Shown: piece by piece, positions 1 through 64,000 of the stretch | How the letters are laid out: every line of letters starts with the position of its first letter | Position numbering within the stretch: position 1 is the first letter of the stretch | Origin: Sulfurimonas sp. HSL3-1 | GTDB lineage: Bacteria > Campylobacterota > Campylobacteria > Campylobacterales > Sulfurimonadaceae | Reading direction: 5' to 3' | Assembly: GCF_039645995.1 (NCBI RefSeq) | Contig: NZ_CP147920.1 | Span: 992,001-1,056,000 of the forward strand | Length of the DNA stretch: 64,000 nucleotides | Made by a program: the position numbers and the translations under genes | Notes under the pieces: model-generated | Seen by the model: the letters and a program-made list of their open reading frames with translations, nothing else | Databases searched by the model: none | Told to the model about the DNA's origin: nothing

Positions 1-639
1 ATGATGATCCCGATGAACATCCGTCCCGACGACTTTTACTTTACGCTTTCGAATATGAAGCAGTCGCACGTTAACGGTGCGGTCATCGGAGCAGAGTATC
101 AGGATCAGGCGCTCGAAATCGTCGATGAGGCTTCGGAACTGTGCGAACGTACCGGGCTGTGCGATACCGTTGTCGTCGCGAACGGGCAGATGCACGGGGA
201 GCTGCTCATGCCGCTCGCGCTGAAGCAGATGGCGGAGAAAAGCGGTGTGAAACGTCTCGCCCTGATCGGCGCCACGCCGCTCGCGGGGGCGGTGGCGCTG
301 AGTTTTGTAGCCGGTACGGTCGCGATGTTCGATCCGTGGATCGAAGATCTGATGGCACTGCAGCAGCGCCTCGGCACCGAGCTCGACATCAACCGTCTGG
401 CGGAGGGGATGGACATCGACCTTTCCGGGTACGATATGGTGATCAACCTCTCCGAGTTGACGGAGCTTTCGATGATCAGTGCCCTGCCGCCGCTGAACCT
501 CGACCTCAAACAGCCCCGTCAGCCCTCGGCGCTGCAGCTGCGCTGCATTGAACTCGACCGTGCCTACAGCGGCTACGAGAGTCTGCTGGACATCATGACC
601 GGGACGGTCTATAATTATTTGACAAAGGAAAAGAGATGA
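1..639 (+). CDS. Unrecognised protein, possibly Rossmann-like; start may lie outside window
   Basis: A 212-residue frame is open from the first base of the window. The ATG at base 1 could be the true start, but the gene may begin further upstream. I do not recognise the family. A segment near residues 83-103 (VKRLALIGATPLAGAVALSF) reads like a beta strand followed by a glycine-rich turn and helix, as in nucleotide-binding Rossmann folds, and residues 143-150 (YDMVINLS) resemble a second strand of such a fold. There is no signal peptide and no membrane segment, so it is probably cytoplasmic. Its last four bases overlap the next gene (ATGA), so the two are very likely co-translated. A shikimate-dehydrogenase-like origin was considered but the catalytic Lys/Asp pair cannot be identified. 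Confidence 0.6.
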   Translation: MMIPMNIRPDDFYFTLSNMKQSHVNGAVIGAEYQDQALEIVDEASELCERTGLCDTVVVANGQMHGELLMPLALKQMAEKSGVKRLALIGATPLAGAVALSFVAGTVAMFDPWIEDLMALQQRLGTELDINRLAEGMDIDLSGYDMVINLSELTELSMISALPPLNLDLKQPRQPSALQLRCIELDRAYSGYESLLDIMTGTVYNYLTKEKR

Positions 640-1145
640 ATCATCATGATCTGGATGACCTGAAAGCGGAATTCGACAAGTTCGTCCGCGAAAAATGTAC
701 GACCGACGAGAAAGGCAACCCCGTCGAAAATGAATACGATGCCGGGGACGCCGTCGACGATGAGCCCGTTCCGGCATTCGTTGACGAGCTGGAGAACAAG
801 CTGCTCGCACCGGTCCTCAGCGGTGTCTACCTCTCGCGTATCGACATCAAGCGCATCTCACAGGCCCTGGACGAATCGCTGCCGATTAAAGAGCGCAAGA
901 AGATGATCAAGGCGCTTTTCCGCCATACGACCTCCAAAGAGTGGCTGCGCGGCGCATTCGACGAGATCAACAACCACATGGACGGACGTATTCTCATCTA
1001 CCGTCAGCTCGGGGAAGCCTTCCCGGCAACAAAAGCGATCTTTGACGAACATATCGCCAAGGCTGAGAAGACGAAGCGGATGTTCGACCAGATCGTCGCG
1101 GATTTCGAAGAGATCGAACCGACTGACGAGCCGATGATGGTGTAG
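636..1145 (+). CDS. Unrecognised acidic cytoplasmic protein
   Basis: This 169-residue protein starts in a 4-bp ATGA overlap with the preceding gene, which supports the start and a two-gene operon. It is rich in Asp and Glu, with an acidic N-terminal 50 residues that look disordered, then a helical region from about residue 50 to the end (for example ISQALDESLPIKERKKMIKAL). There is no signal peptide, membrane span or recognisable domain. Function is unknown; the tight coupling suggests it acts with the upstream Rossmann-like protein. An RcnB-like gene with its own palindrome follows after 88 bases, so the transcript probably ends here. Confidence 0.6.
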   Translation: MNHHDLDDLKAEFDKFVREKCTTDEKGNPVENEYDAGDAVDDEPVPAFVDELENKLLAPVLSGVYLSRIDIKRISQALDESLPIKERKKMIKALFRHTTSKEWLRGAFDEINNHMDGRILIYRQLGEAFPATKAIFDEHIAKAEKTKRMFDQIVADFEEIEPTDEPMMV

Positions 1146-1170
1146 GGCGTGCGCGTTACGCCTGTATGAG

Positions 1171-1195
1171 ATACTATAAGGTTATGGTATAGTAT
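1171..1195. promoter_or_regulatory. Perfect inverted repeat overlapping a -10-like box upstream of the RcnB-like gene
   Basis: ATACTATA (1171-1178) and TATAGTAT (1188-1195) are perfect 8-base inverted arms separated by 9 bases. The right arm contains TATAGT, a good -10 box for the gene at 1234. A dimeric repressor bound here would cover the promoter. It lacks a GC-rich stem or U-tract, so an operator fits better than a terminator. The regulator is not identifiable from the window. Confidence 0.5.
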
Positions 1196-1205
1196 ATGCC
1201 TATAA

Positions 1206-1222
1206 ACGGTGCCTCGCACCGT
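1206..1222 (+). promoter_or_regulatory. Hairpin in the 5' leader abutting the ribosome binding site
   Basis: ACGGTGC (1206-1212) pairs perfectly with GCACCGT (1216-1222) across a CTC loop, and the next base begins the AAGGAG ribosome binding site (1223-1228) of the gene at 1234. The hairpin would lie in the short untranslated leader, where it could stabilise the mRNA or control ribosome access. No known riboswitch class is this small. Confidence 0.45.
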
Positions 1223-1233
1223 AAGGAGTTATT

Positions 1234-1545
1234 ATGAACAGAAGAGGTCTTCTTGCCCTTGCATGTATCGGAGCACTCTGTGTCTTCCCGGTCCAGGCGA
1301 AAAACGACAAACACGGTGATCTCCCTCCGGGGCTGCAGAAAAAAGCCCGCAGTGGCAAGCCCCTTCCTCCGGGCTGGCAGAAAAAGCTTCAAAGAGGCCA
1401 ACGGATCGATCGTGCTGTCTTTGAACAGGAAGCCGTGATTATCGCTCCCCGTGACCGTGACGGTCTCCTGACCGTCCGTATCGATGGTAAAGTGGCCCGG
1501 GTCGCTGAAAAAACGCTGGAAATCGTCGATATTCTCCAGCGGTAA
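1234..1545 (+). CDS. Small secreted RcnB/CigR-like protein
   Basis: The protein has 103 residues with a Sec signal peptide (MNRRGLLALACIGALCVFPVQA, cleavage near residue 22). The mature part carries a repeated Pro-Pro-Gly pattern (LPPGLQKK, LPPGWQKK), typical of the periplasmic RcnB family linked to nickel/cobalt homeostasis and of the related CigR group. The C-terminal 40 residues (EAVIIAPRDRDGLLTVRIDGKVARV) form a small beta-rich unit also seen in that family. An AAGGAG site sits 5 bases before the ATG. It is preceded by a palindrome over the -10 box and by a leader hairpin, so it looks individually regulated. No RcnA efflux pump or RcnR regulator is visible nearby, so the metal role is only inferred. 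Confidence 0.65.
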   Translation: MNRRGLLALACIGALCVFPVQAKNDKHGDLPPGLQKKARSGKPLPPGWQKKLQRGQRIDRAVFEQEAVIIAPRDRDGLLTVRIDGKVARVAEKTLEIVDILQR

Positions 1546-1624
1546 TCATGCGCGGCCTACGCTTTGCCGTGCCGCTCCCGGCGTGTCGGACGGCGCCGAT
1601 CCCTTTTTCCCGTCCGAGTAACCC

Positions 1625-2521
1625 ATGAGCTTTGAATTTCCCTGGCTGTTTTTACTGCTGCCCCCGCTATGGTACTGCCTCTACCGCTGCCGCGAACGTT
1701 TGAGCCCGCGCTATTTCGTCCATCTTGAATTTTTTGCCGTACGGCGGGGTTGGTTCAAATGGCTCTGGCTGCTGCGTTATTTTGCGGTGCTGCTGCTGGT
1801 CACTGCAATAGCCTCTCCCGTGACCGTCGACAAAGACGATCCGCTCAACCGCCAGGGGGTCGATGTCGTGCTGGCCCTCGATGCCAGCGGCTCGATGGGC
1901 GCCTCGGGCTTTGATCCGCAGAGCCGTGAGAGCCGCTTCGACATCGCCAGAAAGATCGCGAAGCACTTTATCGTTGACCGGATCGGGGATAACGCGGGGG
2001 TCGTCATTTTCGGCGATTTCGCTTTTATCGCCTCGCCGGTGACGTACGAAAAAAACGTGGTCGCGGAGATGATGGATTACCTCGTCTACGGTATGGCGGG
2101 GCAGAATACGGCCATCGGGGAGGGGATCGCCATGGGCGTCAGGGCTTTTGAAGACTCGCAGGCGACCTCCAAGGTGCTTATCCTTCTGACCGACGGCGAG
2201 CACAACAGCGGGCGGGTATCGCCCAAGGAAGCGACGGCCCTGGCCGTCAAACACGGCATTCGTATCTATACCGTCGGGATGGGCCGGGAAGGGGAGTTCG
2301 ACGAAGCGATGCTCCGCCGCATCGCCGATGAGAGCGGCGGCGCATTTTTCGCCGCCTATGATCCGGAAGCCCTGACCGCGGTCTATGAAGCGATCGACGG
2401 TCTGGAGCGCTCCAGAATCAAGTCGGAACGGATCCTGCGGAAAGAGTACTATTACACCTGGCCGCTGGCAATGGGCGTATTGCTGCTCTTCTACCTCTGG
2501 CGCAGGGAGGCGCTGGCATGA
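1625..2521 (+). CDS. batA: BatA-type von Willebrand factor A membrane protein
   Basis: This 298-residue protein has two N-terminal membrane segments (roughly residues 7-20 and 48-65), a von Willebrand factor A domain with the metal-coordinating MIDAS motif DASGSMGAS near residue 86 and a TDGEH motif near residue 197, and a C-terminal membrane helix (about 275-292). This is the layout of BatA in the Bacteroides aerotolerance (bat) operon, where VWA proteins are thought to display binding surfaces on the periplasmic or cytoplasmic side of the inner membrane. It overlaps batB by 4 bp. The MoxR ATPase and DUF58 protein that often precede batA are not in the preceding 1.6 kb. The true substrate of the system is not known. 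Confidence 0.85.
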   Translation: MSFEFPWLFLLLPPLWYCLYRCRERLSPRYFVHLEFFAVRRGWFKWLWLLRYFAVLLLVTAIASPVTVDKDDPLNRQGVDVVLALDASGSMGASGFDPQSRESRFDIARKIAKHFIVDRIGDNAGVVIFGDFAFIASPVTYEKNVVAEMMDYLVYGMAGQNTAIGEGIAMGVRAFEDSQATSKVLILLTDGEHNSGRVSPKEATALAVKHGIRIYTVGMGREGEFDEAMLRRIADESGGAFFAAYDPEALTAVYEAIDGLERSRIKSERILRKEYYYTWPLAMGVLLLFYLWRREALA

Positions 2522-3423
2522 CGTTGCTGACCCCGCTGTGGCTCTGGACGCTGCTCTTCTTGGCTCTTTATTTTGTCTACCTCCGTCAAAGGGGACGCGG
2601 TGTCGTCTGGAATCTGCGAAGCGTTTTGCTGATGACGGCGATCGGGCTTGGTATTGTCGCGCTGGCCCGTCCGGTATCGCTGCAGGAGCCGGTCTCGATC
2701 GAGCAGCGCGGCAGCGACGTCATCTTCGCCGTCGATATTTCCCACTCCATGCAGGCGGCGGACATCGCCCCGAGCAGGCTGGCGGCGGCGAAAAGCCTGC
2801 TCTCTTCGGTGGTGGAAGCCGACGATGCGAACCGTTTCGGCGTGCTGGCCTTTACGACGAACCCGGTGATCCTGTCGCCGCTGACCCGCGACGACGAACT
2901 GCTGCTGCATCTTTTCGCAGGGCTGGATACCTCGATGGTGATGACACGCGGGACCGAGATAGGCGGAGCGTTGAAACTGGCGCGGAAGCTTTCGCGCTCC
3001 GAGCATCCCATCGTCGTCCTCCTGACGGACGGTGGTGATAGTCTGGGGTACTCCCAGGAGGCGGCACAGGCCCGTGCAGCGGGACTGATTGTCAATGTCG
3101 TCATGCTGGCGACGCCGTCGGGGGGAACACTGAAGGCGGAGGACGGCAAACTGTTGCGAGATGAAGAGGGAGGCATTGTCGTGACGGCGCGCAACAGCGC
3201 GATCGGCGCCATCGCCGACGCGACCGGAGGCGTCGTCATCGACGGGGCCGATGCCGGGGCGTTGGCGGCGGCCATCAAAGCCCAGGGGATGCAGGATGTT
3301 CGGGAGAAACGGAAGATCATCCTCTACCGGGAGTATTTCTATTATCCGCTTGCCCTGGCACTGCTGCTGGCCATGCTGGGAATGACGGATCTACTTTCAC
3401 GGTTAGGAGGGCGTCGTGCGTAG
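2518..3423 (+). CDS. batB: BatB-type von Willebrand factor A membrane protein
   Basis: The second VWA protein of the cluster (301 residues) starts in a 4-bp overlap with batA. It has two N-terminal membrane helices, a MIDAS motif VDISHSM followed by the Thr-containing loop region (residues ~75-80), the TDGGD motif near residue 168, and a C-terminal membrane helix near 280-297. The sequence DISHSMQAADIAPSRL is characteristic of BatB, which normally continues DxRLxxAK. Together with BatA it probably forms a membrane-bound VWA pair. It overlaps batC by 8 bp. Confidence 0.85.
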   Translation: MTLLTPLWLWTLLFLALYFVYLRQRGRGVVWNLRSVLLMTAIGLGIVALARPVSLQEPVSIEQRGSDVIFAVDISHSMQAADIAPSRLAAAKSLLSSVVEADDANRFGVLAFTTNPVILSPLTRDDELLLHLFAGLDTSMVMTRGTEIGGALKLARKLSRSEHPIVVLLTDGGDSLGYSQEAAQARAAGLIVNVVMLATPSGGTLKAEDGKLLRDEEGGIVVTARNSAIGAIADATGGVVIDGADAGALAAAIKAQGMQDVREKRKIILYREYFYYPLALALLLAMLGMTDLLSRLGGRRA

Positions 3424-4183
3424 CCGGCTCAGCCATATCGTCTCCACACCCGCCGTCATGGCATCGCTGCTGGCGCAGGGATGGCGCGGCATGTTGCGAT
3501 ACAGAGGGCATCGTGCACTTCTCCCGGTGCTGCTCGGACTCTTCGCGGCCGTGCTGTCGCTGCTCCTGCTGCTGCTGTGGGAAGCGATACTGCCGTATCG
3601 GGCAGAGCAGGCATACCGTGAAGCCGACTACAACCGCAGCGCCGCGCTTTTTGTGCGGATAGAGGGGGCGGCGGCACAGTATGATACGGGCAATGCCTGG
3701 TACCGTTCGGGCGAGTACGAACGGGCATTGCAGTATTACAGTGCGCTGGAGAAGGTTGAAGGCGCCTTCGGCGCGTCGGTCTGGTTCAACCGTGGCAATA
3801 CCCTTGTCCGTCTCAAGGAGTTCGCGAAGGCCCGGGAGGCCTTTGCCCGCTCCCTGGCGCTGCGGTATGACGAGGAGGCCCTTGCGAATATGATGCACAT
3901 TCTGGCGGCGGAGGAGCAGGACCATATGCTCACCGGGCGGCAGGAAGGCAAAAAGCGCGCCCAGGACCAGGCGGCCGAACGCAGCGAAGGCGGTCCCAAG
4001 AAAGAGGGCGGGGGGAGCAACCAGCAAAGCAGTGCCGAACGACGCTCCGGGGCCGGCAGCCAGGGCAAAAAAGTGGAGCGTGAGGAGCAGCTTGAGTTCT
4101 CGAACAAAGGCAACAGCCGTCTGAGCTCGAAACAGTATGAACTGATCAATCAAAGGAATGTACATGAAACGAAGCCCTGGTAG
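3416..4183 (+). CDS. batC: BatC-like TPR membrane protein
   Basis: The start is a GTG with AGGAGG at 3404-3409. Of 255 residues, a membrane helix lies at about 37-57, followed by two to three tetratricopeptide repeats (AEQAYREADYNRSAALF, AWYRSGEYERALQYYSAL, GNTLVRLKEFAKAREAFARSL), then a low-complexity charged tail rich in Gly, Glu, Lys and Ser. TPR repeats after a single membrane anchor, between batB and batD, match BatC/BatE proteins that scaffold the VWA pair. The tail (residues ~175-240) looks disordered and may be a linker to partners. It overlaps batD by about 20 bp. Confidence 0.75.
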   Translation: MRSRLSHIVSTPAVMASLLAQGWRGMLRYRGHRALLPVLLGLFAAVLSLLLLLLWEAILPYRAEQAYREADYNRSAALFVRIEGAAAQYDTGNAWYRSGEYERALQYYSALEKVEGAFGASVWFNRGNTLVRLKEFAKAREAFARSLALRYDEEALANMMHILAAEEQDHMLTGRQEGKKRAQDQAAERSEGGPKKEGGGSNQQSSAERRSGAGSQGKKVEREEQLEFSNKGNSRLSSKQYELINQRNVHETKPW

Positions 4184-5282
4184 CGGAGTGTTGTGGGCGT
4201 TGCTGCTGTTGCCGCTGCTCTCCTGGGCGGCGGAGACAGCCTATACCTGGAGCGCCGCGTCGACGAAAAAGAGCGTCGCGCAGCATGAAGCCTTCGCCGT
4301 TGAATATACCTGCCGTTTCGATACGGAGGCCTATGCCTATATTATCGCCTTTGATCCGGCGCAGGAGACCGAGGCGTACCGTATCGAACCGCAGAGTACC
4401 GATGAGCAGATCGTCGACGGGCGGCGGGTCAACCGCTACCGCTTCACCGTCTTCCCAAAAAAAGCCGGGCGGCTCACCCTGTCATTTAGCGCAATCATGG
4501 AGCATACGACGAAGGCTTCCATTGAAAATGCCGTCATCGGCCGGGACAACGTTGAAAAGCTCGATTATACGTCGAGAACCGTTTCGCTGCCTTCGCTTAG
4601 CGTGGAGGTCAAGCCGCAGGAGACGGCCTATGCCGGGCATCTGGAGTTGACGCTTGCGGTCGACAGCGAAAAGGTAGACGCCTTTACGCCCGTCCAGGTG
4701 GCCGTCAGACTGGAGGGGTACGGCAATCTCGACGTCATGGCGCCCTTTGCCCTTGAGATACCGAATGCCAGCCAGTTCACCGACGGGGAGCAAAAGCAGC
4801 TTCGTCTGGGCGATAACGGCTATGAAGGAAGTATCAGCCAGCAGTTTGCCATTGTGGCCGAGCACAACTTTACGGTACCCGCCCTGCAGCTCTCCTATTA
4901 TGATACGGAGCGGAAGCGGACGGTAACGCTGTCGACACAGGCGCATGCGGTGACGGTGAAGCCTGCCGCCGCAGCCGGGGAGCACAAAGCGACGTCATCG
5001 CCGACCGCCGAAGTGCCGGCGCAGTGGAGCGCGTCGTGGCTGCACCTGCTGTTGGCGCTGATCGCCGGGATCGTCATCGGGCGTTTTCTGTTGCCTGTTC
5101 GTGTCGAATCGGAGGCGCTGTCGCTGCCGGAAAAGCTGCAGCGCTGCAGGGACCCGAAACGCTTCGTCGCCTACCTGGCCATGGCGGATGCCGAGAAGTA
5201 CCGCACGATGATCGATGCGATCGAGGCGAAAATGAAGGCGGGGGAGAAGGTCGACCTCTCCTCCTACAAACGGCAGCTTTAG
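4164..5282 (+). CDS. batD: BatD-like periplasmic protein
   Basis: The preferred start is the ATG at 4164, because AAAGG (4152-4156) is 7 bases upstream; an ATG two codons earlier is possible. The 372-residue product begins with a signal peptide ending near SWAAE, contains two beta-sandwich repeats typical of BatD (first with VEYTCRFD and RVNRYRFTVFPKKAG, second with FTPVQVAVRLEGYGNLD), then a membrane helix (~residues 290-310) and a short cytoplasmic tail of about 60 residues. In the family BatD is the periplasmic, oxygen-tolerance-linked partner of the VWA/TPR proteins. It is the last gene of the cluster. Confidence 0.8.
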   Translation: MKRSPGSGVLWALLLLPLLSWAAETAYTWSAASTKKSVAQHEAFAVEYTCRFDTEAYAYIIAFDPAQETEAYRIEPQSTDEQIVDGRRVNRYRFTVFPKKAGRLTLSFSAIMEHTTKASIENAVIGRDNVEKLDYTSRTVSLPSLSVEVKPQETAYAGHLELTLAVDSEKVDAFTPVQVAVRLEGYGNLDVMAPFALEIPNASQFTDGEQKQLRLGDNGYEGSISQQFAIVAEHNFTVPALQLSYYDTERKRTVTLSTQAHAVTVKPAAAAGEHKATSSPTAEVPAQWSASWLHLLLALIAGIVIGRFLLPVRVESEALSLPEKLQRCRDPKRFVAYLAMADAEKYRTMIDAIEAKMKAGEKVDLSSYKRQL

Positions 5283-5325
5283 CAGCGCCTCTGGCGATGA
5301 GGATAGAATAAGGGTTGCACCTGGC

Positions 5326-5589
5326 ATGGAAAAACAGAGAGCGCATTTGACAAAAATACTCCGTTTCAAAACTGCAGCGGGCATCTTCCATGTTGCCCGC
5401 GACGGCGGCGGGCGTTACCATATCCTTTTCAACGACGAGAGCATGGGCGACTACGGCGATATGATCGATGCGATCGAGGGGTTTGTTCACGAGAGCGGGT
5501 TTTACATCATCCACCCAGAGATGGCCTATCCCCTTGACACCTTCGATCTCGGCATTCCTGACGATATCAGCGGCTGGGAGCCCTGCTGA
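5326..5589 (+). CDS. Small unrecognised protein
   Basis: An 87-residue soluble protein with no signal or membrane segment. The sequence alternates predicted beta strands (ILRFKTAAGIFHVAR, RYHILFN) with an acidic C-terminal half, resembling small two-layer folds, but I cannot assign a family. The only ribosome-binding candidate is a weak AAGGG 15 bases before ATG. TAGAAT near 5304 could serve as a -10 box. It ends one base before the stop of the CHAD gene on the opposite strand, so the two are convergent. Confidence 0.5.
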   Translation: MEKQRAHLTKILRFKTAAGIFHVARDGGGRYHILFNDESMGDYGDMIDAIEGFVHESGFYIIHPEMAYPLDTFDLGIPDDISGWEPC

Positions 5590-5590
5590 T

Positions 5591-6334
5591 TCAGAGTTCG
5601 AAAGCCTTTTTGAGTTTTCGGAGAGCTTTTTTTCGTGCTTCGTATAGCGCAGCGCACTCCTGGGAGGGGTGTTTGTCGCAGAAACGGTGCAGCCATGCCA
5701 GCTGGTTGGCCGCATCCTGGATGGCGCCGAAATGTTCCAGGTGTTTCTTGGCGTTTTTGATCTTGCGTTTGGCATCGACGAGGCCGGCTTCGTCCAGGAA
5801 CTCCAGGACGTAGCGCGCCTGTTTGTAACGCAGACGGATCTCATGGATCTCTTCCTCTTTTGAATCCTCTCCGAGAGCCCGCCGCGCTGTTTTTGCCTTT
5901 TCGTAAATGGCCTCGCCCCGGCGAATCAGCCTCCCTTTTCGCTGGTCCAGTTTCAGGGCTTGGACATCGGCGATCAGCAGATCGATCGTTTGGGCGAAAC
6001 GCCGCGGCGTTTCGGGGGGCCACCGCTTTTTATACTGTTTTTCCCGGTAGCGGGTCAGGGCCGCATGCAGGTTCGGATAGGATTCAGAAGAGAGCGCGTC
6101 CAGAAAGACATCGGTCTCGCGCAGGGGATTGGTGACTTTGAGCATCGATTTGGCAATAGCGTCCGGGGCGTAAAGATGATGGGTGTAAGCCGAAAGGACG
6201 GAGCGGAACCGTCGAAGGGCGACCCGAAAGCGGTGCAGGGCCTCGATATCGGCAGCAGGACCGACAAGGGGGAGCTGCTCGCTGGCGGTTTGGAGCTGCC
6301 GGATCAGGTACGATTTTAAAAGCGCGCTTTCCAT
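5591..6334 (-). CDS. CHAD domain protein
   Basis: The 247-residue protein is almost entirely a CHAD domain, an alpha-helical fold with conserved histidines and basic residues that binds inorganic polyphosphate. Visible signatures are HRFRVALRRFRSVL near residue 30 and a second half with IHEIRLRYKQARYVLEFL near residue 165, matching the internal duplication of the fold. It lacks the CYTH domain often fused in this family; a separate CYTH protein is encoded at 10611-11084. It probably associates with polyphosphate granules. A -10 box lies 8 bases before the ATG and no ribosome binding site is seen. Confidence 0.85.
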   Translation of the reverse strand: MESALLKSYLIRQLQTASEQLPLVGPAADIEALHRFRVALRRFRSVLSAYTHHLYAPDAIAKSMLKVTNPLRETDVFLDALSSESYPNLHAALTRYREKQYKKRWPPETPRRFAQTIDLLIADVQALKLDQRKGRLIRRGEAIYEKAKTARRALGEDSKEEEIHEIRLRYKQARYVLEFLDEAGLVDAKRKIKNAKKHLEHFGAIQDAANQLAWLHRFCDKHPSQECAALYEARKKALRKLKKAFEL

Positions 6335-6342
6335 GGTGGATT

Positions 6343-6348
6343 ATTATA
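6343..6348 (-). promoter_or_regulatory. -10 box for the CHAD gene, predicted leaderless
   Basis: TATAAT on the minus strand ends 8 bases before the ATG at 6334. Transcription would begin at or within one or two bases of the start codon, and the region contains no Shine-Dalgarno sequence. Confidence 0.6.
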
Positions 6349-6367
6349 GTGCAATTTTGTTACAGAC

Positions 6368-7378
6368 TCACTTCAAAATGAAATCGGCGTAGATCGGAAG
6401 GTGGTCGGAGTACCCCTTTCCGATGTGGTGTTTGGGGTAGGTGCGGCTGCGCTGCCAGCGGTTGGGCGCCCCTTTGTTCGTCACAAGGTACTCCGGCTTG
6501 AAGCACGCGAAACTTCCCCTGACATACTCATTACCTTTATGGTCGGCGAGGGCGGGGGAGATGATGATATGGTCCAGGGCCTCATTCTGGCCGTAGAAGC
6601 TGTGGCTCCAGCGCTGCAGTGCCGGCAATTCGTACCAGAGGTCGTAGGCGCAGGAGGGGCAGCGGGCCAACTCCTCCAGGGTGATCCCTTTCTCGTCGCG
6701 CATGGTCATCAGCACGTCGTTGATGCCGGTGATCCCGTCGGTGTCGTTATGCTTGCGCTTGCGGGCGAACAGGTGCTTTTCGTCGTAGTCGGCGTTGAAG
6801 TCCCCCAGCAGGACGTATGAAACGCTTCCCAGCGCATCGAGCCGCGCTTTCAGGGCTTTGGCCGAGAGTATGCGCAGGCTTTCGGGGCCCGATTTGCTTT
6901 TCCAATGGTTGACGAAGACGTAGAGCGGTTCGCCGCCGGTCTCAAGGCGCACCTCGAGGATGTTGCGGATCCGGTTGCCGTTGGCGACGGCGATTTCACG
7001 TTTGACCTTGACGGGAAGGCGCGAGAGCAGCGCCGTTTTGACGACGCTCGGTTTGGCGTCGGCAATGGCGCGGTGGGGCAGGTACCACCCGGCGCGTTTG
7101 ACCGCCACCTGCAGATCGCGCAGGGCCCGGTCCGATTCGATCTCCTGGAGGCCGATGACGTCGGGTTTTATCTCGGCGATGACGCGGGCGATATGGTTGA
7201 GTTTTTTGCGGTAGTTCTTTTCGTTCCACTGCCAGGGTGTGTCGGGGATATACTCGGCGTACTCGTTGCCGCTGCGTTCGAGGTCAAAGAGGTTCTCGAC
7301 GTTATAGGTTGCGATGCGCATGGGCTCTCCTGCAAACAGCAGCAGCGGCAGCAGCAGTGCCGCGAGGAATTTGATCAC
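6368..7378 (-). CDS. Endonuclease/exonuclease/phosphatase family protein, exported
   Basis: The 336-residue product starts with a signal peptide (MIKFLAALLLPLLLFAGEP). The rest is an EEP (DNase I-like) fold: RIATYNVENLFD near residue 22, the catalytic metal-binding Glu in GLQEIES near residue 99, FVNHWKSK near 156, LLGDFNADYD near 195 and SDHLPIYADF near the end. These are the expected metal and catalytic residues of metal-dependent nucleases and phosphodiesterases; the substrate cannot be read from sequence. A periplasmic or outer-membrane location suggests extracellular DNA or phospho-ester scavenging. Its start overlaps the stop of the oligopeptidase gene by 4 bp (ATGA), so the two are transcribed together. 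Confidence 0.85.
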   Translation of the reverse strand: MIKFLAALLLPLLLFAGEPMRIATYNVENLFDLERSGNEYAEYIPDTPWQWNEKNYRKKLNHIARVIAEIKPDVIGLQEIESDRALRDLQVAVKRAGWYLPHRAIADAKPSVVKTALLSRLPVKVKREIAVANGNRIRNILEVRLETGGEPLYVFVNHWKSKSGPESLRILSAKALKARLDALGSVSYVLLGDFNADYDEKHLFARKRKHNDTDGITGINDVLMTMRDEKGITLEELARCPSCAYDLWYELPALQRWSHSFYGQNEALDHIIISPALADHKGNEYVRGSFACFKPEYLVTNKGAPNRWQRSRTYPKHHIGKGYSDHLPIYADFILK

Positions 7379-9336
7379 GCCTCAATGCCGCTCAGGCGCA
7401 GGAGGCTCTGCGTTTCGGGTTCGCGTTCCATCAGCTTGTAGAAAAGCACCCGCATGCTCTCGGAACCGCCGCGTCCCAGAACGATGTCAAGGTAGCTGCG
7501 CCCCAGGGCGGTATCGAAGACCCCCTGGTCAACGATGGCGAAGAAGGCGTCGGCGCTGAGGACCTCCGCCCATTTGTAGCTGTAGTATCCCGCCGCGTAT
7601 CCGCCGGCGAAGATGTGGGAGAAGCCGTTTTGGAACTTGTTGTACGACGGGGGCGTGAGCAGGGCGGTACGTTCGCGCACGGCGTCGAGGACCGCCTGGA
7701 CGTCCGGAGTCTCCTCCATGTGGAGGGTGAAGTCGAAAATGGCGAACTCCAGCTGGCGGAGCATGCTCATCGCCGACTGGAAGTTCTTGGCACGGACCAG
7801 TTTGTCGATCATCAGGTCGCTGATGACGTCGCCGCTCTCATGGTGTTTGGCAAAGAGCTTCAGTACCTGCGGCTCGTAGGCAAAGTTTTCCAGGAACTGC
7901 GAGGGGAACTCCACGGCGTCCCACTCGACCCCGTTGACCCCGCTGACCCCGTTCTCGTTGACGGTGCTGAGGAGATGGTGGATGGCGTGTCCCGTCTCGT
8001 GGAAGAGGGTGACGACGTCGTCGTGGCGCAGCAGGGAGGGAGTCGAAGCACTTGAGGGCGGGAAGTTGCAGACAATAAAGGCGGAGGCGAGCTGCTCATT
8101 GCCCTCTTCGTCGAGGCAGTGGCTCTGCCAGTTATGCATCCATGCCCCGCCGCGTTTGCTCGGGCGCGCCTCGAGATCGAGGTAGAGGCGGGCACGCAGC
8201 TGGCCGTCGACGTAAAGGTCGTGGGCCGTCGCCGTCTCATGCCAGAGTGCAACCCCTTCGGCCGGGCGGATGCTGACGCCGAAGAGGCGGTGGAGGAATT
8301 CGAAAAGCCCTTCGACGACGGAGTTCTGTTCGAAGTAGGGGCGGTACTCCTCCTCGTCGATGTCGTAGCGGCTCTTCTTGAGCTGTTCGCCGAAGAAGGC
8401 ACTGTCATAGCTCTGCAACTCCGCCGCACCGGCGAATTCGCGCAGTTCGGCGAGTTCGCGCTGCCCCTGGGCCATGGAGGCGTCGGCCAGTTCGTTCAGG
8501 AAGGCCAGGACGGTGTCGGGGTCCTTCGCCATCTTCGTTGCCAGGGAGCGCTCGGCGTAGGTCTCGAAGCCGATCAGGCGGGAGGCCTCTTTGCGCAGGG
8601 CAAGGGTCTCCTCGATGATTTCGGCATTCTCGGGGGCGCGGGTCGTATAGCCCTTGTAAAGCGCTTCGCGGATCTCGCGGTTGGGACCGTAGGTCATGTA
8701 GGCGATGTAGGAGGGCATCTGCAGGGTGAACTTCCATGCCGTCTTGCCCTCTTCGGTTTCAAACGCGGCGCTCTCAATGTCGCTCTTGGGCATCCCCTCG
8801 ACGTCGGCGGGGTCGGTGATGACGTATTCGAAGGCGTTGGTGGCGTCGAGCAGGTTCTGGGTAAAGGTGTTGGAGAGTTCGCTTCGGCGCAGGCTGATCT
8901 CAGCCAGGCGTTTTTTGCTAGCCTCGTCCAGGTGGGCGCCGCTCAGCTCGAATCCCTGGATGTTGAGGTCGATGACGCGCTGCTGTTCGGGGGAGAGCAG
9001 GTCGTATGCGTTGGCCTTGATCGCTTTGAAAGCCGTATAGATCTCGAGGTTCTGCCCGATCTCGGTGCCGTACTCCGTCAGCAGCGGCAGGGCGGCGGTG
9101 TAGACCTCCTGGGTCTTGTCGCTGTTGTTGACGGAGTGCAGGTGCGACATCGGCGTGAAGAAGTGCTCAAGCCGCTCGTCGAGCATCTCGAAGGGTTTGA
9201 CGAAATTGGCATAGCTCTTTTCCTCGATGGCGAGAAGGGCTGCGATCTGGCTGCGTCCTTCGTCCAGGGTGCGTTGCAGATCGTCGATGAAAGTCTCCAG
9301 GTTGACCTCAAAGGGTAAAAAAGGTGCTTTGCTCAT
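7375..9336 (-). CDS. prlC: M3 family oligopeptidase (oligopeptidase A-like)
   Basis: A 653-residue cytosolic zinc metallopeptidase of family M3. The zinc motif HETGH lies at about residues 445-449, followed by the third ligand region and the conserved substrate loop FAGGYAAGYYSYKWAE near residue 590. Length and layout match oligopeptidase A/dipeptidyl carboxypeptidase enzymes that degrade short peptides, including cleaved signal peptides. An AAGGAT ribosome site sits 5 bases ahead of ATG. It is the first gene of a two-gene unit with the EEP protein. The choice of prlC rather than dcp rests on overall resemblance and is less certain than the family. Confidence 0.85.
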   Translation of the reverse strand: MSKAPFLPFEVNLETFIDDLQRTLDEGRSQIAALLAIEEKSYANFVKPFEMLDERLEHFFTPMSHLHSVNNSDKTQEVYTAALPLLTEYGTEIGQNLEIYTAFKAIKANAYDLLSPEQQRVIDLNIQGFELSGAHLDEASKKRLAEISLRRSELSNTFTQNLLDATNAFEYVITDPADVEGMPKSDIESAAFETEEGKTAWKFTLQMPSYIAYMTYGPNREIREALYKGYTTRAPENAEIIEETLALRKEASRLIGFETYAERSLATKMAKDPDTVLAFLNELADASMAQGQRELAELREFAGAAELQSYDSAFFGEQLKKSRYDIDEEEYRPYFEQNSVVEGLFEFLHRLFGVSIRPAEGVALWHETATAHDLYVDGQLRARLYLDLEARPSKRGGAWMHNWQSHCLDEEGNEQLASAFIVCNFPPSSASTPSLLRHDDVVTLFHETGHAIHHLLSTVNENGVSGVNGVEWDAVEFPSQFLENFAYEPQVLKLFAKHHESGDVISDLMIDKLVRAKNFQSAMSMLRQLEFAIFDFTLHMEETPDVQAVLDAVRERTALLTPPSYNKFQNGFSHIFAGGYAAGYYSYKWAEVLSADAFFAIVDQGVFDTALGRSYLDIVLGRGGSESMRVLFYKLMEREPETQSLLRLSGIEA

Positions 9337-9403
9337 TGATATCCTTCCTATCTTTGTTGAAATATTACCTCAAGATGCTGATACGTGATTAAACAATGGC
9401 AGT

Positions 9404-9409
9404 TATAAT
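9404..9409 (+). promoter_or_regulatory. -10 box of the YceI-like/DUF502 operon
   Basis: TATAAT at 9404-9409, in the divergent gap between the oligopeptidase gene and the YceI-like gene, leaves a leader of about 25 bases containing AGGAGAG before the ATG at 9441. No -35 box is evident. Confidence 0.6.
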
Positions 9410-9440
9410 AGCCGGGAAACTTTGGTTCACCAGGAGAGTA

Positions 9441-10010
9441 ATGATGAAAAAGATTGCATTATCGGTTCTCGTTGCCGCCACCGTCGCGATGGCCGACTGC
9501 AGCTACAGCAAGAGCGGCGACGTCAGCGTCAACTGGACGGCGTTCAAGACGCCGATGAAAAAAGGGGTGGGCGGGACCTTCCGTTCCATCGTCTACAAAG
9601 GCACCGAGAAAGGCGCGTCGCTGACGCAGCTGCTCAAAGGCGCCAAGGTGATGATCCAGACGAACAATGTCGATTCGGGCAATACCGGACGCGACGCGAA
9701 GCTGGTGCAGTTCTTCTTCAACCAGATGGACGGACAGATGCTTGAAGCGCAGATCCTCGATATGGATGAAGAAGCCAAAGTCATCCTGGTGGAAGTCATC
9801 ATGAACGGCAAGGGCCTCAACGTGCCGATGGCCTACAGCTATGAGAAGGGCGTCTTCACTGCCGGCGGGGTGATCGACCTTGGCGACTTCAAAGCCCTCG
9901 ACGCGCTGACCTCGATCAACCGCGCCTGCTATGACCTGCATGCCGGCAAAACCTGGCAGGACGTTAATATCGGCTTCAGTGTGAAGGTCGAGGAGAGCTG
10001 TACGAAATGA
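9441..10010 (+). CDS. YceI-like periplasmic lipocalin-type protein
   Basis: The ATG at 9441 (or 9444) is preferred to an upstream in-frame ATG at 9396 because it has AGGAGAG just upstream, lies after the TATAAT box and opens a signal peptide (MMKKIALSVLVAATVAMA). The mature 170 residues resemble the YceI family: an eight-stranded lipocalin-like barrel with the typical opening VNWTAFKTPMKKGVGGTF. YceI proteins bind polyprenoid lipids such as ubiquinone-like quinones in the periplasm; the ligand here is unknown. Two cysteines (mature N-terminus and near the C-terminus, plus Cys in NRACYD) could form a disulfide. It overlaps the DUF502 gene by 4 bp. Confidence 0.75.
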   Translation: MMKKIALSVLVAATVAMADCSYSKSGDVSVNWTAFKTPMKKGVGGTFRSIVYKGTEKGASLTQLLKGAKVMIQTNNVDSGNTGRDAKLVQFFFNQMDGQMLEAQILDMDEEAKVILVEVIMNGKGLNVPMAYSYEKGVFTAGGVIDLGDFKALDALTSINRACYDLHAGKTWQDVNIGFSVKVEESCTK

Positions 10011-10627
10011 TCGCCGCCGCCGTCAAGAAAATGATCCGCTTCCTCTTCGTGGGGGCGCTCTCATTCTTTCCGCTGGTGGTGGTGCTCCTCGTTGTCAATT
10101 TCCTTAAAAACATCGGGCTCAGCGCCTATTTCCGCCTCAATACCCTGACCGATTCTACCGGCGCGACGGTCCTGCTGATGCTCGGGGTGTTGTCGGCGCT
10201 GATCCTGCTGGGATGGACCATCGAACGCTACGGCCGCTCCGTTCTGCTCTCGGCGATCGACCGGATGTTCGAGAAAATCCCCGCGGTCAATACGATCTAC
10301 TCCGTTTCCCGGAAAATCTCCAATATGCTCACCGGCAAGGATGATTCGGGCAAGAAAGAGGTTGTGCTCGTCGAATACCCCAAAGACGGCGTCTGGGTGC
10401 CGGCCTATGTCCTCAACCGCCATAACGGTATCTGCGTCCTCTTCGTGCCGACGTCGCCGAACCCCACCAGCGGCTACACGGTTCTGGTCAAGGATGAGCT
10501 CACCGTTCCGGTATCGCTGACATTGGAGGAGGCCTCCTCCTTTATTATCAGCATGGGGGCGGACTTTGTCAAACGCGACGAAGTGACGGATAAGATTCAC
10601 GGGGCGGGCGTTACGCCTCGTTCTTGA
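10007..10627 (+). CDS. DUF502 family inner-membrane protein
   Basis: The start overlaps the YceI-like stop by 4 bp. The 206-residue protein has two N-terminal membrane helices (about residues 10-32 and 48-70) followed by the DUF502 signature region: VNTIYSVSRKISNMLTG, then VVLVEYPKDGVWVPAYVL and FVPTSPNPTSGYTVLV. DUF502 proteins are widespread inner-membrane proteins of unknown biochemical role, related to plant COV1. Co-translation with a YceI-like lipid-binding protein suggests a role at the membrane/periplasm interface. The 3' end overlaps the CYTH gene on the other strand by 17 bases. Confidence 0.85.
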   Translation: MIAAAVKKMIRFLFVGALSFFPLVVVLLVVNFLKNIGLSAYFRLNTLTDSTGATVLLMLGVLSALILLGWTIERYGRSVLLSAIDRMFEKIPAVNTIYSVSRKISNMLTGKDDSGKKEVVLVEYPKDGVWVPAYVLNRHNGICVLFVPTSPNPTSGYTVLVKDELTVPVSLTLEEASSFIISMGADFVKRDEVTDKIHGAGVTPRS

Positions 10628-11084
10628 AGCGCACGTAGGGGAGGGTGCGCAGGTTGGAGTTGTAGTAGCGCCTGTCGTCGGTGACCTCGCGGGTCACCCA
10701 GGGCGGCATCGCGAAGGTCTCGTCCGCGCTTTCCAGTTCGATCTCTGCCAGATAGAGCCCCGCGTTTTCCCCCTCGAAGATATCGACCTCCCACAGATGC
10801 CCCTCGTAGAGGATCTCGTAGCGTTTTTTTTCGATCAGCGGCGCGGGACAGAGTTCTTGCAGCATCGCGAAGGCATCATCAACGGGGACCTCGTATTCGA
10901 ATTCGCTCCGAACGATGCCCTCTCTTTTGCCTTTGAGGGTCAGGAACGCTTTCGCGTTCTTTGTACGAACCCTGACGGTCACACCTTCGGCGGGGATGTA
11001 CCCTTGTGTGATGACAAAGGGTGCGGGCAGCTTGGGAAGCAGCGCGGGGTCGATGAGAAATTTGCGTTCGATTTCGATGGCCAT
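10611..11084 (-). CDS. CYTH domain protein (triphosphatase-like)
   Basis: 157 residues, one CYTH domain. The hallmark EIERKFLI is at residues 3-10, followed by alternating acidic/basic strands (VRVRTKNAKAFLTLKG, EFEYEVPVDDAFAM, KKRYEILYEGHLWEVDIFEG, LAEIELES) that form the triphosphate tunnel. Members hydrolyse inorganic triphosphate or thiamine triphosphate with Mg2+; several bacterial ones are triphosphatases. A stand-alone CHAD gene sits 4.3 kb away, so the CYTH-CHAD fusion common elsewhere is split here. TACAAT ends 5 bases before ATG with no ribosome binding site, so the mRNA is probably leaderless. Confidence 0.85.
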   Translation of the reverse strand: MAIEIERKFLIDPALLPKLPAPFVITQGYIPAEGVTVRVRTKNAKAFLTLKGKREGIVRSEFEYEVPVDDAFAMLQELCPAPLIEKKRYEILYEGHLWEVDIFEGENAGLYLAEIELESADETFAMPPWVTREVTDDRRYYNSNLRTLPYVRFKNEA

Positions 11085-11089
11085 GAAGT

Positions 11090-11095
11090 ATTGTA
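11090..11095 (-). promoter_or_regulatory. -10 box for the CYTH gene, predicted leaderless
   Basis: TACAAT on the minus strand is separated from the ATG at 11084 by only 5 bases, so the transcript would start at about the A of the start codon. Confidence 0.6.
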
Positions 11096-11118
11096 GCGCA
11101 GAAAAAAGAGGATAGGGC

Positions 11119-11134
11119 GCCGGGGCTCCCCGGC
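11119..11134 (-). terminator. GC-rich hairpin downstream of the 30-residue ORF
   Basis: GCCGGG and CCCGGC pair around a 4-base loop at 11119-11134. On the minus strand the hairpin follows the small gene at 11145-11237, and a T-run (complement of 11102-11107) comes 11 bases later, further than ideal, so the termination call is weak. Confidence 0.35.
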
Positions 11135-11144
11135 AAGAAAGCTG

Positions 11145-11237
11145 TTAGTGCTTGCGATCGCCGGTGTTGTGATAGAAATACATGCTGTATCCGATCACTG
11201 CGACGCTCGGATAAAAGATGCCAAGCAGTTCGATCAT
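11145..11237 (-). CDS. 30-residue single-span membrane peptide
   Basis: This frame encodes MIELLGIFYPSVAVIGYSMY followed by FYHNTGDRKH and a TAA stop. An ideal AAGGAG ribosome site lies 6 bases before the ATG, and a hydrophobic stretch of about 20 residues is followed by a polar, basic tail, as in tiny inner-membrane subunits. A GC-rich hairpin follows the stop. I cannot match it to CydX, CcoQ or KdpF. Because such short genes are routinely missed, the evidence is the strong ribosome site, the membrane-like composition and the isolated position between two genes. Confidence 0.55.
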   Translation of the reverse strand: MIELLGIFYPSVAVIGYSMYFYHNTGDRKH

Positions 11238-11352
11238 TGTTCACTCCTTATTAATAAGGGGCGTATGCTAGCGAAAAAAGTAGCGCTTTTTCCATTCAAA
11301 AGAATTGAATAAAAAGAGCAGTTTTTTTCATGATTGTCGGCACCCCGCCGGG

Positions 11353-11901
11353 TCAGGGCGCTTTACGCTTTTGGGGGAACGTTTTGAGGCTCTCGGCGAC
11401 GAGCTCGTTAATGTAGACCGTCCGCTCTTCGGGGGTGTCGAAACTCTTGAGACGGTCGGTCGTGGCGGCCCGCCAGAAGATCTTGTTCCCGTCGGGGTTG
11501 AGCGCGTCAATGATGATCTGGGCCTCGTCATATTCGTACTCGCGCTGGATCGGCACCGTCATGGACGCCCCGTACCCGTAGCCGTAATAGGGGAAGAAGC
11601 CGACCATCTGGAAATCGGTCGTGACCTCTCTTCTGGTGGTCACATCGGTATGGAAAATGAGGATGAAATCCGCCTGCTCCTTGGCGACGGCTGTATAGCC
11701 CTTGCGGGTCATACCGGCGGTAATCGCTTCGGCGATACGGCTTTGCGTGAGGGTCGTTACCCCCTCTTTACGGGGATAGACGACGGCAAAGCGTTCCAGG
11801 GGGGTGAAATCGAACTTGGGATCGTAATCGCTCTGAACCTGCAGGCTGGAGCATCCCGCAAGCAGCAACAGCAGTGCGACCGAGAATATACGGATGAACA
11901 T
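11353..11901 (-). CDS. DUF4136 lipoprotein
   Basis: An ATG at 11901 with AAAGGAG (spacing 6) opens a lipoprotein signal peptide ending in the lipobox LLAGC, giving 182 residues. The mature protein fits DUF4136: the opening QSDYDPKFDFTPLERFAV, followed by a region ITAGMTRKGYTAV and DFILIFHTDVT. Such proteins are small membrane-anchored lipoproteins of unknown function. An in-frame ATG 26 codons upstream was rejected because it would bury the signal peptide. A short Tyr-rich stretch (FFPYYGYGYGASM) is seen in related proteins. It is divergent from the Cti gene. Confidence 0.75.
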   Translation of the reverse strand: MFIRIFSVALLLLLAGCSSLQVQSDYDPKFDFTPLERFAVVYPRKEGVTTLTQSRIAEAITAGMTRKGYTAVAKEQADFILIFHTDVTTRREVTTDFQMVGFFPYYGYGYGASMTVPIQREYEYDEAQIIIDALNPDGNKIFWRAATTDRLKSFDTPEERTVYINELVAESLKTFPQKRKAP

Positions 11902-11943
11902 GGCAGCTCCTTTGAGATCATGGATCACGTTGGGTTTGTCCAT

Positions 11944-11949
11944 ATTGTA
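11944..11949 (-). promoter_or_regulatory. -10 box of the DUF4136 lipoprotein gene
   Basis: TACAAT on the minus strand lies 42 bases before the ATG at 11901, which leaves room for the AAAGGAG ribosome site. Confidence 0.5.
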
Positions 11950-11974
11950 GCAGGGGTCCGGTAACAGAATACGG

Positions 11975-11980
11975 TACACT
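11975..11980 (+). promoter_or_regulatory. -10-like box of the cti gene, predicted leaderless
   Basis: TACACT ends 8 bases before the ATG at 11989. No Shine-Dalgarno sequence is present, and the in-frame lipoprotein signal begins right at this ATG. Confidence 0.45.
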
Positions 11981-11988
11981 TACACCTG

Positions 11989-14388
11989 ATGAAACCGTTA
12001 CTCTACTCTTCGATCATCCTGCTGTTTTTGGCGTTGGGCGGCTGTGCCCCGAAACCCGTTCCCCCTGTTGCCGTTGCCGTTTCAGAGCGCACCATCGACT
12101 ACACCAAAGAGGTTCGCCCCATTCTTGACCGCCGCTGCGTGGTCTGTCATTCGTGTTACAACGCCCCCTGCCAGCTGAAACTCAGCGCCTTCGAAGGGCT
12201 TGCACGCGGAGCGACGAAGATGGCCGTTTACGACGCCGAAAGGCTCGGCGCCGCCCATCCGACCCGCCTCTTCGTCGATGCAGACACTGCCGATCAGTGG
12301 CACGACAGGTACGACTTCTACTCGGTGACGGCCAACGCCGCTTCGGGCCGTTTCAACGACTCTACGCTGATCAGCCTGCTGGAGGCCAAGCGGCAACTGC
12401 CCCATAGCGCCGGGGAGTACCGGCCGGAATCCGACGAACTCACCTGTCCGAAGGACCATGACGAACTTGAAGAGTACCTGGATGAATACCCGGAGCGCGG
12501 GATGCCCTACGGCTTCCCACCACTGACGAATGCAGAGATGACGACGCTGGCCCAGTGGGCGCAGCAGGGCGCCAAGGGACCGGGCAGCGCGGAGCAGCGG
12601 CGGATGAACGCCCCCGCGGAAACCGACAGGAGCGCGCTGGAAACCTGGGAACGTTTCCTGAACATGCCGGATGCCAAACACGCCATGACGGCCCGTTACC
12701 TCTATGAACACCTCTACCTGGCCCATATCCGTTTCGCGACCCCGGACGGCGCTTTTTATGAACTGGTGCGCTCCAAAACGGCTGCGCCGGCTGCGATCAA
12801 GATCATTCCGACGATAAGGCCCTACGACGATCCGGGCAAGGGTGCGTTTTATTACCGGTTCCGCCGGATCACATCGACGCTGGTACACAAAACGCACATG
12901 GTGTTTACGCTCGATGCGGCCCAACTGGCACGCGTCGAAAAGCATTTTATCGAGGCCCCCTGGAACGAGACGCCGCACCTGATGGGGTACGGGGCGAAAC
13001 AGTCGGCCAACCCCTTCGCGACCTTCGCCCAGATCCCCGCCGCGGCGCGCTACGCCTTTTTGCTTGACAACAGCGAATACATCGTCCGCACCTTTATCCG
13101 CGGTCCGGTCTGCAAGGGGCAGGTGGCGCTGAACGTGATCAACGATCATTTCTGGGTCATGTTCCTCGACCCCAAATATGATTTGAGTCTGCACTACCCG
13201 AACCTGCTGCGCTTCAACGAGAAACAGCTCTCCGTGCCGGACGAACAGGGGAGCGATTTCCCGGCGTACCGCTTCCTCAGCGACAAGTACATCAAACGCG
13301 CCGTCGATTACTATAAAGCCCGGGCGGATTTCTATTCGCTCATCTATACGGAAGGGCTGGGATATGACGCGATCTGGAAGGGAGAAGAGGCCGACGACGC
13401 GCCGCTGCTCACGGTCTATCGCCACTTCGACAGCGCCTCGGTCCATAAAGGAGCCCTTGGGGACCTGCCCAAAACCCTCTGGGTCATCGACTATCCGCTT
13501 TTCGAGCGCATCTACTACGCCCTGGTCGCGGGGTTCGACGTCTTCGGCAATGTCGGGCACCAGACCAACGTCCGCCGCTATATGGACCGGCTGCGCGTGG
13601 AGGGGGAGAGCAACTACATCGACTTTATGCCTGCGGATGTCCGTCACAAGCTCTTCGACGCGTGGAACAAAAATCTCAACCTTCTCGTAGAGAACAAGCT
13701 CTTCTACCGTCCGGCGCGCATGCCTACGGCCGTTGCTTTCAAAACAAACGATCCCAAACGCGAATTCGTCGAGCATATTGTCGATCACGAGCTGCTCGGG
13801 GAGACGGACATCTCCTTTGACCCGGTGAACTATTTCCACGTGGGGGACGCGCATCCGCCGCTCCCCGAGCAGTACCGGACGCGCGGGGATTATATCCAGG
13901 CGTTCCGTGCCGTTTCGAAACCCGGGACGGCCTTTGTCCGTACGATCGACGGGCAGCAGTCGAACCTGGCGTATGTCCGTGTGCGCATGCCCGAGGGGGA
14001 GGAGGATATCCTCTTTTCGGTCGTCGTGAACCGTTGGCACGACAACGTCGCTTTCATGTTTGATGAGAAGGGACGTCTCGACCCTTCCAGGGACAGTGCG
14101 GATTTCATCTTTGATTTTATCGGTTCGTATCCGAACATGCTGCTCGAGCTGGATGCGGAGGAGGCTCCGGCTTTTTTCGATATGCTCGCACACTACAAGG
14201 ATACGCCCGAGTATCGCCGCCGCTTCTTTCATTTCGGCATTACCCGGGACAACCCCCGTTTCTGGGAAGCGTATGACTGGTTCCAGAAACGCTTCGAAGC
14301 GATGCACCCCGTTGACGCAGGGCTGTTCGACCTGAACCGCTACTACTACCTTTCGCGCTCCCACGGGAAAAAAGAGGGGGAAGAGTAA
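11989..14388 (+). CDS. cti: Periplasmic fatty-acid cis/trans isomerase
   Basis: 799 residues. The N-terminus is a lipoprotein-type signal (LALGGC, Cys19) and the mature protein opens with YTKEVRPILDRRCVVCH, where C50-x-x-C53-H54 is a heme c attachment site. Cti enzymes are periplasmic heme c proteins that convert cis-unsaturated acyl chains of phospholipids to trans, rapidly stiffening the membrane under solvent or heat shock. Length matches the family (about 750-800). The heme site, overall length and lipid anchor are seen; isomerase activity is inferred from family. It is a single-gene unit divergent from the DUF4136 lipoprotein, with a -10 box placed for a leaderless mRNA. Confidence 0.85.
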   Translation: MKPLLYSSIILLFLALGGCAPKPVPPVAVAVSERTIDYTKEVRPILDRRCVVCHSCYNAPCQLKLSAFEGLARGATKMAVYDAERLGAAHPTRLFVDADTADQWHDRYDFYSVTANAASGRFNDSTLISLLEAKRQLPHSAGEYRPESDELTCPKDHDELEEYLDEYPERGMPYGFPPLTNAEMTTLAQWAQQGAKGPGSAEQRRMNAPAETDRSALETWERFLNMPDAKHAMTARYLYEHLYLAHIRFATPDGAFYELVRSKTAAPAAIKIIPTIRPYDDPGKGAFYYRFRRITSTLVHKTHMVFTLDAAQLARVEKHFIEAPWNETPHLMGYGAKQSANPFATFAQIPAAARYAFLLDNSEYIVRTFIRGPVCKGQVALNVINDHFWVMFLDPKYDLSLHYPNLLRFNEKQLSVPDEQGSDFPAYRFLSDKYIKRAVDYYKARADFYSLIYTEGLGYDAIWKGEEADDAPLLTVYRHFDSASVHKGALGDLPKTLWVIDYPLFERIYYALVAGFDVFGNVGHQTNVRRYMDRLRVEGESNYIDFMPADVRHKLFDAWNKNLNLLVENKLFYRPARMPTAVAFKTNDPKREFVEHIVDHELLGETDISFDPVNYFHVGDAHPPLPEQYRTRGDYIQAFRAVSKPGTAFVRTIDGQQSNLAYVRVRMPEGEEDILFSVVVNRWHDNVAFMFDEKGRLDPSRDSADFIFDFIGSYPNMLLELDAEEAPAFFDMLAHYKDTPEYRRRFFHFGITRDNPRFWEAYDWFQKRFEAMHPVDAGLFDLNRYYYLSRSHGKKEGEE

Positions 14389-14417
14389 AGGGGCGGACGC
14401 CGGCGGGCGAAATGTGC

Positions 14418-14423
14418 TACAAT
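14418..14423 (+). promoter_or_regulatory. -10 box upstream of the 95-residue protein gene
   Basis: TACAAT lies 33 bases before the ATG at 14457, and AAAGGAG sits between them, giving a normal leadered promoter. Confidence 0.5.
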
Positions 14424-14456
14424 GGTCCCAAGCCACTTGAATAAAAGGAGTCTAGG

Positions 14457-14744
14457 ATGTCAAAATCGATGGTTGAGATCAAAACGCTAAAACTGGCGCA
14501 TACGCAAAACGGCACGATCAGTATCGCGCATATCGAGGAGCCTTACGGCAAACACAGCAGCCCGGTGGTCAGCATCGCCATCGCATTGGAAGGGGCATCC
14601 AGCGACTGGAAGGTCCACCTTCCCTACGAAAACATCGATGAGGTGATCAAGGGACTCCAGGAAGCGAAGGCATCCAACGAGGGGATGCCGCATCACGACA
14701 AACATACCGAAGACCTGAATGCCGACACCGGCGGCGGCGCCTAA
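14457..14744 (+). CDS. Unrecognised small soluble protein
   Basis: A 95-residue protein with a strong AAAGGAG ribosome site and no signal or membrane segments. The middle (IAHIEEPYGKHSSPVVSIAIALEGASSDWKVHLP) looks like a pair of beta strands, with a helical patch (YENIDEVIKGLQEA) after it; the tail is polar and rich in Asp, His and Gly. The family is unknown. It ends in a 4-base overlap with the convergent macro-domain gene. Confidence 0.55.
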   Translation: MSKSMVEIKTLKLAHTQNGTISIAHIEEPYGKHSSPVVSIAIALEGASSDWKVHLPYENIDEVIKGLQEAKASNEGMPHHDKHTEDLNADTGGGA

Positions 14745-15286
14745 GAGCGCTCCGCTCCGAAGATGCGCTGCATCAGCATATAGTCGCCTTCGGAGTGCGC
14801 ATACAGTAATACCTCACACTCAAAATCTACAGCACTCCTGAAAAAATCACGATAGATCTCCAGTACACGCCGCTTGTCCAGCCCGCCGACCCCTGTGCCC
14901 ATCAGCGGCAGCGCCAGCGTGACGTTCTTGTCGTGCAGCGCGGCAAAGGAAGCCAGAGCGGTCTGAATGTTATGGAGGATGGTTGTGATCTCCCCTAGCC
15001 GCGGCAGGGCCTCCGTCGCGCCCGGGTTGTAGTCCATGACAGCGGCATGCAGCACGCTGCCGAAACGCGGGCAGCCGCCGGTGGCGACAACATCCCCTTT
15101 CTGCAGCTTTCCCGTTTCCCTTAACGCGCGGGTCATTGCGTTCTGCAGGGCCGGGCCGCAGGCGGCTGCGAACGCGCCCGAAACGCCCGAACCCAATGTC
15201 AGTACCGTATTGGACGGATTGACGATGAAATCCGATGCCGGTGCGTTCAGGAGGTTTCCTGTTCTGAGGGTTACGTGATAGGCCAT
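14741..15286 (-). CDS. Macro domain protein (ADP-ribose-binding)
   Basis: 181 residues that are almost entirely one macro domain. Signatures include LRTGNLLNAPASDFIVNPSNTVL near the N-terminus (the usual N-x-A-N position reads NPSN), GSGVSGAF, a glycine-rich stretch KGDVVATGGCP, and LALPLMGTGVGGL near residue 140. Macro domains bind ADP-ribose or remove it from proteins and nucleic acids. The substrate cannot be decided. TACAAT is 6 bases from the ATG with no ribosome site, so the message is likely leaderless. Confidence 0.85.
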   Translation of the reverse strand: MAYHVTLRTGNLLNAPASDFIVNPSNTVLTLGSGVSGAFAAACGPALQNAMTRALRETGKLQKGDVVATGGCPRFGSVLHAAVMDYNPGATEALPRLGEITTILHNIQTALASFAALHDKNVTLALPLMGTGVGGLDKRRVLEIYRDFFRSAVDFECEVLLYAHSEGDYMLMQRIFGAERS

Positions 15287-15292
15287 GAAGAC

Positions 15293-15298
15293 ATTGTA
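15293..15298 (-). promoter_or_regulatory. -10 box for the macro-domain gene, predicted leaderless
   Basis: TACAAT on the minus strand ends 6 bases before the ATG at 15286, and no Shine-Dalgarno site is visible. Confidence 0.55.
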
Positions 15299-15391
15299 GC
15301 ATCATCTGCATGGGGGAGGGGAGGGAGCCGATTCATAGATAACATCCATGTCCAGGCGCGGTACCCCTGAAGATCATCATCTTGGAAAAAA

Positions 15392-15443
15392 TGTAGTAAC
15401 TTTAACAAATTACTACAATATGCTTGACACAAAAGTAGTAATT
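15392..15443. promoter_or_regulatory. Half-site array (GTAGTAA) upstream of the integrase-arm/EAL gene
   Basis: TGTAGTAA (15392-15399) and TTACTACA (15410-15417) are perfect inverted arms, 10 bases apart. A third copy, AGTAGTAATT (15434-15443), lies inside the spacer of the promoter for the gene at 15542. Such a set suggests a protein that binds AGTAGTAA half-sites and blocks or controls that promoter. The encoded protein has its own DNA-binding-like N-terminus, so autoregulation is plausible. Confidence 0.55.
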
Positions 15444-15453
15444 GTGCTAGCAT
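15424..15453 (+). promoter_or_regulatory. Sigma-70-like promoter of the integrase-arm/EAL gene
   Basis: TTGACA (15424-15429) is a perfect -35 box, followed after 18 bases by TAGCAT (15448-15453) as a weak -10. It leaves a leader of about 80 bases before the ATG at 15542, with GGAGG just before the start. This is one of the very few clear -35 boxes in the window. The repeat half-site lies in the spacer. Confidence 0.5.
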
Positions 15454-15541
15454 GGAAAAATGTGTGAAACCGTCGTTGCAGTGATGACGGTGCCAAAGAG
15501 GCCCATATGGCCACAAAGAGGATGACTGGACGGAGGGCGCC

Positions 15542-17107
15542 ATGCCGATTCGGACAATTCAGGACAAACACTACAAAGGGATCAGCGAACTCTACCGTAA
15601 GTCTGACGGGAGGGTGACGGGTTACTACGTTACTTACCGCGACGAGGAAGGGAAGCCGGTCAAGCGAAGGGTCACGGCCGATGATAAGGACGAGGCGCTT
15701 CGCAAACTGGTCGACATCAAAGATGAAGTTGACCGACTGAAACAGGAGAAGGCGATGAGCGCGCTCCCCCTAACCTCTGAATACCCGGGCTCGAAGCATA
15801 ACGCGACGGCGGCAGGGGCCGTGGACGTCACGCATGAAGTCCACTCGATGCATGATTGCCAGAAGCAGATCTCCGCGTATGAGGGCAACGCCGTTGTCAT
15901 GCTGATCGACATTGTCGCTTTCGACGACATCCGTATTCTCTACGGATACGAGAACGCGGAGCGGATGGTGGCGGAGCTTGAAACGCAGGTGCGCGCGACG
16001 CTTGGCCGGTTCGAAGAGGACGCCCATTTCCGTGCCCTCGGTTCCGCGCCGTTCGATTTCGACCTCTACCATCTTTATGCCGACCGGCTCTGCCTTTTTG
16101 TCAAAAACGACTTTTCGCACCGCCTGCTTGATTTCATTGCCGAAAAACTCCACGCCTGTGTATCGGAATACGCCTTTCATGTCGTAGGGGGGAACAACAT
16201 CCATATCAATGTCTCAATAGGAGCAAGCAAAGCTGACGGCGCCGTCAGCCTGATGTACGCGGAAAAAGGACTGCAGGAGGCGAAGAGGCTGCACAACAGC
16301 TACATCTTCTATGACAGCGGCTCCGCCGAGCGTAACACCCATTTTTCCAATAAAACCTATGAACTGCTTCAGGAGAATATCGAGCACAAAAGGGTGACGC
16401 CCTATTTGCAGGGGATCTTCCGTAACGGTGAACTGACGAAACCGGAGAAGTTTGAAAGCCTGATGCGGCTGGTAGACCGGCAGGGGCGGGTGCTTTCGCC
16501 GGCGGCTTTCTTGGAGAAGTCCAAAGAATACCGCCTCTACACCGAGCTGATGCTCCAGATGATCGACAAGGTCTTTGACGTGCTGGCGCACTACGACATC
16601 GCGGTGACGCTGAACCTCTCTTATGTCGATATCAACAACGTGCTTTTAAGAGAGCGACTGCTTGAGAGGCTGGCGAAGGAGAAGCGCGGCAACAGGCTGA
16701 CGGTTGAAATCCTCGAGAGCGACCAGATCCGTGACCTGGAAATTGTCAACGAGTTCATTTTCCGGCTGAAAAAGCGCGGTGTTTTGATCGCCATCGATGA
16801 TTTCGGAAGCGGATTTTCGAACTATGACAACCTGCTGAACCTCGAAATCGATTACGTCAAGCTCGACGGATCGCTGATCTCGAATATTCATGACCGCAAA
16901 CACCGCATTATCCTCGGCAACATGGTCAATATCTGCCATGAGCTTGGGATCGAGACCGTGGCGGAGTACATCAGCGATAGAGGGGTGCTGCGCATGGCGC
17001 AGAGCATCGGTGTGGACTATTTCCAGGGGTACCATCTGCACAAGCCGCAGCAGTGGGATGAGGCGCTGCAGAGCTTTGGTTACAGGGAGGCCGCCTATGC
17101 ATCATGA
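15542..17107 (+). CDS. Cyclic-di-GMP phosphodiesterase with integrase-arm-like N-terminus
   Basis: 521 residues, with GGAGG before the ATG. Residues ~10-65 read as three beta strands and a helix (ELYRKSDGR, TGYYVTYRDEEG, PVKRRVTA, EALRKLVDIKDEVDRLKQE), the shape of AP2/arm DNA-binding domains at the N-terminus of tyrosine recombinases. Residues ~110-265 are a GGDEF-like domain without the signature (YADRLCLF stands at the active site), so it should not make cyclic-di-GMP. Residues ~275-515 are an EAL domain with its usual ligands: ESLMR, NLS, VEILES, DDFGSG, VKLDG, ETVAEY and FQGY. Activity as a phosphodiesterase is likely. It overlaps the next gene by 11 bases. The DNA-binding role of the N-terminus is inference. 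Confidence 0.75.
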   Translation: MPIRTIQDKHYKGISELYRKSDGRVTGYYVTYRDEEGKPVKRRVTADDKDEALRKLVDIKDEVDRLKQEKAMSALPLTSEYPGSKHNATAAGAVDVTHEVHSMHDCQKQISAYEGNAVVMLIDIVAFDDIRILYGYENAERMVAELETQVRATLGRFEEDAHFRALGSAPFDFDLYHLYADRLCLFVKNDFSHRLLDFIAEKLHACVSEYAFHVVGGNNIHINVSIGASKADGAVSLMYAEKGLQEAKRLHNSYIFYDSGSAERNTHFSNKTYELLQENIEHKRVTPYLQGIFRNGELTKPEKFESLMRLVDRQGRVLSPAAFLEKSKEYRLYTELMLQMIDKVFDVLAHYDIAVTLNLSYVDINNVLLRERLLERLAKEKRGNRLTVEILESDQIRDLEIVNEFIFRLKKRGVLIAIDDFGSGFSNYDNLLNLEIDYVKLDGSLISNIHDRKHRIILGNMVNICHELGIETVAEYISDRGVLRMAQSIGVDYFQGYHLHKPQQWDEALQSFGYREAAYAS

Positions 17108-17771
17108 CGACAAACAGCTGTCGGAGATAACGGACAAGACGATGCGCCGGCTGATGAACGAAGCGATCGTTCTGCCTTCAAAATACCGGGAGACCTTTGA
17201 AGAGGAGCAAAAGCGTCTGGATGCGTCCCGAGAAGCGGAGGGTGGAGATGCCACGCGCCGTGAGATCGATCTTCTGCGGACCCATCTCTTTTCCGACGAC
17301 ATCACACCGGCGAAAAACCGTCTCTGGCTCTACAAACAGAAGCTCAATGCACGCCAGGGGTTTAACGATGAGGGCTACCTGGTCAGCCTTCGTATCCAGG
17401 ATTACGGGACGATTGTCGATGAATACGACAGCATCATCGGTAACCGGGTTCTGATGCTCGTCTGCAGCTATGTGATCGAATTCCTGAAAATGCAGCGGGT
17501 GAATTTTGAAATTGCCCGCTATGGCGGAGGGGATTTCCTCCTCTTTATGCATCACATTGATGAGGGGGAAGTTGATGCACTTCTAGTCAATATGCAAAAC
17601 GGCGCCGCTAACCATACGTTCAAACACCGCAGCAGAATTTTCGGGCTGACTTTTGATGCCGCCTCAATCCGCTATCTCGAAAATGAACCGTTTGCTACCG
17701 TCATGGAGCAGCTCGAAGAAAAAAGGTTTGAAAAAAGGGTCAAAGAGGGTGGTACCGCTGGCCGGACTTGA
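17097..17771 (+). CDS. Degenerate GGDEF domain protein whose end lies in a tRNA gene
   Basis: The ATG at 17097 has GGGAGG 6 bases upstream and overlaps the preceding gene, so the pair is co-translated. The 224-residue product has a helical N-terminal region (MNEAIVLPSKYRETFEEEQKRL, residues ~20-45), then a GGDEF-like domain. Its signature reads RYGGGDFLLFM rather than GGDEF, with the first acidic residue lost, so cyclase activity is doubtful. The last eight residues and the stop are encoded by the antisense strand of tRNA-Leu (17750-17833), so this end was created by joining to the tRNA 3' end. It may be a regulator or partner of the neighbouring EAL protein. Confidence 0.7.
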   Translation: MHHDDKQLSEITDKTMRRLMNEAIVLPSKYRETFEEEQKRLDASREAEGGDATRREIDLLRTHLFSDDITPAKNRLWLYKQKLNARQGFNDEGYLVSLRIQDYGTIVDEYDSIIGNRVLMLVCSYVIEFLKMQRVNFEIARYGGGDFLLFMHHIDEGEVDALLVNMQNGAANHTFKHRSRIFGLTFDAASIRYLENEPFATVMEQLEEKRFEKRVKEGGTAGRT

Positions 17772-17833
17772 ACCGGCACGTCCGAAGACAACGGATTTTG
17801 AATCCGTCGTGTCTACCATTCCACCACAGCGGC
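17750..17833 (-). tRNA. tRNA-Leu (anticodon CAA)
   Basis: The minus strand folds as a class II tRNA of 84 bases: acceptor arms GCCGCTG and CAGCGGT, anticodon loop TTCAAAA in an ACGGA/TCCGT stem (anticodon CAA at 17798-17800), a long variable arm, a T arm with GGTTCAAGTCC, and encoded ACCA. Base pair 1-72 is a G-U wobble. The 3' 22 bases overlap the coding sequence on the plus strand, an arrangement often seen where integrases use a tRNA end. A -10 box TACAAT precedes it. Confidence 0.95.
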
Positions 17834-17847
17834 TTTCGCAGAGCCGA

Positions 17848-17853
17848 ATTGTA
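17848..17853 (-). promoter_or_regulatory. -10 box of tRNA-Leu
   Basis: TACAAT on the minus strand begins 15 bases upstream of the mature tRNA 5' end. Confidence 0.5.
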
Positions 17854-17914
17854 ATGGATGCATCCTTAAAATAGGCCCGCAGCCATCCCAATGGGCGGCC
17901 AAAGCACTTTTTGT

Positions 17915-17920
17915 TATAAT
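17915..17920 (+). promoter_or_regulatory. -10 box of ftsK
   Basis: TATAAT leaves a leader of about 25 bases to the TTG start at 17953, with GAGGAT as the ribosome site. No -35 box is visible, as is common in Campylobacterota. Confidence 0.6.
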
Positions 17921-17952
17921 CCCTAACATTACTTGAAAAATGAGGATCGTAT

Positions 17953-20184
17953 TTGCGGCAGGCACTTTTTATTACTGTTTTGGCCATCTTGGTATACGCG
18001 GGGATCTCGACGATCATCGCGGACGCGGCAGTTATTGGGACGATCGGGGAAATTATCGCCAAGGCGAACCGGGCGCTGTTCGGCTATGTCTCTTTCGCCT
18101 ACCTTTTTGCCCTGCTGTACCCGCTGTATACCTACTACAGAGACAGTGAGATCAATGTCGAGCGCACCGAGAAGATCCTGGCGGGGATCCTCCTCTTTTT
18201 CTCCCTGCTGATCCTGCAGGCGCTGGTGACGGAGGGAACACTGCGCGGTGCCCTTGGCGCCGGGTTCGTCGACTTCCTCGAACCCTATATCGGGGCGTTC
18301 GGACTCTGGGTTTTCTGGGTGATGACGGTCACGATCGCCGCCGTGATCCTGGTTGACGCCGAGAAGTTCCCCTCCATGCCCAAACCGAAACTTCCCTTTT
18401 CGTTCAGCAAGTCGGACGAGAAGGACGATGCGGTTACGACATCCGATGCGGCCCCGCTCAAAACGCGTGCCGCCGTGACGGAACAGCCGGGACTCTTTGA
18501 CGACGACCCATTCGATGCGCCCGCGTACGAGCGGATGAAGATGCCTCTGGAATCGGACGATGCGGCTATCAGACTGGTGCCGAAGGCGCAGCAGGAGAGC
18601 CCGTTCGAGGATGCGGAAGCAGAGGCAGAGGTCGTGCCGAAAGCGGTACCTGCAGCGAAAGAGGGGACCATTCTTGCAAAGGCCGAGGGGGTACGGCAGA
18701 AAAAAAGCGCGCTGATCGTTGAGGAGCTTGATGAAAACAAGAAGCTGCTCGAGCAGATCGAAAAAGGGAAGTCGGAGAAGCCCAAGAACTTCAAGCTGCC
18801 TTCCCTCGACTTTTTTCAAAAGCCGCCGAAACAGGGCAACAGCATCGACGAGCGCGAGCTCGATGACAAGATCCGCGACCTGATCGAGAAACTGGCACAG
18901 TTCAAGATCGACGGGGACGTTATCCGCACCTACGCGGGACCGGTCGTTTCGACTTTCGAATTCAAACCGGCCGCGCACATCAAGGTTTCGAAGATCATGA
19001 ACCTTCAAGACGACCTTGCGATGGCCCTGCGCGCCGAGACGATCCGTATCCAGGCGCCTATCCCGGGCAAGGATGTCGTCGGTATCGAGATTCCGAACCA
19101 TAGCGTCGAGACGATCTACCTGCGTGAGATCTTCGAGAGCAAACTGTTCCAGGAGGCGAAGTCCCCCCTGACAATAGCCCTGGGCAAGGACATTGTCGGC
19201 AAGCCGTTTATCACGGACCTGAAAAAACTGCCCCACCTTCTCATTGCGGGAACAACGGGTTCGGGCAAATCGGTGGGGATTAATGCGATGATCCTCAGCC
19301 TGCTTTACAAGAACTCCCCGGACCAACTGCGGCTGCTGATGATCGACCCGAAGATGCTTGAGTTCTCCATCTATAACGACATCCCGCATCTGCTCACCCC
19401 GGTGATCACGAAGGCCAAACAGGCGATCGCGGCGCTGAACAACATGGTCGGGGAGATGGAGCGTCGCTACCAGCTCATGAGCGAGTCGCGCACGAAAAAC
19501 ATCGAAAACTATAACGAGAAGATGAAGCGCGAAGGCGGACAGCCCTTTCCTTACATCGTCGTCATCATCGACGAACTCGCTGACCTGATGATGACCTCGG
19601 GCAAGGATGTGGAGTACTCCATCGCCCGCCTAGCGCAGATGGCACGAGCGTCGGGGATCCACCTGATCGTCGCGACCCAGCGCCCCTCCGTGGACGTCGT
19701 CACGGGACTGATCAAGGCAAACCTCCCTTCACGCATCAGCTACCGCGTCGGCCAGCGTGTCGACAGCAAGATCATTCTGGATGCCCAGGGGGCGGAGTCG
19801 CTGCTGGGTCGGGGCGATATGCTCTTTACGCCTCCGGGCGCGACGGGGCTGATCCGTCTGCATGCGCCGTGGAGTACGGAGGAGGAGATCGACCATGTCG
19901 TCCAGTTCCTCAAATCCCAGCGCGCGCCGCAGTATGATGAATCCTTCCTCGCCGAGAGCGGCAGCAGCGGCAGTACGGGTGACGAAGGGACGATTGAGGA
20001 TATGGATGAACTTTACGAGGAGGCGAAGGAGATCGTCCTTGCCGACCGCAAAACCTCCATCAGCTACCTGCAGCGCAAACTCCAGATCGGCTATAACCGT
20101 GCCGCGCGTATCATCGAACAGATGGAACAGCGGGGTCTGCTGTCACCTCCCAACGCAAAAGGAAACCGCGATATCATCGGATAA
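17953..20184 (+). CDS. ftsK: DNA translocase FtsK
   Basis: A TTG start is chosen because GAGGAT (17942-17947) lies 5 bases before it and no better ATG exists. The 743-residue protein has four N-terminal membrane helices (about residues 4-130), an Ala/Glu/Lys-rich linker, and the motor: Walker A GTTGSGKSVG near residue 434, Walker B VVIIDELADLMM near 535, and the ATQRPSVDVVTG segment. The C-terminal 60 residues form the winged-helix gamma domain (EEAKEIVLADRKTSISYLQRK... MEQRGLLSPP) that reads chromosome polarity sequences. It is inner-membrane, septal, and clears chromosomes before cell division together with XerC/D-type recombinases. Confidence 0.95.
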   Translation: MRQALFITVLAILVYAGISTIIADAAVIGTIGEIIAKANRALFGYVSFAYLFALLYPLYTYYRDSEINVERTEKILAGILLFFSLLILQALVTEGTLRGALGAGFVDFLEPYIGAFGLWVFWVMTVTIAAVILVDAEKFPSMPKPKLPFSFSKSDEKDDAVTTSDAAPLKTRAAVTEQPGLFDDDPFDAPAYERMKMPLESDDAAIRLVPKAQQESPFEDAEAEAEVVPKAVPAAKEGTILAKAEGVRQKKSALIVEELDENKKLLEQIEKGKSEKPKNFKLPSLDFFQKPPKQGNSIDERELDDKIRDLIEKLAQFKIDGDVIRTYAGPVVSTFEFKPAAHIKVSKIMNLQDDLAMALRAETIRIQAPIPGKDVVGIEIPNHSVETIYLREIFESKLFQEAKSPLTIALGKDIVGKPFITDLKKLPHLLIAGTTGSGKSVGINAMILSLLYKNSPDQLRLLMIDPKMLEFSIYNDIPHLLTPVITKAKQAIAALNNMVGEMERRYQLMSESRTKNIENYNEKMKREGGQPFPYIVVIIDELADLMMTSGKDVEYSIARLAQMARASGIHLIVATQRPSVDVVTGLIKANLPSRISYRVGQRVDSKIILDAQGAESLLGRGDMLFTPPGATGLIRLHAPWSTEEEIDHVVQFLKSQRAPQYDESFLAESGSSGSTGDEGTIEDMDELYEEAKEIVLADRKTSISYLQRKLQIGYNRAARIIEQMEQRGLLSPPNAKGNRDIIG

Positions 20185-20259
20185 AGGGAGGCCTGGCCCT
20201 GCTTGGGCCTCAACTATGTTTCAAAACTAAACACATTGGCAACAAAATCTCAAAAATAG

Positions 20260-20274
20260 GTTACGGTTTGTAAC
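20260..20274. promoter_or_regulatory. Inverted repeat upstream of acnB
   Basis: GTTAC (20260-20264) and GTAAC (20270-20274) are perfect 5-base inverted arms with a 5-base spacer, about 30 bases upstream of the acnB -10 box. An operator position, but the arms are short and could be chance. Confidence 0.3.
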
Positions 20275-20304
20275 ACTAGAAACCTTCTTGATTCTTTCCT
20301 TCGC

Positions 20305-20310
20305 TATAAT
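20305..20310 (+). promoter_or_regulatory. -10 box of acnB
   Basis: TATAAT lies 30 bases before the ATG at 20341, and ACAGGAT serves as ribosome site. A TTGATT just upstream is too close (11 bases) to act as a -35 box. Confidence 0.6.
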
Positions 20311-20340
20311 CTCTCGAAATCTTATTTACAGGATAAAACG

Positions 20341-22893
20341 ATGGCTTTTATGGACGAATATAAAGCGCATGTAACAGAGCGTGAAGCTCTGGGCGTACCT
20401 CCACTTCCTCTGTCTGCGGCGCAGACCGCTGACCTGATCGAAATGATCAAGGCAGGCGAAGGCGATATGGCCGAAAATATCGATCTTCTGAAAAACCGTG
20501 TTTCTCCGGGCGTTGACGACGCCGCCTATGTCAAAGCGGCGTTCCTCAATGATGTTGCACAGGAAAACGTGAGCGTTGCGGCAATCGCACCGGACGCGGC
20601 GGTCGAAATGCTCGGCATGATGCTGGGCGGCTATAACGTTAAGCCGATCATCGATGCCCTCTCATCTTCCAATGCCGCCGTTGTTGACGCGGCGATCAAG
20701 GCGCTGAGCCATACGCTGCTCGTTTATGACGCGTTCAACGATGTCGAAGAACTGCACAGAGCGGGCAATGCCGCCGCAACGAAAGTGCTTGAGTCTTGGG
20801 CGAACGCAGAGTGGTTCACGTCCAAAGCCGATCTGCCTGAAAAAATCACCGTGACCGTCTTCAAGGTTCCGGGCGAAACCAACACCGACGACCTCTCCCC
20901 GGCGTCCGAAGCCTTTACACGTTCTGATATCCCGCTGCACGCAAACTCCATGCTCACGGCGAAGATGGACGACCCGATGGGTACGATCAAAGCCCTCAAA
21001 GAGAAGGGCCACCCGGTTGCCTACGTCGGTGACGTCGTCGGTACGGGCTCTTCCCGTAAATCCGGTATCAACTCCGTGCAGTGGCACATGGGTGAGGATA
21101 TCCCGGGTGTTCCGAACAAGCGCACCGGCGGTGTCGTTATCGGCGGTATTATCGCACCGATCTTCTTCGCGACTTCCGAAGACTCCGGCGCACTCCCGCT
21201 CGAGATGGATGTCACGCAGATGGAAACCGGTGACGTCGTCGACATCTATCCGTTCGAAGGCAAAGCGGAGAAGAACGGCGAAGTGATCGCTACCTTCGGC
21301 CTGCGCCCGAACACGATCACGGACGAAGTCCGCGCCGGCGGCCGTATTCCGCTGATCATCGGCCGCGGTCTGACCAAGAAAGCGCGTGAAGTCCTCGGCA
21401 TGGGCGAGATCGAGCTCTTCCTGAAGCCGGAGCAGCCGGCCGATACGGGCAAAGGGTACACCCTGGCGCAGAAGATGGTCGGTAAAGCGTGCGGCCTCGA
21501 GGGCGTCCGCCCGGGCATGTACGTCGAGCCGGTTATGACCACCGTCGGGAGCCAGGATACGACGGGCCCGATGACCCGCGACGAGATCAAAGAGCTGGCG
21601 GCGCTGGGCTTCAATGCCGACTTCGTCCTGCAGTCTTTCTGTCACACAGCGGCTTATCCGAAGCCTTCCGACATCAAGATGTACCACACCCTGCCGGACT
21701 TCATCTCCAACCGTTCCGGTGTCGCACTGCGCCCGGGCGACGGTGTTATCCACTCCTGGCTCAACCGCATGTGTCTGCCGGACACGGTCGGTACCGGTGC
21801 GGACTCGCATACGCGTTTCCCGATCGGTATCTCCTTCCCGGGCGGTTCGGGTATCGTTGCATTCGCGGGCGTTACCGGTTCCATGCCGTTGACGATGCCG
21901 GAATCCGTACTGGTCCGCTTCAAGGGCGAACTGCAGCCGGGTGTTACGCTGCGTGACCTAGTCAACGCGATCCCGTATGCTGCCATCCAGAGAGGCGAGC
22001 TGACCGTCGAGAAAAAAGGGAAGAAGAACATCTTCGCAGGACGTATCCTCGAAATCGAAGGGCTTCCGGATCTGAAAGTCGAGCAGGCGTTCGAGCTTTC
22101 CGATGCCTCTGCAGAGCGTTCTGCCGCGGCCTGTACGGTTCACCTCAACAAAGCGCCGGTCATCGAGTACATCAAATCCAACATCGTTCTGCTCCAGAGC
22201 ATGATCGATGCGGGCTACCAGGATGCACGCACCCTGGCACGCCGCAAAGAGAAGATGGAAGAGTGGCTGGGGAACCCGGAACTGATGGAAGCGGACAAAG
22301 ACGCCGAGTACGCAGCGGTTTACGAAATCGACCTGAACGAGATCACGGAGCCGATCCTGGCGTGTCCGAACGATCCGGACGACGTTGCGACCCTCTCTGA
22401 GGTTCTCGCAGACGAAAACCGCCCGCACAACATCGACGAGGTCTTCGTCGGTTCGTGTATGACCAACATCGGTCACTACCGCGCCCTGGGTGAAGTCCTC
22501 AAGGGCGAAGGCCAGGTTCCGGCGCGTCTGTGGGTTGTCCCGCCGACCCGTATGGATGAGCAGCAGCTCCAGGAAGAGGGCTACTACGCGATGTACGGTG
22601 CCGCCGGCGCGCGTACGGAGATCCCGGGCTGTTCCCTCTGTATGGGGAACCAGGCTCGTGTCGCTGACAACGCGGTCGTCTTCTCGACGTCCACGCGTAA
22701 CTTCGACAACCGTATGGGTAAAGGTGCGCAGGTCTATCTCGGCTCTGCCGAACTGGCAGCCGTCTGTGCGATGCTCGGACGCCTTCCGACAAAAGAGGAG
22801 TACCTCGAGATCGTACCGAAGAAGATCGCCGGCAAAGAAGCCGACATCTACAAGTACCTCAACTTCAACCTGCTCGAAGAGTTCGCGCTCTAA
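20341..22893 (+). CDS. acnB: Aconitate hydratase B
   Basis: 850 residues, the AcnB length. The N-terminal HEAT-like helical domain (residues ~1-155) is followed by the swivel domain ([20 protein letters not shown] near residue 180) and the three catalytic domains. The Fe-S ligand cysteines fall in GSCMTNIGH (about residue 703) and GCSLCMGNQ (about 761-766). It isomerises citrate to isocitrate via cis-aconitate in the TCA or reverse TCA cycle; in free-living Campylobacterota this supports carbon fixation. Apo-AcnB is a known RNA-binding regulator in other bacteria. It is monocistronic, with a rho-independent terminator immediately downstream. Confidence 0.97.
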
Positions 22894-22899
22894 GCAGGC

Positions 22900-22930
22900 T
22901 TCCCCTCTGCGGGGAACCGCTCTTTTTTTT
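22900..22930 (+). terminator. Rho-independent terminator of acnB
   Basis: TTCCCC (22900-22905) pairs with GGGGAA (22911-22916), followed after a few bases by a run of eight or more T residues at 22923-22931. Confidence 0.8.
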
Positions 22931-22946
22931 TCCGAACTTTCTTTTT

Positions 22947-24068
22947 TCATCCCTTTACATTACAAGCAGCCGGGCCGTTGCCGTCCACCGTATCGATGTC
23001 GCACGCCGTTTGCGCCGTGCAATCAAAGAGGGGTTGTTTTTCTTTGGCGGGCCACTGTTCCCAGGGTTCGACGTCATAGTCCATTTCCAGGATCCAAGGA
23101 TGGTAAGCCGTCGGATGCTTTGCATGACGTTCGAGCACGCTGGCGTGGACGAGGGGTTTGCCGCGGGTCGCCGCGTCCCAATGGCGCTGCTCGCGGCGGT
23201 AGAGACGGGTCAGCCATGTCCCGCGCGAATCGTGCATCTTCCCCTGGGCATCTTCATGGGGATCGACCGTGTGTTTCGGATAGATCAACAGCCCGTGGTT
23301 GATCGCCTGCCGGGTGAGCCAGACCAGGGGGATGTCGGAGAGATCCTGCTCCGCATACCCGCCGCCGACGTCGGTATGCATCCCGCTGAACCAGACCTGT
23401 TTGACGGTCTGCCACTCTTTGACCTGTTGCTCCCACAGCACCGGGTGGAAGGTTTTGCGTTCGTCGTCGATGGCCAGGGCTTGGTAGGCGTGCGTGATGG
23501 TTTCACTGAGCCTGAAATTGTGGAAACGGTGGCGGAACCCCGGAATGCCGTCGAGCAGGACGCTGAGGCTCTTGATGGGAAGGCCGAGTGCGGCGACGGT
23601 GTCGTAGCAGCCGATAAACTCCACCTTGGTCCACATATTGTGATGGTCTTTCAAAAAGGCAGCGGCTTTCTCCTTGCGTTTGCCCTCATCCTCGATCATG
23701 TAGATATCATAGGCTGTGGCGATCAGTTCGGGACGGGATTTCGGCAGGATGCCGAAGTAGTGCAGGAACCCCGAGAGGCTGCGCACCGTAGCCGCGCCGC
23801 GGCTGAACCCGAACAGGAAGATCTTGTCCCCGGCTTCATAATGCTCAAAGAGAAAACGGTAACACTGCTGAATATTGCGGGAAATGCCGAAACCGCCGAC
23901 GTTCCCGGTCAGCCGGTGGATACCCGTGCCAAGCCCCGGGTCGTAAAAGGCGATCTGCCGCGGGGTGCGGTCCTCGATCATGTTGAAGAGCTTATAGATA
24001 TTGGTGTTGTTGCCTTTGCCGCCCTCCTGACCGGTCCCGTCGGAGAAGATTACGATATTTTTTGCCAT
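22947..24068 (-). CDS. DUF2235/Tle1-like alpha-beta hydrolase
   Basis: The ATG at 24068 with GGGATGAC upstream is preferred; a start 10 codons earlier would add an unlike leader. 373 residues. The opening NIVIFSDGTGQEGGKGNNTN is a DUF2235 hallmark. The nucleophile elbow FGFSRGAA is near residue 115, a central Asp is in IGCYDTVAALG near 160, and GMHTDVGGGYAEQDLSDIPLVW near 235 holds the third active-site region. DUF2235 includes the type VI secretion Tle1 phospholipases and cytosolic lipases of unknown role. There is no signal peptide, PAAR, VgrG or immunity gene here. A second paralogue is at 30331-31485. Confidence 0.8.
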   Translation of the reverse strand: MAKNIVIFSDGTGQEGGKGNNTNIYKLFNMIEDRTPRQIAFYDPGLGTGIHRLTGNVGGFGISRNIQQCYRFLFEHYEAGDKIFLFGFSRGAATVRSLSGFLHYFGILPKSRPELIATAYDIYMIEDEGKRKEKAAAFLKDHHNMWTKVEFIGCYDTVAALGLPIKSLSVLLDGIPGFRHRFHNFRLSETITHAYQALAIDDERKTFHPVLWEQQVKEWQTVKQVWFSGMHTDVGGGYAEQDLSDIPLVWLTRQAINHGLLIYPKHTVDPHEDAQGKMHDSRGTWLTRLYRREQRHWDAATRGKPLVHASVLERHAKHPTAYHPWILEMDYDVEPWEQWPAKEKQPLFDCTAQTACDIDTVDGNGPAACNVKG

Positions 24069-24069
24069 G

Positions 24070-26541
24070 TCATCCCTTTTTGATTTGATCCCGTACAAAG
24101 TATTTGGCGACCAATGCTCCCGCCGTCATCGGTTTGTCAAAATAGTAGCCCTGGAAAATATCGCATTTCATTCTCTTGAGCAGCTGTACCTGGCCTTCCT
24201 TCTCGACGCCTTCGATCACGACTTTCATCCCCAGGGCATGCCCGAGTTCGGTCATGGTCTTGACGATCACGGCTGTTTTGGCGTTGAATTCGATTTCGTC
24301 GATAAAACTCTTGTCGATTTTAATGGTATCGACCTGGAAGGATTGGAGGTAGGTAAAGGTGGAGTAACCCGTCCCGAAGTCGTCGATGGCGATCTTGATG
24401 CCCGCATCGCATAGCGACTTGATGGTTTCGATGTTATCGGTAGAGCTTTCGACGATGATCCTTTCTGTCAATTCGAGTTCGAGGAGGTCTGGATTGAGAT
24501 TGTACTCGGAGAAAAGGTCCAGAAGGTCCCGGATGAAGTAGGTGTCGTTGATATCGACTGCCGTGACGTTGACGGCGGCAAAGATGCCGTCCCATCCAAT
24601 CCGCTGCCACTGTTTGAGCGCCTTGCAGGACTCCTCAAGGACCCAATGCGTGATCCGCAGAATCAGCCCGTTCTGTTCGGCAATGCCGATGAAGGTGTCG
24701 GGGGTGAGTATCCCCCGTTTGGGGTGACGCCACCGCAGCAGGACTTCGACGCCGGCGAGACTGTTGTCTGTGGCACTGATCTTCGGCTGAAACAGCAGGA
24801 AAAACTCGTTGTTATCCAGGGCCTCGAAAAGATCGTTGTGGAGCTTCAGACGTTCGATGGCCATGTTGTCCAAGACGGGGTTGAAGAAATAGAATCGGTT
24901 CTTGCCGAGCTCCTTTGCCTTGTGCAGCGCCGTGTCGCTGTTTTTCATCAGGGTGTCGTAGTCATCCCCGTCATTGGGATAGAGCGCTATTCCCACGCTG
25001 GCCGTAATATGGATGATGTGGTTGTCGAGGTTAAAGGGTTTGCGGATCTGGACAAGAAGCTGGTCGACGATATGCGTCAGGCTCTCCGTCGACTGGATCC
25101 GTTCGAGGATGATGAGAAACTCGTCCTGCCCCATGCGCAAAATGGTGTCAAAACGCCGGAGATGGGCTTTGAGACGGCCACTGAGCTGCATCAGCAGCTG
25201 GTCGCCGACCTTGTGGGTCATCGAGTCGTTGATGTTCTTGAAGTCATCGATGTCGATGGAGAGGACGGCAAAGGGGAGTTTGTCTTTTTTCGCATAGCTC
25301 ATGGACGATGCGAAAATACGCTGCAGGGAGTGACGGTTCCCGATGCCCGTCAGCTGGTCGATGTAGAGCAGCGACTGCAGCTGGTCCCCCAGGGCGTAAG
25401 AGAGGACGATGATTTTGAGCAGTACCCCGAACTGCTGGGAGTGCAGGATAAACCAGGTCGACGGCAGTAGACCGAACTTATGCAGTGCCAGCAGGGTGGA
25501 ACCGGCGAAAAAGAGACTCCAGGCACCAAGGTAGAAACGGGCCCGTCTTTTATTGTGCTTCTGGATGACAAAACCGGCGGAGAGCAGTATGATGGGCGTA
25601 ATAGCCGCCAGGAGGGTCGTCAGTTTGACCGTCAGGTAGTAGATGTCGAAAAAACTCATGATCATGGGGACGAGGTTGATGATGATGATGACGTTCAAGA
25701 CGGAGTGCAGTTTCGGCGTATAGAGTTCCGTTTCCAAAAAGCGCTGGCCGAAAAGGATGGCCGACAGGATCGTAAGATCGACAAAGAAGGGGACGCCTTC
25801 GTTGTACAGCCAGGGGTGATCGGGGAAAAGCAGCATAGGCGTGAAGCCGTCGAAAGAGAGCTGCATCATCGTATAAAAGACGATAAAGCCGACATAATAG
25901 AGATAGATGGCTCTGCGGAAGATCAGGAAGAAAATAAAGTTGTAGAGCGACAAAATAATGAGGATGCCGTAAAAAATGCCGTAAAAGAGGAAGCGTCTCT
26001 GGTCGGCATCCTGCAGGGCATCCGGGTCATTGATGGTGATGGGGAGATCGATCGACGATTGGGAACGGATCTTCCAGACCAGTGTCGTGGTCTTGCCCGG
26101 AAGCATCGTGATCGGGAAACGAAACGTCAGGCTCGACAAGGGACGTGAAGCGACGGGGCGCTTGTCCCCGCTGGCAAAATGAGCGATGACTTTTTTGTTT
26201 TCGATCACGTAGAGATCGACATAATCGAGCAGGGGGTTTTCCAGGTCGACGATCCATGCATTCTCGGTATGGGAGGTGTTCTTCAGTGTCGAACGCAGCC
26301 AGATGGTGTCATCGACATAACCGAAGGGGAGCTGGGCCTTGTCAACGGTGTTGCAGATTGCCGGGCTGCTGCCCTCCAAAAACATGTCGACGTTCAGCAT
26401 ATTCAGATGGTCCATGCAGAGCAGGACAGAGTCGGAGAGATCATACTGTTTTCCGCTGGAAGTGACATTGATGACAGGTTCGGCGGAGAGGGGATTCAAA
26501 GTGAGAAAAATCAGAATAAAAATATGAAAAACCGTTTGCAT
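24070..26541 (-). CDS. 7TMR-DISM membrane sensor with GGDEF and EAL domains
   Basis: Start taken at 26541, where a signal peptide begins (MQTVFHIFILIFLTLNPLSA); 823 residues. Order: periplasmic 7TMR-DISMED2-type sensor domain (~30-165, with LPFGYVDDTIWLRSTLKN), seven membrane spans (~180-385), GGDEF domain (~400-560) and EAL domain (~575-815). The GGDEF signature is RMGQDEF, with Gln replacing the second Gly, so cyclase activity is questionable. The EAL keeps EVLLRW, NVTAVD, LELTERI, DDFGTGYS, IKIDKSFI, VIEGVE and FQGYYF, so phosphodiesterase activity is expected. It ends one base before the start of the Tle1-like gene. It likely senses a carbohydrate or other ligand in the periplasm. Confidence 0.85.
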   Translation of the reverse strand: MQTVFHIFILIFLTLNPLSAEPVINVTSSGKQYDLSDSVLLCMDHLNMLNVDMFLEGSSPAICNTVDKAQLPFGYVDDTIWLRSTLKNTSHTENAWIVDLENPLLDYVDLYVIENKKVIAHFASGDKRPVASRPLSSLTFRFPITMLPGKTTTLVWKIRSQSSIDLPITINDPDALQDADQRRFLFYGIFYGILIILSLYNFIFFLIFRRAIYLYYVGFIVFYTMMQLSFDGFTPMLLFPDHPWLYNEGVPFFVDLTILSAILFGQRFLETELYTPKLHSVLNVIIIINLVPMIMSFFDIYYLTVKLTTLLAAITPIILLSAGFVIQKHNKRRARFYLGAWSLFFAGSTLLALHKFGLLPSTWFILHSQQFGVLLKIIVLSYALGDQLQSLLYIDQLTGIGNRHSLQRIFASSMSYAKKDKLPFAVLSIDIDDFKNINDSMTHKVGDQLLMQLSGRLKAHLRRFDTILRMGQDEFLIILERIQSTESLTHIVDQLLVQIRKPFNLDNHIIHITASVGIALYPNDGDDYDTLMKNSDTALHKAKELGKNRFYFFNPVLDNMAIERLKLHNDLFEALDNNEFFLLFQPKISATDNSLAGVEVLLRWRHPKRGILTPDTFIGIAEQNGLILRITHWVLEESCKALKQWQRIGWDGIFAAVNVTAVDINDTYFIRDLLDLFSEYNLNPDLLELELTERIIVESSTDNIETIKSLCDAGIKIAIDDFGTGYSTFTYLQSFQVDTIKIDKSFIDEIEFNAKTAVIVKTMTELGHALGMKVVIEGVEKEGQVQLLKRMKCDIFQGYYFDKPMTAGALVAKYFVRDQIKKG

Positions 26542-26646
26542 GGGTTCATTATACTCCATAGGCATCTAATTTGTATTAATAACGTGATAAATGATTTTGC
26601 GCTTGTTAGTTGAACTGGTACAATTAGTTTTTTGAAAAGGATGAAT

Positions 26647-26991
26647 ATGGAACAATTGCCCAAATGCCCCCAGTGCGGAAGCGAATACACTTATGAGGAT
26701 GGTGAGCTTTACGTCTGTCCGGAGTGCGCCCATGAATGGTCAAAAGATGCCGCGGACGCCGGTGCTGAGGATGCGTTTGTCGTGCGTGACGCCAACGGGA
26801 ACATTCTGCAAGACGGCGATACCGTGACGGTCATCAAGGACCTGAAGGTCAAGGGCGCATCGTCCGACATCAAGGTCGGTACCAAGGTCAAAAATATCAA
26901 ACTGAACCCTAACAGCGACCACAACATCGACTGTAAGATCCCCGGTGTCGGCGCGATGGGACTCAAGTCCGAATTCGTTAAAAAAGTCTGA
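26647..26991 (+). CDS. phnA: PhnA-type zinc-ribbon protein
   Basis: The start at 26647 (AAGGA 5 bases upstream) gives 114 residues beginning [19 protein letters not shown], exactly where E. coli YjdM/PhnA family proteins begin; two in-frame start codons 2 and 5 codons earlier are possible. The N-terminal zinc ribbon has CPQC and CPEC; the C-terminal PhnA domain shows the tight conserved block [23 protein letters not shown] and ends with [11 protein letters not shown]. Despite the name, most members do not degrade phosphonates and the role is unknown. It is a monocistronic gene with a hairpin downstream. Confidence 0.85.
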
Positions 26992-27003
26992 TTCCTCTTC
27001 CGA

Positions 27004-27027
27004 CGGTCGGCGGGAGCACGCCGACCG
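27004..27027. terminator. GC-rich hairpin between convergent genes
   Basis: CGGTCGGCG (27004-27012) and CGCCGACCG (27019-27027) pair perfectly around a 6-base loop, between the stops of the PhnA gene and the transglutaminase-like gene. No run of T follows on either strand, so it may terminate transcription weakly in both directions. Confidence 0.5.
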
Positions 27028-27050
27028 ATTGCTGCGTTTAATTTTCCCGT

Positions 27051-27887
27051 TTAATGTTCTTCAGCCGGACGGAAGCGTGCGGTTCTGATCCATTGTCCAC
27101 CCGTGTAAGCCGTTGTGAGCGGCGATCCGTAGTTGTACCAGATGTACCGGTCGTTGAACATCCCCTTGGGATGGTAGTTCGGCAGAGCGGAGGCCAGGGG
27201 AAAGCTGCTCTTCACCCGCTTGGCCGTTGCTTCGAGAAGGTAGGTGTTTCCCGCTTCGAATACGACAACCCAGGCATGCCCTTCGTTTTTATAGGTTCCG
27301 AAGACGACCCGCGCATCATAGCCGATTCCTTCCAGCCAGTCGGCGAGCAGTATGGCGTGATCTTCGCAGTCGCCGCGCCCGCTTAAGTAAGCCTCCTCGG
27401 AACTGAGCCAGATCTCGGCATAGCCCTTGAACTGCTGTTCGTCACGCTCGTAGCGCATATGCCTTGCTATATGGTGCATGGCACTCCATTTCGAATCGAC
27501 GCTGAAGGGGATGAAGTGCTTGAAAAAACCGTTGGCATAATAGGCTTTGAGATCGCGCCCATAGGCGAAATAGGCTACGGGTTTCTCATGGAAACGCTGG
27601 GAACCGGACCCCTGGCCTCGCGACTTGTTGGCGGGCCGGTCCAGCCATGCCGGGATCCTGGCGCTGCGTTTCACCGGCACGGAGAGCAGCTGCATCTCGC
27701 CCGCTCTCGGCCCCGGACGGTGACGGGGAAGGGACTGGCCCGGGGAAGTGACGGTCGTCGGCGGCGGCACCGGCAGGGCGGCTTCGTCGTGCCGCTCTTT
27801 CAGTGCCGTGATGAAGAAGAGGGGGACATAGAGCAGGATAAGGACCCGCAGCAGGATAAAGAAGGTTCGCAGGTACTTTGCGATCAT
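27051..27887 (-). CDS. Membrane-anchored transglutaminase-like protease family protein
   Basis: 278 residues with one N-terminal membrane helix (~residues 5-27), a proline-rich linker to about residue 95, then a transglutaminase-like/cysteine-protease domain. The catalytic Cys is in SGRGDCEDHAILLADW near residue 172, the His in GHAWVVVFE near 206, and an acidic residue in LLEATAK near 218. The domain faces the periplasm. These proteins are bacterial transglutaminase-like cysteine peptidases of unclear substrate. It starts in a 4-bp overlap with the DUF350 gene, a pairing that recurs with ATP-grasp peptide ligases elsewhere; no ligase is seen here. Confidence 0.8.
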   Translation of the reverse strand: MIAKYLRTFFILLRVLILLYVPLFFITALKERHDEAALPVPPPTTVTSPGQSLPRHRPGPRAGEMQLLSVPVKRSARIPAWLDRPANKSRGQGSGSQRFHEKPVAYFAYGRDLKAYYANGFFKHFIPFSVDSKWSAMHHIARHMRYERDEQQFKGYAEIWLSSEEAYLSGRGDCEDHAILLADWLEGIGYDARVVFGTYKNEGHAWVVVFEAGNTYLLEATAKRVKSSFPLASALPNYHPKGMFNDRYIWYNYGSPLTTAYTGGQWIRTARFRPAEEH

Positions 27888-28114
27888 GTCATCGAAGAGG
27901 CGACGATGATGGCGATGAAGATGAGGATGGTCGACGCGAAGATCGCGGCGGCGACGTTGCCTTTTTTGATCTCCTCCTCGAGGGCGATGGATTTAAGCAG
28001 TTTGCTGTCGATGTATTTGAGGGCAATGACGGCGATCACGAGCACGGCCACCGTATAAACAAGGTTGACGGAAAGGTTGATCAGGGTGGAGATGAAAAAG
28101 TCGCTTTCGGGCAC
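27884..28114 (-). CDS. DUF350 family two-helix membrane protein
   Basis: A GTG start at 28114 with GAAGGA (spacing 8) gives 76 residues: two membrane helices (~12-32 and ~52-72), and the DUF350 signature GNVAAAIFASTILIFIAII. An ATG 20 codons further upstream (28174) is the alternative. The function of DUF350 is not known; it is often next to transglutaminase-like or peptide-ligase genes. The overlap with the following gene (ATGA) shows co-translation. Confidence 0.7.
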   Translation of the reverse strand: MPESDFFISTLINLSVNLVYTVAVLVIAVIALKYIDSKLLKSIALEEEIKKGNVAAAIFASTILIFIAIIVASSMT

Positions 28115-28224
28115 AGGCGCGTCCTTCGTTGGAAATGATGAGGTAGTGTAGCGCACCTTTTCTTTTACGGGCACGAAGGGGGAAGTAAAAGGGGGCCGAT
28201 AGGGAAGGGACGCGAACGTTAGCG

Positions 28225-28248
28225 CTGCGGATACCTTAGCATCCGCAG
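28225..28248 (-). terminator. Hairpin after the secreted-protein gene
   Basis: CTGCGGAT (28225-28232) pairs with ATCCGCAG (28241-28248) around an 8-base loop, 5 bases past the stop of the gene at 28253-28906 on the minus strand. No T-run follows, so termination is only suggested. Confidence 0.4.
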
Positions 28249-28252
28249 AATG

Positions 28253-28906
28253 TTATTGAAACTCTTTGACAATGACGCTGTCCGTCGACCAGCATCCTGT
28301 ATCATACTGAACCCCTGTCGCCCCGCCGCTTGTCGCTCTTGCATACATGCTGACAGTGTGCGATCCGGCGCTTAAACCTGAGAAAAACCCTTCCATCGTC
28401 ACGGCGACGCCGCTCACACCGACTTCAGCTGTTTTGACACTGCCGCGGATACGGCCGTTGGTTGTTGCCGTGTCATCGATCCTCAGTTCGAAAATCACCC
28501 CGGTACTTGTCATGGTAGAAACGGAAAGACGCCCGCTGAATACGACATTCAGAACCGTGCCGTCCTGGGCTTTTGTAAAAGAGCCGATCGTAGCGATTTT
28601 CGTATAGGTTGTCGTGACGCTGACCGATGAAGGACAACTGACATTGAGGGTTGTCCACCTGACCAGCCCCGCTTCGGCGATCGCAGTGGCATTGGTCTGT
28701 ATCGCTGTTGCATTGGCGGTGATACGTGTGTCGTTGTCGTTGATCTGGGTTGTATGCTCCGTAAAGTTGTCATTGACTTCGGAGGCATAAGCGGTCGTAC
28801 CGGGGGTGAACGTTGTCATCCCGCTGACCTGCCCGGCGTAAAGACTCCCTGATACCATCAATGCCGAAATACCGAGAAGGCGCAATCCAAATTGTCTGAT
28901 TTTCAT
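28253..28906 (-). CDS. Secreted protein with NxT-repeat stalk, function unknown
   Basis: 217 residues. A Sec signal peptide ends after SLYAG. Residues ~40-75 are a short repetitive stalk (QINDNDTRITANATAIQTNATA) resembling trimeric phage-fibre or YadA-type neck repeats. The C-terminal ~140 residues are beta-rich, low in charge and rich in Thr, Ser and Gly, compatible with a small beta-sandwich or fibre head. There is no anchor domain. Together with the small Gly-rich lipoprotein just upstream, it may form a surface-displayed pair. AAAAGGATT precedes the ATG. Confidence 0.55.
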   Translation of the reverse strand: MKIRQFGLRLLGISALMVSGSLYAGQVSGMTTFTPGTTAYASEVNDNFTEHTTQINDNDTRITANATAIQTNATAIAEAGLVRWTTLNVSCPSSVSVTTTYTKIATIGSFTKAQDGTVLNVVFSGRLSVSTMTSTGVIFELRIDDTATTNGRIRGSVKTAEVGVSGVAVTMEGFFSGLSAGSHTVSMYARATSGGATGVQYDTGCWSTDSVIVKEFQ

Positions 28907-28946
28907 GATGAATCCTTTTGAGTTTGTGTTCTACTGGAAACGGTCG

Positions 28947-29078
28947 TTATCCCCAGTTGTCCTGATCCCAGGTCATCGTGTCCCAGTCACCGGAACCGGA
29001 CGATGAACCGCCTCCGCCTCCGCATCCGTAAATCGCGATCGCTGTGATCGCGAGGATTGCCAGGAACCAACGTTTCAT
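28947..29078 (-). CDS. Tiny Gly/Ser-rich lipoprotein
   Basis: Encoded as a 43-residue protein: the signal MKRWFLAILAITAIAIYGC with Cys19 as the lipid-attached residue, followed by a short Gly/Ser tract (GGGGGSSSGSG) and a Trp/Asp tail. GGAGATGAC precedes the ATG. It is 40 bases from the secreted stalk protein on the same strand, which suggests a small two-gene operon. Function unknown. Confidence 0.5.
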   Translation of the reverse strand: MKRWFLAILAITAIAIYGCGGGGGSSSGSGDWDTMTWDQDNWG

Positions 29079-29375
29079 GTCATCTCCTTTTCGCTCGTAT
29101 CCTCATAGAGTATGCGTATACGAGAGCAGATATTTACATCATAACTCCACAATACTTAAAATAACAGATTAAAATCAATAATTCAAAATAGATATGGACG
29201 GTATGAAAAGGTGCAGCAAGCGCGGAAGCAGTGATATTTTTCATGACAGAATTGGATGTTTTCGATGCGTTGTTTCGTCGCCATCAGCTATAAAATGTGA
29301 TGTTATTTTGATAATTTGTGGAGAGAATAAGACTCTTTGATTTAGAATGAATGATTGCGATGACGAAGGGGAAAA

Positions 29376-30323
29376 ATGCAACTGCTGATCGTACTGCTGG
29401 GCGCGCTGCTCGGCTTTATCTACGGATTCAACACCGACGGCTTTATCTTCAGCTCGAATATCTGTCTTTTCGCGGGTCTGACGATGATTATGCCCTCCTT
29501 GTTCAAGGTGAAGCTGACAGATGTCAAGCTGCTGTGGCACCACCGTACCGTCGTGGCCAAAAGCCTCCTGCTCAACTTTGTCCTCCTCCCGATCTTCGCC
29601 GTCATTATCGGATTGCTGAGCCGCGACTACGGCATCGCCGCCGGACTCTTTCTGCTCTCGGTGCTCAGCGGCGGCGGGATGGTCATGTACTGGATCAAAA
29701 AGTCAGGCGGCGACACGTCGCTGGGCTTTCTCATCCTCTTTATCAACCTGCTGCTGATCTCGCTGTCGTTTTTGATGCTGCACCTCTTCGGCGTCTACAC
29801 CGAGAGCTATTTCGATACCCTCTACACCGACGACAATAACAACATGGAGAGCTACGCGCGGCTGGTCATCGAACTGCTCATTGTCATTCCCTTTATCGCG
29901 AGCCGTTTCGTGGTGCTGTTCAAACCGCTGGAGAAGTTCATCGAGACCTACCGCCCCTACATCAGCAACATCAGCATGTTCATCATCCTCTTCTACCTCT
30001 TCGGTCTCCAGAGCACGCAGAACCTCGTCGATCTGTACGATTTCGAACCCGAACTGATTGTTATCGCGCTGGCTGCCGTTATCGCGTTTTACGTCCTGGA
30101 CCTGCTGTGCGCCTGGTTTATCTTCAAGATGGAGTCTCCGCAGGAGCGTGCCGCTTTCTGGCACAGCGTGACGCGCTATATCACGCTGGCGCTGGTCCTC
30201 TCCACCTTCTCCATGAAAGCGTTCGGGGTGTCGATGCTGCTGCCCATCATGATCGCCTATATGATCCAGATCCCCTTTGCGATCCTTACCGACCGGAAAC
30301 TGGTCGAGAAAGAGACGGCCTAA
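29376..30323 (+). CDS. BASS-family sodium symporter-like membrane protein
   Basis: 315 residues, about nine to ten membrane helices. The layout (MQLLIVLLGALLGFIYGF..., SNICLFAGLTMIMPSLFKV, LLLNFVLLPIFAVIIGLLS, LFLLSVLSGGGMVMYWIKKSGG) resembles the bile acid:sodium symporter fold, including the Gly-rich crossing helix region near residue 105-115. Substrate could be a carboxylate or arsenite-type oxyanion; ACR3-specific residues cannot be confirmed. It stands alone and is convergent to the second Tle1-like gene, 7 bases apart. Confidence 0.6.
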   Translation: MQLLIVLLGALLGFIYGFNTDGFIFSSNICLFAGLTMIMPSLFKVKLTDVKLLWHHRTVVAKSLLLNFVLLPIFAVIIGLLSRDYGIAAGLFLLSVLSGGGMVMYWIKKSGGDTSLGFLILFINLLLISLSFLMLHLFGVYTESYFDTLYTDDNNNMESYARLVIELLIVIPFIASRFVVLFKPLEKFIETYRPYISNISMFIILFYLFGLQSTQNLVDLYDFEPELIVIALAAVIAFYVLDLLCAWFIFKMESPQERAAFWHSVTRYITLALVLSTFSMKAFGVSMLLPIMIAYMIQIPFAILTDRKLVEKETA

Positions 30324-30330
30324 GCCGTTT

Positions 30331-31485
30331 TTATCCGGCCCGGCCCGGATCGTTGAAATAGACCCGGCGTTTGCCGCCGGGGTTTTTAAGGTTTGTGATC
30401 CAGTCACTCGTTGAGAGCGCATAGCGGTCTCCGACGGCGGAAAGATGCCTGTAGCTTTTGCCGGGATCGGCGGGGGGCTCGAAGAGGCTGTGACCGGCGG
30501 CCGTCTCCCCCAGGAGCTCAAGCCCTGCAAGAGCAGGGATCTGTGCAGCGGCCTTCGAATACATCAGCTGCAGGGCACTGTTGCTAAGGCCGAACGCGAC
30601 CGGTGCATGCTCAACGAAACAGGCATCCAGGGCCCAGTCGGAGAGGGCGGGGAGCTGGGTGAGGGTATGGAGCAATTCGTAGCCTTTCTCCTTGGCCTCC
30701 TGCCGCAAGGTATCGACCTGCTGCTCGGCCTGCGCTTTCTTGTGTTTCGGGTAGACCCGGTAAAACTCCGACCCTTTGACCAGTAGATCCTGCCGGTCGT
30801 CGAGCTCCCCGTATCCGCCGCCGATATCGGCGTGGACCCCCATCAAGGCGATCTCCTCCGTGTTGGCTTCCGTCGTTCCGTCAGCGCGCCTGAGCGACTC
30901 CAGCGGAAAGTTGTGGCGGTGTTCGTCTTTGGCGGTCAGGTGGACGATCTTTTCAGCCGAGTCGTTCGAGAGGTTCAGGTCAAAGCCGATGTTGACCTCG
31001 TTGGCAAGGCCTATTGTCGCCACCGTATCGAAAAGCCCGACAAATCCGACGCGTACGTTTGCATCGTGTTTGTACGCGGCATTGATGCGGTTGACGAAGT
31101 CCCGCGCCTCCGCAGAACCCCGGCTGAAACCGAAGACATCGATGACGACGGCGTCGCTGCTGCTTTGCCGCACGGCCGAACGGACTTTTTTGAGCTTCCG
31201 TTTGACGAAGCTTTTGGCATCGCCCCCGAAGGCCATGTGAAGCGCGTCGTAATAGTCGTTTTTGGCCTTCTTCCTCTGCCGTATCGCCTCGACGGCCTTG
31301 GGAGAGAGGGTTTTCCCCTGTTTGTATTTTCCCGTGCCGACCCCCTGGGAATAGTAGGCGGTATAGCCGCTGGCACGGTAGACTTTGTAGAGTTTGGCGA
31401 CGTTGCTCAGCGACCCGTCACCGATGAGGTCGTCATTATAAAGATTGTTACCGGTACCGTCAAAAAATACGCCAAGCCGCAGCAT
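30331..31485 (-). CDS. DUF2235/Tle1-like alpha-beta hydrolase, second copy
   Basis: 384 residues, with AAGGAG 5 bases before ATG. It opens with LGVFFDGTGNN, contains VFGFSRGSAEARDF (nucleophile Ser near residue 129), GLFDTVATIGL near 160 and GVHADIGGGYGELDD near 225. It has the same core as the copy at 22947-24068 but diverges elsewhere, so it is a paralogue rather than a recent duplicate. In the C-terminal ~120 residues it carries its own extension (KNPGGKRRVYF). No secretion genes or dedicated immunity genes are in the window. Confidence 0.75.
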   Translation of the reverse strand: MLRLGVFFDGTGNNLYNDDLIGDGSLSNVAKLYKVYRASGYTAYYSQGVGTGKYKQGKTLSPKAVEAIRQRKKAKNDYYDALHMAFGGDAKSFVKRKLKKVRSAVRQSSSDAVVIDVFGFSRGSAEARDFVNRINAAYKHDANVRVGFVGLFDTVATIGLANEVNIGFDLNLSNDSAEKIVHLTAKDEHRHNFPLESLRRADGTTEANTEEIALMGVHADIGGGYGELDDRQDLLVKGSEFYRVYPKHKKAQAEQQVDTLRQEAKEKGYELLHTLTQLPALSDWALDACFVEHAPVAFGLSNSALQLMYSKAAAQIPALAGLELLGETAAGHSLFEPPADPGKSYRHLSAVGDRYALSTSDWITNLKNPGGKRRVYFNDPGRAG

Positions 31486-31577
31486 CGCTTCTCCTTGTGT
31501 AAAACTCTTTATAACACCATAAAATATTTTACATATAAAAATGCTTCACGGGAGAGCGGCGACGCGGCGTTGCCGCG

Positions 31578-32648
31578 CTATGAGAGCGTCGGGTAGTCGA
31601 GGTACCCTTTTTCGTCCTGGGTGTAGAAGGTGTCGGGGTCCGGTTCGTTCAGCGGGGCGTCGGCGTTGAAGCGTTCGGGCAGGTCGGGGTTGGCGATGTA
31701 GAGCAGCCCGTAAGCGACGGCGTCGGCGAGACCGTCGGCGATGACGGCATTTCCCCTTGCTTTGTCATAGCCGCCGCAGGTGATAAGCACACCCTTGTAG
31801 GCGTCGCGCAGGGCGGCGAGTTCGACCACGTTTGCCCCGTGGCGGATATCCCCTTCGAGGGCATCGACGATATGTACATAGGCGAGGTTTGCATCGCTTA
31901 GCCGGTTGAGTGCATAGGTAAAGAGCGTTTTGGGGTCGGAGTCGCTCATGTCGTTGAAAGTCCCGCTGGGAGAGAGCCGTACCCCTGTGCGGTCGGCGCC
32001 GATGGCGGCGCTGACGCCTTCAACGATTTCGAGTAGGAAGCGTACGCGGTTTTCGACGGAACCGCCGTAGGCGTCTTCGCGCCTGTTCGTGCCGTCGCGC
32101 AGGAACTGGTCGATGAGATAGCCGTTGGCACCGTGGATCTCTACGCCGTCGAACCCGGCGGCAATGGCGTTTTTCGCCCCGTCGACATACTGCTCTACAA
32201 TGCCCGGGATCTCCGCCGTCTCCAGGGGGCGCGGGGTGACATAGTCCTGCATCCCCTCGAAGGTGAAGGTCTGTCCCGCCGGTTGGACTGCCGAAGGGGC
32301 GAGGGGAAGCTCACCGCCGAGGAAAGAGGGGTGGGAGATGCGGCCCACATGCCACAGCTGCAGATAGATCTTCCCGCCCTTGTCATGTACGGCCTGCGTC
32401 ACCTGTTTCCATGATTCCACCTGTTCGGGCGTATAGATGCCCGGCGTCGCGGGGTAGCCCATCCCCATCGGGGAGACCATGGTCGCTTCGCTGATGATCA
32501 GGCCGGCGGAGGCACGCTGGGCATAGTAGTCGGCCATCATGGCGTTGGCCCGGTGCTCTTCTACGCTCCGGCAGCGGGTCAGCGGCGCCATAACGATGCG
32601 GTTGTTCAGGGTGATATTTCCGACGTTCAGCGGTGAAAAGAGATCCAT
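31578..32648 (-). CDS. Old-yellow-enzyme type alkene reductase
   Basis: 356 residues, TIM-barrel flavoprotein of the OYE/N-ethylmaleimide reductase family. Seen are LFSPLNVGNITLNNRIVMAPLTR at the N-terminus, LWHVGRISHPSF (active-site region), GFDGVEIHGANGYLIDQFLRD with the substrate-binding His/Asn, and the NADPH/FMN-binding VENRVRFLLEIV. Members use FMN and NAD(P)H to reduce activated C=C bonds or nitro compounds and often act in redox stress. AGGAG precedes the ATG. It is single and unlinked to neighbours. Confidence 0.9.
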   Translation of the reverse strand: MDLFSPLNVGNITLNNRIVMAPLTRCRSVEEHRANAMMADYYAQRASAGLIISEATMVSPMGMGYPATPGIYTPEQVESWKQVTQAVHDKGGKIYLQLWHVGRISHPSFLGGELPLAPSAVQPAGQTFTFEGMQDYVTPRPLETAEIPGIVEQYVDGAKNAIAAGFDGVEIHGANGYLIDQFLRDGTNRREDAYGGSVENRVRFLLEIVEGVSAAIGADRTGVRLSPSGTFNDMSDSDPKTLFTYALNRLSDANLAYVHIVDALEGDIRHGANVVELAALRDAYKGVLITCGGYDKARGNAVIADGLADAVAYGLLYIANPDLPERFNADAPLNEPDPDTFYTQDEKGYLDYPTLS

Positions 32649-32767
32649 ATTCTGCTCCTGTGTGGTGATGGGCCATTATTTCATGGGCGCCGTAACAGCA
32701 ATCTTAAAAACCGGGGGCAGTTTTCGGGTATCAGATATGATCTTGGGAGGGGAGTGAAGCTGCGCGC

Positions 32768-33685
32768 CTAGAGGCGGTGATGATGATGGATCGCCTTGAT
32801 GGCCTCGCGCGCGAAATTGAGCGCATTGATGCTGTATGTCAGGTCGTTGAAGGTCCATGAGAAAGGCTGGAAGAAACCGCCGTTGAGGACGGCGATGTAG
32901 ATGGTGTCCCCGACAAAGGAGATGCGGGGAAAGACGCGGTACTTTTGAATCAGCTCTTCGAGTTTTTCCATCACCGTATGCGACAGCAGAAAGTTGGCTT
33001 CGATGGGATCGCTGCCGTGGACGACATACTCCTTTTCAAAGCCGCCGCTGTCGAGGCGTATTCTTGCCAGCCCCCGGTACATCGCCGTGGGCTGCAGACC
33101 GCTGCCGATAAAGCCGAGATGCTTCTCCGCCAGGTCGAAAGAGACGATCGTCGTGCCCTTTACCGGTCGACGGGCCGCCGTGACACCGAACAGACCGCCC
33201 AGTACCGGCACCTTCTCTCCCTTGTCGAGATGTTCGAGCATGACGTGCGACATCCTCACCGGGAGACCGTCGTCGTCATAGGTCAGGAGGTTGTTGGCTT
33301 CATAGGTTTTGGCGGGAAAATCCTCCGCCAGTTTCGACGCGAGGATTTCACGGTAGGCGATGCCCCCGTAGGGATTGTATGTGAGCGCGGGGTCGATCGC
33401 CCGGAGCAGCGGGGCAACGACGAGACGCTGAAAACGCTTGAGCGTCCGCCGTCTTCTTCCCGGCTTGCGCCTGGTGGCAAGTATGCTGTATATCAGCGCG
33501 AAACAGAGAAGAACCAGCACGGCGATCTTTGGCTTTCCCGCGAGGACCAGGACACCCATAACCGCAAGGAGGGTGGTGAAGAGCACGGCTTTGAGCGTGC
33601 CGTTCAGGGGGATTGTCTGTTCGGGGGGAATGTTCGGCCGGATCTGTTGTTCGAAGACCTGTTCCAGTTCAGCCAATGTCTTCAA
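32768..33685 (-). CDS. DUF3137 domain membrane protein
   Basis: A TTG start at 33685 with AAAGGAG 8 bases upstream gives 305 residues. The alternative ATG at 33793 has no ribosome site and its first 36 residues look unlike the family. Two membrane helices (~residues 30-70) are followed by a large cytoplasmic DUF3137 domain with GGLFGVTAARRPVKGTTIVSFDLAEKH and FLLSHTVMEKLEELIQKYRV. Function unknown; DUF3137 proteins are typically found with LemA-family genes, which are absent here. Confidence 0.65.
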   Translation of the reverse strand: MKTLAELEQVFEQQIRPNIPPEQTIPLNGTLKAVLFTTLLAVMGVLVLAGKPKIAVLVLLCFALIYSILATRRKPGRRRRTLKRFQRLVVAPLLRAIDPALTYNPYGGIAYREILASKLAEDFPAKTYEANNLLTYDDDGLPVRMSHVMLEHLDKGEKVPVLGGLFGVTAARRPVKGTTIVSFDLAEKHLGFIGSGLQPTAMYRGLARIRLDSGGFEKEYVVHGSDPIEANFLLSHTVMEKLEELIQKYRVFPRISFVGDTIYIAVLNGGFFQPFSWTFNDLTYSINALNFAREAIKAIHHHHRL

Positions 33686-33830
33686 ACCGCCGCTCCTTTG
33701 TACCGATCTAAACAAGATCTTTTGTAGGAGATTATATCGAAGGTCTGCTGCACCGCTCTGCGGAACATACTGCTTTGGCGGAATCGCTATCATGACGCCA
33801 TACGAACGGGCGGTGCCGAAGGCGACGGGT

Positions 33831-33836
33831 TATAAT
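33831..33836 (+). promoter_or_regulatory. -10 box upstream of the 212-residue protein gene
   Basis: TATAAT sits 34 bases before the ATG at 33871, with GGAGGAAAC as ribosome site. Confidence 0.55.
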
Positions 33837-33870
33837 AGGGCAGAACAGATGCAATGGGAGGAAACAATCT

Positions 33871-34509
33871 ATGAACCTCGACAAACTCAAAACGGCCGAA
33901 GCGGAATTCTTTGCGATGTACCCCGGCGGTTTCGGGGATGAGGCGCTATTGCCCATCGTCAAACGGCATCACAGCGCGGAAATCGGCCGACAGGTCGAAA
34001 CACTTTTTGCCGAAAACGCCTTCGGGCAGCCTGATGAGGTGTGCGACAACTTCGCGAAGATCGTCTCCAAATCCTCCATGATCTCCTTTTTCGAGAAACC
34101 GCGCGTGCGCGACATGGTCAAAGGGATGAGCCCGGAGCAGAAGGATATGCTCTCCATCGCGCTGTACGAACTGCTGCACGGCAACGAAAAAGAGGGCTTT
34201 GAAGGGCTAGTTGAAGTGTTGTCGTACTACAAGCTGGCAAAATGGTCCCTGGTCTCCATGCTGCCTTATTATTACAACCGCCGCAAGGCGTTCTTCATCA
34301 AGCCGACGACGACCAAGAACATCCTCAAACATTTCGAAATAGGGGAGCTGGTGTACAAACCGCGCCCGGCGTACGCCTTTTATAAAGGCTATTCAAAAGT
34401 GCTCAACGAGATGAAAAAACGCGTAGACCCTTCACTGGGAAAAGACAATGCCGCGTTTACCGGTTTTTTGATGATGGCGATGGGAATGGAGGAGCGAAGG
34501 CACGGATGA
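33871..34509 (+). CDS. Unrecognised soluble protein
   Basis: 212 residues, largely helical by composition, with no signal or membrane segment. The start has GGAGG 7 bases upstream. The pattern of Lys/Glu-rich helices interrupted by Pro/Gly breaks (SPEQKDMLSIALYELLHG, ILKHFEIGELVYKPRPAYAFYKGYSKVL) suggests a compact helical domain. The C-terminus is rich in Met (MMAMGMEER). I do not recognise a family. Confidence 0.55.
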   Translation: MNLDKLKTAEAEFFAMYPGGFGDEALLPIVKRHHSAEIGRQVETLFAENAFGQPDEVCDNFAKIVSKSSMISFFEKPRVRDMVKGMSPEQKDMLSIALYELLHGNEKEGFEGLVEVLSYYKLAKWSLVSMLPYYYNRRKAFFIKPTTTKNILKHFEIGELVYKPRPAYAFYKGYSKVLNEMKKRVDPSLGKDNAAFTGFLMMAMGMEERRHG

Positions 34510-34560
34510 ACGGCTTCGCCCCGGGGGAAACATTATGCGACCCTATGATGCCCTCTGGTG

Positions 34561-35103
34561 CTATTGCCCCAGTCCGATTTGCCGCATGAACTCCTGATTG
34601 TCCCAAAAGAGGTACTCCTCGTCCATCGTTCCCTCATCCGTCCAGTGGCCGAACGTCGACATAGTCAATTTGAATGACTTTCCGGTCGGTTGAATGAACT
34701 TGCCATCTCCGATGGGCATCGGGCGTGTAAAGGTGCCTTGGATGACACCGATGACGGCCGTCCACTCTCCCTGCGCGACTTTGATCGGGTGGGTTTCGAT
34801 CCGGGTGTCCGGGGCCCACACGAACATGCCTTTCAGGTCTTCTATGTGAGTGCCGATCCCTTTCGTCATCCGTCCGTCGGGCCAGTGGACGACAATGTCC
34901 TTCGCATGGCTGCGGGAGAGTTCGTCCCATTTCTGGCCGCTGTAGACGTTAAAGTCCAGGTCGTCGAAATTGGACAGGTTGGCCGCAATGCGTTCCTGGT
35001 CTTTTTCGCAGGCGACGCTAGGCTGCACTTTTGCACAGCCGCCGAAACCGGCGGTAAACGCCACCATTGCCGCTAATGCGCAAATCTTTATGATCGTTTT
35101 CAT
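34561..35103 (-). CDS. Exported NTF2/SnoaL-like fold protein
   Basis: The ATG at 35103 with GGAAGGAT upstream opens a signal peptide (MKTIIKICALAAMVAFTAGFGGC) with a possible lipobox at the Cys. 180 residues. The mature protein has the helical first half and twisted sheet pattern of the SnoaL/NTF2-like fold (LSNFDDLDFNVYSGQKWDELSRSHAKDI, VHWPDGRMTKGIGTHIEDLKGMF, TIEDWTAVIG region). Several catalytic-looking His and Asp are present but no unique activity can be assigned. Possible roles include binding small aromatic ligands or polyketide-like substrates. Confidence 0.6.
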   Translation of the reverse strand: MKTIIKICALAAMVAFTAGFGGCAKVQPSVACEKDQERIAANLSNFDDLDFNVYSGQKWDELSRSHAKDIVVHWPDGRMTKGIGTHIEDLKGMFVWAPDTRIETHPIKVAQGEWTAVIGVIQGTFTRPMPIGDGKFIQPTGKSFKLTMSTFGHWTDEGTMDEEYLFWDNQEFMRQIGLGQ

Positions 35104-35337
35104 GGGGAATCCTTCCTCATCTTCCGCAGTCTGCGCTGCCGATGATCCGTGACGCGCTTTCATGCTCAAAGGGAGTAACGGGAGCGCGGCACATGCCTGA
35201 TTCCTCCATTATGAGGCATCTACATTGAGAGATGAGTGATTGATTTTTCTTATATTTTCTTTTTAAGTGTTCCGCTTGGCAAGGTTGCGGCGTTGCAGCG
35301 TGCACGCCACTTGCATATGACGCATAAAGGAGTCACC

Positions 35338-36534
35338 GTGATCATCAAAGCCAGCGTTCTCTACGACGGCCGTACGCGCCGGGAAGCATGTTATGTCCAT
35401 ATCGAGGGCACACAGATCAAAGCCGTGACGGAAAGGGCGGAACGGTACGATTTCGAAGGGATCGTCACCCCCGCCTTTGTCGATCCGCACTCCCATATCG
35501 GGATGTTCCGGGAAGGCGAACCCTCTTCGGAGGCCGAAGGTAACGACATGACCGACCAGATTCAGCCGCTGAACGAGCCGCTGCAGAGCATCTATATGGA
35601 TGACCCGGCGTTTACCTATGCCACCGATTTCGGCGTGCTCTACAGCTGCATCGTCCCCGGCAGCGGTAACGTCATCGGCGGGAAGACGACCGTTATCCGC
35701 CATTTTGCGCCAAACGTCGACGGGGCGCTGGTCAAACACCTTGGCTACAAGATGGCGCTGGGCTACAACCCGACATCGACGCGGCAGTGGAAAGGCACGC
35801 GGCCCAATACGCGCATGGGGGTCAATGCCCTCCTCGAAGAGCGTTTTGATACACTGCTGGCCCGGGAGAAAAAAGCGCGTACCGCCCATGACATTGCTCT
35901 GCTGGAGCTGGATGAAAGCGCTGACGGAGAGCTCCTTGCCCTCAAACGCGAACAGATTGAGGCGGACTACCATGCCGCTTTTTCGGCGACGGAACATGCG
36001 CTGCTGGACCTGCTGCAGGGAAACAAACTCGTCAAGATCCACGTCCACAAGGAGGATGATGCGCTCTATCTGATCGAGTTGGTCAAAAAGTACGGGCTGC
36101 GCGCCAGCGCGGAGCACTGCATGGATATCCATCATCGCCATATCTTCGAAGCCCTCGATGCGGCGGGAATCCCTGTCGTCTTCGGACCGCTGGGAAGCGT
36201 CGGTTATAAAACCGAGCTCAAACACGCCTCGTATAAAAACGTCTCCGAGCTGGTCGGGGCAAAGGTGCCCATGGCAGTCATGAGCGATCATCCCGTCATC
36301 CATGCACATACCCTGCGCGATGCGTCGCAATACTTCATGATCGCCGGTCTCGATGCGACGGATGCGATCAACCTTCTTACCCGGGAAAATGCCCGTGCCA
36401 TCGATATGGACGCGGAGCTCGGCACTATCGAGCCGGGCAAATGGGCCTCGCTGCTGTTATGGGACCGTGAGCCGATGATGCTCGGCGCCATCCCCCGCGT
36501 CGTCATCGGCGAAGGGCGTGTACTGCGGCAATAG
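35338..36534 (+). CDS. Amidohydrolase family protein
   Basis: A GTG start at 35338 (AAAGGAG 5 bases before it) gives 398 residues; an upstream in-frame ATG at 35236 is not needed. The metal-dependent TIM barrel shows the HxH motif PAFVDPHSHIG near residue 60, a second His region VKIHVHKEDDALYL near 235, EHCMDIHHRH near 265, and SDHPVIHAHTLRD near 320. These are the His and Asp ligands of imidazolonepropionase or carboxypeptidase-like amidohydrolases. A CDN end (GTIEPGKWASLLLWD) closes the composite domain. The substrate is unknown; a convergent hairpin follows. Confidence 0.85.
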   Translation: MIIKASVLYDGRTRREACYVHIEGTQIKAVTERAERYDFEGIVTPAFVDPHSHIGMFREGEPSSEAEGNDMTDQIQPLNEPLQSIYMDDPAFTYATDFGVLYSCIVPGSGNVIGGKTTVIRHFAPNVDGALVKHLGYKMALGYNPTSTRQWKGTRPNTRMGVNALLEERFDTLLAREKKARTAHDIALLELDESADGELLALKREQIEADYHAAFSATEHALLDLLQGNKLVKIHVHKEDDALYLIELVKKYGLRASAEHCMDIHHRHIFEALDAAGIPVVFGPLGSVGYKTELKHASYKNVSELVGAKVPMAVMSDHPVIHAHTLRDASQYFMIAGLDATDAINLLTRENARAIDMDAELGTIEPGKWASLLLWDREPMMLGAIPRVVIGEGRVLRQ

Positions 36535-36638
36535 GTGCTCGGCAGAACTTGTCGATCTACCGTTAGCAAAACGTGGATGGATCATGCTCACATAGAGAGG
36601 CTTGTGCCGATGTCGAACGGAAGATTTTGGGGATCAAA

Positions 36639-36666
36639 CCGTTCCCACACGAGGGTTTGGGAACGG
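36639..36666. terminator. Hairpin between convergent genes
   Basis: CCGTTCCC (36639-36646) and GGGAACGG (36659-36666) pair perfectly around a 12-base loop, between the amidohydrolase and the DUF3617 gene. No U-run is apparent. Confidence 0.4.
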
Positions 36667-36676
36667 ATCTGTAGGG

Positions 36677-37087
36677 TTATTCGCAGGGGCCGAGGTATTT
36701 GCCCGTCATCGTTGTCGTCATAGTCATGGCGCCCATACCCGTATCGGTATGCATATTCATTTTTCCGTGGAAACTCTCCCCCTTATAGGTGATGGTACCG
36801 TCCCCTTTGGAGTGGTTGCATTCGATGCGCCAGGATACGGTGTCGCCGTCGACCTTCTGCTCTAAGACTTTACAGCCGTCATTGTCGTTTTGCTGTACCG
36901 GAACGCGATCCTCCGCGCTCATGCACTGCTCAAAGGTCGTTGCGGGGATCTGCATCGCCATCCCCTGCATTTCCGTTTTACTGGTGATGGACCATTTTCC
37001 CTCTTTGAAGTCCGGTCCTGCCGGTTCTGAAGAGCAGGCGCTGAAGAGGAACCCGGAACAGATTAAAGCGGTAAGTACCGATCGCAT
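36677..37087 (-). CDS. DUF3617 lipoprotein
   Basis: The start at 37087 with AAGGAT before it gives 136 residues opening with a lipoprotein signal (ICSGFLFSACSS, Cys17). The mature region follows DUF3617: EGKWSITSKTEM, the CM pair, GCKVLEQKVDGDTVSWRIEC, and ending MTGKYLGPCE. Four cysteines in two pairs suggest disulfides. DUF3617 proteins are small periplasmic or outer-membrane lipoproteins of unknown role. An upstream in-frame ATG at 37249 was rejected as it would precede the signal. Confidence 0.75.
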   Translation of the reverse strand: MRSVLTALICSGFLFSACSSEPAGPDFKEGKWSITSKTEMQGMAMQIPATTFEQCMSAEDRVPVQQNDNDGCKVLEQKVDGDTVSWRIECNHSKGDGTITYKGESFHGKMNMHTDTGMGAMTMTTTMTGKYLGPCE

Positions 37088-37272
37088 ATAACATCCTTGT
37101 ACATGAATTTGAGGGCCATTGTAATATATTATTGTGATATTCGCAAACCAAACGTCATAGGGTGTATAGATGTGTAATGTTGTTAAGGTTACTTGCGTTA
37201 GGGTTATCGTATATAGGTAGGTCGGTGCTACCTTGCACCCGCCTGTCAACTCACGTCAACAAAAGGATTCCT

Positions 37273-38328
37273 ATGCTGAAAATAAAATGGGCGCTGATAG
37301 CCATAATGCTGCTGGCGGTCGCCAATCCGGCCGGAGCGGCGGGCAACGAGAATGGAGGGCTTTTCCACAAAAAAGTCCAGTTGTACAACGGAAAACGCAG
37401 TGATCCCTATACGGTCTTTTACCCCATCGAGATCACCGAACCGGGACGGGTGACGTTCGAGATCAAGGTGACGAACTACACGCATGACCAGGTCGATCAG
37501 CAAAAACGGCACTCCCCGTTCCGCTGGTATTTTGTCGATTCGCGTTTTCTTGACGGCAAACAGCCGATGAAAAAGAGCACGTTCCAGGAGTGGGCGCAAA
37601 AAGCGAACAAATACAATCCCGTCGAGTACATCGCGGGCGATGAGATCCGGGGCGTCTATAGAAGCCTCAAAAATCTCTCCGACTCCATCTTCGGCAAGAA
37701 GAAAAAGAAAAAGCTTCCGGCGTACTACCGCCGCGGCAATGCCCATGTTACGCTTGCCGACGGGCGGTCGACGCCGCCGCACTACGACATTGACCAGATG
37801 GAGTTGATGGAGACGCAGGGGATGTACTTCATTGTCCTGGACAACTACGATACGCAGCTGGCACCGGAGTTCGAGGTGAAGATCTCCTACCCCGGCAAAC
37901 AGCAGTATGTCGACGAGGCGCTGCAGCCCAAACCGATGGACCTCGGTATCCTTCAGATGGGACAGCGCAGGGGAAGCGGGAAACTCTATGTGACGTTGCA
38001 AAACTTCGGAGAGGGTGCTATCCCCGACGAGGTGTATGCGCGCAAAGGAAAAAGTGCTTTAACACTGATGCTGACGGTTGACGGCAAATCGTGGGGCGGT
38101 GTGACGCTGGCCGGTCTCGATGCGCGCAAGCGCTTGGCCAAGCCCGGCGGTAAGGTGACGTACACCTTCGAGAATCTGACATTGAAAGACGGCATGAAAA
38201 TCACCGCCGCGTTGAATATGCCGCGTTTTGAAGATACGAACCGCCGCAATAATCGTATGAATACGACCGCCAGCGTTAAACAAGAGCTCAAACCGGTGAC
38301 GCAGCCGCGCCCTGTACAGGGGCAGTAG
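37273..38328 (+). CDS. Unrecognised periplasmic protein
   Basis: The ATG at 37273 with AAAGGAT upstream opens a signal peptide (MLKIKWALIAIMLLAVANPAGA). 351 residues, then beta-rich segments (GRVTFEIKVTNYTHDQVDQ, MEFEVKISYPGKQQYVD, VTYTFENLTLKDG) that resemble two immunoglobulin-like or CARDB-type beta sandwiches, with a lysine-rich stretch at ~residues 140-148 (GKKKKKKLPAYYRRG). The function is not known. It is preceded by an AT-rich gap and no partner gene is adjacent. Confidence 0.55.
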   Translation: MLKIKWALIAIMLLAVANPAGAAGNENGGLFHKKVQLYNGKRSDPYTVFYPIEITEPGRVTFEIKVTNYTHDQVDQQKRHSPFRWYFVDSRFLDGKQPMKKSTFQEWAQKANKYNPVEYIAGDEIRGVYRSLKNLSDSIFGKKKKKKLPAYYRRGNAHVTLADGRSTPPHYDIDQMELMETQGMYFIVLDNYDTQLAPEFEVKISYPGKQQYVDEALQPKPMDLGILQMGQRRGSGKLYVTLQNFGEGAIPDEVYARKGKSALTLMLTVDGKSWGGVTLAGLDARKRLAKPGGKVTYTFENLTLKDGMKITAALNMPRFEDTNRRNNRMNTTASVKQELKPVTQPRPVQGQ

Positions 38329-38591
38329 GCATCGGATGAGACGCTGGATACAGCCTCCTCTGTCATGGTTTAATACCGCTAGTGCCGGGAGCAATCGTGT
38401 GCCCGGAACTGGCGGAGCAAATGGATTCGGAACATACCGGAACCCACGTGCGGCATTCCAGTATTTTTCGTAAACCTTGTCGGCGGGAGCGCGCAGTCGC
38501 ATTGCGGAACCAGCCGACCAAACTTGTTTTTCCCCTTAATCAATCTTTTACATTGGTACGAATAAGATAGTAAAAAAGAGGAGAAGAAGCA

Positions 38592-38939
38592 ATGAAAAAA
38601 AAGCATCTAGAAACGTTTGAAACAACGCTGTTGGCGATGAAATCGGAGCTGGAATCGAGCATCGCGCGTCTTCTCGAGGAGAATGACGCCGTGACCACGA
38701 CGGACGACGGTGTCGATATGCAGGACGAAGTCGCGCTGGAAAACGAGAGCCGGAACGAAACGGCGCTGATCCAACAGCAGCGGCATGAGCTCGATGAGGT
38801 CAATCACGCCCTGGCAAAGATCAAAAACGGGACCTACGGCGTCTGCGAGGCGAGCGGCGACAAGATCCCCCTTGAGCGGCTGCAGGCGATCCCGCATGCC
38901 CGATACTGCATCGAGGAGCAGCGCGAAGCGGAACTGTAG
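38592..38939 (+). CDS. TraR/DksA-like protein with altered zinc finger
   Basis: 115 residues. A long coiled-coil hairpin (residues ~5-80) includes the tip-like DMQDEVALENESRNETA, followed by the C-terminal finger YGVCEASGDKIPLERLQAIPHARYCIEEQ. In classical DksA the finger is CxxC...CxxC; here it reads CxxS...CxxE, so two of four zinc ligands are missing. Related paralogues that lack cysteines act without zinc or are redox-insensitive in other bacteria. It is likely to bind RNA polymerase through the secondary channel. GGAG precedes the ATG. Confidence 0.75.
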   Translation: MKKKHLETFETTLLAMKSELESSIARLLEENDAVTTTDDGVDMQDEVALENESRNETALIQQQRHELDEVNHALAKIKNGTYGVCEASGDKIPLERLQAIPHARYCIEEQREAEL

Positions 38940-38948
38940 CGCTGGGCT

Positions 38949-39761
38949 TCACGCCGACTGTGTCGAATTTTTTTGCTGATGAGAGAAGATCTTGTATGCC
39001 GAGAGCATCAGGACCACCGCCAGCAGGAGGACCAGCATGTCCCCGGGAACAACCCCGAGCAGAGCCGAACCGGCGGCGGCGCCGGCAATGGACCCGACGG
39101 CCAGGGCGATGAAGAGCCGCCGCTCTTCGCGCAAGACGATAAAGGCCTGGCTCTGGCTGTACCGTGCAAAACCGACGATCATCGTCGGCAGGCTGATCGC
39201 GAGTGAGAGGCTGCCGGCCAGTTTGATGTCGACGCCGTAAAGCAGGACGATCACGGGGATGAGCAGCTCGCCTCCCGCCACACCGAGCATTGATGCGACG
39301 ACACCGATGCCGAATCCCGCCGCTACTCCCGCGATCATCTGTGCCAGCGGGGCATCAAAAAGCGCCCCGTTCTCTCCCTGGAGGAACCAGTGCTCTCCCA
39401 TCAGGACGGTAGCGAGAAAGAGCAGGAGTGCGAGCACGATGCGGTCGAGCGTGCGCTCGCTGATCCTCATCGCAATGCCGGCAGCGATCCAGGCGCCCGC
39501 CAGGGAGCCTGCGAGAAGGTTGAGCATGATGCTTTTGTACTCCCACAGCTGATCAAAAGGGATTTCAGAAGCGCGGAAGAGCAGTGCGAAAAAGACGACG
39601 ATGAGCGATGTCGCCTTGTTAAGGATAACGGCCTTGAGCGTGTCGAGCCGGAACAGCCCCTTGAGTACAGGCAGCCGGAATTCCGCGCCGCCCAGCCCGA
39701 TCAGCCCCGCCAGTGTCGCGACAGCGCCCCCGGCGGCGAATCCCTGGAGGAGACGTTTCAT
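38949..39761 (-). CDS. TSUP family (TauE/SafE) permease
   Basis: 270 residues with about eight membrane helices. Two repeat halves typical of the sulfite exporter TauE/SafE family are visible: GLIGLGGAEFRLPVLKGLFR near residue 20 and GVVASMLGVAGGELLIPVIVLLYG near 160. Members export or import sulfur-containing anions such as sulfite, sulfoacetate or thiosulfate. In a sulfur-oxidising Campylobacterota this would suit inorganic sulfur traffic, but the substrate is inferred from family only. It is convergent with the DksA-like gene, 9 bases apart. Confidence 0.8.
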   Translation of the reverse strand: MKRLLQGFAAGGAVATLAGLIGLGGAEFRLPVLKGLFRLDTLKAVILNKATSLIVVFFALLFRASEIPFDQLWEYKSIMLNLLAGSLAGAWIAAGIAMRISERTLDRIVLALLLFLATVLMGEHWFLQGENGALFDAPLAQMIAGVAAGFGIGVVASMLGVAGGELLIPVIVLLYGVDIKLAGSLSLAISLPTMIVGFARYSQSQAFIVLREERRLFIALAVGSIAGAAAGSALLGVVPGDMLVLLLAVVLMLSAYKIFSHQQKNSTQSA

Positions 39762-39926
39762 ACTGCGCTACATCTTTCGTACGGTTGGATTGACATCAAT
39801 GCCCTTGGTATATTTGCGGGTATTGTAGCAGACGCTTATCAAAATACCCATTGAATTACACCTATTTAAACGCAAAAGATTTAATTGTCTGTGAAAAACT
39901 TGATGCCGCAATACGGGAGGAGGCTT

Positions 39927-40352
39927 TTATTCCAGCAGTCCCCACGCGATCGCCTGCTCCCGGTTTTCAAAAACCGCCATGGCCGTGCGCATGCGTCTGA
40001 AACCGAGCTTTTCGTAAAACGCCTCCTTCCCCGGATTGGCGTAGAGAATGATCTTTTTATGTCCGCGGGCGCGTTCGACGAGCGCGGAGACAATGCCTTT
40101 GCCAAGCCCCTGGCCCTGGTAGGCCGGCAGCACGGCGACATCGCAGATATAGGCGCAGTCAACGCCGTCGGCAAGTGCTCGTCCCGCGGCGACCATAGCA
40201 GGTCCGTCGAAGACGAAACAGACGAACATACTGTTGCCGAAGACCGTCCGAAGCGCCTCCGGAGGTTTGTCTCCCAGCGGGGCGGCCCTGTAGAGGTCGG
40301 AAAGCTGCTCCCAGTCAATGCCGTCGCAGGTATCGTGCCATGTAAGCTGCAT
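39927..40352 (-). CDS. GNAT N-acetyltransferase
   Basis: The ATG at 40352 with AGGAGA upstream gives 141 residues. The acetyl-CoA loop signature is VLPAYQGQGLGKGIVSALV near residue 75-93, preceded by YICDVAV on the central strand, and followed by ILYANPGKEAFYEKLGFRRM. This is a single GNAT domain. The acceptor is unknown. It ends a minus-strand run (Crp/Fnr regulator, DMT transporter, nitroreductase, GNAT) that may be one operon. Confidence 0.8.
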   Translation of the reverse strand: MQLTWHDTCDGIDWEQLSDLYRAAPLGDKPPEALRTVFGNSMFVCFVFDGPAMVAAGRALADGVDCAYICDVAVLPAYQGQGLGKGIVSALVERARGHKKIILYANPGKEAFYEKLGFRRMRTAMAVFENREQAIAWGLLE

Positions 40353-40360
40353 AGTGTCTC

Positions 40361-40984
40361 CTAGTCCACAAAGGTGACGACGTCGTCGAATGCGCGGCGA
40401 TGGCGATGCTCGGGACGGGAGGTGCCGTACCCCATCGGGAGCACCATCGAGACGCCAAAGGTCGCTGTATCGACCCGCAGCAGGGACATCACCGCTTCCG
40501 CGTCGAAGCCTCCGAGGGGACAGGAGTCGATGCCCAGCGCCGCCGCGGCGTTCATCAGGTTCATCGCCGCGAGATAGCACTGTTTGTCAGCATAATCGCC
40601 GAGCTGCCCGGGGCTCAGTGCGTCGGTATAGCCCGCATAAAAACCCTTGAGTACGTTTTCATAGAGGTCGTCCCCGTCGCGGCGTAGCAGGGGTTCGACA
40701 TAACCGTCCTCGATGCGGAGCGTTTTTCTGGCGAGAATGACGATCACCGCCGAGGCCGTCCCCACCTGTTCCTGGCCGTAACAGCAGCTCTGAAGCTGCC
40801 GTTTCAGCGGATCGGAGGTGACGACCAGGAACTGCCACGGTTCGATGCCGAAGGAGGAGGGGCTGAGACGCCCGGCCTCGAGAATGTAGTCCAGCTCATC
40901 GGCGGCGATCGCTTTATGCTCGTGAAACCGTCGGGCGGCATGCCGGAATTGCAGAATGTCCAGGTAGTGTGCTTTCATATGCAT
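40361..40984 (-). CDS. NAD(P)H nitroreductase family flavoprotein
   Basis: 207 residues of the nitroreductase fold, which uses FMN to reduce nitroaromatics or quinones. Seen are FRHAARRFHEHKAI, the FMN-contact stretch LEAGRLSPSSFGIEPWQFLVV near residue 38-58, and the region IDSCPLGGFD near 150. The RLSPSS..QPW-type signature is shared with the Helicobacter RdxA/FrxA type. Its stop is 8 bases from the GNAT start and its start is 3 bases after the DMT stop, so it is in the same transcript. The likely physiological role is redox-stress defence. Confidence 0.8.
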   Translation of the reverse strand: MHMKAHYLDILQFRHAARRFHEHKAIAADELDYILEAGRLSPSSFGIEPWQFLVVTSDPLKRQLQSCCYGQEQVGTASAVIVILARKTLRIEDGYVEPLLRRDGDDLYENVLKGFYAGYTDALSPGQLGDYADKQCYLAAMNLMNAAAALGIDSCPLGGFDAEAVMSLLRVDTATFGVSMVLPMGYGTSRPEHRHRRAFDDVVTFVD

Positions 40985-40987
40985 AGA

Positions 40988-41440
40988 TTATCCTTCATAG
41001 GTGATGAGTACGACGCCGGAGAGCATGATCGCGAGTCCGGCGAGCTTTTTGTACGTAATGGCCTCCATGGGCAGACCGAACCAGCCGAACGCGCCGGCGA
41101 TCATGACGAAAACCATCTGGCCGCTCAAGCCGAAGGTGAACATCTTTGCGATGCCGATCTTCGGAATAATGTAGTAATACAGGGCGATGCCGATAACGCT
41201 GAAAAATCCCCCGGCAACCCAGAGGTAAAGGGGCACGCTGCCGCCTCCTTTCGGAAGCGACAGTTGCGCCGGATTACCCAAGAGGTAGAGCAGCGCAAAG
41301 AGCGTGCTGACCGTGTAGGCAATCAGCGTTGCGAGAAACGGGTTTTTCAGCATGACGCCCAGCTGCGCATTGAAACCGCCTTGCACTGCCAGGGCAATCC
41401 CGGCTGCGAATGCAGTGAGGTAGAGTGTCATCGCATACAT
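40988..41440 (-). CDS. DMT-type small multidrug/YdcZ-like transporter
   Basis: 150 residues with about five membrane helices, matching the DUF606/YdcZ group of the drug/metabolite transporter superfamily: TAFAAGIALAVQGGFNAQLGVMLKNPF and the GGGFFSV to FGLSGQMVFVMIAGAFGWFGLP segments. Start is either 41440 or three codons later at 41431; neither has a strong ribosome site. A palindrome (41512-41530) lies about 80 bases upstream, and a Crp/Fnr regulator is encoded just beyond it. The likely role is efflux of a toxic metabolite. Confidence 0.7.
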   Translation of the reverse strand: MYAMTLYLTAFAAGIALAVQGGFNAQLGVMLKNPFLATLIAYTVSTLFALLYLLGNPAQLSLPKGGGSVPLYLWVAGGFFSVIGIALYYYIIPKIGIAKMFTFGLSGQMVFVMIAGAFGWFGLPMEAITYKKLAGLAIMLSGVVLITYEG

Positions 41441-41511
41441 CGGCGTACCGCGTCATGCGTGCGCGTCCATCTGCTGTGTACCGCGTTCATGATTTTCCTT
41501 CAGCGTTATTC

Positions 41512-41530
41512 TATGGAAACACGTTCCATA
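41512..41530. promoter_or_regulatory. Perfect palindrome, likely operator of the Crp/Fnr regulon
   Basis: TATGGAA (41512-41518) and TTCCATA (41524-41530) are perfect 7-base inverted arms with a 5-base spacer. It lies upstream of the DMT transporter/nitroreductase/GNAT genes and just beyond the stop of the Crp/Fnr-type gene. The spacing suits a dimeric helix-turn-helix regulator, although the canonical FNR/CRP half-sites (TTGAT or TGTGA) are absent. Confidence 0.5.
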
Positions 41531-41602
41531 TGCGGCAATGATAATAAAAAGCCCCCCTTCGTGTCATTTACATATGTTGATGTGCCGTCGATTAAGAAGC
41601 GT

Positions 41603-42193
41603 TTATTTGAGGTTTTTGCGTATGCGGCTCAGCTGGGTCGGCGTGATGCCGAGGTGCGCGGCGATATGGTGCTGGCTGACACGCTTTTCGATCCCGGGGT
41701 GCTTTTTGAGAAAGGCGAGATACCGTGAGCGCGCATCTTCGAGCACAAGGGCGATCTCGACGCGCTCTTTCTCGATGACCCACTTCTGTTCAAGGTAGGC
41801 GATGTAGAACGCTTTGACGTCGTCATACTTGTCGATGAGACGGCGGTAGTCTCGGTAGGCGATCTCGATGACGGAGGTCTCCTCCAACGTCTCGATACAG
41901 AACTCCGAAGGGGAGCCGAGCAGCATGGAGGCCTTTGAACCGGCAAAATCATGTTCCAAAAAGAGGTTTTTGTTGTACATATGTCCCTCTTCGTCCAGAA
42001 AATAGGTGCGCAGGAGCCCTTTGCAGATAAAGTAGAGTCTCGTCGCCGTATCGCCGAAATGCAGCAGGGTTTCTCCTTTTTGATAGGTCTGGAAGGTGAT
42101 GTGCGTCTCGAACGCTTCCCATGAACGTTCGGAAATGGGAGCGTAGGCGTCCATGACGTGTTTTAAAGAGGCGAGGCATTCGTTTTCGATCAT
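41603..42193 (-). CDS. Crp/Fnr family transcriptional regulator
   Basis: The ATG at 42193 starts the normal family layout; an in-frame ATG 25 codons upstream adds unlike residues. 196 residues: an N-terminal cyclic-nucleotide-binding-like beta roll (HITFQTYQKGETLLHFGDTATRLYFICKGLLRTYFLDE, residues ~20-75), a dimer helix, and a C-terminal helix-turn-helix (VSQHHIAAHLGITPTQLSRIRKNL, ~170-194) which is somewhat short. No FNR-type iron-sulfur cysteines are visible. The adjacent palindrome and co-directional transport/redox genes suggest a local regulator of a xenobiotic or electrophile response. Confidence 0.8.
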   Translation of the reverse strand: MIENECLASLKHVMDAYAPISERSWEAFETHITFQTYQKGETLLHFGDTATRLYFICKGLLRTYFLDEEGHMYNKNLFLEHDFAGSKASMLLGSPSEFCIETLEETSVIEIAYRDYRRLIDKYDDVKAFYIAYLEQKWVIEKERVEIALVLEDARSRYLAFLKKHPGIEKRVSQHHIAAHLGITPTQLSRIRKNLK

Positions 42194-42274
42194 TTTCTTC
42201 TCTTCTGAAAAGCTACAGCGCTGTTTTGATGTGTTTGACTGATCATTCGGCGTCATTCCAATCGGCAAAGGAAG

Positions 42275-42970
42275 TTATTTGTCTTCGGTCGCCTTGAAAT
42301 GCGTCAGCAGGTGCCTGGCATCGCAGAAAGGCTTGTTGTGTGATGCCCCGCAGCGGCAAAGCGTGACGCGGTTCCTGATCTCATAAGGGGTGCCGTCCGC
42401 CGAGATGACGGGGATGCCGCCGCGAACCCAAATGGGGCCGCTGCAGTGCTTTTGCGGGTCCTCGATAAGCACGATGGAGGGTTCAAACTTCGGTTCGATC
42501 GCCTCCCCGGTCTTTTTGTCCCAGGCCACGAGCCGTCCGGCCGGGCAGTCCCACACCTCCTGGAGGAGCACCGGGCGGATTTCAGGATCGTCCGAAAGTT
42601 TTACCATGTTCCATACCCCGCCGTGCGGGTCGCAGAAGCGGGCGAGGGCACAGTAGCATTTGGCATCGGTCAGGTAGATGTCGGGGCCGTCGTAGGTCTT
42701 TGAAAGTTCCACGATGGGGAGACGTTCAGCCGTTTCGGTGCCGTCAAAACCGCACTTCGCGTGACTGCCGTCGCAGAAAGGGTGCTTTTTGGACTGTCCG
42801 CAGCGGCAGAGGCTGTAAACGGCCTGGAGCGGATACTGCTTTCCCTCGATCCACTTGACCGCTTCGCCCTCATCGTTGACGCCAATGGTCTGTACGGAGA
42901 GGGGAATACTGCCCCTGACGATGAGGGGGCCGTTTTTGACGATGGTAATGCTTTGTGCTGTTTCAGTCAT
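42275..42970 (-). CDS. CDGSH iron-sulfur domain protein
   Basis: 231 residues. An N-terminal CDGSH unit carries CRCGQSKKHPFCDGSH near residue 65, an intermediate region contains CYCALARFCDPH near 108-119 (also a C-x-C-x6-C-x2-H pattern), and a C-terminal unit has CRCGASHNKPFCDARH near 208, in which Gly-Ser of CDGSH is replaced by Ala-Arg. The first and last conserve the three Cys and one His that bind [2Fe-2S] in mitoNEET-type proteins. Such bacterial proteins act in redox or cluster transfer. Spacing of 81 bases from the Crp/Fnr start leaves independent control possible. Confidence 0.8.
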   Translation of the reverse strand: MTETAQSITIVKNGPLIVRGSIPLSVQTIGVNDEGEAVKWIEGKQYPLQAVYSLCRCGQSKKHPFCDGSHAKCGFDGTETAERLPIVELSKTYDGPDIYLTDAKCYCALARFCDPHGGVWNMVKLSDDPEIRPVLLQEVWDCPAGRLVAWDKKTGEAIEPKFEPSIVLIEDPQKHCSGPIWVRGGIPVISADGTPYEIRNRVTLCRCGASHNKPFCDARHLLTHFKATEDK

Positions 42971-43105
42971 AGTGTGCCTTCTTTGGCTACTTTAGCATAT
43001 TTTAGAACGTCACGGTACATATCGTGCAGAATCTAACAGCCGATTTCCCTGATGGCGATAAGGTTTCATTATAAAATTATGGGACCGATGTCGAATGCTC
43101 TATGA

Positions 43106-43111
43106 TACAAT
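43106..43111 (+). promoter_or_regulatory. -10 box of the DUF5671 pair
   Basis: TACAAT precedes the ATG at 43151 by 39 bases, with AAGGAGAAC as ribosome site. Confidence 0.5.
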
Positions 43112-43150
43112 CGTACTGCATAGATTCTTGTTATCAAGGAGAACAACGAT

Positions 43151-43801
43151 ATGGCGGCTGTCTCTGAAGAACTGTCGAATTTTATCCGGGAGGCCCTGCA
43201 GCAGGGGCTCGGGCGCCCGGAGATCGAAAAGGTCCTGCTCGAAGCCGGATGGATGAAGGAGGAGGTCGCGCACGGACTCGGGAAATTCGCCGACGTCGAT
43301 TTTCCGATCCCGGTGCCGAAACCAAAACCCTATCTCTCGGCGATGGAAGCTTTTCTCTACCTGCTGCTTTTTGCCGCACTCTATATGAGCGCTTACAACC
43401 TGGGAAGCCTGCTCTTCAATATCATTGCCCTGGTGCTGCCCGATCCGGCACTGACGGGCAGGGGGGATATGGAAGCGTGGATAGAACGCGGTATCCGCTG
43501 GGACATCTCCATGCTGCTCATCGCCTTTCCGCTCTATCTCTATATGAGCTATCTGATCAGCCGCTCCTACCGGCGAGACCCGCTTGGGCGCGCGTCAAAG
43601 ATACGCAAATGGCTGACCTACGTGACGCTGTTCATCGTTTCCGGGTTTATCGTCGGCGACCTGGCCGTTTTGATCTTCAACCTTCTAGGCGGGGAAATGA
43701 CGCTGCGTTTCTTCCTGAAATTTCTGGTCGTCGGCATTATTGCCGGGACGATCTTCGGCTACTACCTGTGGGACCTCCGTAAAGAGGAGAAAGAGCAATG
43801 A
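43151..43801 (+). CDS. DUF5671 family membrane protein
   Basis: 216 residues. The N-terminus (~1-55) is a short soluble segment with a helix-turn pattern (EELSNFIREALQQGLGRPEIEKVLLEAGW) typical of this family, followed by four membrane helices (~65-85, ~115-132, ~150-175, ~185-205) including YLYMSYLISRSYRRDPLGRASKIRKWLTY. DUF5671 has no assigned biochemical role. It overlaps the next gene by 4 bp, so the two form one unit. Confidence 0.7.
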   Translation: MAAVSEELSNFIREALQQGLGRPEIEKVLLEAGWMKEEVAHGLGKFADVDFPIPVPKPKPYLSAMEAFLYLLLFAALYMSAYNLGSLLFNIIALVLPDPALTGRGDMEAWIERGIRWDISMLLIAFPLYLYMSYLISRSYRRDPLGRASKIRKWLTYVTLFIVSGFIVGDLAVLIFNLLGGEMTLRFFLKFLVVGIIAGTIFGYYLWDLRKEEKEQ

Positions 43802-44229
43802 GACGCGGCGAAGCGGCGGGGAGGCTCATCATACTTCTCGCGGTGAGCGCCGTTATTGCCGCCATCGTCGCGGGAATGATGCTGATCGACTCCCCCGCCA
43901 AAGAGCGGGCGAAGAAGCTTGATAAAAGGCGTGTCTCTGATCTGGCGGAGATTGCCCTGACGATCGACCGCTACTGGGAACGCTACCACAAACTCCCAGA
44001 CGACATGAACGCCCTGCAAGAAGGGGTCGTGAGCGAGATAGAGATCGCAGACCCTAAGACCCTGAGGAGCTATGGTTATCGCATCACCGCTGCGTCTGCC
44101 TATGAACTGTGCGCCGAATTCGATACAAAACAGAGCAAAGAGAGCTGGATGTATCGGGCTGGAAGAGAGCGGGATTGGTCCCACAATGCGGGGGAGTACT
44201 GCTTCAGACTGACACCTTATGAAAAGTAG
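43798..44229 (+). CDS. Small membrane-anchored protein, pseudopilin-like C-domain
   Basis: 143 residues starting in the ATGA overlap. A membrane helix (~residues 9-29) is followed by a periplasmic part with RRVSDLAEIALTIDRYWERYHKLPDDMNALQEG, then DPKTLRSYGYRITAASAYELCAEF. That order (helix, ID-x-Y, KLP, DP, Y-x-Y, YELCAxF) resembles the C-domain of GspG-type pseudopilins, but there is no prepilin cleavage motif. This pairing with DUF5671 recurs in other genomes. Role unknown. Confidence 0.55.
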   Translation: MRRGEAAGRLIILLAVSAVIAAIVAGMMLIDSPAKERAKKLDKRRVSDLAEIALTIDRYWERYHKLPDDMNALQEGVVSEIEIADPKTLRSYGYRITAASAYELCAEFDTKQSKESWMYRAGRERDWSHNAGEYCFRLTPYEK

Positions 44230-44431
44230 GGACGTGAATGCGTGAAGCGGCTTTAGGAACGGTCGTTTGGATATTTCGGGCGCTTTTGAGTGTACGGGGA
44301 TATAGACGTTACAAAGCAAAAATGCGTCTGACGGGTGAGTGATACCGTGAGTGAATCATGTGCGGTGGCGAAGCTTCGGGGGTATCGGGTCTCCAATATA
44401 AGACGAGTCTAGTGTACTAACGGCAGGCGCG

Positions 44432-44662
44432 TCAGCTCTCCTCTTCTCCAACTTCTTCGGACTGTGTCGTCACCATCGCTCTCGTATGATCCCCGTAGAC
44501 CGGTTTTTCGTTGCGGAGCAGATCGGTGACGATGGCAAAACTTTCTGCGTTGACAGCGCCTGTACGTTTGCGTTCTCCATCAAAATAGGTGAACCAGAAA
44601 TATCCCGTGTTGGTACTTGAGTCCCACCAAGCCTGGTACTTATTGATCAGTTTGATTGCCAT
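44432..44662 (-). CDS. Small unrecognised protein
   Basis: 76 residues, no signal. The beginning (IKLINKYQAWWDSSTNTGYFWFTYFDGERKRTG) has predicted beta strands rich in aromatic residues; the end is acidic (SEEVGEEES). AGGAGAGAG precedes the ATG, which supports translation. It sits between AT-rich non-coding stretches and has no neighbours in the same direction. No family is recognised. Confidence 0.5.
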   Translation of the reverse strand: MAIKLINKYQAWWDSSTNTGYFWFTYFDGERKRTGAVNAESFAIVTDLLRNEKPVYGDHTRAMVTTQSEEVGEEES

Positions 44663-44867
44663 TTCTCTCTCCTTGCTACCGACTGTTCGTATCGCGATAT
44701 CTCCGATGCCCCAAAACTTCCATGACTATTATAGCTTTGAAAACAAATATATAAAAACATTAAAAAGTATTTTATTGAATATATATGTTGGCGTAGTATC
44801 GGGTCGGGAGCGAAAGGATACATAGAAAGCAAAATGTGTATACATTACTATTTAATAATAAAAAATA

Positions 44868-44873
44868 TATAAT
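44868..44873 (+). promoter_or_regulatory. -10 box of the AT-rich lipoprotein gene
   Basis: TATAAT in a very AT-rich stretch lies 32 bases before the ATG at 44906, with GGAGGG as ribosome site. Confidence 0.5.
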
Positions 44874-44905
44874 CGTAAATATTAAAATAAATTGGAGGGT
44901 GTAGA

Positions 44906-45589
44906 ATGACGATCAAGCACGTAATTGGGGCTTTGTTGCTGGCTTTGGCTTTCAGCGGGTGTACCGCTGTTCAAAATCATGAAGTTGCAAAATTGGAAAC
45001 GTTCTCCGATGTGTCACAGTATGAACACAAGCCTTCGGCTTATATCAATATTCATGGTTTTCATGGTGATCCGGAGAGCGGAAGTGCGTCCGAAATAACC
45101 CAGGCGACAGAAGAATTAAAGCCTGTCGTACAACGAATCATCGATGAGTCAAAGCTCTTTAGTTCCTATACCTTTGATGCATCCAAACAGCAAGATGTTG
45201 ATTATACGATTACGCTTAATCTTTATAATCATGGCAACGAAATGTTGGCGATGTTGTCCGGTTTTATCACGGGGTTCAGCTTCTTTATTATTCCCGGAGG
45301 CGGTACAGATAACTATACGCTGCAGCTCAAAGCTGTTGCAACTGCCGATAACATTGAAACGACGGTTCAGAACAGAGACTCCGTCACGACATGGGTCGGG
45401 ATCTGGTTTATCCCGATGATGGGCAATGGCATCCGTGAGGCGACAGATGAAACCTTGGAAAATCAGCTCCGGGATGCTTTGCAGAAGCTTTTCGAAAGCG
45501 GTGCGTTGGAATACTCACGGCTGGAAGGCTTTTGGCAGCCATCCCTTTATCAGGGGAATATAGAAAGTAATACGTATTTAGGAGGTTGA
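44906..45589 (+). CDS. Unrecognised lipoprotein, AT-rich
   Basis: 227 residues with lipoprotein signal (LALAFSGC, Cys19) and GGAGGG before the ATG. A hydrophobic patch near residues 113-130 (MLSGFITGFSFFIIPGGGTDN) looks like a re-entrant or lipid-interacting segment, flanked by beta-like strands. Codon choice is noticeably more AT-rich than neighbours, which hints at horizontal acquisition. No family recognised. It is followed closely by convergent htpG. Confidence 0.6.
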   Translation: MTIKHVIGALLLALAFSGCTAVQNHEVAKLETFSDVSQYEHKPSAYINIHGFHGDPESGSASEITQATEELKPVVQRIIDESKLFSSYTFDASKQQDVDYTITLNLYNHGNEMLAMLSGFITGFSFFIIPGGGTDNYTLQLKAVATADNIETTVQNRDSVTTWVGIWFIPMMGNGIREATDETLENQLRDALQKLFESGALEYSRLEGFWQPSLYQGNIESNTYLGG

Positions 45590-45599
45590 GCGGCGCGCT

Positions 45600-47498
45600 T
45601 TACAGCGCTTTGCTCATAATGCGGTTCATCCGGGCGATGAAACCGGCGGTGTCGTCGAGTTCGGCACCTTCGAAGAGTTTCGCCTGGTCCAGCAGGACGA
45701 ACGCGGCGTCGTTGACGAGGTTGACGTCAGACGTACCGTTGAGTTTTTCGAGCAGCTCGTGTTTCGGGTTGATCTGGAGGATCGGTTTGATATCCGGGAT
45801 CTCCATCCCCATGCCGCCGCCCATCTGTTTCATCATCTGGGCCATCTGGTAGTTCGGATCCTCTTTGTCGATCTTGAGGCAGACCGGCGAGTCCGTGAGG
45901 TCCGTGGTGACTTCGACCTTCGAGACCTTGTCGCCAAGGGCCTCCGTCATCGCACCGACGAGGCTCTCAAAGGCTTTTGCCGTCTCTTCATCCGCTTTTT
46001 TCTCCTCTTCACTCTCCTCGAACTGGGCATCGGAGACGTTGACAAACTTGTACTCTTTGTACTCCGTGACCATCGGGAAGACGATAGTGTCGATCTCGTC
46101 GTTGAGGATGAGAACGTCGATTCCTTTTGCCTTAAAGCGCTCGAGTTGCGGTGAGTTTTTGAGCATTTGGAGGCTCATTTTGCCGCTGATGTAGTAGATC
46201 TCCTTCTTCGTCTCATCGACTTTGGTGACGAAGGATTCGATGTCCGTCTGCTCGTTGGAGTTCAAGGTGTTGAACTTCAGCAGCTCGAGGATCTTTTCAC
46301 GGTTGCCGAAGTCGCTGTAGAGCCCCTCTTTGATGACGTTGCCGAACTCACTGTAGAAGGCGTCGTATTTCTCGGCGTCTTTCTTCTTCAGTTTGGCAAG
46401 CTCGCTGAGCACCTTCTTGACGGAGGCGTTCTGGATCTTGTTCATGACCGGGTTGGACTGCAGGATCTCGCGGCTGACGTTGAGCGGCAGATCGGCACTG
46501 TCGATCACCCCGCGCAGGAAGCGCAGATAGGTCGGCATCAGCTCTTTGTCGTCGTCGGTGATGAAGACGCGGTTGATGTAGAGCTTCACGCCCGGCTGGT
46601 AGTCGACGCGGTAGAGGTCCATCGGCGCCTTGGACGGGATGTAGAAGAGGGTCGTGTACTCGATCGCACCTTCGGCCTTGTGGTGCAGCCAGGTGATAGG
46701 CTCGCCGGAGTCGTGCGACAGTGAACTGTAAAACTCTTTGTACTCGTCATCGCTGATGTCGGATTTGGAGAGCGTCCAGAGCGCAGAGGCCTTGTTGATC
46801 TGCTCGTTCTTGATCTCCGTGCTGGACGGTTTGGTTTCGTTGCCTTCGTCGTCGCGTTCGGCCGGAATGAAGTTCTCCTTGTCCATAAAGATTGGGAAAG
46901 GGATGTGGTTGGAGTACTTCTTGATGATGTTCTCGATACGGTACGTCTCGAGGAACTCCTCGTCTTCGTCCTTGAGGAAGAGGGTGATGCTGGTACCGTT
47001 ACCCTCTTTTTCAGCCGGTTCGATATCGAACTCGCCGTCGCCCGCGGAGATCCATTTGTACGCCTGCTCCTCGCCCGCTTTCTTGGTGACGACTTCGATC
47101 TTGTCGGCGACCATGAAGGCGGCGTAAAAGCCTACACCGAACTGGCCGATAAGCTGGCTGTCTTTTTTCGCGTCGCCGGAGAGGTTTTCCAGGAAGGCTT
47201 TGGTACCGGATTTGGCGATGGTGCCGAGGTGGGCGACGAGGTCCTCGTCGTTCATCCCGATTCCGGTGTCGCTGACGGTCAGGGTCTTGGCCTCTTTATC
47301 TATCGCGATATCGACACGCGGCGTGAAGGCGATCCCTTTATAGGCATCGTCGGTCAGGTGCAGCATGTTGAGCTTGTCGAGGGCGTCGGAGGCGTTGGAG
47401 ACGAGCTCGCGCAGAAAAATCTCTTTGTTGGAATAGAGCGAGTGGATCATCAGCTGAAGCAGCTGGTTGATTTCGGTCTGGAACTGATGTTTTGCCAT
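45600..47498 (-). CDS. htpG: Hsp90-type chaperone HtpG
   Basis: 632 residues, full-length HtpG. The ATP-binding Bergerat fold shows ELVSNASDALDKL near residue 32, DTGIGMNDEDLVAHLGTIAKSGTKAF near 76, and QLIGQFGVGFYAAFMV near 115. The middle and C-terminal dimerisation domains follow normal length. It is a cytosolic, stress-induced chaperone. The start has GGAGTTTTTAC upstream. A sigma-70 promoter and a palindrome lie upstream, suggesting heat- or stress-responsive control. Confidence 0.97.
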   Translation of the reverse strand: MAKHQFQTEINQLLQLMIHSLYSNKEIFLRELVSNASDALDKLNMLHLTDDAYKGIAFTPRVDIAIDKEAKTLTVSDTGIGMNDEDLVAHLGTIAKSGTKAFLENLSGDAKKDSQLIGQFGVGFYAAFMVADKIEVVTKKAGEEQAYKWISAGDGEFDIEPAEKEGNGTSITLFLKDEDEEFLETYRIENIIKKYSNHIPFPIFMDKENFIPAERDDEGNETKPSSTEIKNEQINKASALWTLSKSDISDDEYKEFYSSLSHDSGEPITWLHHKAEGAIEYTTLFYIPSKAPMDLYRVDYQPGVKLYINRVFITDDDKELMPTYLRFLRGVIDSADLPLNVSREILQSNPVMNKIQNASVKKVLSELAKLKKKDAEKYDAFYSEFGNVIKEGLYSDFGNREKILELLKFNTLNSNEQTDIESFVTKVDETKKEIYYISGKMSLQMLKNSPQLERFKAKGIDVLILNDEIDTIVFPMVTEYKEYKFVNVSDAQFEESEEEKKADEETAKAFESLVGAMTEALGDKVSKVEVTTDLTDSPVCLKIDKEDPNYQMAQMMKQMGGGMGMEIPDIKPILQINPKHELLEKLNGTSDVNLVNDAAFVLLDQAKLFEGAELDDTAGFIARMNRIMSKAL

Positions 47499-47538
47499 CG
47501 TAAAAACTCCTCAATAGTTGGTCGAATTTTCAGATGTG

Positions 47539-47567
47539 ATTTTAGCGAAAAAAGTTAATGGTCGCAA
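47539..47567 (-). promoter_or_regulatory. Sigma-70 promoter of htpG
   Basis: On the minus strand TTGCGA (complement of 47562-47567) is followed after 17 bases by TAAAAT (complement of 47539-47544). Leader to the ATG at 47498 is about 35 bases. Confidence 0.6.
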
Positions 47568-47581
47568 GTTATATCAATATA

Positions 47582-47602
47582 GTTTAGTGCAATTGGCTAA
47601 AC
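47582..47602. promoter_or_regulatory. Inverted repeat upstream of htpG promoter
   Basis: GTTTAG (47582-47587) and CTAAAC (47597-47602) are perfect arms with a 9-base spacer, 15 bases beyond the -35 box. Spacing resembles CIRCE (arms separated by 9) but the arm sequence does not match, nor does it match HspR/HAIR sites. Confidence 0.35.
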
Positions 47603-47651
47603 AAAATGGTACGGTCACCCGGGAAAAAGAAGTTGGCGAAAAACGGGAGTG

Positions 47652-48377
47652 TCAGTAGATGATCTTCGAGAGGTAGAGTCCGGCGGCGGGGGCGAGGTCG
47701 GTGCTGTGGCGCGTTTTGACGTCGATCTGCTCCTGCAGCTGTGTGAGGCTCATTTCGCCGCTGTTGACCTTCAGGACGGCGTCGGCCATCATCCGGATCT
47801 GCGAGCGGAGGTAGCCGTTGGCCTCGAAGTAGAGGATGGTGTAGCCCCTGCGGCGGTAGGCGAAGGCTTTGTAGACGGTGCGAACATAGTGTTTCACGTC
47901 GGAACCGGTCTTTTTGAAATATTCGAAGTCGTGCTCGCCCTCGAAAAGGCGCATGGCGTTATTGATCCGTTCCAGCTCCAGGGGCGGAGTGAAGGTGACG
48001 AGCTCCGCTTCAAAGGGGTTGGAAGGAAGGTCGCTCATGATGTAGCGGTAGACGCGCCGGCGTGCGCTGAAACGGGCGTGGAAGTCTTCTTTGGCCGGTT
48101 CAAGCCGGCGGATGCCGATGGAGGCGGGAAGCTGGTGGGCGAGGGCGCGGCGGAGTTTGGCCAGATCGCTCCAGTGGCGCGGCAGGTCGAGATGCACGAC
48201 CTGGCGGAAAGCGTGGACACCCGCGTCGGTACGGCCCGACGCGATCGGTTTGGCAGAGATGCCGAGGCGCGTGAGCGCCTGATGGAGCACCCCCATAACG
48301 GTGTTGCCCGTCTCCGTTTGGCTTTGGGAGCCGGAGAAGCGGCTGCCGTTATAGCTGAGAGTCAGTTTGATGCGCAT
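47652..48377 (-). CDS. truA: tRNA pseudouridine(38-40) synthase TruA
   Basis: 241 residues. Catalytic Asp is in SGRTDAGVHAF near residue 48, with the conserved start MRIKLTLSYNGSRFSGSQSQ. TruA modifies uridines 38-40 of many tRNAs. It starts 3 bases from the end of the LptF/G gene, so it is translated from the same message as the envelope genes upstream. It is the last gene of the long minus-strand block. Confidence 0.95.
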   Translation of the reverse strand: MRIKLTLSYNGSRFSGSQSQTETGNTVMGVLHQALTRLGISAKPIASGRTDAGVHAFRQVVHLDLPRHWSDLAKLRRALAHQLPASIGIRRLEPAKEDFHARFSARRRVYRYIMSDLPSNPFEAELVTFTPPLELERINNAMRLFEGEHDFEYFKKTGSDVKHYVRTVYKAFAYRRRGYTILYFEANGYLRSQIRMMADAVLKVNSGEMSLTQLQEQIDVKTRHSTDLAPAAGLYLSKIIY

Positions 48378-48380
48378 GGG

Positions 48381-49400
48381 TTAGAATCGTGCCCGGATGC
48401 GTCTGCGGTAGATGATGTAGGTGACAAAGAGCCAGCTGAAGAAGACGGCCGGGATCGTGTAAAAGCCCAACGCTTTTTGCAGGCCCGTCGTTCCTGAATA
48501 GTAAAAGAGCATGGAGGCGAAGAGCCAGAGGTAGACGAACCCTTTTTGGTGCCGTACGTGGGCGATCCCGATGGAAAGGGCCGCGAAGAGGCCCGCGACG
48601 GGGAAGAGGGAGAGCAGGATATCGGTGATGAACATCCGGATCTTGTTCTTGCGCCGCTCGGGGTCGAGCCAGAAGTCGATGGGACTGTTGTAGGGGCGCA
48701 ACTCCGTCTGCATGACGTTGTTGATCATCATCGCCTCAAACTGCATCTGGGTCAGCTTTTCGTCAGTATAGCTGTAGCCCTGGCCGTTGGTCAGCTTCAG
48801 GCGGAGAACGCCTTTGTTGTTGAGAACCTCGGCTTTCTCCGCCTGGATAAGGATCTCCTCTTTCTCCTCTTTGTGGAAGAGAACGACGTCGCCGTAGCTG
48901 CGGTCTTTGTGGGCCTTGCCGATGTAGAGCAGCCAGTCGCCGAAATTGTGCCCGAACTCGGAGGCCTGGAGGTTGAAGTTCGCTTCGCTCTGCTTGTAGC
49001 GGACGAAATTGGTCGAGAGGACCGTCGTATGGGGGAAGAGGACGAAAAAATCGAAGATCAGCAGCAGGCTCAGCAGCGCCGCCGGCTTCATAAGCGTATA
49101 GAGGATAAAGGTGGGTTTTATCCCCAGGGCGAAGACGACGACCATCTCATTGTCGGTCGAGAGGCGGAAGAGCGAGAGGGCCGCGGCGACAAAAAAGGTA
49201 ATGGGCAGGGTGTAAAAGAGGATTTCGGGGAGGATGAAAAGGTAGAGTTTGAACATCTCCCAGAGGTTGAGCTGGATGACCGCGGTATAGCTGGCGAGCT
49301 TGATCAGGAAAATCACCGACGCGATGGAGAAGAGCGGCAGGAAGATCGAGAAAAAGAGCAGGCCGAAGGTGCTCAGGATGTAGCGGCGCAGTTTATGCAT
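48381..49400 (-). CDS. LptF/LptG-type LPS export permease
   Basis: 339 residues with six membrane helices (three at the N-terminus, three at the C-terminus) flanking a periplasmic beta-jellyroll (residues ~140-250). The starting KLRRYILSTFGLLFFSIFLPLF and PEILFYTLPITFFVAAALSLFRLS are typical of the YjgP/YjgQ family. LptF and LptG dimerise with the LptB ATPase to lift LPS from the inner membrane. The partner permease and LptB are not in this window. Start overlaps the prepilin peptidase gene by 8 bp. Confidence 0.85.
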   Translation of the reverse strand: MHKLRRYILSTFGLLFFSIFLPLFSIASVIFLIKLASYTAVIQLNLWEMFKLYLFILPEILFYTLPITFFVAAALSLFRLSTDNEMVVVFALGIKPTFILYTLMKPAALLSLLLIFDFFVLFPHTTVLSTNFVRYKQSEANFNLQASEFGHNFGDWLLYIGKAHKDRSYGDVVLFHKEEKEEILIQAEKAEVLNNKGVLRLKLTNGQGYSYTDEKLTQMQFEAMMINNVMQTELRPYNSPIDFWLDPERRKNKIRMFITDILLSLFPVAGLFAALSIGIAHVRHQKGFVYLWLFASMLFYYSGTTGLQKALGFYTIPAVFFSWLFVTYIIYRRRIRARF

Positions 49401-50229
49401 AGAAGGCTTCCATCCAGCGCGCGATCGGTGTATCGAAAATGTAGACGATCCAGGTTGCCATCGCCAGGAACGGGATGAACGGCAGCTGCTTGCTGGCGTC
49501 GGTCTCGTTGCGTGTCAGCAGCATCGCCGGCAGGGCAAGCAGGGCGGAGAGAAAGACGGCCGCCAGGCCGAGCTGCACTCCCAGCAGCGCCCCCATCGTT
49601 GCACCGATCATGATGTCGCCTTCGCCCATCGCCTCGACGACGGCCGGTATGGTGTTGTAGTTCCGGACCCAGGATGCCTTTTTCAGGTTGGGGCTCATGC
49701 GCTTGATCTTGATAAAGAGGTAGTAGGAGACGTAAAAGCGCAGCAGAGCGAATCCCCCGGCGAAAATGAGGGCGTTTTTCAGGTTCTCCGCCAGCATCTG
49801 CGGCGACCAGGTACTCACGACGGCCAGGGTCAGGGCCAGCAGGTTCAGGCTGTCGGGGACCATCTTGTAGTAAAAGTCGATGACCAGCAGGGCGAGCAGG
49901 GTCAGAAAAACCCCCGTAATCCCGATCATGGCAGCGGAGAGACCGAGCTTGAGGTAGAGCGCGGCGGCGATGGCGGCGCTGAGCAGCTCGATCAGCGGGT
50001 ACTGGGCGCTGATGGGAACACCACAGAAGGCACAGCGGCCGCGCAGCATGAGCCAGGAGAGGACGGGAACGTTATGCCACGGCTTGAGGTTGGTCCCGCA
50101 GTGCGGGCAGTGCGATGCGGGAAAGACAACGCTCTCGCCCCGGGGGATGCGGTAGATGACAACGTTGAGAAAAGAGCCGAAGAGCGCTCCGAACAGGGCA
50201 ACGAGTACGAGGGTGGTCCAAAACATCAT
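49393..50229 (-). CDS. Prepilin peptidase (A24 family)
   Basis: 278 residues with seven to eight membrane helices. The N-terminal cytoplasmic loop has paired cysteines HCPHC and GRCAFC that bind zinc and methylate the cleaved pilin. The aspartyl protease residues are in VIDFYYKMVPD near residue 132 and GEGDIMIG near 207 (the GxGD signature). It processes type IV pilin or type II pseudopilin precursors. No pilin genes occur nearby. It overlaps uppS by 4 bp. Confidence 0.9.
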   Translation of the reverse strand: MMFWTTLVLVALFGALFGSFLNVVIYRIPRGESVVFPASHCPHCGTNLKPWHNVPVLSWLMLRGRCAFCGVPISAQYPLIELLSAAIAAALYLKLGLSAAMIGITGVFLTLLALLVIDFYYKMVPDSLNLLALTLAVVSTWSPQMLAENLKNALIFAGGFALLRFYVSYYLFIKIKRMSPNLKKASWVRNYNTIPAVVEAMGEGDIMIGATMGALLGVQLGLAAVFLSALLALPAMLLTRNETDASKQLPFIPFLAMATWIVYIFDTPIARWMEAFYA

Positions 50230-50903
50230 AATCCTCCGAAACGGCGCTCGACCGATTTGAACTGGTCGATAATGCTTTGCAGCTCAACGGGCGTGAAATC
50301 GGGCCAGAGCGTGCGGGTAAAAAAGAGCTCCGCATAGGCCGCCTGCCACAGCAGAAAGTTGGAGAGGCGGTGGTCGCCCCCGGTGCGGATAAGCAGGTCG
50401 ACGGGTTCGGGGGCGTCAAGCGCGCCGTTTAGTGTCTCTTCGGTGACTTCAATCCCATCGTCTTGCAGCGCTTTTACGCTTCTGACGATCTCATCCTTCG
50501 CACCGTAATTGAGTGCCATAAACTGTGTCAGTCCGGTACAGTGTGCCGTCTCCGTTTCCGTCGTACGGATCTGTGCCTGGAGGGAGGCTGAAAACCCCGA
50601 AAGGTCTCCGATCGCCTTGAAACGCACATCGTGTTCAAGGTAGACAGGCAACTCTTTTTTCAGGTACCGGGAGAGCAGCTTCATCAGGAAGCTCACTTCG
50701 GCTTTGGGGCGTTTCCAGTTTTCGGTGCTGAAGGCATAGAGCGTGAGCATTGCAATCTCTTCGTGGTGGGCGGCGAAGGTGATGATGTCGCGGATCGTTT
50801 CGACGCCGCGCTCATGCCCTTTGATGCGGGCCAGTTTCTGCTGTTGCGCCCAGCGGCCGTTGCCGTCCATAATGATCGCGACGTGGCGGGGCAGATTGCT
50901 CAT
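50226..50903 (-). CDS. uppS: Undecaprenyl diphosphate synthase
   Basis: 225 residues. The catalytic Asp is in IIMDGNGRWAQQQ near residue 13, followed by GHERGVETI and NYGAKDEIV, and the C-terminal basic patch RTGGDHRLSNFLLWQ. It extends farnesyl diphosphate with isopentenyl diphosphate to make the C55 lipid carrier for murein and LPS. It is tightly coupled (4-bp overlaps on both sides) to prepilin peptidase and coaBC. Confidence 0.95.
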   Translation of the reverse strand: MSNLPRHVAIIMDGNGRWAQQQKLARIKGHERGVETIRDIITFAAHHEEIAMLTLYAFSTENWKRPKAEVSFLMKLLSRYLKKELPVYLEHDVRFKAIGDLSGFSASLQAQIRTTETETAHCTGLTQFMALNYGAKDEIVRSVKALQDDGIEVTEETLNGALDAPEPVDLLIRTGGDHRLSNFLLWQAAYAELFFTRTLWPDFTPVELQSIIDQFKSVERRFGGL

Positions 50904-52168
50904 AGCGCTTCCGCCTCGTCAAGCACTCTGAGGGAGATGGCGAGCTTGCTGCTGCGCGGCAGCACGGTTTCGCCCTTTTCGCTGATAAAGGTGATGGCGT
51001 TGTCGTCGCTGCCGAACCCCTGGGAAGTCGAGAGCACGTTGAGACAGACGGCGTCGACGTTCTTGGATGAGAGCGCTTTTTTGGCGTTCGCAAGCGCGCT
51101 GCTTTCGTCGAATTCCGCTTTGAAGGCGACGCTCTTGATCCCCTCTTTGTCGACGCTGCCGATCAGGTCTCGGTTCTGAACGAGTTCGGGGGACCAGGCC
51201 GTCCCGAGGGCCTCTTTTTTCAGTTTGCCCTGCTGGGGGTGGGCCGGGACGTAGTCGCTGACGGCGGCGGCCATGAAAAGGTAGGGGGTCTTCTGGATCA
51301 GGTGGATCGGTTCGTCGGTAATAAGCGAGGGTTTGCTCATCAGCCCCTTTTTGGCGACGCGGATGGAGTCGGTGAGGTATTCAGCCATCTCTTCGCTCCC
51401 TTCGACGTCGAGGGTGTGCATGCTCGAGGGGAGGCCGTCATCGAAACGGGTCGCGATCAGGTTGACGTCCGCACCGCGAAGGTAGAGCGCCGTGGCCAGG
51501 GCGGAGGCCATCTTCCCGCTGGAGAAGTTGGAGAGGTATCGGACGTCGTCGAGGCGCTCGACGGTACCGCCGCCGGTGACGATGACGCGGCGGTTGGTCC
51601 AGTAGTCGTTGCGCAGCAGCAGCCGCGCGCTCTGCCAAAAGAGCTCCAGCGGTTCGGCCATCGCCCCGTCCCCGGTTGTCTGGCAGGCAAGCTCCTTGGT
51701 CTGGGTTTTGACGATCTCGTAATTGGCGACGCCGAGCATCTTCAGGTTGGCCTGGGTGATGGGGTGCTTGATCATGTTGGTGTTGGCCGAAGGGGCCAGC
51801 AGCTTGACGCCCGGGAAGGCCAAGGCGCACTGCAGCAGGAGGTTGTCCGCGATGGCGTTGGCGAGCTTGGCGATGGTGTTGGCGCTGGCGGGGGCGATGA
51901 CCATCAGGTCCGCATCCTCGGCACTCTGGATATGGTTGTGGCGGCTGGCCCACGATTCGTTTTCGCTGTGCAGCACCTCGTTGCGGCTGAGGGTTTCAAA
52001 GCTGAGCGGCGTCACGAACCGTTTCGCGGCATCGGTCATGACGACCTTGACCTCCGCGCCGGCTTTGACGTAGAGGCGCACGAGTTCGAGCGCTTTGTAG
52101 GCGGCGATGGAGCCGCTGACGCCGAGGAGGATCCGCTTGCCCGCGAGAAGGTCGGAGGGGATGATCAT
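50900..52168 (-). CDS. coaBC: Bifunctional phosphopantothenoylcysteine decarboxylase/synthetase
   Basis: The start at 52168 (4-bp overlap with glmU) gives 422 residues; an in-frame ATG 48 codons earlier belongs to the glmU frame shadow. The N-terminal CoaC flavoprotein half shows GKRILLGVSGSIAAYKALELVR, APASANTIAKLANAIADNLL and ACQTTGDGAMAEP with the conserved Cys. The CoaB half from about residue 190 has VIVTGGGTVERLDDVRYLSNFSSGKM. It converts 4'-phosphopantothenate to 4'-phosphopantetheine for coenzyme A synthesis. Confidence 0.95.
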   Translation of the reverse strand: MIIPSDLLAGKRILLGVSGSIAAYKALELVRLYVKAGAEVKVVMTDAAKRFVTPLSFETLSRNEVLHSENESWASRHNHIQSAEDADLMVIAPASANTIAKLANAIADNLLLQCALAFPGVKLLAPSANTNMIKHPITQANLKMLGVANYEIVKTQTKELACQTTGDGAMAEPLELFWQSARLLLRNDYWTNRRVIVTGGGTVERLDDVRYLSNFSSGKMASALATALYLRGADVNLIATRFDDGLPSSMHTLDVEGSEEMAEYLTDSIRVAKKGLMSKPSLITDEPIHLIQKTPYLFMAAAVSDYVPAHPQQGKLKKEALGTAWSPELVQNRDLIGSVDKEGIKSVAFKAEFDESSALANAKKALSSKNVDAVCLNVLSTSQGFGSDDNAITFISEKGETVLPRSSKLAISLRVLDEAEAL

Positions 52169-53475
52169 GATTCTGCCTTGCCGAAGAACTTGTGGTAGAA
52201 GTTTTTGACGATCTTCATCGGGGTACGGCTGACGACGAGGACGCCCGAGTCGATCTTCGTCCCTGTGACCGTCGTGCCCGCGGCGATCATGACGTCGTCT
52301 TCGATCTCGCACGGCGCCACGATCTGCGTGTCGGAACCGACGAAGACGTTCTTGCCGATTTTCGTTTTGTACTTCGATTTGCCGTCGTAGTTGCAGGTGA
52401 TGGTGCCCGCGCCGATATTGGTGCCTTCGTCTATTTCCGCGTCGCCGAGGTAGCTCAGATGCCCTGCCTTGACGCCGCGCAGGGTCGCCTTTTTCGTTTC
52501 GACGAAGTTGCCGATATGCGTGCCGTAGAGCGCGCTGCCGGGTCGCAGGTGGGCCATCGGCCCGCAGTCGGAGTCGACCATGACCGAATCCTCGACAACG
52601 GAGTGCGCCTTGATAAGGGAGTTCTCGATGCTGCTCGTTCCCGTGATTCGGACGCCGTTTTCAACGATACACTCCCCTTTGAAAACGACGCTCTCTTCGA
52701 TGTAGATCGTATCGGCGAGCTGCATCGTGACCCCGGCTTTCATCCATGCGCTCTTGATGCGGCGCTGCATGATGACGTCGGCGGCTTCGAGGTCGGCCCT
52801 GGAGTTGACCCCTTTGAAGTGCTCCTCGTCGATCAGCAGCGGCAGGACCTTACGGTGTTCGTCCCGGGCCATCTCGATGATATCGGTGAGGTAGTACTCC
52901 TCCTGGGCGTTATGGTTGTTCAGACGGGGGAGACACTCGGCCAGGACGTCACGCTTGAAGCAGTAAACCCCCGCGTTGACGTGGCTGATGGTGAGCTCCT
53001 CGGGGGTGGCGTCTTTCTCCTCGACGATCCGTTCGACCCCGGCGTCGGAGAGGACGACGCGGCCGTAACCGCTGGGGTCCTCCAGGTCGAAAATGGACAT
53101 AATGATGTCGGCGTCGGCTTCAAGAAAGCCCTTCAGCGCCTCGGCCGTGACGAGGGGCATGTCGCCGTTGAGCACAAGCACCTTTTCGTTTTTCGGTTTG
53201 ATCCCCATCAGGGCCCCGCCGGTACCGGGGAACTGCTCGATATCCTGGATGGCGAAGGTGATCTCATCAAACAGCGCGCCGATGGTCTCGATGACCTCCT
53301 CTTTCTGGTGGGCGACGACGATGGTGACGTCATCACTGATCGCCTTGGCGGCTTTGATGCTGTGGTAGAGCATCGGGCGGCCGCTGAAAGGGTGCAGAAC
53401 TTTCGCGGTCTGCGACTTCATCCGGCTCCCTTTGCCGGCGGCGAGAATGATAACGGAAAGAGGGTGTGTGCGCAT
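52165..53475 (-). CDS. glmU: Bifunctional GlmU (UDP-GlcNAc synthesis)
   Basis: 436 residues. The uridyltransferase half begins VIILAAGKGSRMKSQTAKVLHP, with NGDMPLV near residue 100. The C-terminal half is a left-handed beta-helix with repeated hexapeptides (for example VENGVRITGTSSIENSLI, VFVGSDTQIVAP). It acetylates glucosamine-1-phosphate and then makes UDP-GlcNAc, precursor of murein and LPS. It overlaps coaBC by 4 bp and is 14 bases from the upstream PAP2 gene. Confidence 0.96.
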   Translation of the reverse strand: MRTHPLSVIILAAGKGSRMKSQTAKVLHPFSGRPMLYHSIKAAKAISDDVTIVVAHQKEEVIETIGALFDEITFAIQDIEQFPGTGGALMGIKPKNEKVLVLNGDMPLVTAEALKGFLEADADIIMSIFDLEDPSGYGRVVLSDAGVERIVEEKDATPEELTISHVNAGVYCFKRDVLAECLPRLNNHNAQEEYYLTDIIEMARDEHRKVLPLLIDEEHFKGVNSRADLEAADVIMQRRIKSAWMKAGVTMQLADTIYIEESVVFKGECIVENGVRITGTSSIENSLIKAHSVVEDSVMVDSDCGPMAHLRPGSALYGTHIGNFVETKKATLRGVKAGHLSYLGDAEIDEGTNIGAGTITCNYDGKSKYKTKIGKNVFVGSDTQIVAPCEIEDDVMIAAGTTVTGTKIDSGVLVVSRTPMKIVKNFYHKFFGKAES

Positions 53476-53489
53476 GAAAAATAACCTGA

Positions 53490-54107
53490 TCAGTTTCGTT
53501 TGAATGTAATTTTATCGAAATTATAGAGCAGCAGGGTGCTAATCGTTCCGAGCATCGCCCCGGCGACGACGTCACTGGGGTAGTGGAAGAGCACGCCGAT
53601 GCGCGAAAGCCCCACCATCAGGGCCCCGACAAAGAAGGCCGGGGCGAAACGCGGGACGATCAGCGCCAGGGCCGTCGCGACGGCAAAGGCCGTTGTCGTA
53701 TGCCCGGAGGGGAAGCCGTGCAGCCCGTAGGCGTTGGGAGCAGCAAACCATTCGAATCCGTAGCGGTTTTCGTCATAGAGCATCCAGGGGCGCGCCTTGC
53801 CGAACAGCAGCTTCAGGGGGATGACGGCCAGGCCGCTGGCGGCGACGGCGGCGAAAAAGAAACGCACCCGGTCCGCCCAGTAGCGGTTGCCGGCCCTGTA
53901 GCGCAGGTAGAACCAGAGCAGCAGGGCGCCGACGAGCCACCAGGTGATGACGCCGAGTTCGCTGACAGCGACACAGAGCGGTTTGAGCCAGGTGTCGCGG
54001 CGATCGTAGGCCCACTGCGAAGCCGCAATGTCCAGCGGCCCGTACAAGAGGATGATCAGGGCGGTCCCGATACCTAAGAGGACGTAGATAAGCGTTTTGG
54101 GGTTCAT
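53490..54107 (-). CDS. PAP2 family membrane phosphatase
   Basis: The ATG at 54107 (4-bp overlap with the GT39 gene) gives 205 residues. Motif 1 is KLLFGKARPW near residue 100, motif 2 FPSGHTT near 128, motif 3 SRIGVLFHYPSDV near 170. All three active-site motifs of the PAP2 phosphatase fold are present, with six membrane helices. Possible substrates are undecaprenyl diphosphate (recycling), phosphatidylglycerol-phosphate or lipid A. Position next to glmU and uppS fits a carrier-lipid phosphatase. Confidence 0.85.
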   Translation of the reverse strand: MNPKTLIYVLLGIGTALIILLYGPLDIAASQWAYDRRDTWLKPLCVAVSELGVITWWLVGALLLWFYLRYRAGNRYWADRVRFFFAAVAASGLAVIPLKLLFGKARPWMLYDENRYGFEWFAAPNAYGLHGFPSGHTTTAFAVATALALIVPRFAPAFFVGALMVGLSRIGVLFHYPSDVVAGAMLGTISTLLLYNFDKITFKRN

Positions 54108-55543
54108 TGGACTCCTTTGAAGTCGCGGCACCAGGTGAGCGTGACGGTGTTGACCTTGCGGCCGTTCAGATCGAGGTCGAAGGTCTCCGCCTGCTCGGTG
54201 GATGCGCACCGCATGGCGGGGGTGATCCCTTTTTTGAAATCATGGGTCGTGATGAAGAGCAGATCTTTGCCCTCGGGCGCTTCGGGCTGCCAGAGGTCGA
54301 ACTGGTCATAGCGGTTGTCGACAAGGTAGGTGTCGATGCCGTAGGGACGGCCGTAGTAGAGCGCGCGCGATGCAAGCGACCAGTTGGTGACCGCCGCCGC
54401 CTGGCGTACGGGGTCCGTAATCTGCCCGGCAGCATGCCGCATAATGGTGTCCCATCCGTAAAGGTCGCGGTGCAGGGACTTGTAATCAGGCAGGGGGATA
54501 AAGGGCGAACGCAGCTCGGCGTAGAGTACCAATACGAGGAGGCCGGAGATTGTAACGGCACCTTTCGCATAACGCCGCCACCCTATACTCTGCTGCAGCA
54601 GCATGACGGTTCCGATGGGGACGAAGAGCATGTAAAAGAGCGCCGTCCAGTGGGGGAGTGCGCGGGCGAAGAAACTGTTGTAGGTGAAAAAAACCATCAC
54701 AGTGAGCCCGACGATGCCCGAGAGGAAGAGCGGCGGCTTCTGGGGGCTTTTCAATGCCCGGTAGAGGCCGTAGAACGCTAGCGGGAAGAGCAGGGGGCTG
54801 TAGGCGCCGAACTGCGCCCCCAGCGACTGGGCAAAGGCGGTGAAACTGATCCCGCCCGAACCGGCGACATGCGCACTCTGGTAGGCGAAGCTGATCCAGC
54901 CGTTTTGCATATTCCACAGCACTACCGGGCTGACAACCGCCGCGGCAATCAGCACCGATGCAAGGAACTTCGGCGTCAGGAAAAGGTCCCAGCGGCGCCG
55001 GGCGGCAATGTAGAGGATCAGCGCGGGGGCGAAGAGGACGGCTGTGTACTTGGAGAGCCCCGAGAGCCCCAGCAATACTCCCAGCAACAGCCAGTCACCC
55101 GTACGGTTTTCCGTTTCGATCCGCATGACGGTGGCCATGATAGGGATCAGGAACAAAAAGAGCAGGGTGTCGGGCATCAGCATCATGAAAAGCGCATTGA
55201 AAAGGAACGATGCATTGAGGGCCGCGGCTCCCCACAGCGCGAGGCGCTCCGAGGCAAAGATGCGCAGGAGCCAGAAATAGACGAGCGCCGTCGCGGCAGC
55301 GCCGATCAGGACCGCCGGCACGCGCGCCGCGAACTCGTTGACGCCCATCAGCGCGGTAAAGAACCACTCCGTCCACCCCACCAGCGGCGGATGGTCGAAA
55401 TAGCTCAGTGCCGGGTAGAGGCCGTAGAGGACGTAGTGCGCCTCATCGACGCCGAGGCCGAAACGGCCAATCACGGCAAGCCGCAACAGGGTGAGGAGGG
55501 CAATGAGGGCCCAGAGGGGCTTATGCGCGCGCAAAAGATTCAC
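54104..55543 (-). CDS. GT39 family glycosyltransferase
   Basis: 479 residues with about 11 membrane helices. The conserved acidic motif of the first periplasmic loop reads GVDEAHYVLYG near residue 32, and the SYFDHPPLVGW motif near 48 is typical of the ArnT/PMT type. These enzymes take sugar from a polyprenyl phosphate donor and transfer it to a lipid or protein on the periplasmic side. Candidates are lipid A modification or surface protein glycosylation. It overlaps the PAP2 gene by 4 bp and follows a GT9 gene by 14 bases. Confidence 0.8.
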   Translation of the reverse strand: MNLLRAHKPLWALIALLTLLRLAVIGRFGLGVDEAHYVLYGLYPALSYFDHPPLVGWTEWFFTALMGVNEFAARVPAVLIGAAATALVYFWLLRIFASERLALWGAAALNASFLFNALFMMLMPDTLLFLFLIPIMATVMRIETENRTGDWLLLGVLLGLSGLSKYTAVLFAPALILYIAARRRWDLFLTPKFLASVLIAAAVVSPVVLWNMQNGWISFAYQSAHVAGSGGISFTAFAQSLGAQFGAYSPLLFPLAFYGLYRALKSPQKPPLFLSGIVGLTVMVFFTYNSFFARALPHWTALFYMLFVPIGTVMLLQQSIGWRRYAKGAVTISGLLVLVLYAELRSPFIPLPDYKSLHRDLYGWDTIMRHAAGQITDPVRQAAAVTNWSLASRALYYGRPYGIDTYLVDNRYDQFDLWQPEAPEGKDLLFITTHDFKKGITPAMRCASTEQAETFDLDLNGRKVNTVTLTWCRDFKGVQ

Positions 55544-55557
55544 CAGGACCGTCCGGA

Positions 55558-56778
55558 TCAGGCGAGGGCGTCCAGTTTCGGCTTGAGCGTTTCAAAGACC
55601 CATTCGGGGGTGATCACTTTGATGCACTGGTTATCCGTACAGGGGGTCTTGCGGTGGTTGGCGGCGCTGACACAGGGGCTGCAGGCCATGCCGGCAAAAA
55701 TAGGGGTCGTCGGTCCGAGGGAGCCGTAGAGCGCCGGGGTCTCCGGGCCGAAGATGACAAAGGTGTGCATATCGGTAATGGAGGCGAAGTGGGCCGGGCC
55801 GGAGTCGTTGGTCAGCATGAAAGCGCAGACGCTGTAGAGGTGCGGCAGCTGCAGGAACTTGACGCCGCCGGCGAAATTGATACAGCGTGCGTCATCAACG
55901 CAATCCGCGAGGGCCTGCGCACCGTCATGTTCGGAAGGGGCGCCGGTCAGCAGGACGATCGCCTTGTCGTTGTAGGCGAGGACCTTCTTGATGACCTCGC
56001 AGTAGTTTTCCCGGTCCCAGCGGCGCTGGGGCAGCAGGTCCGAGGCGTTGGAGTTGACGAGAATGACGGGATTCACTTCCGGGTCGAAACCGGCATACTT
56101 CTCGGCAATGATCTCCAGGACTTCGCGCTTCTGCGTCTCCGTCACCTCCGTTTTCGCGATGGCGATCTCGCTGTCGTCGATGATGCGCTTGGTAAAGGGG
56201 AGCTGCTGCTCGCTGCTCATGAGCGCGTCGACGAGGGCGACGAAGTTCTTGGCGATGTGCTGGTGCGGGTTGTAGGCGACCTTGTGGGTCAGGAAGTCGC
56301 CGCGGTAGAGTCCCTCGTTGTGGAAGCTGTGGAAGCCGACGCGGTTCGTCGCCCCGGAAAAACCGGTCATCAGCGCGGTAAAGCGGGAGAAGAGCTCGAG
56401 GTCGATGACGGAGTCGATCTGCTTCTCGCGGCACCATTTGAAGAAGCGCAGCGTCGAGAGCGCCAGCGGGACCATGCCGCCTTCGTCGATGGTGAAGATG
56501 TTCTCCTCTTTGACGGTGTTCAGCAGCTGCAAGGAAACCTTGTTCTTGCTGAAGATGACGAAGTAGAGTTCGCCGTCGATCTGCGAGCGGAGTTTGCGCA
56601 TCGCCGGGTCGACGAGGATGGCGCTGCCCATCTCCGAGAGTTCTACGAGCAGGACGTTCCGGGGTTTCTGGTAGGGGGCGGAGCGAAACAGCCCCGCCGT
56701 TTTCGTCAGCAGTGTTCCCAGAAAGGTGAGAGGGATGCCCGCATAGCGGTCGATGGCACGCATCGTATCGACATTCAT
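55558..56778 (-). CDS. GT9 heptosyltransferase-like protein
   Basis: The ATG at 56778 with AAGGAAAA upstream and a 4-bp overlap with the flippase-like gene gives 406 residues. The N-terminal Rossmann half contains NVLLVELSEMGSAILVDPAM, and the second half has LVNSNASDLLPQRRW, and a nucleotide-sugar region DSGPAHFASITDMHTFVIFGPETP near residue 320. This is the GT9 family (ADP-heptose:LPS heptosyltransferases). Near the C-terminus, GMACSPCVSAANHRKTPCTDNQC carries five cysteines; similar cysteine-rich ends are seen in the family. It probably adds to LPS or capsule core. Confidence 0.8.
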   Translation of the reverse strand: MNVDTMRAIDRYAGIPLTFLGTLLTKTAGLFRSAPYQKPRNVLLVELSEMGSAILVDPAMRKLRSQIDGELYFVIFSKNKVSLQLLNTVKEENIFTIDEGGMVPLALSTLRFFKWCREKQIDSVIDLELFSRFTALMTGFSGATNRVGFHSFHNEGLYRGDFLTHKVAYNPHQHIAKNFVALVDALMSSEQQLPFTKRIIDDSEIAIAKTEVTETQKREVLEIIAEKYAGFDPEVNPVILVNSNASDLLPQRRWDRENYCEVIKKVLAYNDKAIVLLTGAPSEHDGAQALADCVDDARCINFAGGVKFLQLPHLYSVCAFMLTNDSGPAHFASITDMHTFVIFGPETPALYGSLGPTTPIFAGMACSPCVSAANHRKTPCTDNQCIKVITPEWVFETLKPKLDALA

Positions 56779-57707
56779 GCATTTTCCTTTAGTGAAGTGG
56801 TGTGTTTGGCACGGTTCCAGAACCATGCCCCCGGCAGGGCCGTAAGAATGAGGAGGATCCCGTAGAGGATGGAGATGGCGAGGATCTTTGCCTTCGCGAG
56901 CCCCACGAGCATCAATATCCCGACCATGGCGCCTTCACGGACCCCCCAGCCCGCCAGGGAGATCGGCACGATAGTAAGGAGGAAGACCGGCGGCACGGCG
57001 ACGAGGAAGATCCCCAGTCCCGTCCAGACGTCGACGCTGAGCGCCAGGAAATAGATCGCGATGACCGTAAAAAGGTGGACGACGACCGAGATGCCGATGT
57101 GCTTGAGCAGCAGCAACCTGGAGTGGTAGAGCCGCGCCATCCGCAGGCCCAGCCGGTGAAAGAGGTCAAGCCCCTTGAGGTTGGCAAGGAAGGTGAACTT
57201 ATCGAGGTTGAGCATCAGCACGAAGCCCGCGATCCCGCCGAGGGTGATCAGGTTGATCAGGTTGAAGAGCCACTGCGGGAAGGTGCCGTAAAAGAGCAGG
57301 TTCGCACCAAGGTTTAGCACGAGCAGCCCGACAAGCCCGACGACCCGGTCGACGAAGATGCCGTAGAAGGCGTCCTTTTTCTCGTAGCCCTTCTGGACAA
57401 GGTCGATCATCCGGGTCGCGTCGCCGCCGATGCTGCCGGGCAGCACCTGGTTGAAGAAGGTGCCTTTGAAGTAGCTCTGTACATAAAAAGAGACCCTCTC
57501 TTTGAAGCCGAGCTCTTTCATGATGAGACGCCAGCGGTAGGCGGCGAGGAAGGTGCTTGCCATCTGGGCGGCGAAGGCGATCAGGATGTAGCCGCCGTGG
57601 GACTTGGCGAGGATCGCAATGAGCTGACCGACGTCGATAAAGGTGAGCAGAAAGTAGAAAATGGCGACGGTAACGACGAACTTGACGGCGGTTTTGAGGT
57701 GTTCCAT
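56775..57707 (-). CDS. Flippase-like membrane protein (LPG synthase TM/UPF0104)
   Basis: The ATG at 57707 with AAGGA 5 bases upstream is preferred over starts 2 and 12 codons earlier. 310 residues with about eight membrane helices. The signature GSIGGDATRMIDLVQKGYEKKDAFYGIFVDRVVGL near residue 95 is that of the lysylphosphatidylglycerol synthase TM region / AglD family, associated with glycolipid export or transfer in the envelope. It overlaps the GT9 gene by 4 bp, so it is co-translated. Confidence 0.75.
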   Translation of the reverse strand: MEHLKTAVKFVVTVAIFYFLLTFIDVGQLIAILAKSHGGYILIAFAAQMASTFLAAYRWRLIMKELGFKERVSFYVQSYFKGTFFNQVLPGSIGGDATRMIDLVQKGYEKKDAFYGIFVDRVVGLVGLLVLNLGANLLFYGTFPQWLFNLINLITLGGIAGFVLMLNLDKFTFLANLKGLDLFHRLGLRMARLYHSRLLLLKHIGISVVVHLFTVIAIYFLALSVDVWTGLGIFLVAVPPVFLLTIVPISLAGWGVREGAMVGILMLVGLAKAKILAISILYGILLILTALPGAWFWNRAKHTTSLKENA

Positions 57708-57761
57708 CGACATCCTTTTCAAAAGTGCGGTAATTTTAACCAAAGATGCGTAAAGACCCGT

Positions 57762-59141
57762 TTAGCGGCTGCCCGAAACCCGGTAGAGATGGTAGGTCTT
57801 GGTACGTTTCAGGCCCCGCTGGACAGTGAGGGTATCGAGCAGCGTGACGTGCTCAAAGCGTTCCGCGAGGACCGCCGCTTTCTCCTCAGGGGCAAGGTAG
57901 AGACCCTCGCGGTAGGGGGCGCCGTCGTCCCACATGTCGTATTGGCTGTAGCGTGTCGGCGTCGGGATACGCACCGGGGCGTGGTCAGGCGTGTAGTAGG
58001 TGACAAGGGCCGCGATAGCCAGGTGGTTGGCGTAGAGGGCGTCATCCGCTTTTCGGTGGCGTTCGAGCATGGCAACGGCCTCTTTATTGCCGTACATCCT
58101 GTCCTGCACGACCGGCAGCCAGAAAAGCAGCCCCGCGCGGGCGACGAGGCTCAGCGTCAGGGCGACGGCGAGCCCGGTATAGAAGGTCCGCTTCATCCCG
58201 CGCACCGAGAGGATGTAGGCGGTCAGCACCGTCGCGCTGATATAGGCGGGGGCGGTATAGTTGAGTTCGATATGCGTGTGCAGCGATTTATAGAGGAAAA
58301 AGAGCAGGGGGGTGACGGTCATCAAGGCGAGAAAAAAGAGAACGTCGTTTTTGGCGAAGAGCTTCTCCTTTCCCAGGAAGTAAAAGAGCACGCCGGCAAA
58401 GACCGGGGTGAAAACGGCGAACTGCGATCCGATCAGTTCCGTCGCCCAGTTCCACATAATACGCTGCTTCTCCCCGCCGTGGTGCAGCTGGAAGAGGAGG
58501 CTGATCCAGTCATGGGCGTAGTTCCACCAGAGCATCGGCGCGACAACGAGGAGGGCGATGCCGACGGCCATCCAGGTCCGCCATGAGAGGAACAGGTCCC
58601 GGCGGCGCAGCAGCATGAAGAGCAGTAGTGCCATCAGGTAGAGGACCGACGTATATTTGCTCAGCATCATCGCCCCGATGAAGAGCCCCGTCAGTACAAA
58701 ATCCAATGTCCGCCCTCGGGTAATGACACGGTAGGTCGACCAGAGCGCCAGGGACCAGAAAAGGATCAGCGGCGAATCGGTCGTCATGATCGTATAGCCC
58801 GCATGCACCAGGACGACGGAGGTGAAGATGAGGACCCCCCAGAGCCCCGTCCGGGCATCGCGCAGCTCCTCCAGCAGTCGGAAGACAACCCACCCGGCGA
58901 CGCTCATCGCCAGGACGTTGCCCAGCCGTACGCCCCATTCAGCTTCGCTCACAAGGTCGGTGAGGGCGATGAGGAAGGCGATCATCGGGGGGTGGTCGTA
59001 GTAGCCTGATTGCAGGTGGTGGCTCCAGAGCCAGTAGTAGGCCTCGTCGCCGTGCAGGGGCACGAAGGCGTTGTACACTGTGGCGAAAAGGCCCGAGAAA
59101 AGCAGGATGAGCAGGGCGGTTTGGCGATAGGTTCGGATCAT
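57762..59141 (-). CDS. GT39 family glycosyltransferase, second copy
   Basis: The ATG at 59141 is preferred because the TATAAT box overlaps the earlier ATG at 59162. 459 residues, 10-11 membrane helices. Motifs GDEAYYWLWSHHLQSGYYDHPPM near residue 30 match the first GT39 gene at 54104, showing paralogy. It is the first gene of the minus-strand envelope block, 54 bases from the flippase-like gene. The sugar donor is expected to be polyprenyl-phosphate-linked; the acceptor is unknown. Confidence 0.8.
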   Translation of the reverse strand: MIRTYRQTALLILLFSGLFATVYNAFVPLHGDEAYYWLWSHHLQSGYYDHPPMIAFLIALTDLVSEAEWGVRLGNVLAMSVAGWVVFRLLEELRDARTGLWGVLIFTSVVLVHAGYTIMTTDSPLILFWSLALWSTYRVITRGRTLDFVLTGLFIGAMMLSKYTSVLYLMALLLFMLLRRRDLFLSWRTWMAVGIALLVVAPMLWWNYAHDWISLLFQLHHGGEKQRIMWNWATELIGSQFAVFTPVFAGVLFYFLGKEKLFAKNDVLFFLALMTVTPLLFFLYKSLHTHIELNYTAPAYISATVLTAYILSVRGMKRTFYTGLAVALTLSLVARAGLLFWLPVVQDRMYGNKEAVAMLERHRKADDALYANHLAIAALVTYYTPDHAPVRIPTPTRYSQYDMWDDGAPYREGLYLAPEEKAAVLAERFEHVTLLDTLTVQRGLKRTKTYHLYRVSGSR

Positions 59142-59160
59142 GGGCGGCTTTTTGGGTGCC

Positions 59161-59166
59161 ATTATA
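59161..59166 (-). promoter_or_regulatory. -10 box of the minus-strand envelope block
   Basis: TATAAT on the minus strand lies 19 bases before the ATG at 59141 and would start a transcript running from the GT39 gene toward truA. Confidence 0.5.
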
Positions 59167-59186
59167 CTCTATGGGGGTGAAACGGC

Positions 59187-59192
59187 TATAAT
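59187..59192 (+). promoter_or_regulatory. -10 box of first LpxF-like gene, predicted leaderless
   Basis: TATAAT ends 7 bases before the ATG at 59200. The in-frame ATG at 59191 is part of the -10 box and is rejected. It is 20 bases from the divergent -10 box of the GT39 gene, so polymerases would compete. Confidence 0.6.
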
Positions 59193-59199
59193 GCGGACT

Positions 59200-59880
59200 A
59201 TGAATAAGAAGATACTCTGCATTCCGGCGGCCGCGTGGGGCGCGATGGCCGTCACCGCACTGCTCCTTTACTTTTTCCCGCAGATCGACATTGCCGTCAG
59301 CAGCCTGTTCTATACCCCCGGTGAGGGGTTCGTGCAGGGGGGCACCCTCTGGGAACGCTTCGTCTACCAGTCCGTGGGGGTAGTCCTCGCTATGGTCTAT
59401 GTCGCGGCACTGCTGCTGTGGCTCTATAACCGCATCAGTGGGCGGGCGCTGCTGGCATTGAGCGGGAAGAAGCTTCTTTATATACTGCTGGTAGCGGCAC
59501 TGGGAAGCGGCATCTTCGTCAACCTGGTGCTCAAGCAGAACTGGGGCCGTCCCCGTCCGGACCAGACGACGCTTTTCGGCAGCGACCGCCAGTTCACCCC
59601 GGCCTTCGTGATGAGCGATCAGCGGGGAAAATCCTTCAGCAGCGGACACACCTCCGGGGCATTCGCCCTGCTGGCGCTGATTTTCCTGGCGCGGCGGCAC
59701 CGCAAAACGGTTGCGTTAGCGGTCATCGCCTACGGTACGCTGGTTTCGCTGGCGCGCATCGCTGCGGGCGGCCACTTTTTCAGCGACGTGCTCGTTTCTA
59801 TTATGATCATGTACATCGTCTCCGGGGTGCTCTACGCGCGCTTCTTCGGATGCGATACTCTCTCCGCCGGACGGGAATAG
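59200..59880 (+). CDS. LpxF-like PAP2 phosphatase, first tandem copy
   Basis: 226 residues with six membrane helices. Start is the ATG just after TATAAT. Motif 1 is KQNWGRPRP near residue 121, motif 2 SFSSGHTSG near 145-154, motif 3 ARIAAGGHFFSDV near 185-197. The layout FPQIDIAVSSLFYTPGEGF, then KxxWGRxRP and GGHFFSDV, resembles the Francisella LpxF lipid A 4'-phosphatase type more than PgpB. It may remove phosphate from lipid A. The paralogue directly downstream shares order and spacing, so this is a tandem duplication. Confidence 0.75.
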   Translation: MNKKILCIPAAAWGAMAVTALLLYFFPQIDIAVSSLFYTPGEGFVQGGTLWERFVYQSVGVVLAMVYVAALLLWLYNRISGRALLALSGKKLLYILLVAALGSGIFVNLVLKQNWGRPRPDQTTLFGSDRQFTPAFVMSDQRGKSFSSGHTSGAFALLALIFLARRHRKTVALAVIAYGTLVSLARIAAGGHFFSDVLVSIMIMYIVSGVLYARFFGCDTLSAGRE

Positions 59881-59950
59881 GGCTTTTCCGGCGGCCTTCT
59901 GAGCACACTTCGGTTGCAGCTGGGTAACAGGCGTAGTTCCCTTCCGCCGT

Positions 59951-59956
59951 TATAAT
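59951..59956 (+). promoter_or_regulatory. -10 box of second LpxF-like gene, predicted leaderless
   Basis: TATAAT ends 6 bases before the ATG at 59963 and no ribosome site is present. Both tandem copies thus carry the same promoter-start geometry. Confidence 0.6.
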
Positions 59957-59962
59957 GCCGCC

Positions 59963-60631
59963 ATGATCAAAGTGCTCGCAACTATCCCTCTGTGGGGATG
60001 GACGGCCATGGCCGTCCTCTCTTTGCTTTTTTTTCTTTTTCCTCAGATCGATCTTGCGGTCGCAGCGCTCTTTTATGCCGGGCCCGACGGCTTTCCTGCC
60101 GCGAAAACCCTCGCCGAACAGGTTATCTACTACTCCGTGCCCTACGGCCTGATGGCGCTCTACGTCGGCGCCGTGCTTCTTTGGCTCTTCAATACCGCAT
60201 TTGGGCGCAGCGTCTGGCGTTTCACGGGCCGGAAACTGCTCTACGTACTGCTGGTGCTCGGCATCGGTTCCGGACTCATTGTTAACGCCCTTTTCAAGGA
60301 GCACTGGGGACGGGCCCGCCCGGCGGAAACGATGGAGTTCGGTGGCAAAAAGCAGTTCTCTCCCGCCTTCGTTCCTGTTGCCGGACAGGTGGGCAACTCC
60401 TTTAGCTGCGGGCACGCGTCGGGGGCCTTCGCCCTGCTGGCCTTCGCAAAACTCTCCCGGCGCCGCCGGCTCTGGAGCGCGATTGTCCTCGGCTACGGTC
60501 TCATCGTCGGTGCGGCCCGCATGGCGGCGGGCGGCCACTTCCTCAGCGACGTGGCGGTCTCGTTCTTCATTATGTACACGGCGACGGAGCTGCTCTACGC
60601 CGTACTGTTTCCCCCGAAGGAGTCCCCATGA
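59963..60631 (+). CDS. LpxF-like PAP2 phosphatase, second tandem copy
   Basis: 222 residues, six membrane helices. FPQIDLAVAALFYAGPDGFP opens it; motif 1 KEHWGRARP near residue 112, motif 2 SFSCGHASG near 145, motif 3 ARMAAGGHFLSDV near 190. Motif 2 has Cys where the first copy has Ser. It matches the LpxF style (FKDHWGRPRP in Francisella). Two copies in tandem suggests separate positions on lipid A (for example 1 and 4') or separate lipid substrates. It overlaps the following phosphatase gene by 4 bp. Confidence 0.75.
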   Translation: MIKVLATIPLWGWTAMAVLSLLFFLFPQIDLAVAALFYAGPDGFPAAKTLAEQVIYYSVPYGLMALYVGAVLLWLFNTAFGRSVWRFTGRKLLYVLLVLGIGSGLIVNALFKEHWGRARPAETMEFGGKKQFSPAFVPVAGQVGNSFSCGHASGAFALLAFAKLSRRRRLWSAIVLGYGLIVGAARMAAGGHFLSDVAVSFFIMYTATELLYAVLFPPKESP

Positions 60632-61257
60632 AACGTCCGTTACTCTCTCTGTTTGTTCTATTTGTTGCCGCCGCCGGCGGGCTGTATACCTGGTACGTCT
60701 ACGGACACTACCGTTTTGAGACGATCGACCCGGAGCGCGTCTACAAATCGGCGCTGATCGCCCCCGAACGGCTGGAAGACTTTCTGATCCCGCACCACAT
60801 CAAAACCGTCGTCGACCTGCTTGATCCGGGCATACAGGATGCCCTCAACCCGGCGCAGCAGAAGGAGATCGACGCCGAGGCGGCCGCGATCGCGCGGATC
60901 AACGAGACCTACGGTACGCAGATACGCCATGTCAACATCCCCTCCCGGCAGGTGCCGACAAAGGAGACGCTGACGCAGTTTTTCAAAGTCCTCGACGATA
61001 ACGCCTCCTACCCGGTACTGATTCACTGTTACCACGGCATGGGACGGGCGGTGATCTACAGCGCGCTCTACCGGATAGAGTACCTGAAGTGGCAGAATGA
61101 AAAGGCCCGAGAATGGACGCGTCCACTGCCGATTATGGTAGAATCCCGTCTTTATCACAGCAGCTTTGCCCGGGGACACTCCAAAGGAGATTTCCTGATC
61201 CATTATATGCCCAGACGCAAGGGGGAGGCAAGCACGCTGCATCACTTGGAGGGGTAG
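60628..61257 (+). CDS. Membrane-anchored HCX5R dual-specificity-type phosphatase
   Basis: 209 residues. A signal-anchor helix (~residues 4-22) is followed by a dual-specificity/tyrosine phosphatase fold with the catalytic loop IHCYHGMGRA (HCX5R; Cys near residue 134). The general acid is probably the Asp of LDDNASYP or VVDLLDPG. Similar folds dephosphorylate phosphatidylglycerophosphate or phosphoinositides as well as proteins. A 4-bp overlap with the second LpxF-like gene, and the following TrmA, makes it one transcript. With PAP2 enzymes upstream a lipid-phosphate substrate is attractive but unproven. Confidence 0.75.
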   Translation: MKRPLLSLFVLFVAAAGGLYTWYVYGHYRFETIDPERVYKSALIAPERLEDFLIPHHIKTVVDLLDPGIQDALNPAQQKEIDAEAAAIARINETYGTQIRHVNIPSRQVPTKETLTQFFKVLDDNASYPVLIHCYHGMGRAVIYSALYRIEYLKWQNEKAREWTRPLPIMVESRLYHSSFARGHSKGDFLIHYMPRRKGEASTLHHLEG

Positions 61258-61259
61258 GC

Positions 61260-62375
61260 ATGGAGTGTAGGCATTTCGGCCGTTGCGGCAGCTGCCGCTG
61301 GTATGAAGAGGGGTACGAGGGGCAGCTGACCAAGAAAGCAGAGGAGATCAAAGCTCTGTTCGCACCGCTTTATACGGGGGCATTCGATATCGCGCGTTCG
61401 GCGCCGGAAGGGTACCGTGCCCGTGCCGAGTTCAAGGTGTGGCACGTCGGTGACACCATGCACTTCGCCATGAACTCCATTGACCGTGAGGGCGTTGTGC
61501 TCCTTGAAGAGTGCCCGATGGTCACCGCACCCATCCAGGCCCTGATGTGGCCGCTGCTCGATGCGCTTAACGCCGCGCCCGGAATGGGGCGCAAACTCTT
61601 CGGGATGGATTTCCTGGCCGGCCGCGACGGCGACATCGCCGTCTCCATGCTCTACCATCGCAAACTCGACGATACGTGGAAGGCGCAGGCGGCGGAGCTT
61701 GCAACAAAGTTCGGCATCAGTATCATCGGGCGCAGCCGGAAGCAGAAAGAGGTGATCGGACGCGATCATGTCATCGAATCCGTCGACGTCGCTGAAAGGA
61801 CCTACCGTTTCAAGCAGATCGAGAACAGCTTTACCCAGCCCAATCCGGGGGTCAATGCCCAGATGATCGGATGGGCCCTGCAGCAGTTCGAGGGGCTTGG
61901 CGGCGACCTGTTGGAACTCTACTGCGGGGCGGGGAATTTTACAATCCCGTTCGCGTCGCGCTTTGACCGTGTTCTGGCGACGGAGATCTCCAAGTCCTCC
62001 ATCCACGCGGCGAAAACGAACATGGAGCTCAATGACGTGCACAACATCGATTTTGTGCGCATGAGCGCCGAGGAGTTCGTTCAGGCCCTCGACGGGGTGC
62101 GGGAATTCAACCGAATGAAGGGGATTGACCTGCCGAGCTACCGTCTCGATACGATCTTCGTCGACCCGCCGCGTGCAGGGATGGACGAGGCCTCCTGCGA
62201 TTTCGCCGCCCGGCATGAGCATATTCTCTACATCTCCTGCAATCCCGAAACGCTCAAGCGCGACCTGGAGTACCTGACGCGCACCCACCGCATCGAGGCG
62301 ATGGCGATGTTCGACCAGTTCCCCTACACACACCATATGGAAATGGGCGTCAAGTTGAAAAAAGCGGCACAATAG
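61260..62375 (+). CDS. trmA: tRNA (uracil-5-)-methyltransferase TrmA
   Basis: The ATG at 61260 with GGAGG upstream gives 371 residues; an in-frame ATG 49 codons earlier falls inside the phosphatase gene. The N-terminus MECRHFGRCGSCRWYE has three cysteines near the start. The methyltransferase core includes LLELYCGAGNFTIPFA (SAM loop, ~219-234), TIFVDPPRAGMDE near 300, and YISCNPETLKRDL near 325, with the nucleophile Cys in SCNPET. It makes m5U54 in tRNA. It is 2 bases from the phosphatase stop, so the two are co-transcribed. Confidence 0.93.
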   Translation: MECRHFGRCGSCRWYEEGYEGQLTKKAEEIKALFAPLYTGAFDIARSAPEGYRARAEFKVWHVGDTMHFAMNSIDREGVVLLEECPMVTAPIQALMWPLLDALNAAPGMGRKLFGMDFLAGRDGDIAVSMLYHRKLDDTWKAQAAELATKFGISIIGRSRKQKEVIGRDHVIESVDVAERTYRFKQIENSFTQPNPGVNAQMIGWALQQFEGLGGDLLELYCGAGNFTIPFASRFDRVLATEISKSSIHAAKTNMELNDVHNIDFVRMSAEEFVQALDGVREFNRMKGIDLPSYRLDTIFVDPPRAGMDEASCDFAARHEHILYISCNPETLKRDLEYLTRTHRIEAMAMFDQFPYTHHMEMGVKLKKAAQ

Positions 62376-62428
62376 AGGAGAGGGCAGCGCCCCCTTCCGG
62401 ATAAACCATACTATTTTGGTGTGGATAC

Positions 62429-62458
62429 TTGACAATGGCCTCCCGCCGGGAGTAAACT
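62429..62458 (+). promoter_or_regulatory. Promoter with embedded palindrome for the DUF4395-Rrf2 operon
   Basis: TTGACA (62429-62434) and TAAACT (62453-62458) are separated by 18 bases. The spacer contains CTCCC-GCC-GGGAG (62440-62452), a perfect inverted repeat. This is a typical position for a repressor operator, and an Rrf2-type regulator is encoded in the operon. Confidence 0.55.
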
Positions 62459-62506
62459 GTGATACTTTTATGATGGAGCCGAAAAGGCCCCGACAAAGGT
62501 TTTGCT

Positions 62507-62944
62507 ATGGCACAGGCTTGTCCCATTAACTTCACAGCGGCTGACAACACGGTCAGCCGGATCCTTTCGCTTTTGACGACGGGAATCGTTGCACTCTTTT
62601 TCCTGACGGGGGTGGCACCGCTGCTGTTCGCCCTCGGCGCGGACCTGCTGGTGCGCCTCCACGGCAACAAGCACTTCAGTCCGCTCTATCAGAGCGCTGT
62701 GCTTCTCAAGCGATTGATGCGCCTGCCGGAGCAGAAGGTCGACGGCGCGGCCAAGAGCGTGGCCGGCCATTTCGGGCTGCTGTTTATCCTGCTGCTGATC
62801 GTCGCGGCATCTCTGGGCCTGCAGCCGATGCTGGTGGCGGTCGCCTCTATCTACGTTCTTTGCCTGTTGATGGACGTCCTGTTCAATTTCTGCGTCGGCT
62901 GCAAAGTCTATTACCTCTATCGTCTGATCGGCGGGGCGGCGTAA
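62507..62944 (+). CDS. DUF4395 family membrane protein
   Basis: 145 residues. The conserved opening MAQACPINFTAADNTVSR (Cys-Pro-Ile-Asn) is followed by three to four membrane helices and the C-terminal FCVGCKVYYLYRLIGG, which carries a second paired cysteine set. DUF4395 has no assigned activity; its cysteines and genome context in other bacteria suggest redox or sulfur chemistry at the membrane. AAAGG lies 8 bases before the ATG. It overlaps the Rrf2 gene by one base. Confidence 0.8.
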   Translation: MAQACPINFTAADNTVSRILSLLTTGIVALFFLTGVAPLLFALGADLLVRLHGNKHFSPLYQSAVLLKRLMRLPEQKVDGAAKSVAGHFGLLFILLLIVAASLGLQPMLVAVASIYVLCLLMDVLFNFCVGCKVYYLYRLIGGAA

Positions 62945-63348
62945 TGGCGGGGATCTCGTCAAAAGGGGTCTACGCCCTTGCCGCTATGCACGTGCTCTCC
63001 CATGCGCCGCAGCAGCGTCCGATGCAGATACGCGAGATCGCCGCGATGACATCGATCTCCCACGGCTACCTCGAGCAGATCCTCTCCGGGTTGCGGCGCG
63101 CCGGTCTCGTGACGAGCATCCGCGGCGCCGCCGGGGGGTACCAGCTCGCCGGCCGGGCGGCGGAGATCACGGTGCTGGAGATCCTGGAAGCCCTGGAAGG
63201 GCCGCTGTGCCAGACGGAGGGGAATGTCGGTTCAAGCGTCATCCTCGAGGCATTTTGGGGGAGCATGAATGAAAAAATACGGGCGATTTTCGACATGAAA
63301 CTCTCCGATATCGACCAGCTTTACCAACCCTATCACTATGCCATTTGA
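62944..63348 (+). CDS. Rrf2 family transcriptional regulator
   Basis: 134 residues. The winged helix-turn-helix (SSKGVYALAAMHVLSHAP, REIAAMTSISHGYLEQILSGLRRAGLVTSIRGAAGGYQLA) fits Rrf2. Only a single cysteine (PLCQTEG) is present, so the three-cysteine Fe-S cluster site of IscR/NsrR is missing. It must sense something else or act by thiol chemistry. Its TAA-ATG overlap with DUF4395 shows shared translation, and a palindrome in the promoter is the obvious target. Confidence 0.85.
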   Translation: MAGISSKGVYALAAMHVLSHAPQQRPMQIREIAAMTSISHGYLEQILSGLRRAGLVTSIRGAAGGYQLAGRAAEITVLEILEALEGPLCQTEGNVGSSVILEAFWGSMNEKIRAIFDMKLSDIDQLYQPYHYAI

Positions 63349-63466
63349 TCACAACAACTGCGCTAACGCCCATTAATGGTTTCCGTTTAAGCAGAGGACG
63401 ACCCTGTTTATATTATGATAGTCTCATTGATTATTACCGCGCCTGTGTGGCCATCAAGGATGACCG

Positions 63467-64000
63467 ATGCCGTACCTCTCCATCATAGTGACCCTTCTGG
63501 TTGTAATCGTCCTGGCTGTCGTGGTTTCGGTCGTTGTGACGCGTCTGCGCAACCGCCACCATTTGGAGAACATGCGCGAAGCGGTCGAGCAGTCCAAATA
63601 CGCTGAAAAAAAGCCGTTGTCCAAACCCAAGGTAATGAAGGGTGCACAGCCGAATGTCGGCATCAAAGTGCTGCAAAGGGATGAAATCGCCGCAACCTCC
63701 GAAGCGGGCACACCTCCGGGCGCTGAAACCACGGCAGGGGAGCGCGGGGAGTTAGCGCCGCCCGAACAAGTCCCTGCCGAGGCGGCCGAACCCCTTTTTG
63801 TTCCTCGTCCCTATCCTCCTTTTAACAATGCCCGCGCCGTTGAGGAGTTCGGGCTTTCGCAGGAGGAGGCCAACAGCTTTATCGGCGAACTGGTCAGCCA
63901 GATCGAATCGGAACTTCCGGCGCTAGTGGCCGCTGTTACCGCGCTGGATATGGTCCGGGTCGAAGAGGCGATCCACAAGCTCAAAGGCTCGACGTCCAAT
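63467..64000 (+). CDS. Membrane-anchored HPt-domain protein (truncated by window end)
   Basis: The reading frame is open from ATG at 63467 to the end of the window without a stop (178 codons seen). It has an N-terminal membrane helix (~residues 4-25, IIVTLLVVIVLAVVVSVVV), a proline- and Glu-rich linker (~60-125) and the beginning of an HPt domain with LVSQIESELPALVAAV and the phospho-acceptor stretch VEEAIHKLKGSTSN, in which His is the likely phosphorylation site. HPt domains pass phosphate between receiver domains in phosphorelays. The downstream half is outside the window, so further domains are possible. Confidence 0.7.
   Translation, partial: MPYLSIIVTLLVVIVLAVVVSVVVTRLRNRHHLENMREAVEQSKYAEKKPLSKPKVMKGAQPNVGIKVLQRDEIAATSEAGTPPGAETTAGERGELAPPEQVPAEAAEPLFVPRPYPPFNNARAVEEFGLSQEEANSFIGELVSQIESELPALVAAVTALDMVRVEEAIHKLKGSTSN

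Follow-up and report, generated by a model that had tools for sequence, protein, structure and literature searches.

A cluster of GTAGTAA half-sites around the promoter of an EAL-domain gene is a candidate operator for the gene's own integrase-type N-terminal domain

Three half-sites with a common GTAGTAA core surround a strong promoter upstream of an EAL-domain gene in Sulfurimonas sp. HSL3-1, and we consider it likely that they form the operator of an EAL phosphodiesterase that uses a DNA-binding domain of integrase type to repress its own operon. The half-sites would probably be read by the N-terminal domain of the EAL protein itself. The cluster lies in a stretch of 64 000 nucleotides (contig NZ_CP147920.1, positions 992,001 to 1,056,000 of the forward strand), subsequently called the window, where the cores are arranged around TTGACA-18-TAGCAT. 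The elements of the locus are, in window positions:

15392–15399, + strand: half-site 1, TGTAGTAA, the upstream partner, whose distance to the core varies among orthologues
Between half-sites 1 and 2: spacer CTTTAACAAA, 10 bp
15410–15417, − strand: half-site 2, TGTAGTAA on the − strand (TTACTACA on the + strand), directly 5′ of the −35 box; in 16/16 promoters
15424–15429, + strand: −35 box TTGACA, identical in 16/16 promoters
15434–15441, + strand: half-site 3, AGTAGTAA, within the −35/−10 spacer; GTAGTAA there in 16/16 promoters
15448–15453, + strand: −10 box TAGCAT, preceded by an extended −10 TG, its end 88 bp upstream of the ATG
15542–17107, + strand: EAL-domain gene, 521 aa, with an N-terminal arm-binding-like domain, a degenerate GGDEF-like middle part and an EAL domain
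15542–15760, + strand: N-terminal domain, aa 1–73, homologous to tyrosine integrase N-termini; predicted beta-beta-beta-alpha
16367–17047, + strand: EAL domain PF00563, aa 276–502, Pfam E 1.6e-50
17097–17771, + strand: second gene, 224 aa, with GGDEF similarity that stays under the Pfam cut-off; other lineages have a related frame behind their EAL gene
17750–17833: tRNA-Leu, into whose 3′ end the operon runs

The promoter is sigma-70-like, with a −35/−10 spacing of 18 and 10 of 12 letters matching the consensus. Since a promoter scan yields 2 promoter-like sites per 1 kb compared with 0.8 in shuffles, the match alone proves little and its weight comes from conservation. The sequence-only reading had described three half-sites at a strong promoter; these are present, but the literal AGTAGTAA occurs only at the third and the common denominator is the GTAGTAA core.

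The stretch is AT-rich (30% GC at 15385–15455, 57% in the whole window), which could favour chance repeats in an AT-rich promoter. This explanation is hardly credible, as the genome should contain about 2e-5 triples within 50 bp by chance (Poisson, 45 sites in 2.5 Mb) and the cluster is conserved in all 16 orthologous promoters. The motif WGTAGTAA was observed 5 times in the window versus 0.73 expected, and five or more copies were reached in 0 of 100 shuffles; the earlier suggestion that the spacing is more than chance agrees with the expected number of triples. In the HSL3-1 genome WGTAGTAA is not common, as it is found at 45 places versus 148 for the backward-read control pattern. Three of these 45 sites are the operator and two others lie in the window; the 40 others examined fall inside (30) or outside (10) a chosen ORF. 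The genome-wide search for the half-sites that had been proposed shows that they are not frequent and that the paired pattern is unique to the operator: GTAGTAAN{5,35}TTACTAC matches one place, the operator itself, and its backward control none. Searches with exact patterns revealed no second cluster of such half-sites in the HSL3-1 genome.

For EAL genes with the N-terminal domain we found 16 promoters in 15 genomes of three genera, all of which carry TTACTACA-N5/6-TTGACA-N2-5-NGTAGTAA. One genus contributes four promoters, a second 11 and a third one, so they represent about three independent lineages; the frame of one of the 16 EAL genes (G666) is broken. TTACTACA starts 113–136 bp upstream of the ATG, sites 2 and 3 are spaced 22–25 bp and the −10 box lies 17–18 bp from TTGACA (in G613 it was read by eye as TATAAT at 18 bp), and the spacer letters of the operator differ between lineages. 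Within the host genus, four genomes share TGTAGTAACTTTAACAAATTACTACA letter for letter and the DNA upstream diverges. An orthologue in another genus and at another locus (L087/G597), found by its protein, shows the same operator layout with different spacer letters. A further half-site is located upstream of the core within 600 bp in 16/16 promoters, 17 to 147 bp above site 2. The inverted pair with a 10-base spacer and a third copy, as originally described, is present here, but a spacer of 10–15 bp occurs in just 9 of the 16 orthologous promoters, and in the other seven the upstream half-site starts 92–147 bp above site 2. The invariant element is the pair bracketing the −35 box rather than the inverted pair with the 10-bp spacer; the two bracketing half-sites are conserved in every one of the 16 promoters of relatives that keep the gene, as had been anticipated for a functional site.

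A search with TGTAGTAAN{8,14}TTACTACA yielded 13 places in 12 of 398 genomes (backward control: 5 of 398). Four of them are the EAL operon of the host genus and nine lie elsewhere; among the eight of these that were examined, one (L170 in G546, which belongs to another family) turned out to be a further EAL gene with the domain, found from the DNA pattern alone. When the family around G546 was searched, the domain was detected in 14 of 175 genomes, at 12 EAL-type and four integrase-type places. The inverted-pair pattern also matches at least 120 viral contigs, and none of the 80 pattern-matching viral contigs checked contains the domain below E 0.05 (best L217, E 0.055). As many viral contigs match without the domain, the inverted pair by itself has no diagnostic value in AT-rich DNA. 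A shared TGTAGTAA-N12-TTACTACA palindrome was also noticed inside the end of a frame at position 1502 of L159 and L160, from two related genomes, with no domain nearby.

In G003, a genome of the host genus, DNA matching window position 15310 abuts DNA matching 17430, so that the EAL gene, the sites and the first half of the second gene are missing; the paired site patterns are absent from the G003 genome (86% completeness). The operon is likewise absent from the corresponding place in G005. The assignment of the region as a control region for the downstream EAL gene has gained ground in this way, as the sites are nearly fixed relative to the −35 and −10 boxes in 16/16 promoters and were lost with the gene in G003. 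A remnant of the second gene lies beside the deletion (L081, ∼2659–2671). The gene divergent from the operon (window 14741–15286, − strand) appears macro-domain-like by eye, and much of it still has aligning DNA in G003 despite the loss of the EAL gene.

At the tRNA-Leu 3′ end downstream of the operon G004 carries an insertion of ∼5 kb (L083, 7196–12191), flanked by 38-bp repeats that correspond to window 17735–17772; no integrase was recognized by eye among its frames of at least 80 aa. The half-sites could in principle be a mobile-element relic, that is, arm sites that stayed behind at an attachment site in a tRNA gene and have no transcriptional role. The meeting of the operon end with the tRNA-Leu 3′ end, the G004 insert between its repeats and the identical letters of the repeats at integrase loci (see below) speak for such a relic, yet orthologues at other positions keep the sites near-fixed relative to the −35 and −10 boxes and no tRNA was found at the orthologue loci L087 (G597) and L291 (G546), which makes this explanation very improbable.

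The EAL gene and the degenerate GGDEF-like gene behind it probably constitute one operon, a candidate autoregulated phosphodiesterase operon. In L087/G597 the counterparts of the EAL protein and of the second-gene product show 43% and 22% identity, respectively; G546 also has counterparts of both genes, and a frame resembling the second gene by eye follows the EAL gene in seven other loci that were read. Residues E305, N358, E389, D419, D420, K440, E475 and Q495 of the EAL domain, which we take to be the catalytic positions, are invariant in six orthologues, and the gene product probably breaks down c-di-GMP. The middle part of the protein is GGDEF-like but falls short of the Pfam cut-off. In the same six orthologues, four of which come from one genus, the N-terminal domain has 45 invariant columns out of 73, compared with 29 out of 202 for the middle part. 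Pfam finds the EAL domain and no integrase domain PF00589 in the EAL protein and three orthologues; judged by its domains, the protein is not a recombinase. Pfam detects no LuxR-type helix-turn-helix in it either. A riboswitch in the 5′ leader was considered and rejected, as Rfam searches of six loci returned only tRNA-Leu and two sub-threshold matches.

Although no Pfam family name is assigned to the N-terminal part of the EAL protein, sequence searches identify its first 73 residues as a homologue of the tyrosine integrase N-terminal domain. With aa 1–73 alone as query, a search of 100 genomes returned four orthologues of the host genus, followed by integrase genes; the best of these in the single-sequence search were L035 and L036, with E 1.8e-7 per genome. 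Five of six tested domain-bearing proteins contain PF00589, and the sixth (L035, with a broken frame) gave weak core-domain matches only. A profile that included integrase rows found the domain in 46 of 298 genomes of the order, and matching frames other than EAL genes are mostly 360–400 aa long. Within the HSL3-1 genome nothing else matches the domain at E ≤ 0.01, and a protein search found no relatives of it on viral contigs. Among plasmid records, the integrase protein gave 1574 matches, all with an identity below 60%.

The predicted secondary structure comprises strands at residues 13–19, 25–33 and 39–44 and a helix at 49–73, at modest confidence (pLDDT 65), and a single-sequence model of the whole protein (pLDDT 46) gives the same strand and helix order in this domain. 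The order of three strands followed by a helix agrees with the topology that the available part of PMC8138268 gives for arm-binding domains of the Tn916 group. Foldseek with the domain model gave no match at E ≤ 0.001; VIA aligned 50 residues with 1b69_A, the solved Tn916 domain (Z 3.1, rmsd 3.0), at a score that unrelated rows exceed, and the fold similarity to that domain is weak. Direct sequence comparison with solved structures returned no arm-binding domain (best E 0.11 with phmmer and 0.13 with profile A1).

In a midpoint-rooted FastTree of 15 EAL and 21 integrase copies of the domain, the EAL copies group together in a single clade (support 0.867), adjacent to the integrase copies L304, L060, L113 and L036. 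For this tree 28 integrase loci were supplied, of which L035, L048, L050, L062, L111, L303 and L307 were filtered out, and G666 was omitted because of its broken frame. The tree fits a single fusion, a 70-residue tree being weak evidence.

At the loci of closely related integrases, TGTAGTAAAAA is repeated in tandem at a distance of 11–12 bp. Tandem GTAGTAA copies at this distance were counted at 11 of 32 integrase-type loci versus 0 of 26 EAL control loci, the controls not being composition-matched; 40 Markov resamplings gave a mean of 0.025 tandem pairs, and an unbiased count of all tandem 8-mers at integrase-type loci ranks these letters first. Integrase-type loci are those with the domain and without an EAL gene, so the EAL loci L031–L034 and L056–L058 were left out, as were L039 (a chance match in a 602-aa frame read as no integrase), the duplicates L041 and L055 and later loci (from L088–L096 on). 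Ten of the 11 counted pairs are located upstream of the integrase domain, between less than 100 bp and ∼1 kb away, and that of L053 lies downstream; in L045, L046 and L051 the pair lies ∼1 kb from the integrase start. The exact tandem pair is absent at 21 of the 32 loci (for L043, L060 and L070 the sequence holds under 250 bp upstream) and also at L303, L305 and L307, integrase-like frames from the family of most EAL orthologues. The integrase-like frame L304/L088, which stands beside the EAL clade in the tree, has TGTAGTAA and AGTAGTAA 13 bp apart directly before its start codon. Because loci of integrases with the homologous domain often carry tandem TGTAGTAA, the proposal that the EAL protein reads the half-sites with its own domain gains indirect support. 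The arm repeat DR2 of Tn916 Int in the 1b69 complex presumably contains AGTAGTAA; a literature search for the Tn916 arm-repeat letters together with integrase gave no title about them among the matches listed.

At more distant integrases tandem GGGTAGCAA copies are found 11 bp apart (L063, 1475/1486; L065, 1444/1455; L068, 1691/1702), and in L063 and L068 the second copy stops one base short of the apparent integrase start codon. These repeats are possibly the own arm sites of those integrases, which suggests that site and domain drift together. A lone GTAGTAA is located between the integrase gene and a frame resembling a Fic-family protein by eye in L035 (2678) and L036 (444), followed in L035 by promoter-like letters.

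The occurrence of the same letters at integrase loci raises the question of whether another protein, a resident integrase or an unrelated regulator, reads the half-sites instead of the EAL protein. In G004 the EAL gene coexists with an integrase that has tandem TGTAGTAA: across five host-genus genomes the sole match of GTAGTAAN{3,33}GTAGTAA adjoins this integrase, compared with seven matches for the backward control in the same five genomes. Lone WGTAGTAA copies at 42 other places in the HSL3-1 genome could also point to a different reader. Against this, HSL3-1 keeps the sites with the EAL protein as its only domain match at E ≤ 0.01, the paired sites accompany the EAL gene across three genera and several genomic positions, and G003 lacks them, so that we regard another reader as improbable.

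Taken as an operator of the EAL protein, the arrangement suggests the following mechanism. The integrase-type arm-site domain at the N-terminus would bind GTAGTAA, and two protein copies, joined through their EAL domains, would occupy the two half-sites that flank the −35 box. Occupancy of the half-site inside the −35/−10 spacer would then block RNA polymerase, so that the operon would be repressed by its own product. The upstream half-site may add cooperative binding, or looping where it is ∼100 bp away. Autorepression is favoured by the combination of a perfect TTGACA in 16/16 promoters with a half-site between −35 and −10. Binding or turnover of c-di-GMP would probably change the grip on DNA and couple operon expression to c-di-GMP; we expect such a coupling because the EAL enzyme to which the DNA-binding domain is attached has its presumed catalytic positions intact. 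Sensing by turnover of c-di-GMP seems possible in view of the EAL positions, presumed catalytic, that are invariant in six orthologues.

The closest known counterpart in function is PdeL (YahA) of E. coli, described in the accessible parts of PMC5052742 and PMC12564702 as a trigger phosphodiesterase composed of an EAL domain and an N-terminal DNA-binding domain. PdeL acts on its own promoter in a c-di-GMP-dependent manner as an activator, from an imperfect palindrome located relatively far upstream (PMC5052742, available text). The protein studied here likewise combines an EAL domain with an N-terminal DNA-binding domain; action on its own promoter through an imperfect palindrome is predicted, and coupling of its DNA activity to c-di-GMP would be expected by analogy. 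In contrast to the LuxR-type helix-turn-helix of PdeL, a feature of PdeL itself that is not required of every trigger phosphodiesterase, our protein carries a homologue of integrase N-termini and has a degenerate GGDEF-like part between its DNA-binding and EAL domains. The sign of regulation is also probably opposite, as the geometry points to repression. Positive autoregulation as in PdeL, with the same sites bound and the upstream half-site serving as activator site, would agree with the further half-site found within 600 bp in 16/16 promoters. We consider it unlikely, since the half-sites that vary least flank the −35 box and reach into the spacer, where a bound protein would be expected to exclude polymerase. 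Besides, 16/16 promoters already possess a perfect −35 box, and the position of the upstream site varies between 17 and 147 bp above site 2.

Among integrases, the ∼70-aa N-terminal domain with its predicted three strands and helix resembles the arm-binding (AB) domain of the IntTn916 subgroup (PMC8138268, available part; PDB 1b69), and it shares with integrase AB domains the sequence homology to integrase N-termini and the same repeated letters at related loci. Unlike tyrosine integrases, however, it is fused to an EAL domain without a recombinase catalytic domain, and unlike integrase arm sites, which are tandem repeats, its putative sites are inverted and built into a promoter. A precedent for autorepression is intS of prophage KplE1, an integrase gene repressed by its own product from a promoter that overlaps the product's binding region; single arm-site mutations did not derepress it, P′1 being a case apart (PMC2951348, available text). 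Several operator sites may therefore need to be mutated jointly. As proposed here, intS involves a DNA-binding protein that represses a promoter containing its own sites, but there the promoter overlaps attL and the product is a recombinase, whereas here it is an EAL protein.

Regarding the origin of the system, we slightly favour a single capture of an integrase arm-binding domain, together with its arm sites, by an EAL phosphodiesterase, which would have become a c-di-GMP-responsive repressor whose operator consists of former arm sites around a strong −35 box. Such a capture would represent a class of c-di-GMP transcription regulator without helix-turn-helix in Campylobacterota, a part of this proposal to which we give the same slight preference. 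The joint capture of domain and operator is plausible as integrases that repress their own promoters are documented; the direct repeats at integrases versus the inverted sites of the operator are a point against the explanation proposed here. We found no prior description of an EAL protein with an integrase-type arm-binding domain in the open-licence PMC literature, and the word 'integrase' is absent from the available part of the c-di-GMP effector review PMC12564702. If correct, a DNA-grip domain of mobile elements would have been recruited, along with the sites it recognizes, to regulate a host gene, and c-di-GMP control would gain a type of DNA-binding domain that the accessible text of this review does not mention. 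The short and conserved operator makes specificity and c-di-GMP response tractable with one small domain and one 70-bp fragment. Since related integrase loci carry the same letters, the integrase of an incoming element could in principle bind the operator, and strains like G004, with both the EAL operator and the integrase, could provide a setting for such cross-binding.

Further candidate targets were found with the outward pair TTACTACN{12,20}GTAGTAA. In the 15 EAL-positive genomes 24 of 24 places lie within 1.6 kb upstream of a domain-bearing EAL gene, 16 of them being the core promoter and eight located further upstream (backward control: seven places in the same genomes). In three further genomes, G003 and G621 have no such pair and one occurs in G558, where an integrase-like gene carries the domain. 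One of the eight places further upstream, in G657, is a second copy of the operator including TTGACA (L324, 1256–1305), 61 bp before a lipoprotein-like 372-aa frame (1366–2481) with carboxypeptidase-regulatory-like domains, so that the EAL protein may regulate more than itself. Extra TTACTAC...GTAGTAA pairs were observed in L324 (1088–1116), L326 (4384–4412) and L325 (6018–6046), where they sit 92, 96 and 331 bp upstream, respectively, of similar divergent small lipoprotein-like frames, which are possibly under shared control.

Follow-up and report, generated by a model that had tools for sequence, protein, structure and literature searches.

An integrase-type arm domain as the probable DNA-binding module of a predicted cyclic-di-GMP phosphodiesterase in Sulfurimonas

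What an integrase-like N-terminus might do on a protein predicted to degrade cyclic-di-GMP is the question raised by the 521 amino acid product of an open reading frame at 15542..17107 (+) of the window, the 64,000 nucleotide stretch of the Sulfurimonas sp. HSL3-1 genome that was analysed. The protein is conserved in four species of the genus (96, 88 and 87% identity to the orthologs in the other three) and consists of an integrase-type arm domain of three strands and a helix (residues 1-72, 15542..15757 (+)), assigned from sequence, fold and dN/dS; a disordered, fast-evolving linker (residues 73-100, 15758..15841 (+)), recognised by pLDDT, identity and dN/dS; a degenerate GGDEF domain (residues 101-265, 15842..16336 (+)); and an EAL domain (residues 266-505, 16337..17056 (+)). 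The first-pass annotation had described a dead GGDEF followed by an intact EAL, with no recombinase catalytic domain, and this was borne out: the GGDEF fell under the Pfam cut-off (E 0.03) and reads YADRL where aligned relatives retain xxDEF/xxDEY, thus lacking the GG(D/E)EF active-site motif of diguanylate cyclases; the EAL matched its Pfam model over residues 276-502 (E 1.6e-50) and, in an alignment with 24 relatives, keeps the expected catalytic motifs ESL, NLS, EILES, DDFG, KLD, AE and QG; and Pfam returned no match in the protein to the tyrosine recombinase catalytic domain PF00589, nor to any helix-turn-helix family. On sequence grounds the EAL domain is predicted to be a cyclic-di-GMP phosphodiesterase and so would hydrolyse this messenger, and the 19 GGDEF matches in the genome show it to possess cyclic-di-GMP signalling. 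Within the same bacterial family, degenerate GGDEF-EAL phosphodiesterases are 31-37% identical to the protein over the GGDEF-EAL region and carry the same EAL motifs, but in the relatives whose whole sequence was read (L008-L010, L013) the N-terminus is of another kind and no arm domain is present.

When residues 1-78 were searched against 200 family genomes, the matches apart from the four orthologs were frames in other genera, mostly 370-427 amino acids long, and these proved on reading to be tyrosine recombinases or fragments thereof. The arm domain is approximately 33-45% identical to the N-termini of complete tyrosine recombinases from other genera (E 2.5e-12 to 1e-6, open frames of 395-427 amino acids), the top match being 44% identical over 70 residues (E 2.5e-12), and a Phage_integrase domain was found in the three recombinases tested (E 3.5e-26 to 2e-16). 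Conserved columns include R4, K9, Y11, E16, Y29, Y32, R33 and K41. An AlphaFold model of the full-length protein predicts strands at residues 14-18, 25-33 and 39-44 and a helix at 49-73, with block pLDDT values of 82-91 up to residue 60, and the N-terminus folded alone gave a similar layout (mean pLDDT 78), so that the integrase-arm-like N-terminus proposed from the initial reading agrees with both the recombinase similarity and the predicted fold.

The structural comparison with integrase arm domains that had been suggested pointed the same way. Foldseek with the arm model found no significant match in the PDB (none below E 0.7), and it was a second structural alignment that ranked integrase arm domains first: the best of 999 realigned chains were 3jtz (Z 5.8) and 3ju0 (Z 5.5), the arm-type binding domains of the HPI and HAI7 integrases, aligned over 61-62 residues, with an AP2 repeat (6sy0, Z 3.2) and the Tn916 integrase N-domain (1bb8, Z 3.0; 1b69, Z 2.4) ranked lower. 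A Z of 5.5-5.8 is modest on its own and the case is carried by the sequence evidence. The proposed check against Pfam did not go in favour of the arm, as no Pfam or NCBIfam model matched residues 1-80 above threshold, yet the arm idea holds; the recombinases of the same group likewise fall below threshold with the curated arm models (Pfam clan CL0081), one reaching PF14657 at E 0.83. A PDB sequence search with the isolated N-terminus gave no usable match, a PHROG integrase family matched the arm at E 0.014, and a profile alignment of the arm directly to Tn916 Int alone was not significant. The Tn916-type arm domain is N-terminal, has three strands and one helix and is often missed by Pfam (PMC8138268). 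The arms of IntTn916-type integrases (PMC8138268; 1b69, 1bb8) and of the HPI and HAI7 integrases (3jtz, 3ju0) share with the 521 amino acid protein the N-terminal three strands and C-terminal helix, but in the latter no core-binding or catalytic domain follows the arm.

The array of half-sites that had been noted upstream of the gene was found as three copies of GTAGTAA: site I at 15393..15399 (+), site II at 15410..15416 (-) and site III at 15435..15441 (+), each with 7/7 bases invariant in the four species. The 10 bases separating sites I and II are also invariant, compared to 1/5 of those between the -35 and site III and 39/119 from the start of the neighbouring macro-domain gene to the array, and conservation of all 21/21 half-site bases is significant against the surrounding 155 bp (P 0.004). 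The inverted pair formed by sites I and II (GTAGTAA-N0-30-TTACTAC) is present at just one place in the 2.5 Mb genome, remains unique there even at 2 mismatches, and appeared in 0/100 shuffles of the window. No further half-site clusters were found elsewhere in the genome and so targets beyond the protein's own promoter are not evident. A fourth GTAGTAA, at 15622-15628 (-) within the arm coding region, is accounted for by Tyr-Tyr codons that are conserved.

Site III falls within the spacer of a putative promoter at 15424..15453 (+), which has a TTGACA -35 (15424-15429), an 18 bp spacer and an extended -10 TG-N-TAGCAT (15448-15453), giving 10/12 consensus matches with both hexamers invariant in the four species. 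Downstream, the 5' leader can form a stem-loop, CCGTCGTTGCAGTGATGACGG at 15469..15491 (+) (minimum free energy fold), largely conserved in the 4 species; two stem-loops are predicted in all at 15469-15512, in which changes between species preserve pairing by eye. Overall, the leader does not exceed shuffled sequences in stability (z -0.8), and it had no Rfam match at the gathering score. The promoter would serve a putative operon whose second gene (17097..17771 (+)) encodes another degenerate GGDEF protein (Pfam GGDEF E 2.6e-4, under cut-off; orthologs present), reading RYGGGDF here and RYAEGDF or RYTEGDF in the orthologs rather than GG(D/E)EF, and the intergenic region is shared with a divergent macro-domain gene at 14741..15286 (-) (Pfam Macro E 9e-15).

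We consider it likely that an integrase arm was domesticated and gives a cyclic-di-GMP phosphodiesterase the means of binding DNA and controlling its own promoter. The arm (residues 1-72) would bind half-sites I-III and, as site III is between the -35 and -10, its binding should keep RNA polymerase off, giving autorepression of the operon of the arm-EAL and second GGDEF genes and perhaps repression of the divergent macro gene too. The inverted pair of sites I and II would suit a dimer held through the EAL domains, and binding or hydrolysis of cyclic-di-GMP by these domains may change the dimer and hence the occupancy of the DNA, as proposed for PdeL. We infer that the arm binds DNA, that this represses the promoter and does not activate it, that the EAL hydrolyses cyclic-di-GMP, and that hydrolysis and binding are coupled.

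PdeL (YahA) is a trigger phosphodiesterase of E. coli, an EAL protein which binds its own promoter under the influence of cyclic-di-GMP (PMC12564702). The 521 amino acid protein resembles it in pairing what would be an N-terminal DNA-binding domain with an EAL predicted to be catalytically competent, in having a putative operator at its own promoter and in the proposed link between cyclic-di-GMP and transcription. It differs in that PdeL has a LuxR-like helix-turn-helix where the integrase arm domain is found here, in its extra dead GGDEF and in the likely opposite sign of autoregulation, and so it may work like PdeL without being a PdeL-type member.

The sign of the regulation is where the strongest alternative lies, namely that a DNA-tethered phosphodiesterase activates the promoter, sites I and II recruiting polymerase in a positive feedback. 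Those two sites do lie upstream of the -35, an activator position, and PdeL activates its own gene (PMC12564702), but the placing of site III within the spacer argues against this, as does the perfect TTGACA -35, a sign of a strong promoter that would have to be repressed; we regard activation as possible but rather unlikely.

The same half-site is found at integrases related to the arm. Clusters, defined as two GTAGTAA within 45 bp, were present at 14/26 related integrase loci and at 0/26 GGDEF/EAL control loci of the same family, against 0.025 of 26 expected from first-order Markov sequences, these 26 integrase loci being related to each other and so not independent events. At three of the loci (L039, L041, L045) the repeats precede the integrase start by 21-97 bp, and at three further loci (L042, L043, L046) GTTGTAA is clustered in place of GTAGTAA, a natural experiment on how the arm recognises its site. 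L038, the recombinase whose arm is nearest in sequence, lacks a GTAGTAA array within 300 bp upstream. IntTn916-type integrases have the half-site in common with the promoter described here: in a Tn916-type element AAGTAGTAAATTC, which includes a half-site copy, lies 15 bp past the integrase gene. The Tn916 Int NMR complex was reportedly made with a GTAGTAAATTC duplex; the Tn916 site sequence was not found in the open-licence papers searched. At a separate locus (L044:2679-2693), the sequence GTAGTAATTATGCTA that follows a broken integrase gene exactly matches the stretch from site III to the -10 in the promoters of genomes G036 and G010. Taken with the sequence similarity and the fold match, the common DNA half-sites give integrase-arm ancestry support of three kinds.

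A more speculative role, added to autoregulation or in its place, would be for the protein to sit on the arm-type sites of related integrative elements and, depending on cyclic-di-GMP, to block or gate integration and excision, so that a domesticated integrase fragment would provide a form of element immunity. In the sister species G036 the arm-EAL gene coexists with a related integrase preceded by tandem GTAGTAA sites (L084, 1883-1901), and so such targets are present in the same cell; we nevertheless think this role improbable.

The mobile-element connection extends to the setting of the locus. The tRNA gene that had been seen nearby is a tRNA-Leu(caa) at 17750..17833 (-) (ARAGORN), with its 3' end adjoining a block that lies between the CTI gene and this tRNA, the second GGDEF gene extending into the tRNA 3' end; the block also includes a 95 amino acid ORF at 14457..14744 (+) with no family above cut-off. 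In the sister species G050 (FtsK 84% identical) the arrangement is empty, the CTI gene ending 8-10 bp from tRNA-Leu, so that the 95 amino acid ORF and the macro, arm-EAL and second GGDEF genes are absent there, and no macro homologue was found anywhere in this draft genome (89% complete); only remnants of the block are present in G056. In G036 a 5 kb insert (L069:11205-16230), with directly repeated copies of the tRNA 3' end on either side, lies between the GGDEF gene and tRNA-Leu and carries GmrSD_N, HEPN_RiboL-PSP and a third large gene (PADLOC matches NsnA and PD-T4-2_A), with no integrase seen within it. The empty site and this insert together mark tRNA-Leu as a place of integration in the genus, at which the block was probably gained a single time. 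The suggestion of an origin in an integrated element is supported by the empty site in G050 and the later insertion in G036, but the far-side att repeat of the block was not found, as a search of the rest of the window showed no directly repeated second copy of the tRNA 3' end. Further along are a Tle1-like phospholipase-domain protein (22947-24098 (-), Pfam PF09994, E 2e-72) and a 7TMR-DISM membrane GGDEF-EAL protein (24070-26565 (-)).

A position at a tRNA 3' end is the usual place of integrases and their arm sites, and might suggest that the N-terminus is an integrase remnant fused in frame by accident, with leftover attP arm sites and no DNA binding by the arm. Several results speak against this. 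The arm is under strong purifying selection, its dN/dS across the four species being 0.04-0.09 compared to 0.04-0.1 for the EAL and approximately 0.3 to 1 for the linker, which makes a neutral relic unlikely; the linker is 52-56% identical between species pairs in which the arm is 94-96% identical, and has pLDDT <50 at residues 75-97. The array, too, is invariant amid the far less conserved intergenic DNA, and its half-sites surround the promoter as an inverted pair, unlike the mostly 11-13 bp direct repeats at integrases. An accidental relic is therefore very unlikely. Least credible of all is the view that the N-terminus resembles integrases by convergence, through a small strand-strand-strand-helix fold that has nothing to do with DNA binding. 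That the isolated domain reaches no Pfam model above threshold would agree with this view, but the top recombinase match (44% over 70 residues, E 2.5e-12) and the half-sites common to integrases and promoter largely refute it.

Arm-profile searches covering 228 genomes at family level and 397 at class level found the arm-EAL fusion in the four sister species only, the remaining matches being recombinase-length frames or short fragments (many of the frames were read, and four class-level matches, G363, G502, G507 and G531, were judged by length only). Long frames with weak arm matches (L081-L083, L115) were not EAL fusions, a scan of genome contigs returned only a distant EAL protein, and the one weak match in viral contigs lay inside a phage-type ORF and was neither an integrase nor an EAL fusion.

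To our knowledge, transcription factors derived from recombinase DNA-binding domains are hardly documented in bacteria, and none were found in the open-licence literature, coverage of which was partial. Domestication of the arm as a regulator of its own promoter remains our preferred reading, by which part of a mobile element seems to have been turned into a signal-linked gene switch in these Sulfurimonas species. Arm domain and DNA half-site appear to have stayed paired, and so the recognition sequence is predictable and directly testable. If true, this would provide a new DNA-binding module for cyclic-di-GMP trigger enzymes and would show how a mobile-element integrase can feed host regulation.

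Follow-up and report, generated by a model that had tools for sequence, protein, structure and literature searches.

In several genes of the DNA stretch analysed here (referred to as the window; 64,000 nucleotides, positions 992001 to 1056000 of a genome consisting of a single contig of 2,499,021 bases, with a GC content of 57% in the window), a hexamer of the −10 promoter type ends only 5–8 bases before the ATG. The question raised by this locus is whether the corresponding mRNAs begin at the start codon itself, without a 5′ leader, and whether the genes concerned belong together in function. An initial annotation of the window had claimed such a box for six genes, together with the lack of a Shine-Dalgarno (SD) site, and had read the arrangement as leaderless translation marking a stress-linked set with functions in polyphosphate, ADP-ribose and membrane-lipid metabolism. 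The boxes of all six genes are present in the sequence, and a seventh gene, overlooked at that time, shows the same arrangement. The features are as follows.

5591 to 6334, minus strand: CHAD gene (PF05235); −10 box TATAAT at 6343 to 6348, minus strand, spacer of 8 bases
10611 to 11084, minus strand: CYTH gene (PF01928); −10 box TACAAT at 11090 to 11095, minus strand, spacer of 5 bases
11989 to 14388, plus strand: cti gene (PF06934); weak −10-like box TACACT at 11975 to 11980, plus strand, spacer of 8 bases
14741 to 15286, minus strand: macro-domain gene (PF01661); −10 box TACAAT at 15293 to 15298, minus strand, spacer of 6 bases
24070 to 26541, minus strand: GGDEF-EAL gene; −10 box TATAAT at 26548 to 26553, minus strand, spacer of 6 bases (contig positions 1018539 to 1018553)
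59187 to 59192, plus strand: −10 box TATAAT of LpxF-like gene 1, spacer of 7 bases to the ATG
59200 to 59880, plus strand: PAP2-family (LpxF-like) gene 1, predicted leaderless (PF01569, 78.7 bits)
59951 to 59956, plus strand: −10 box TATAAT of LpxF-like gene 2, spacer of 6 bases to the ATG
59963 to 60631, plus strand: PAP2-family (LpxF-like) gene 2, predicted leaderless (PF01569, 66.8 bits)

The CHAD, CYTH, CTI and Macro domains and the two PAP2 domains of the six genes are confirmed by Pfam. As had been claimed, none of these genes carries 4 nt of AAGGAGGT at positions −20 to −4, a result computed for five genes and judged by eye for cti. The pattern gnTAnaAT was found 5–9 bases before the start codon, at cti only with a weak box (TACACT) that fails the strict −10 criterion. 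The accompanying statement that the other window genes have normal leaders is correct only in part: an SD-like site is found in 36 of the 64 genes, five are leaderless-spaced under the strict rule, and 23, a figure obtained by subtraction, show neither feature at the called start. An Rfam scan of the window returned tRNA only.

With regard to the identity of the two PAP2 genes, their PF01569 scores (78.7 and 66.8 bits against a gathering score of 27.2) place both in the PAP2 superfamily. The best NCBIfam match of both is the LpxF lipid A 4′-phosphatase (NF045633), with which they have the PAP2 family in common; the scores of 104.7 bits (gene 1) and 104.0 bits (gene 2) lie below the equivalog cut-off of 400, and both are therefore named LpxF-like only. 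Among the matches listed, the best-scoring named PAP2 homologs are mostly from Sulfurimonas, Sulfuricurvum and Campylobacterales. The start of gene 1 is the ATG at 59200 rather than the longer open reading frame (ORF) start at 59140, and its N-terminal MNKK recurs in homologs.

The seventh predicted leaderless gene of the window encodes a c-di-GMP enzyme with GGDEF and EAL domains, as assigned by Pfam. Its box, its spacer and the ATG at 26541 are conserved in three other loci (L076, L080 and L084), and two of them (L080 and L084; same genus, 84% identity) lack the upstream ATG at 26565, with the box and spacer unchanged. Because the upstream ATG is absent in relatives, the longest ORF probably misplaces the start at 26565, the box would not be coding, and the conserved, predicted leaderless ATG is the one at 26541. 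For genome annotation, this gene illustrates how leaderless starts may be misplaced when the longest ORF or an expected SD site guides the choice.

The frequency of the arrangement in this genome was assessed with 431 genes called by our own script from 464 kb, namely the window and 20 stretches outside it that amount to 400 kb (367 called genes; 16% of the genome). Start codons were picked by coding score alone, and a hexamer was counted as −10-like when it fitted TAnnnT and differed from TAA at no more than one of its three middle positions. Across the 431 genes, such hexamers occur in 4, 12, 7 and 1 cases at spacers of 5, 6, 7 and 8 bases, are nearly absent at spacers of 9–14 (4 in all), and form a broad hump from 15 on, which fits ordinary leadered promoters. 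The genome-wide comparison of motif spacing, which the initial annotation had proposed as a check, yields a peak at 5–8: outside the window, 19 of 367 genes (5.2%) have the hexamer at these spacers compared with 3 of 367 at spacers of 10–13, from which chance may account for roughly one candidate in six. An SD-like site is found in none of the 19, compared with 217 of the 367 genes overall, and all 19 start with ATG. Additionally, the exact pattern TATAATN{5,8}ATG has 98 matches in the genome, compared with 22 for the reversed pattern and 49 for TATAATN{10,13}ATG. Extrapolation from the sample suggests roughly 100–125 leaderless-spaced genes, and the leaderless mRNAs of this genome very probably number around a hundred, the leaderless architecture being predicted for about five percent of genes and an SD-like site for more than half.

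The sequence around the predicted starts was compared for a strict set of 24 cases, with 11 of 35 candidates left out owing to a loose choice of start (including all those with TTG or GTG). The GGDEF-EAL gene is one of these 11 and was subsequently found genuine by comparison with relatives, so the strict set slightly undercounts the true cases. A pyrimidine at −1 and a purine at +1 are expected at transcription initiators, and C or T stands at −1 in 21 of the 24 strict cases compared with 156 of 333 other ATG genes (Fisher p = 9e-5). No strict case has an SD-like site, compared with 253 of 407 others (p = 2e-10); the start codon is ATG in 24/24, compared with 363/431 of all called genes; and the "gn" position before the box is G in 20 of 24. 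Relative to other ATG genes, codons 2–6 are richer in A (0.40 versus 0.30; p = 0.002) and structure at the 5′ end (first 50 bases) is weaker (−6.9 versus −9.0 kcal/mol; p = 0.024), both indirect signs bearing on the predicted leaderless translation. The surroundings of the strict cases are what would be expected if transcription began with the A of the ATG.

These observations point, with considerable confidence, to ordinary sigma70/RpoD promoters whose start site would be the A of the ATG, giving rise to mRNAs without a 5′ leader. RNA polymerase would bind the gnTAnaAT box and start transcription at the A of the ATG, some 7 bases farther downstream, with a pyrimidine at −1, and the ribosome would recognise the 5′-terminal AUG directly, without SD pairing. 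Such an arrangement would let a gene have a promoter to itself at hardly any cost in length, even where that promoter overlaps the stop codon of the preceding gene, and would tie translation to a 5′-terminal AUG. Extra promoters farther upstream could additionally yield leadered transcripts, and two of the genes have a same-strand gene close upstream, the CHAD gene starting 33 bases behind its neighbour and LpxF-like gene 2 starting 82 bases behind LpxF-like gene 1. Leaderless mRNA, as initially proposed, is thus retained as the best reading, well supported in silico by the spacing peak, the lack of SD sites, the exclusive use of ATG, the −1 pyrimidine and the conservation described below, whereas the proposed functional set is unsupported.

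It is very unlikely that the leaderless genes form a stress regulon concerned with polyphosphate, ADP-ribose and membrane lipids. The six window genes suit such a theme, and a link between leaderless mRNAs and stress responses was suggested in 2013 for Campylobacter jejuni in the available text of PMC3847290. However, Pfam assigns mixed functions to the 19 genes outside the window, among which are NFACT, MFS, SIS-CBS, MgtC/DUF4010, SDR, AraC, amidoligase, CpsB/CapC, DUF455, NnrU, SpoU methylase, ABC ATPase and CutA proteins, as well as MutY, RadC and a RecG-like helicase, with three proteins lacking a Pfam match. We take the HhH-GPD protein in this group to be MutY and the protein with DEAD and Helicase_C domains to be a RecG-like helicase. 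MutY, RadC and the RecG-like helicase would suit a stress regulon, but the remaining sampled genes are transporters, biosynthesis genes, regulators, an RNA methylase and unknowns. Moreover, the boxes are ordinary sigma70 boxes, the seventh window gene encodes a c-di-GMP enzyme, and, among the homologs compared, the macro and CYTH boxes are not conserved beyond the genus. The theme of the initial annotation stems from the genes that this window happens to contain. As a separate observation, three of the 19 genes are of the DNA-repair type (MutY, RadC and the RecG-like helicase), and the gene upstream of uvrC is also leaderless-spaced (the four loci being L007, L009, L017 and L228), so that a DNA-repair bias among leaderless-spaced genes is possible.

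Another explanation, considered highly improbable, is that the true transcripts start upstream and carry leaders, the boxes near the ATG being chance AT-rich hexamers. The 23 of 64 window genes with neither an SD site nor a close box are in keeping with it and indicate that a missing SD site by itself proves little. This explanation was rejected on the basis of the spacer control, in which 3 of 367 genes have the hexamer at 10–13 compared with 19 of 367 at 5–8, and of the conservation among homologs, in which the boxes hold at 5–8 down to about 40% protein identity.

For the LpxF-like genes, this conservation was examined in 45 homologs that reach a profile score of 260 or more, the copies of this genome and of its genus being counted in. 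A −10 box lies at 5–8 in 34 of the 45, compared with 2 of 45 at spacers of 9–12, under a rule that permits several candidate starts and hence favours box detection, the control spacings being scored by the identical rule. Among 17 lower-scoring homologs tallied, nearly all from other families, the box is found at 5–8 in one. Within the genus, the boxes of both genes are kept in four genomes (G317, G323, G191 and G339), and the single copy of a fifth (L032 in G329) has no box. A stop codon of the preceding frame (at least 80 codons) lies inside the box in 17 of the 34 boxed loci; the stop is TAA, once TGA, and the last two bases of the codon before it are TA in every case, as required for the box. 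In our own reading, the upstream frame of one of these loci (L025) is antisense, leaving about 16, and many distant homologs start right at the end of the preceding frame. In the genus of the window, the same box follows a divergent gene (LpxF-like gene 1) or LpxF-like gene 1 itself (LpxF-like gene 2). A quick tree of 83 homologs gives at least 9 changes of state compared with a shuffled mean of 27, indicating that the leaderless state is clustered, yet has been lost or regained. In four Sulfurimonas-like loci (L155:703-1992, L164, L168 and L149), a frame of about 430 codons precedes the lpxF-like gene and has its stop inside the −10 box; Pfam gave no match for the encoded protein in either of the two relatives tested.

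Two genes with a published leaderless architecture served as positive controls. According to the available text of PMC3847290, mutY is leaderless by differential RNA sequencing (dRNA-seq) in C. jejuni, and a gene upstream of uvrC is predicted to be leaderless in all epsilonproteobacteria that have it. In the present genome, mutY has TATAAT N7 ATG, and a 154-codon frame overlapping the uvrC start, identified with the published gene by its position only, has TATAAT N6 ATG; both controls thus come out as predicted, as far as their sequence goes. Among MutY orthologs (the best 30 of 77 genomes with a match, out of 101 searched, own copy counted in), a box at 5–8 is found in 23 of 30 compared with 0 of 30 at spacers of 9–12, and two more have, in our own reading, the weaker TACACT, as at cti. 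Orthologs of the remaining window genes were read within the genus, those of CHAD and cti in already fetched genomes only. The CHAD box and spacing are kept in 3/3 and the cti box in 4/4 orthologs read (with a spacer of 7 in L068), the macro box is kept in 4/4 with a readable start, and the CYTH box in 4/5, being absent in L070. One distant macro homolog (L059) has a TATAAT of its own near the ATG. In the draft same-genus genome G339, the cti start is ATA instead of ATG (L067) and the macro gene is in two pieces (L060/L064) with an in-frame TAA, which represents decay or assembly error.

That the ATG beside the box is not the start codon and that translation begins farther downstream with its own SD site is scarcely credible: the start codons were indeed computer-called, but N-terminal residues recur from the box-adjacent ATG in both LpxF-like (MNKK) and CYTH homologs, and the conserved ATG of the GGDEF-EAL gene is the leaderless one.

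Under the preferred reading of leaderless sigma70 transcripts, it may tentatively be proposed that leaderlessness itself, and not only the promoter, is under long-term selection at mutY, the lpxF-like PAP2 gene and the uvrC-upstream gene, a suggestion that we regard as somewhat doubtful. It is drawn from the position of the box, which stays 5–8 bases from the ATG even though the proteins have diverged widely, genes have been duplicated or have acquired other neighbours and, in some lineages, the box overlaps the upstream stop codon. If true, a conserved leaderless core would exist in Campylobacterota, for example keeping proteins translated when normal initiation is limited.

A high rate of leaderless-spaced genes is not common to the whole family. 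In gene samples from three other genera, the hexamer is found at 5–8 in 3/138, 4/171 and 5/165 genes, with 9, 7 and 2 cases at spacers of 10–13, which means that in two of the three genera the signal is not above the control. Exact-pattern counts over 298 genomes, noisy in AT-rich ones, were tallied for the family of the window and for a second family. TATAAT-ATG sites at 5–8 exceed those at 10–13 in 22 of 26 genomes of the window's family, and the ratio is highest, about 2.0, in the two genomes of the window's genus (2.0 in the own genome and 2.04 in G191), compared with 1.90 in G010, a median close to 1.1 and a lowest value of 0.88 in G060. In the second family (f2), the excess at 5–8 is found in only 9 of the first 20 genomes listed, and is thus not general. 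In one genus of that family (g17; G016, G292, G119 and G124), TATAAT at 5–8 reaches about half to two thirds of the count at 10–13, e.g., 41 versus 85, as if close boxes were avoided.

This kind of leaderless mRNA is already known in Campylobacterota, and its mechanism is ordinary. In the available text of PMC3847290, the leaderless sigma70 mRNAs of C. jejuni and Helicobacter pylori have in common with the present genes gnTAnaAT N5–9 ATG, an ATG start and no SD site, and mutY and the uvrC-upstream gene have the architecture in both systems. The same text reports that dRNA-seq in C. jejuni (471 primary starts) gave 19 leaders shorter than 10 nt, of which 12 start at the very first base of the start codon, and that the leaderless genes, including mutY, combine an ATG start and a TAnAaT box with the lack of a recognisable ribosome binding site; those starts were mapped, whereas the 5.2% of genes given here is predicted from sequence. 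In the part of PMC3160421 available, leaderless genes were computed from a TA-like signal, which, like the evidence used here, is a −10-like signal lying close before the start codon, and were reported in 2 of the 26 epsilonproteobacterial genomes, with an average of 2.9%, a percentage not strictly comparable to ours as thresholds differ. Leaderless mRNAs in Campylobacterota have so far been described as few and poorly conserved. The available text of PMC3847290 stresses this lack of conservation, whereas at the lpxF-like genes and mutY the predicted state persists in many genera within one family. In the available parts of the literature on leaderless mRNAs, no account of conservation throughout a family was found for lpxF-like genes or mutY, and the 2013 supplementary tables (23 genes, 42 genomes) may show mutY. 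What is unusual, then, is the frequency in this genus and the long conservation at a few genes. If the genus makes about a hundred leaderless mRNAs and genes keep this state family-wide, leaderless and leadered orthologs can be compared in probing the purpose of leaderless translation.

A minor observation concerns the other side of LpxF-like gene 1, where, in the region 59139 to 59166 (minus strand), a divergent PMT_2 membrane gene has TATAAT 19 bases before its ATG at 59141. Its predicted leader comprises about 13 bases with no obvious SD site, and its predicted promoter stands back to back with that of LpxF-like gene 1.
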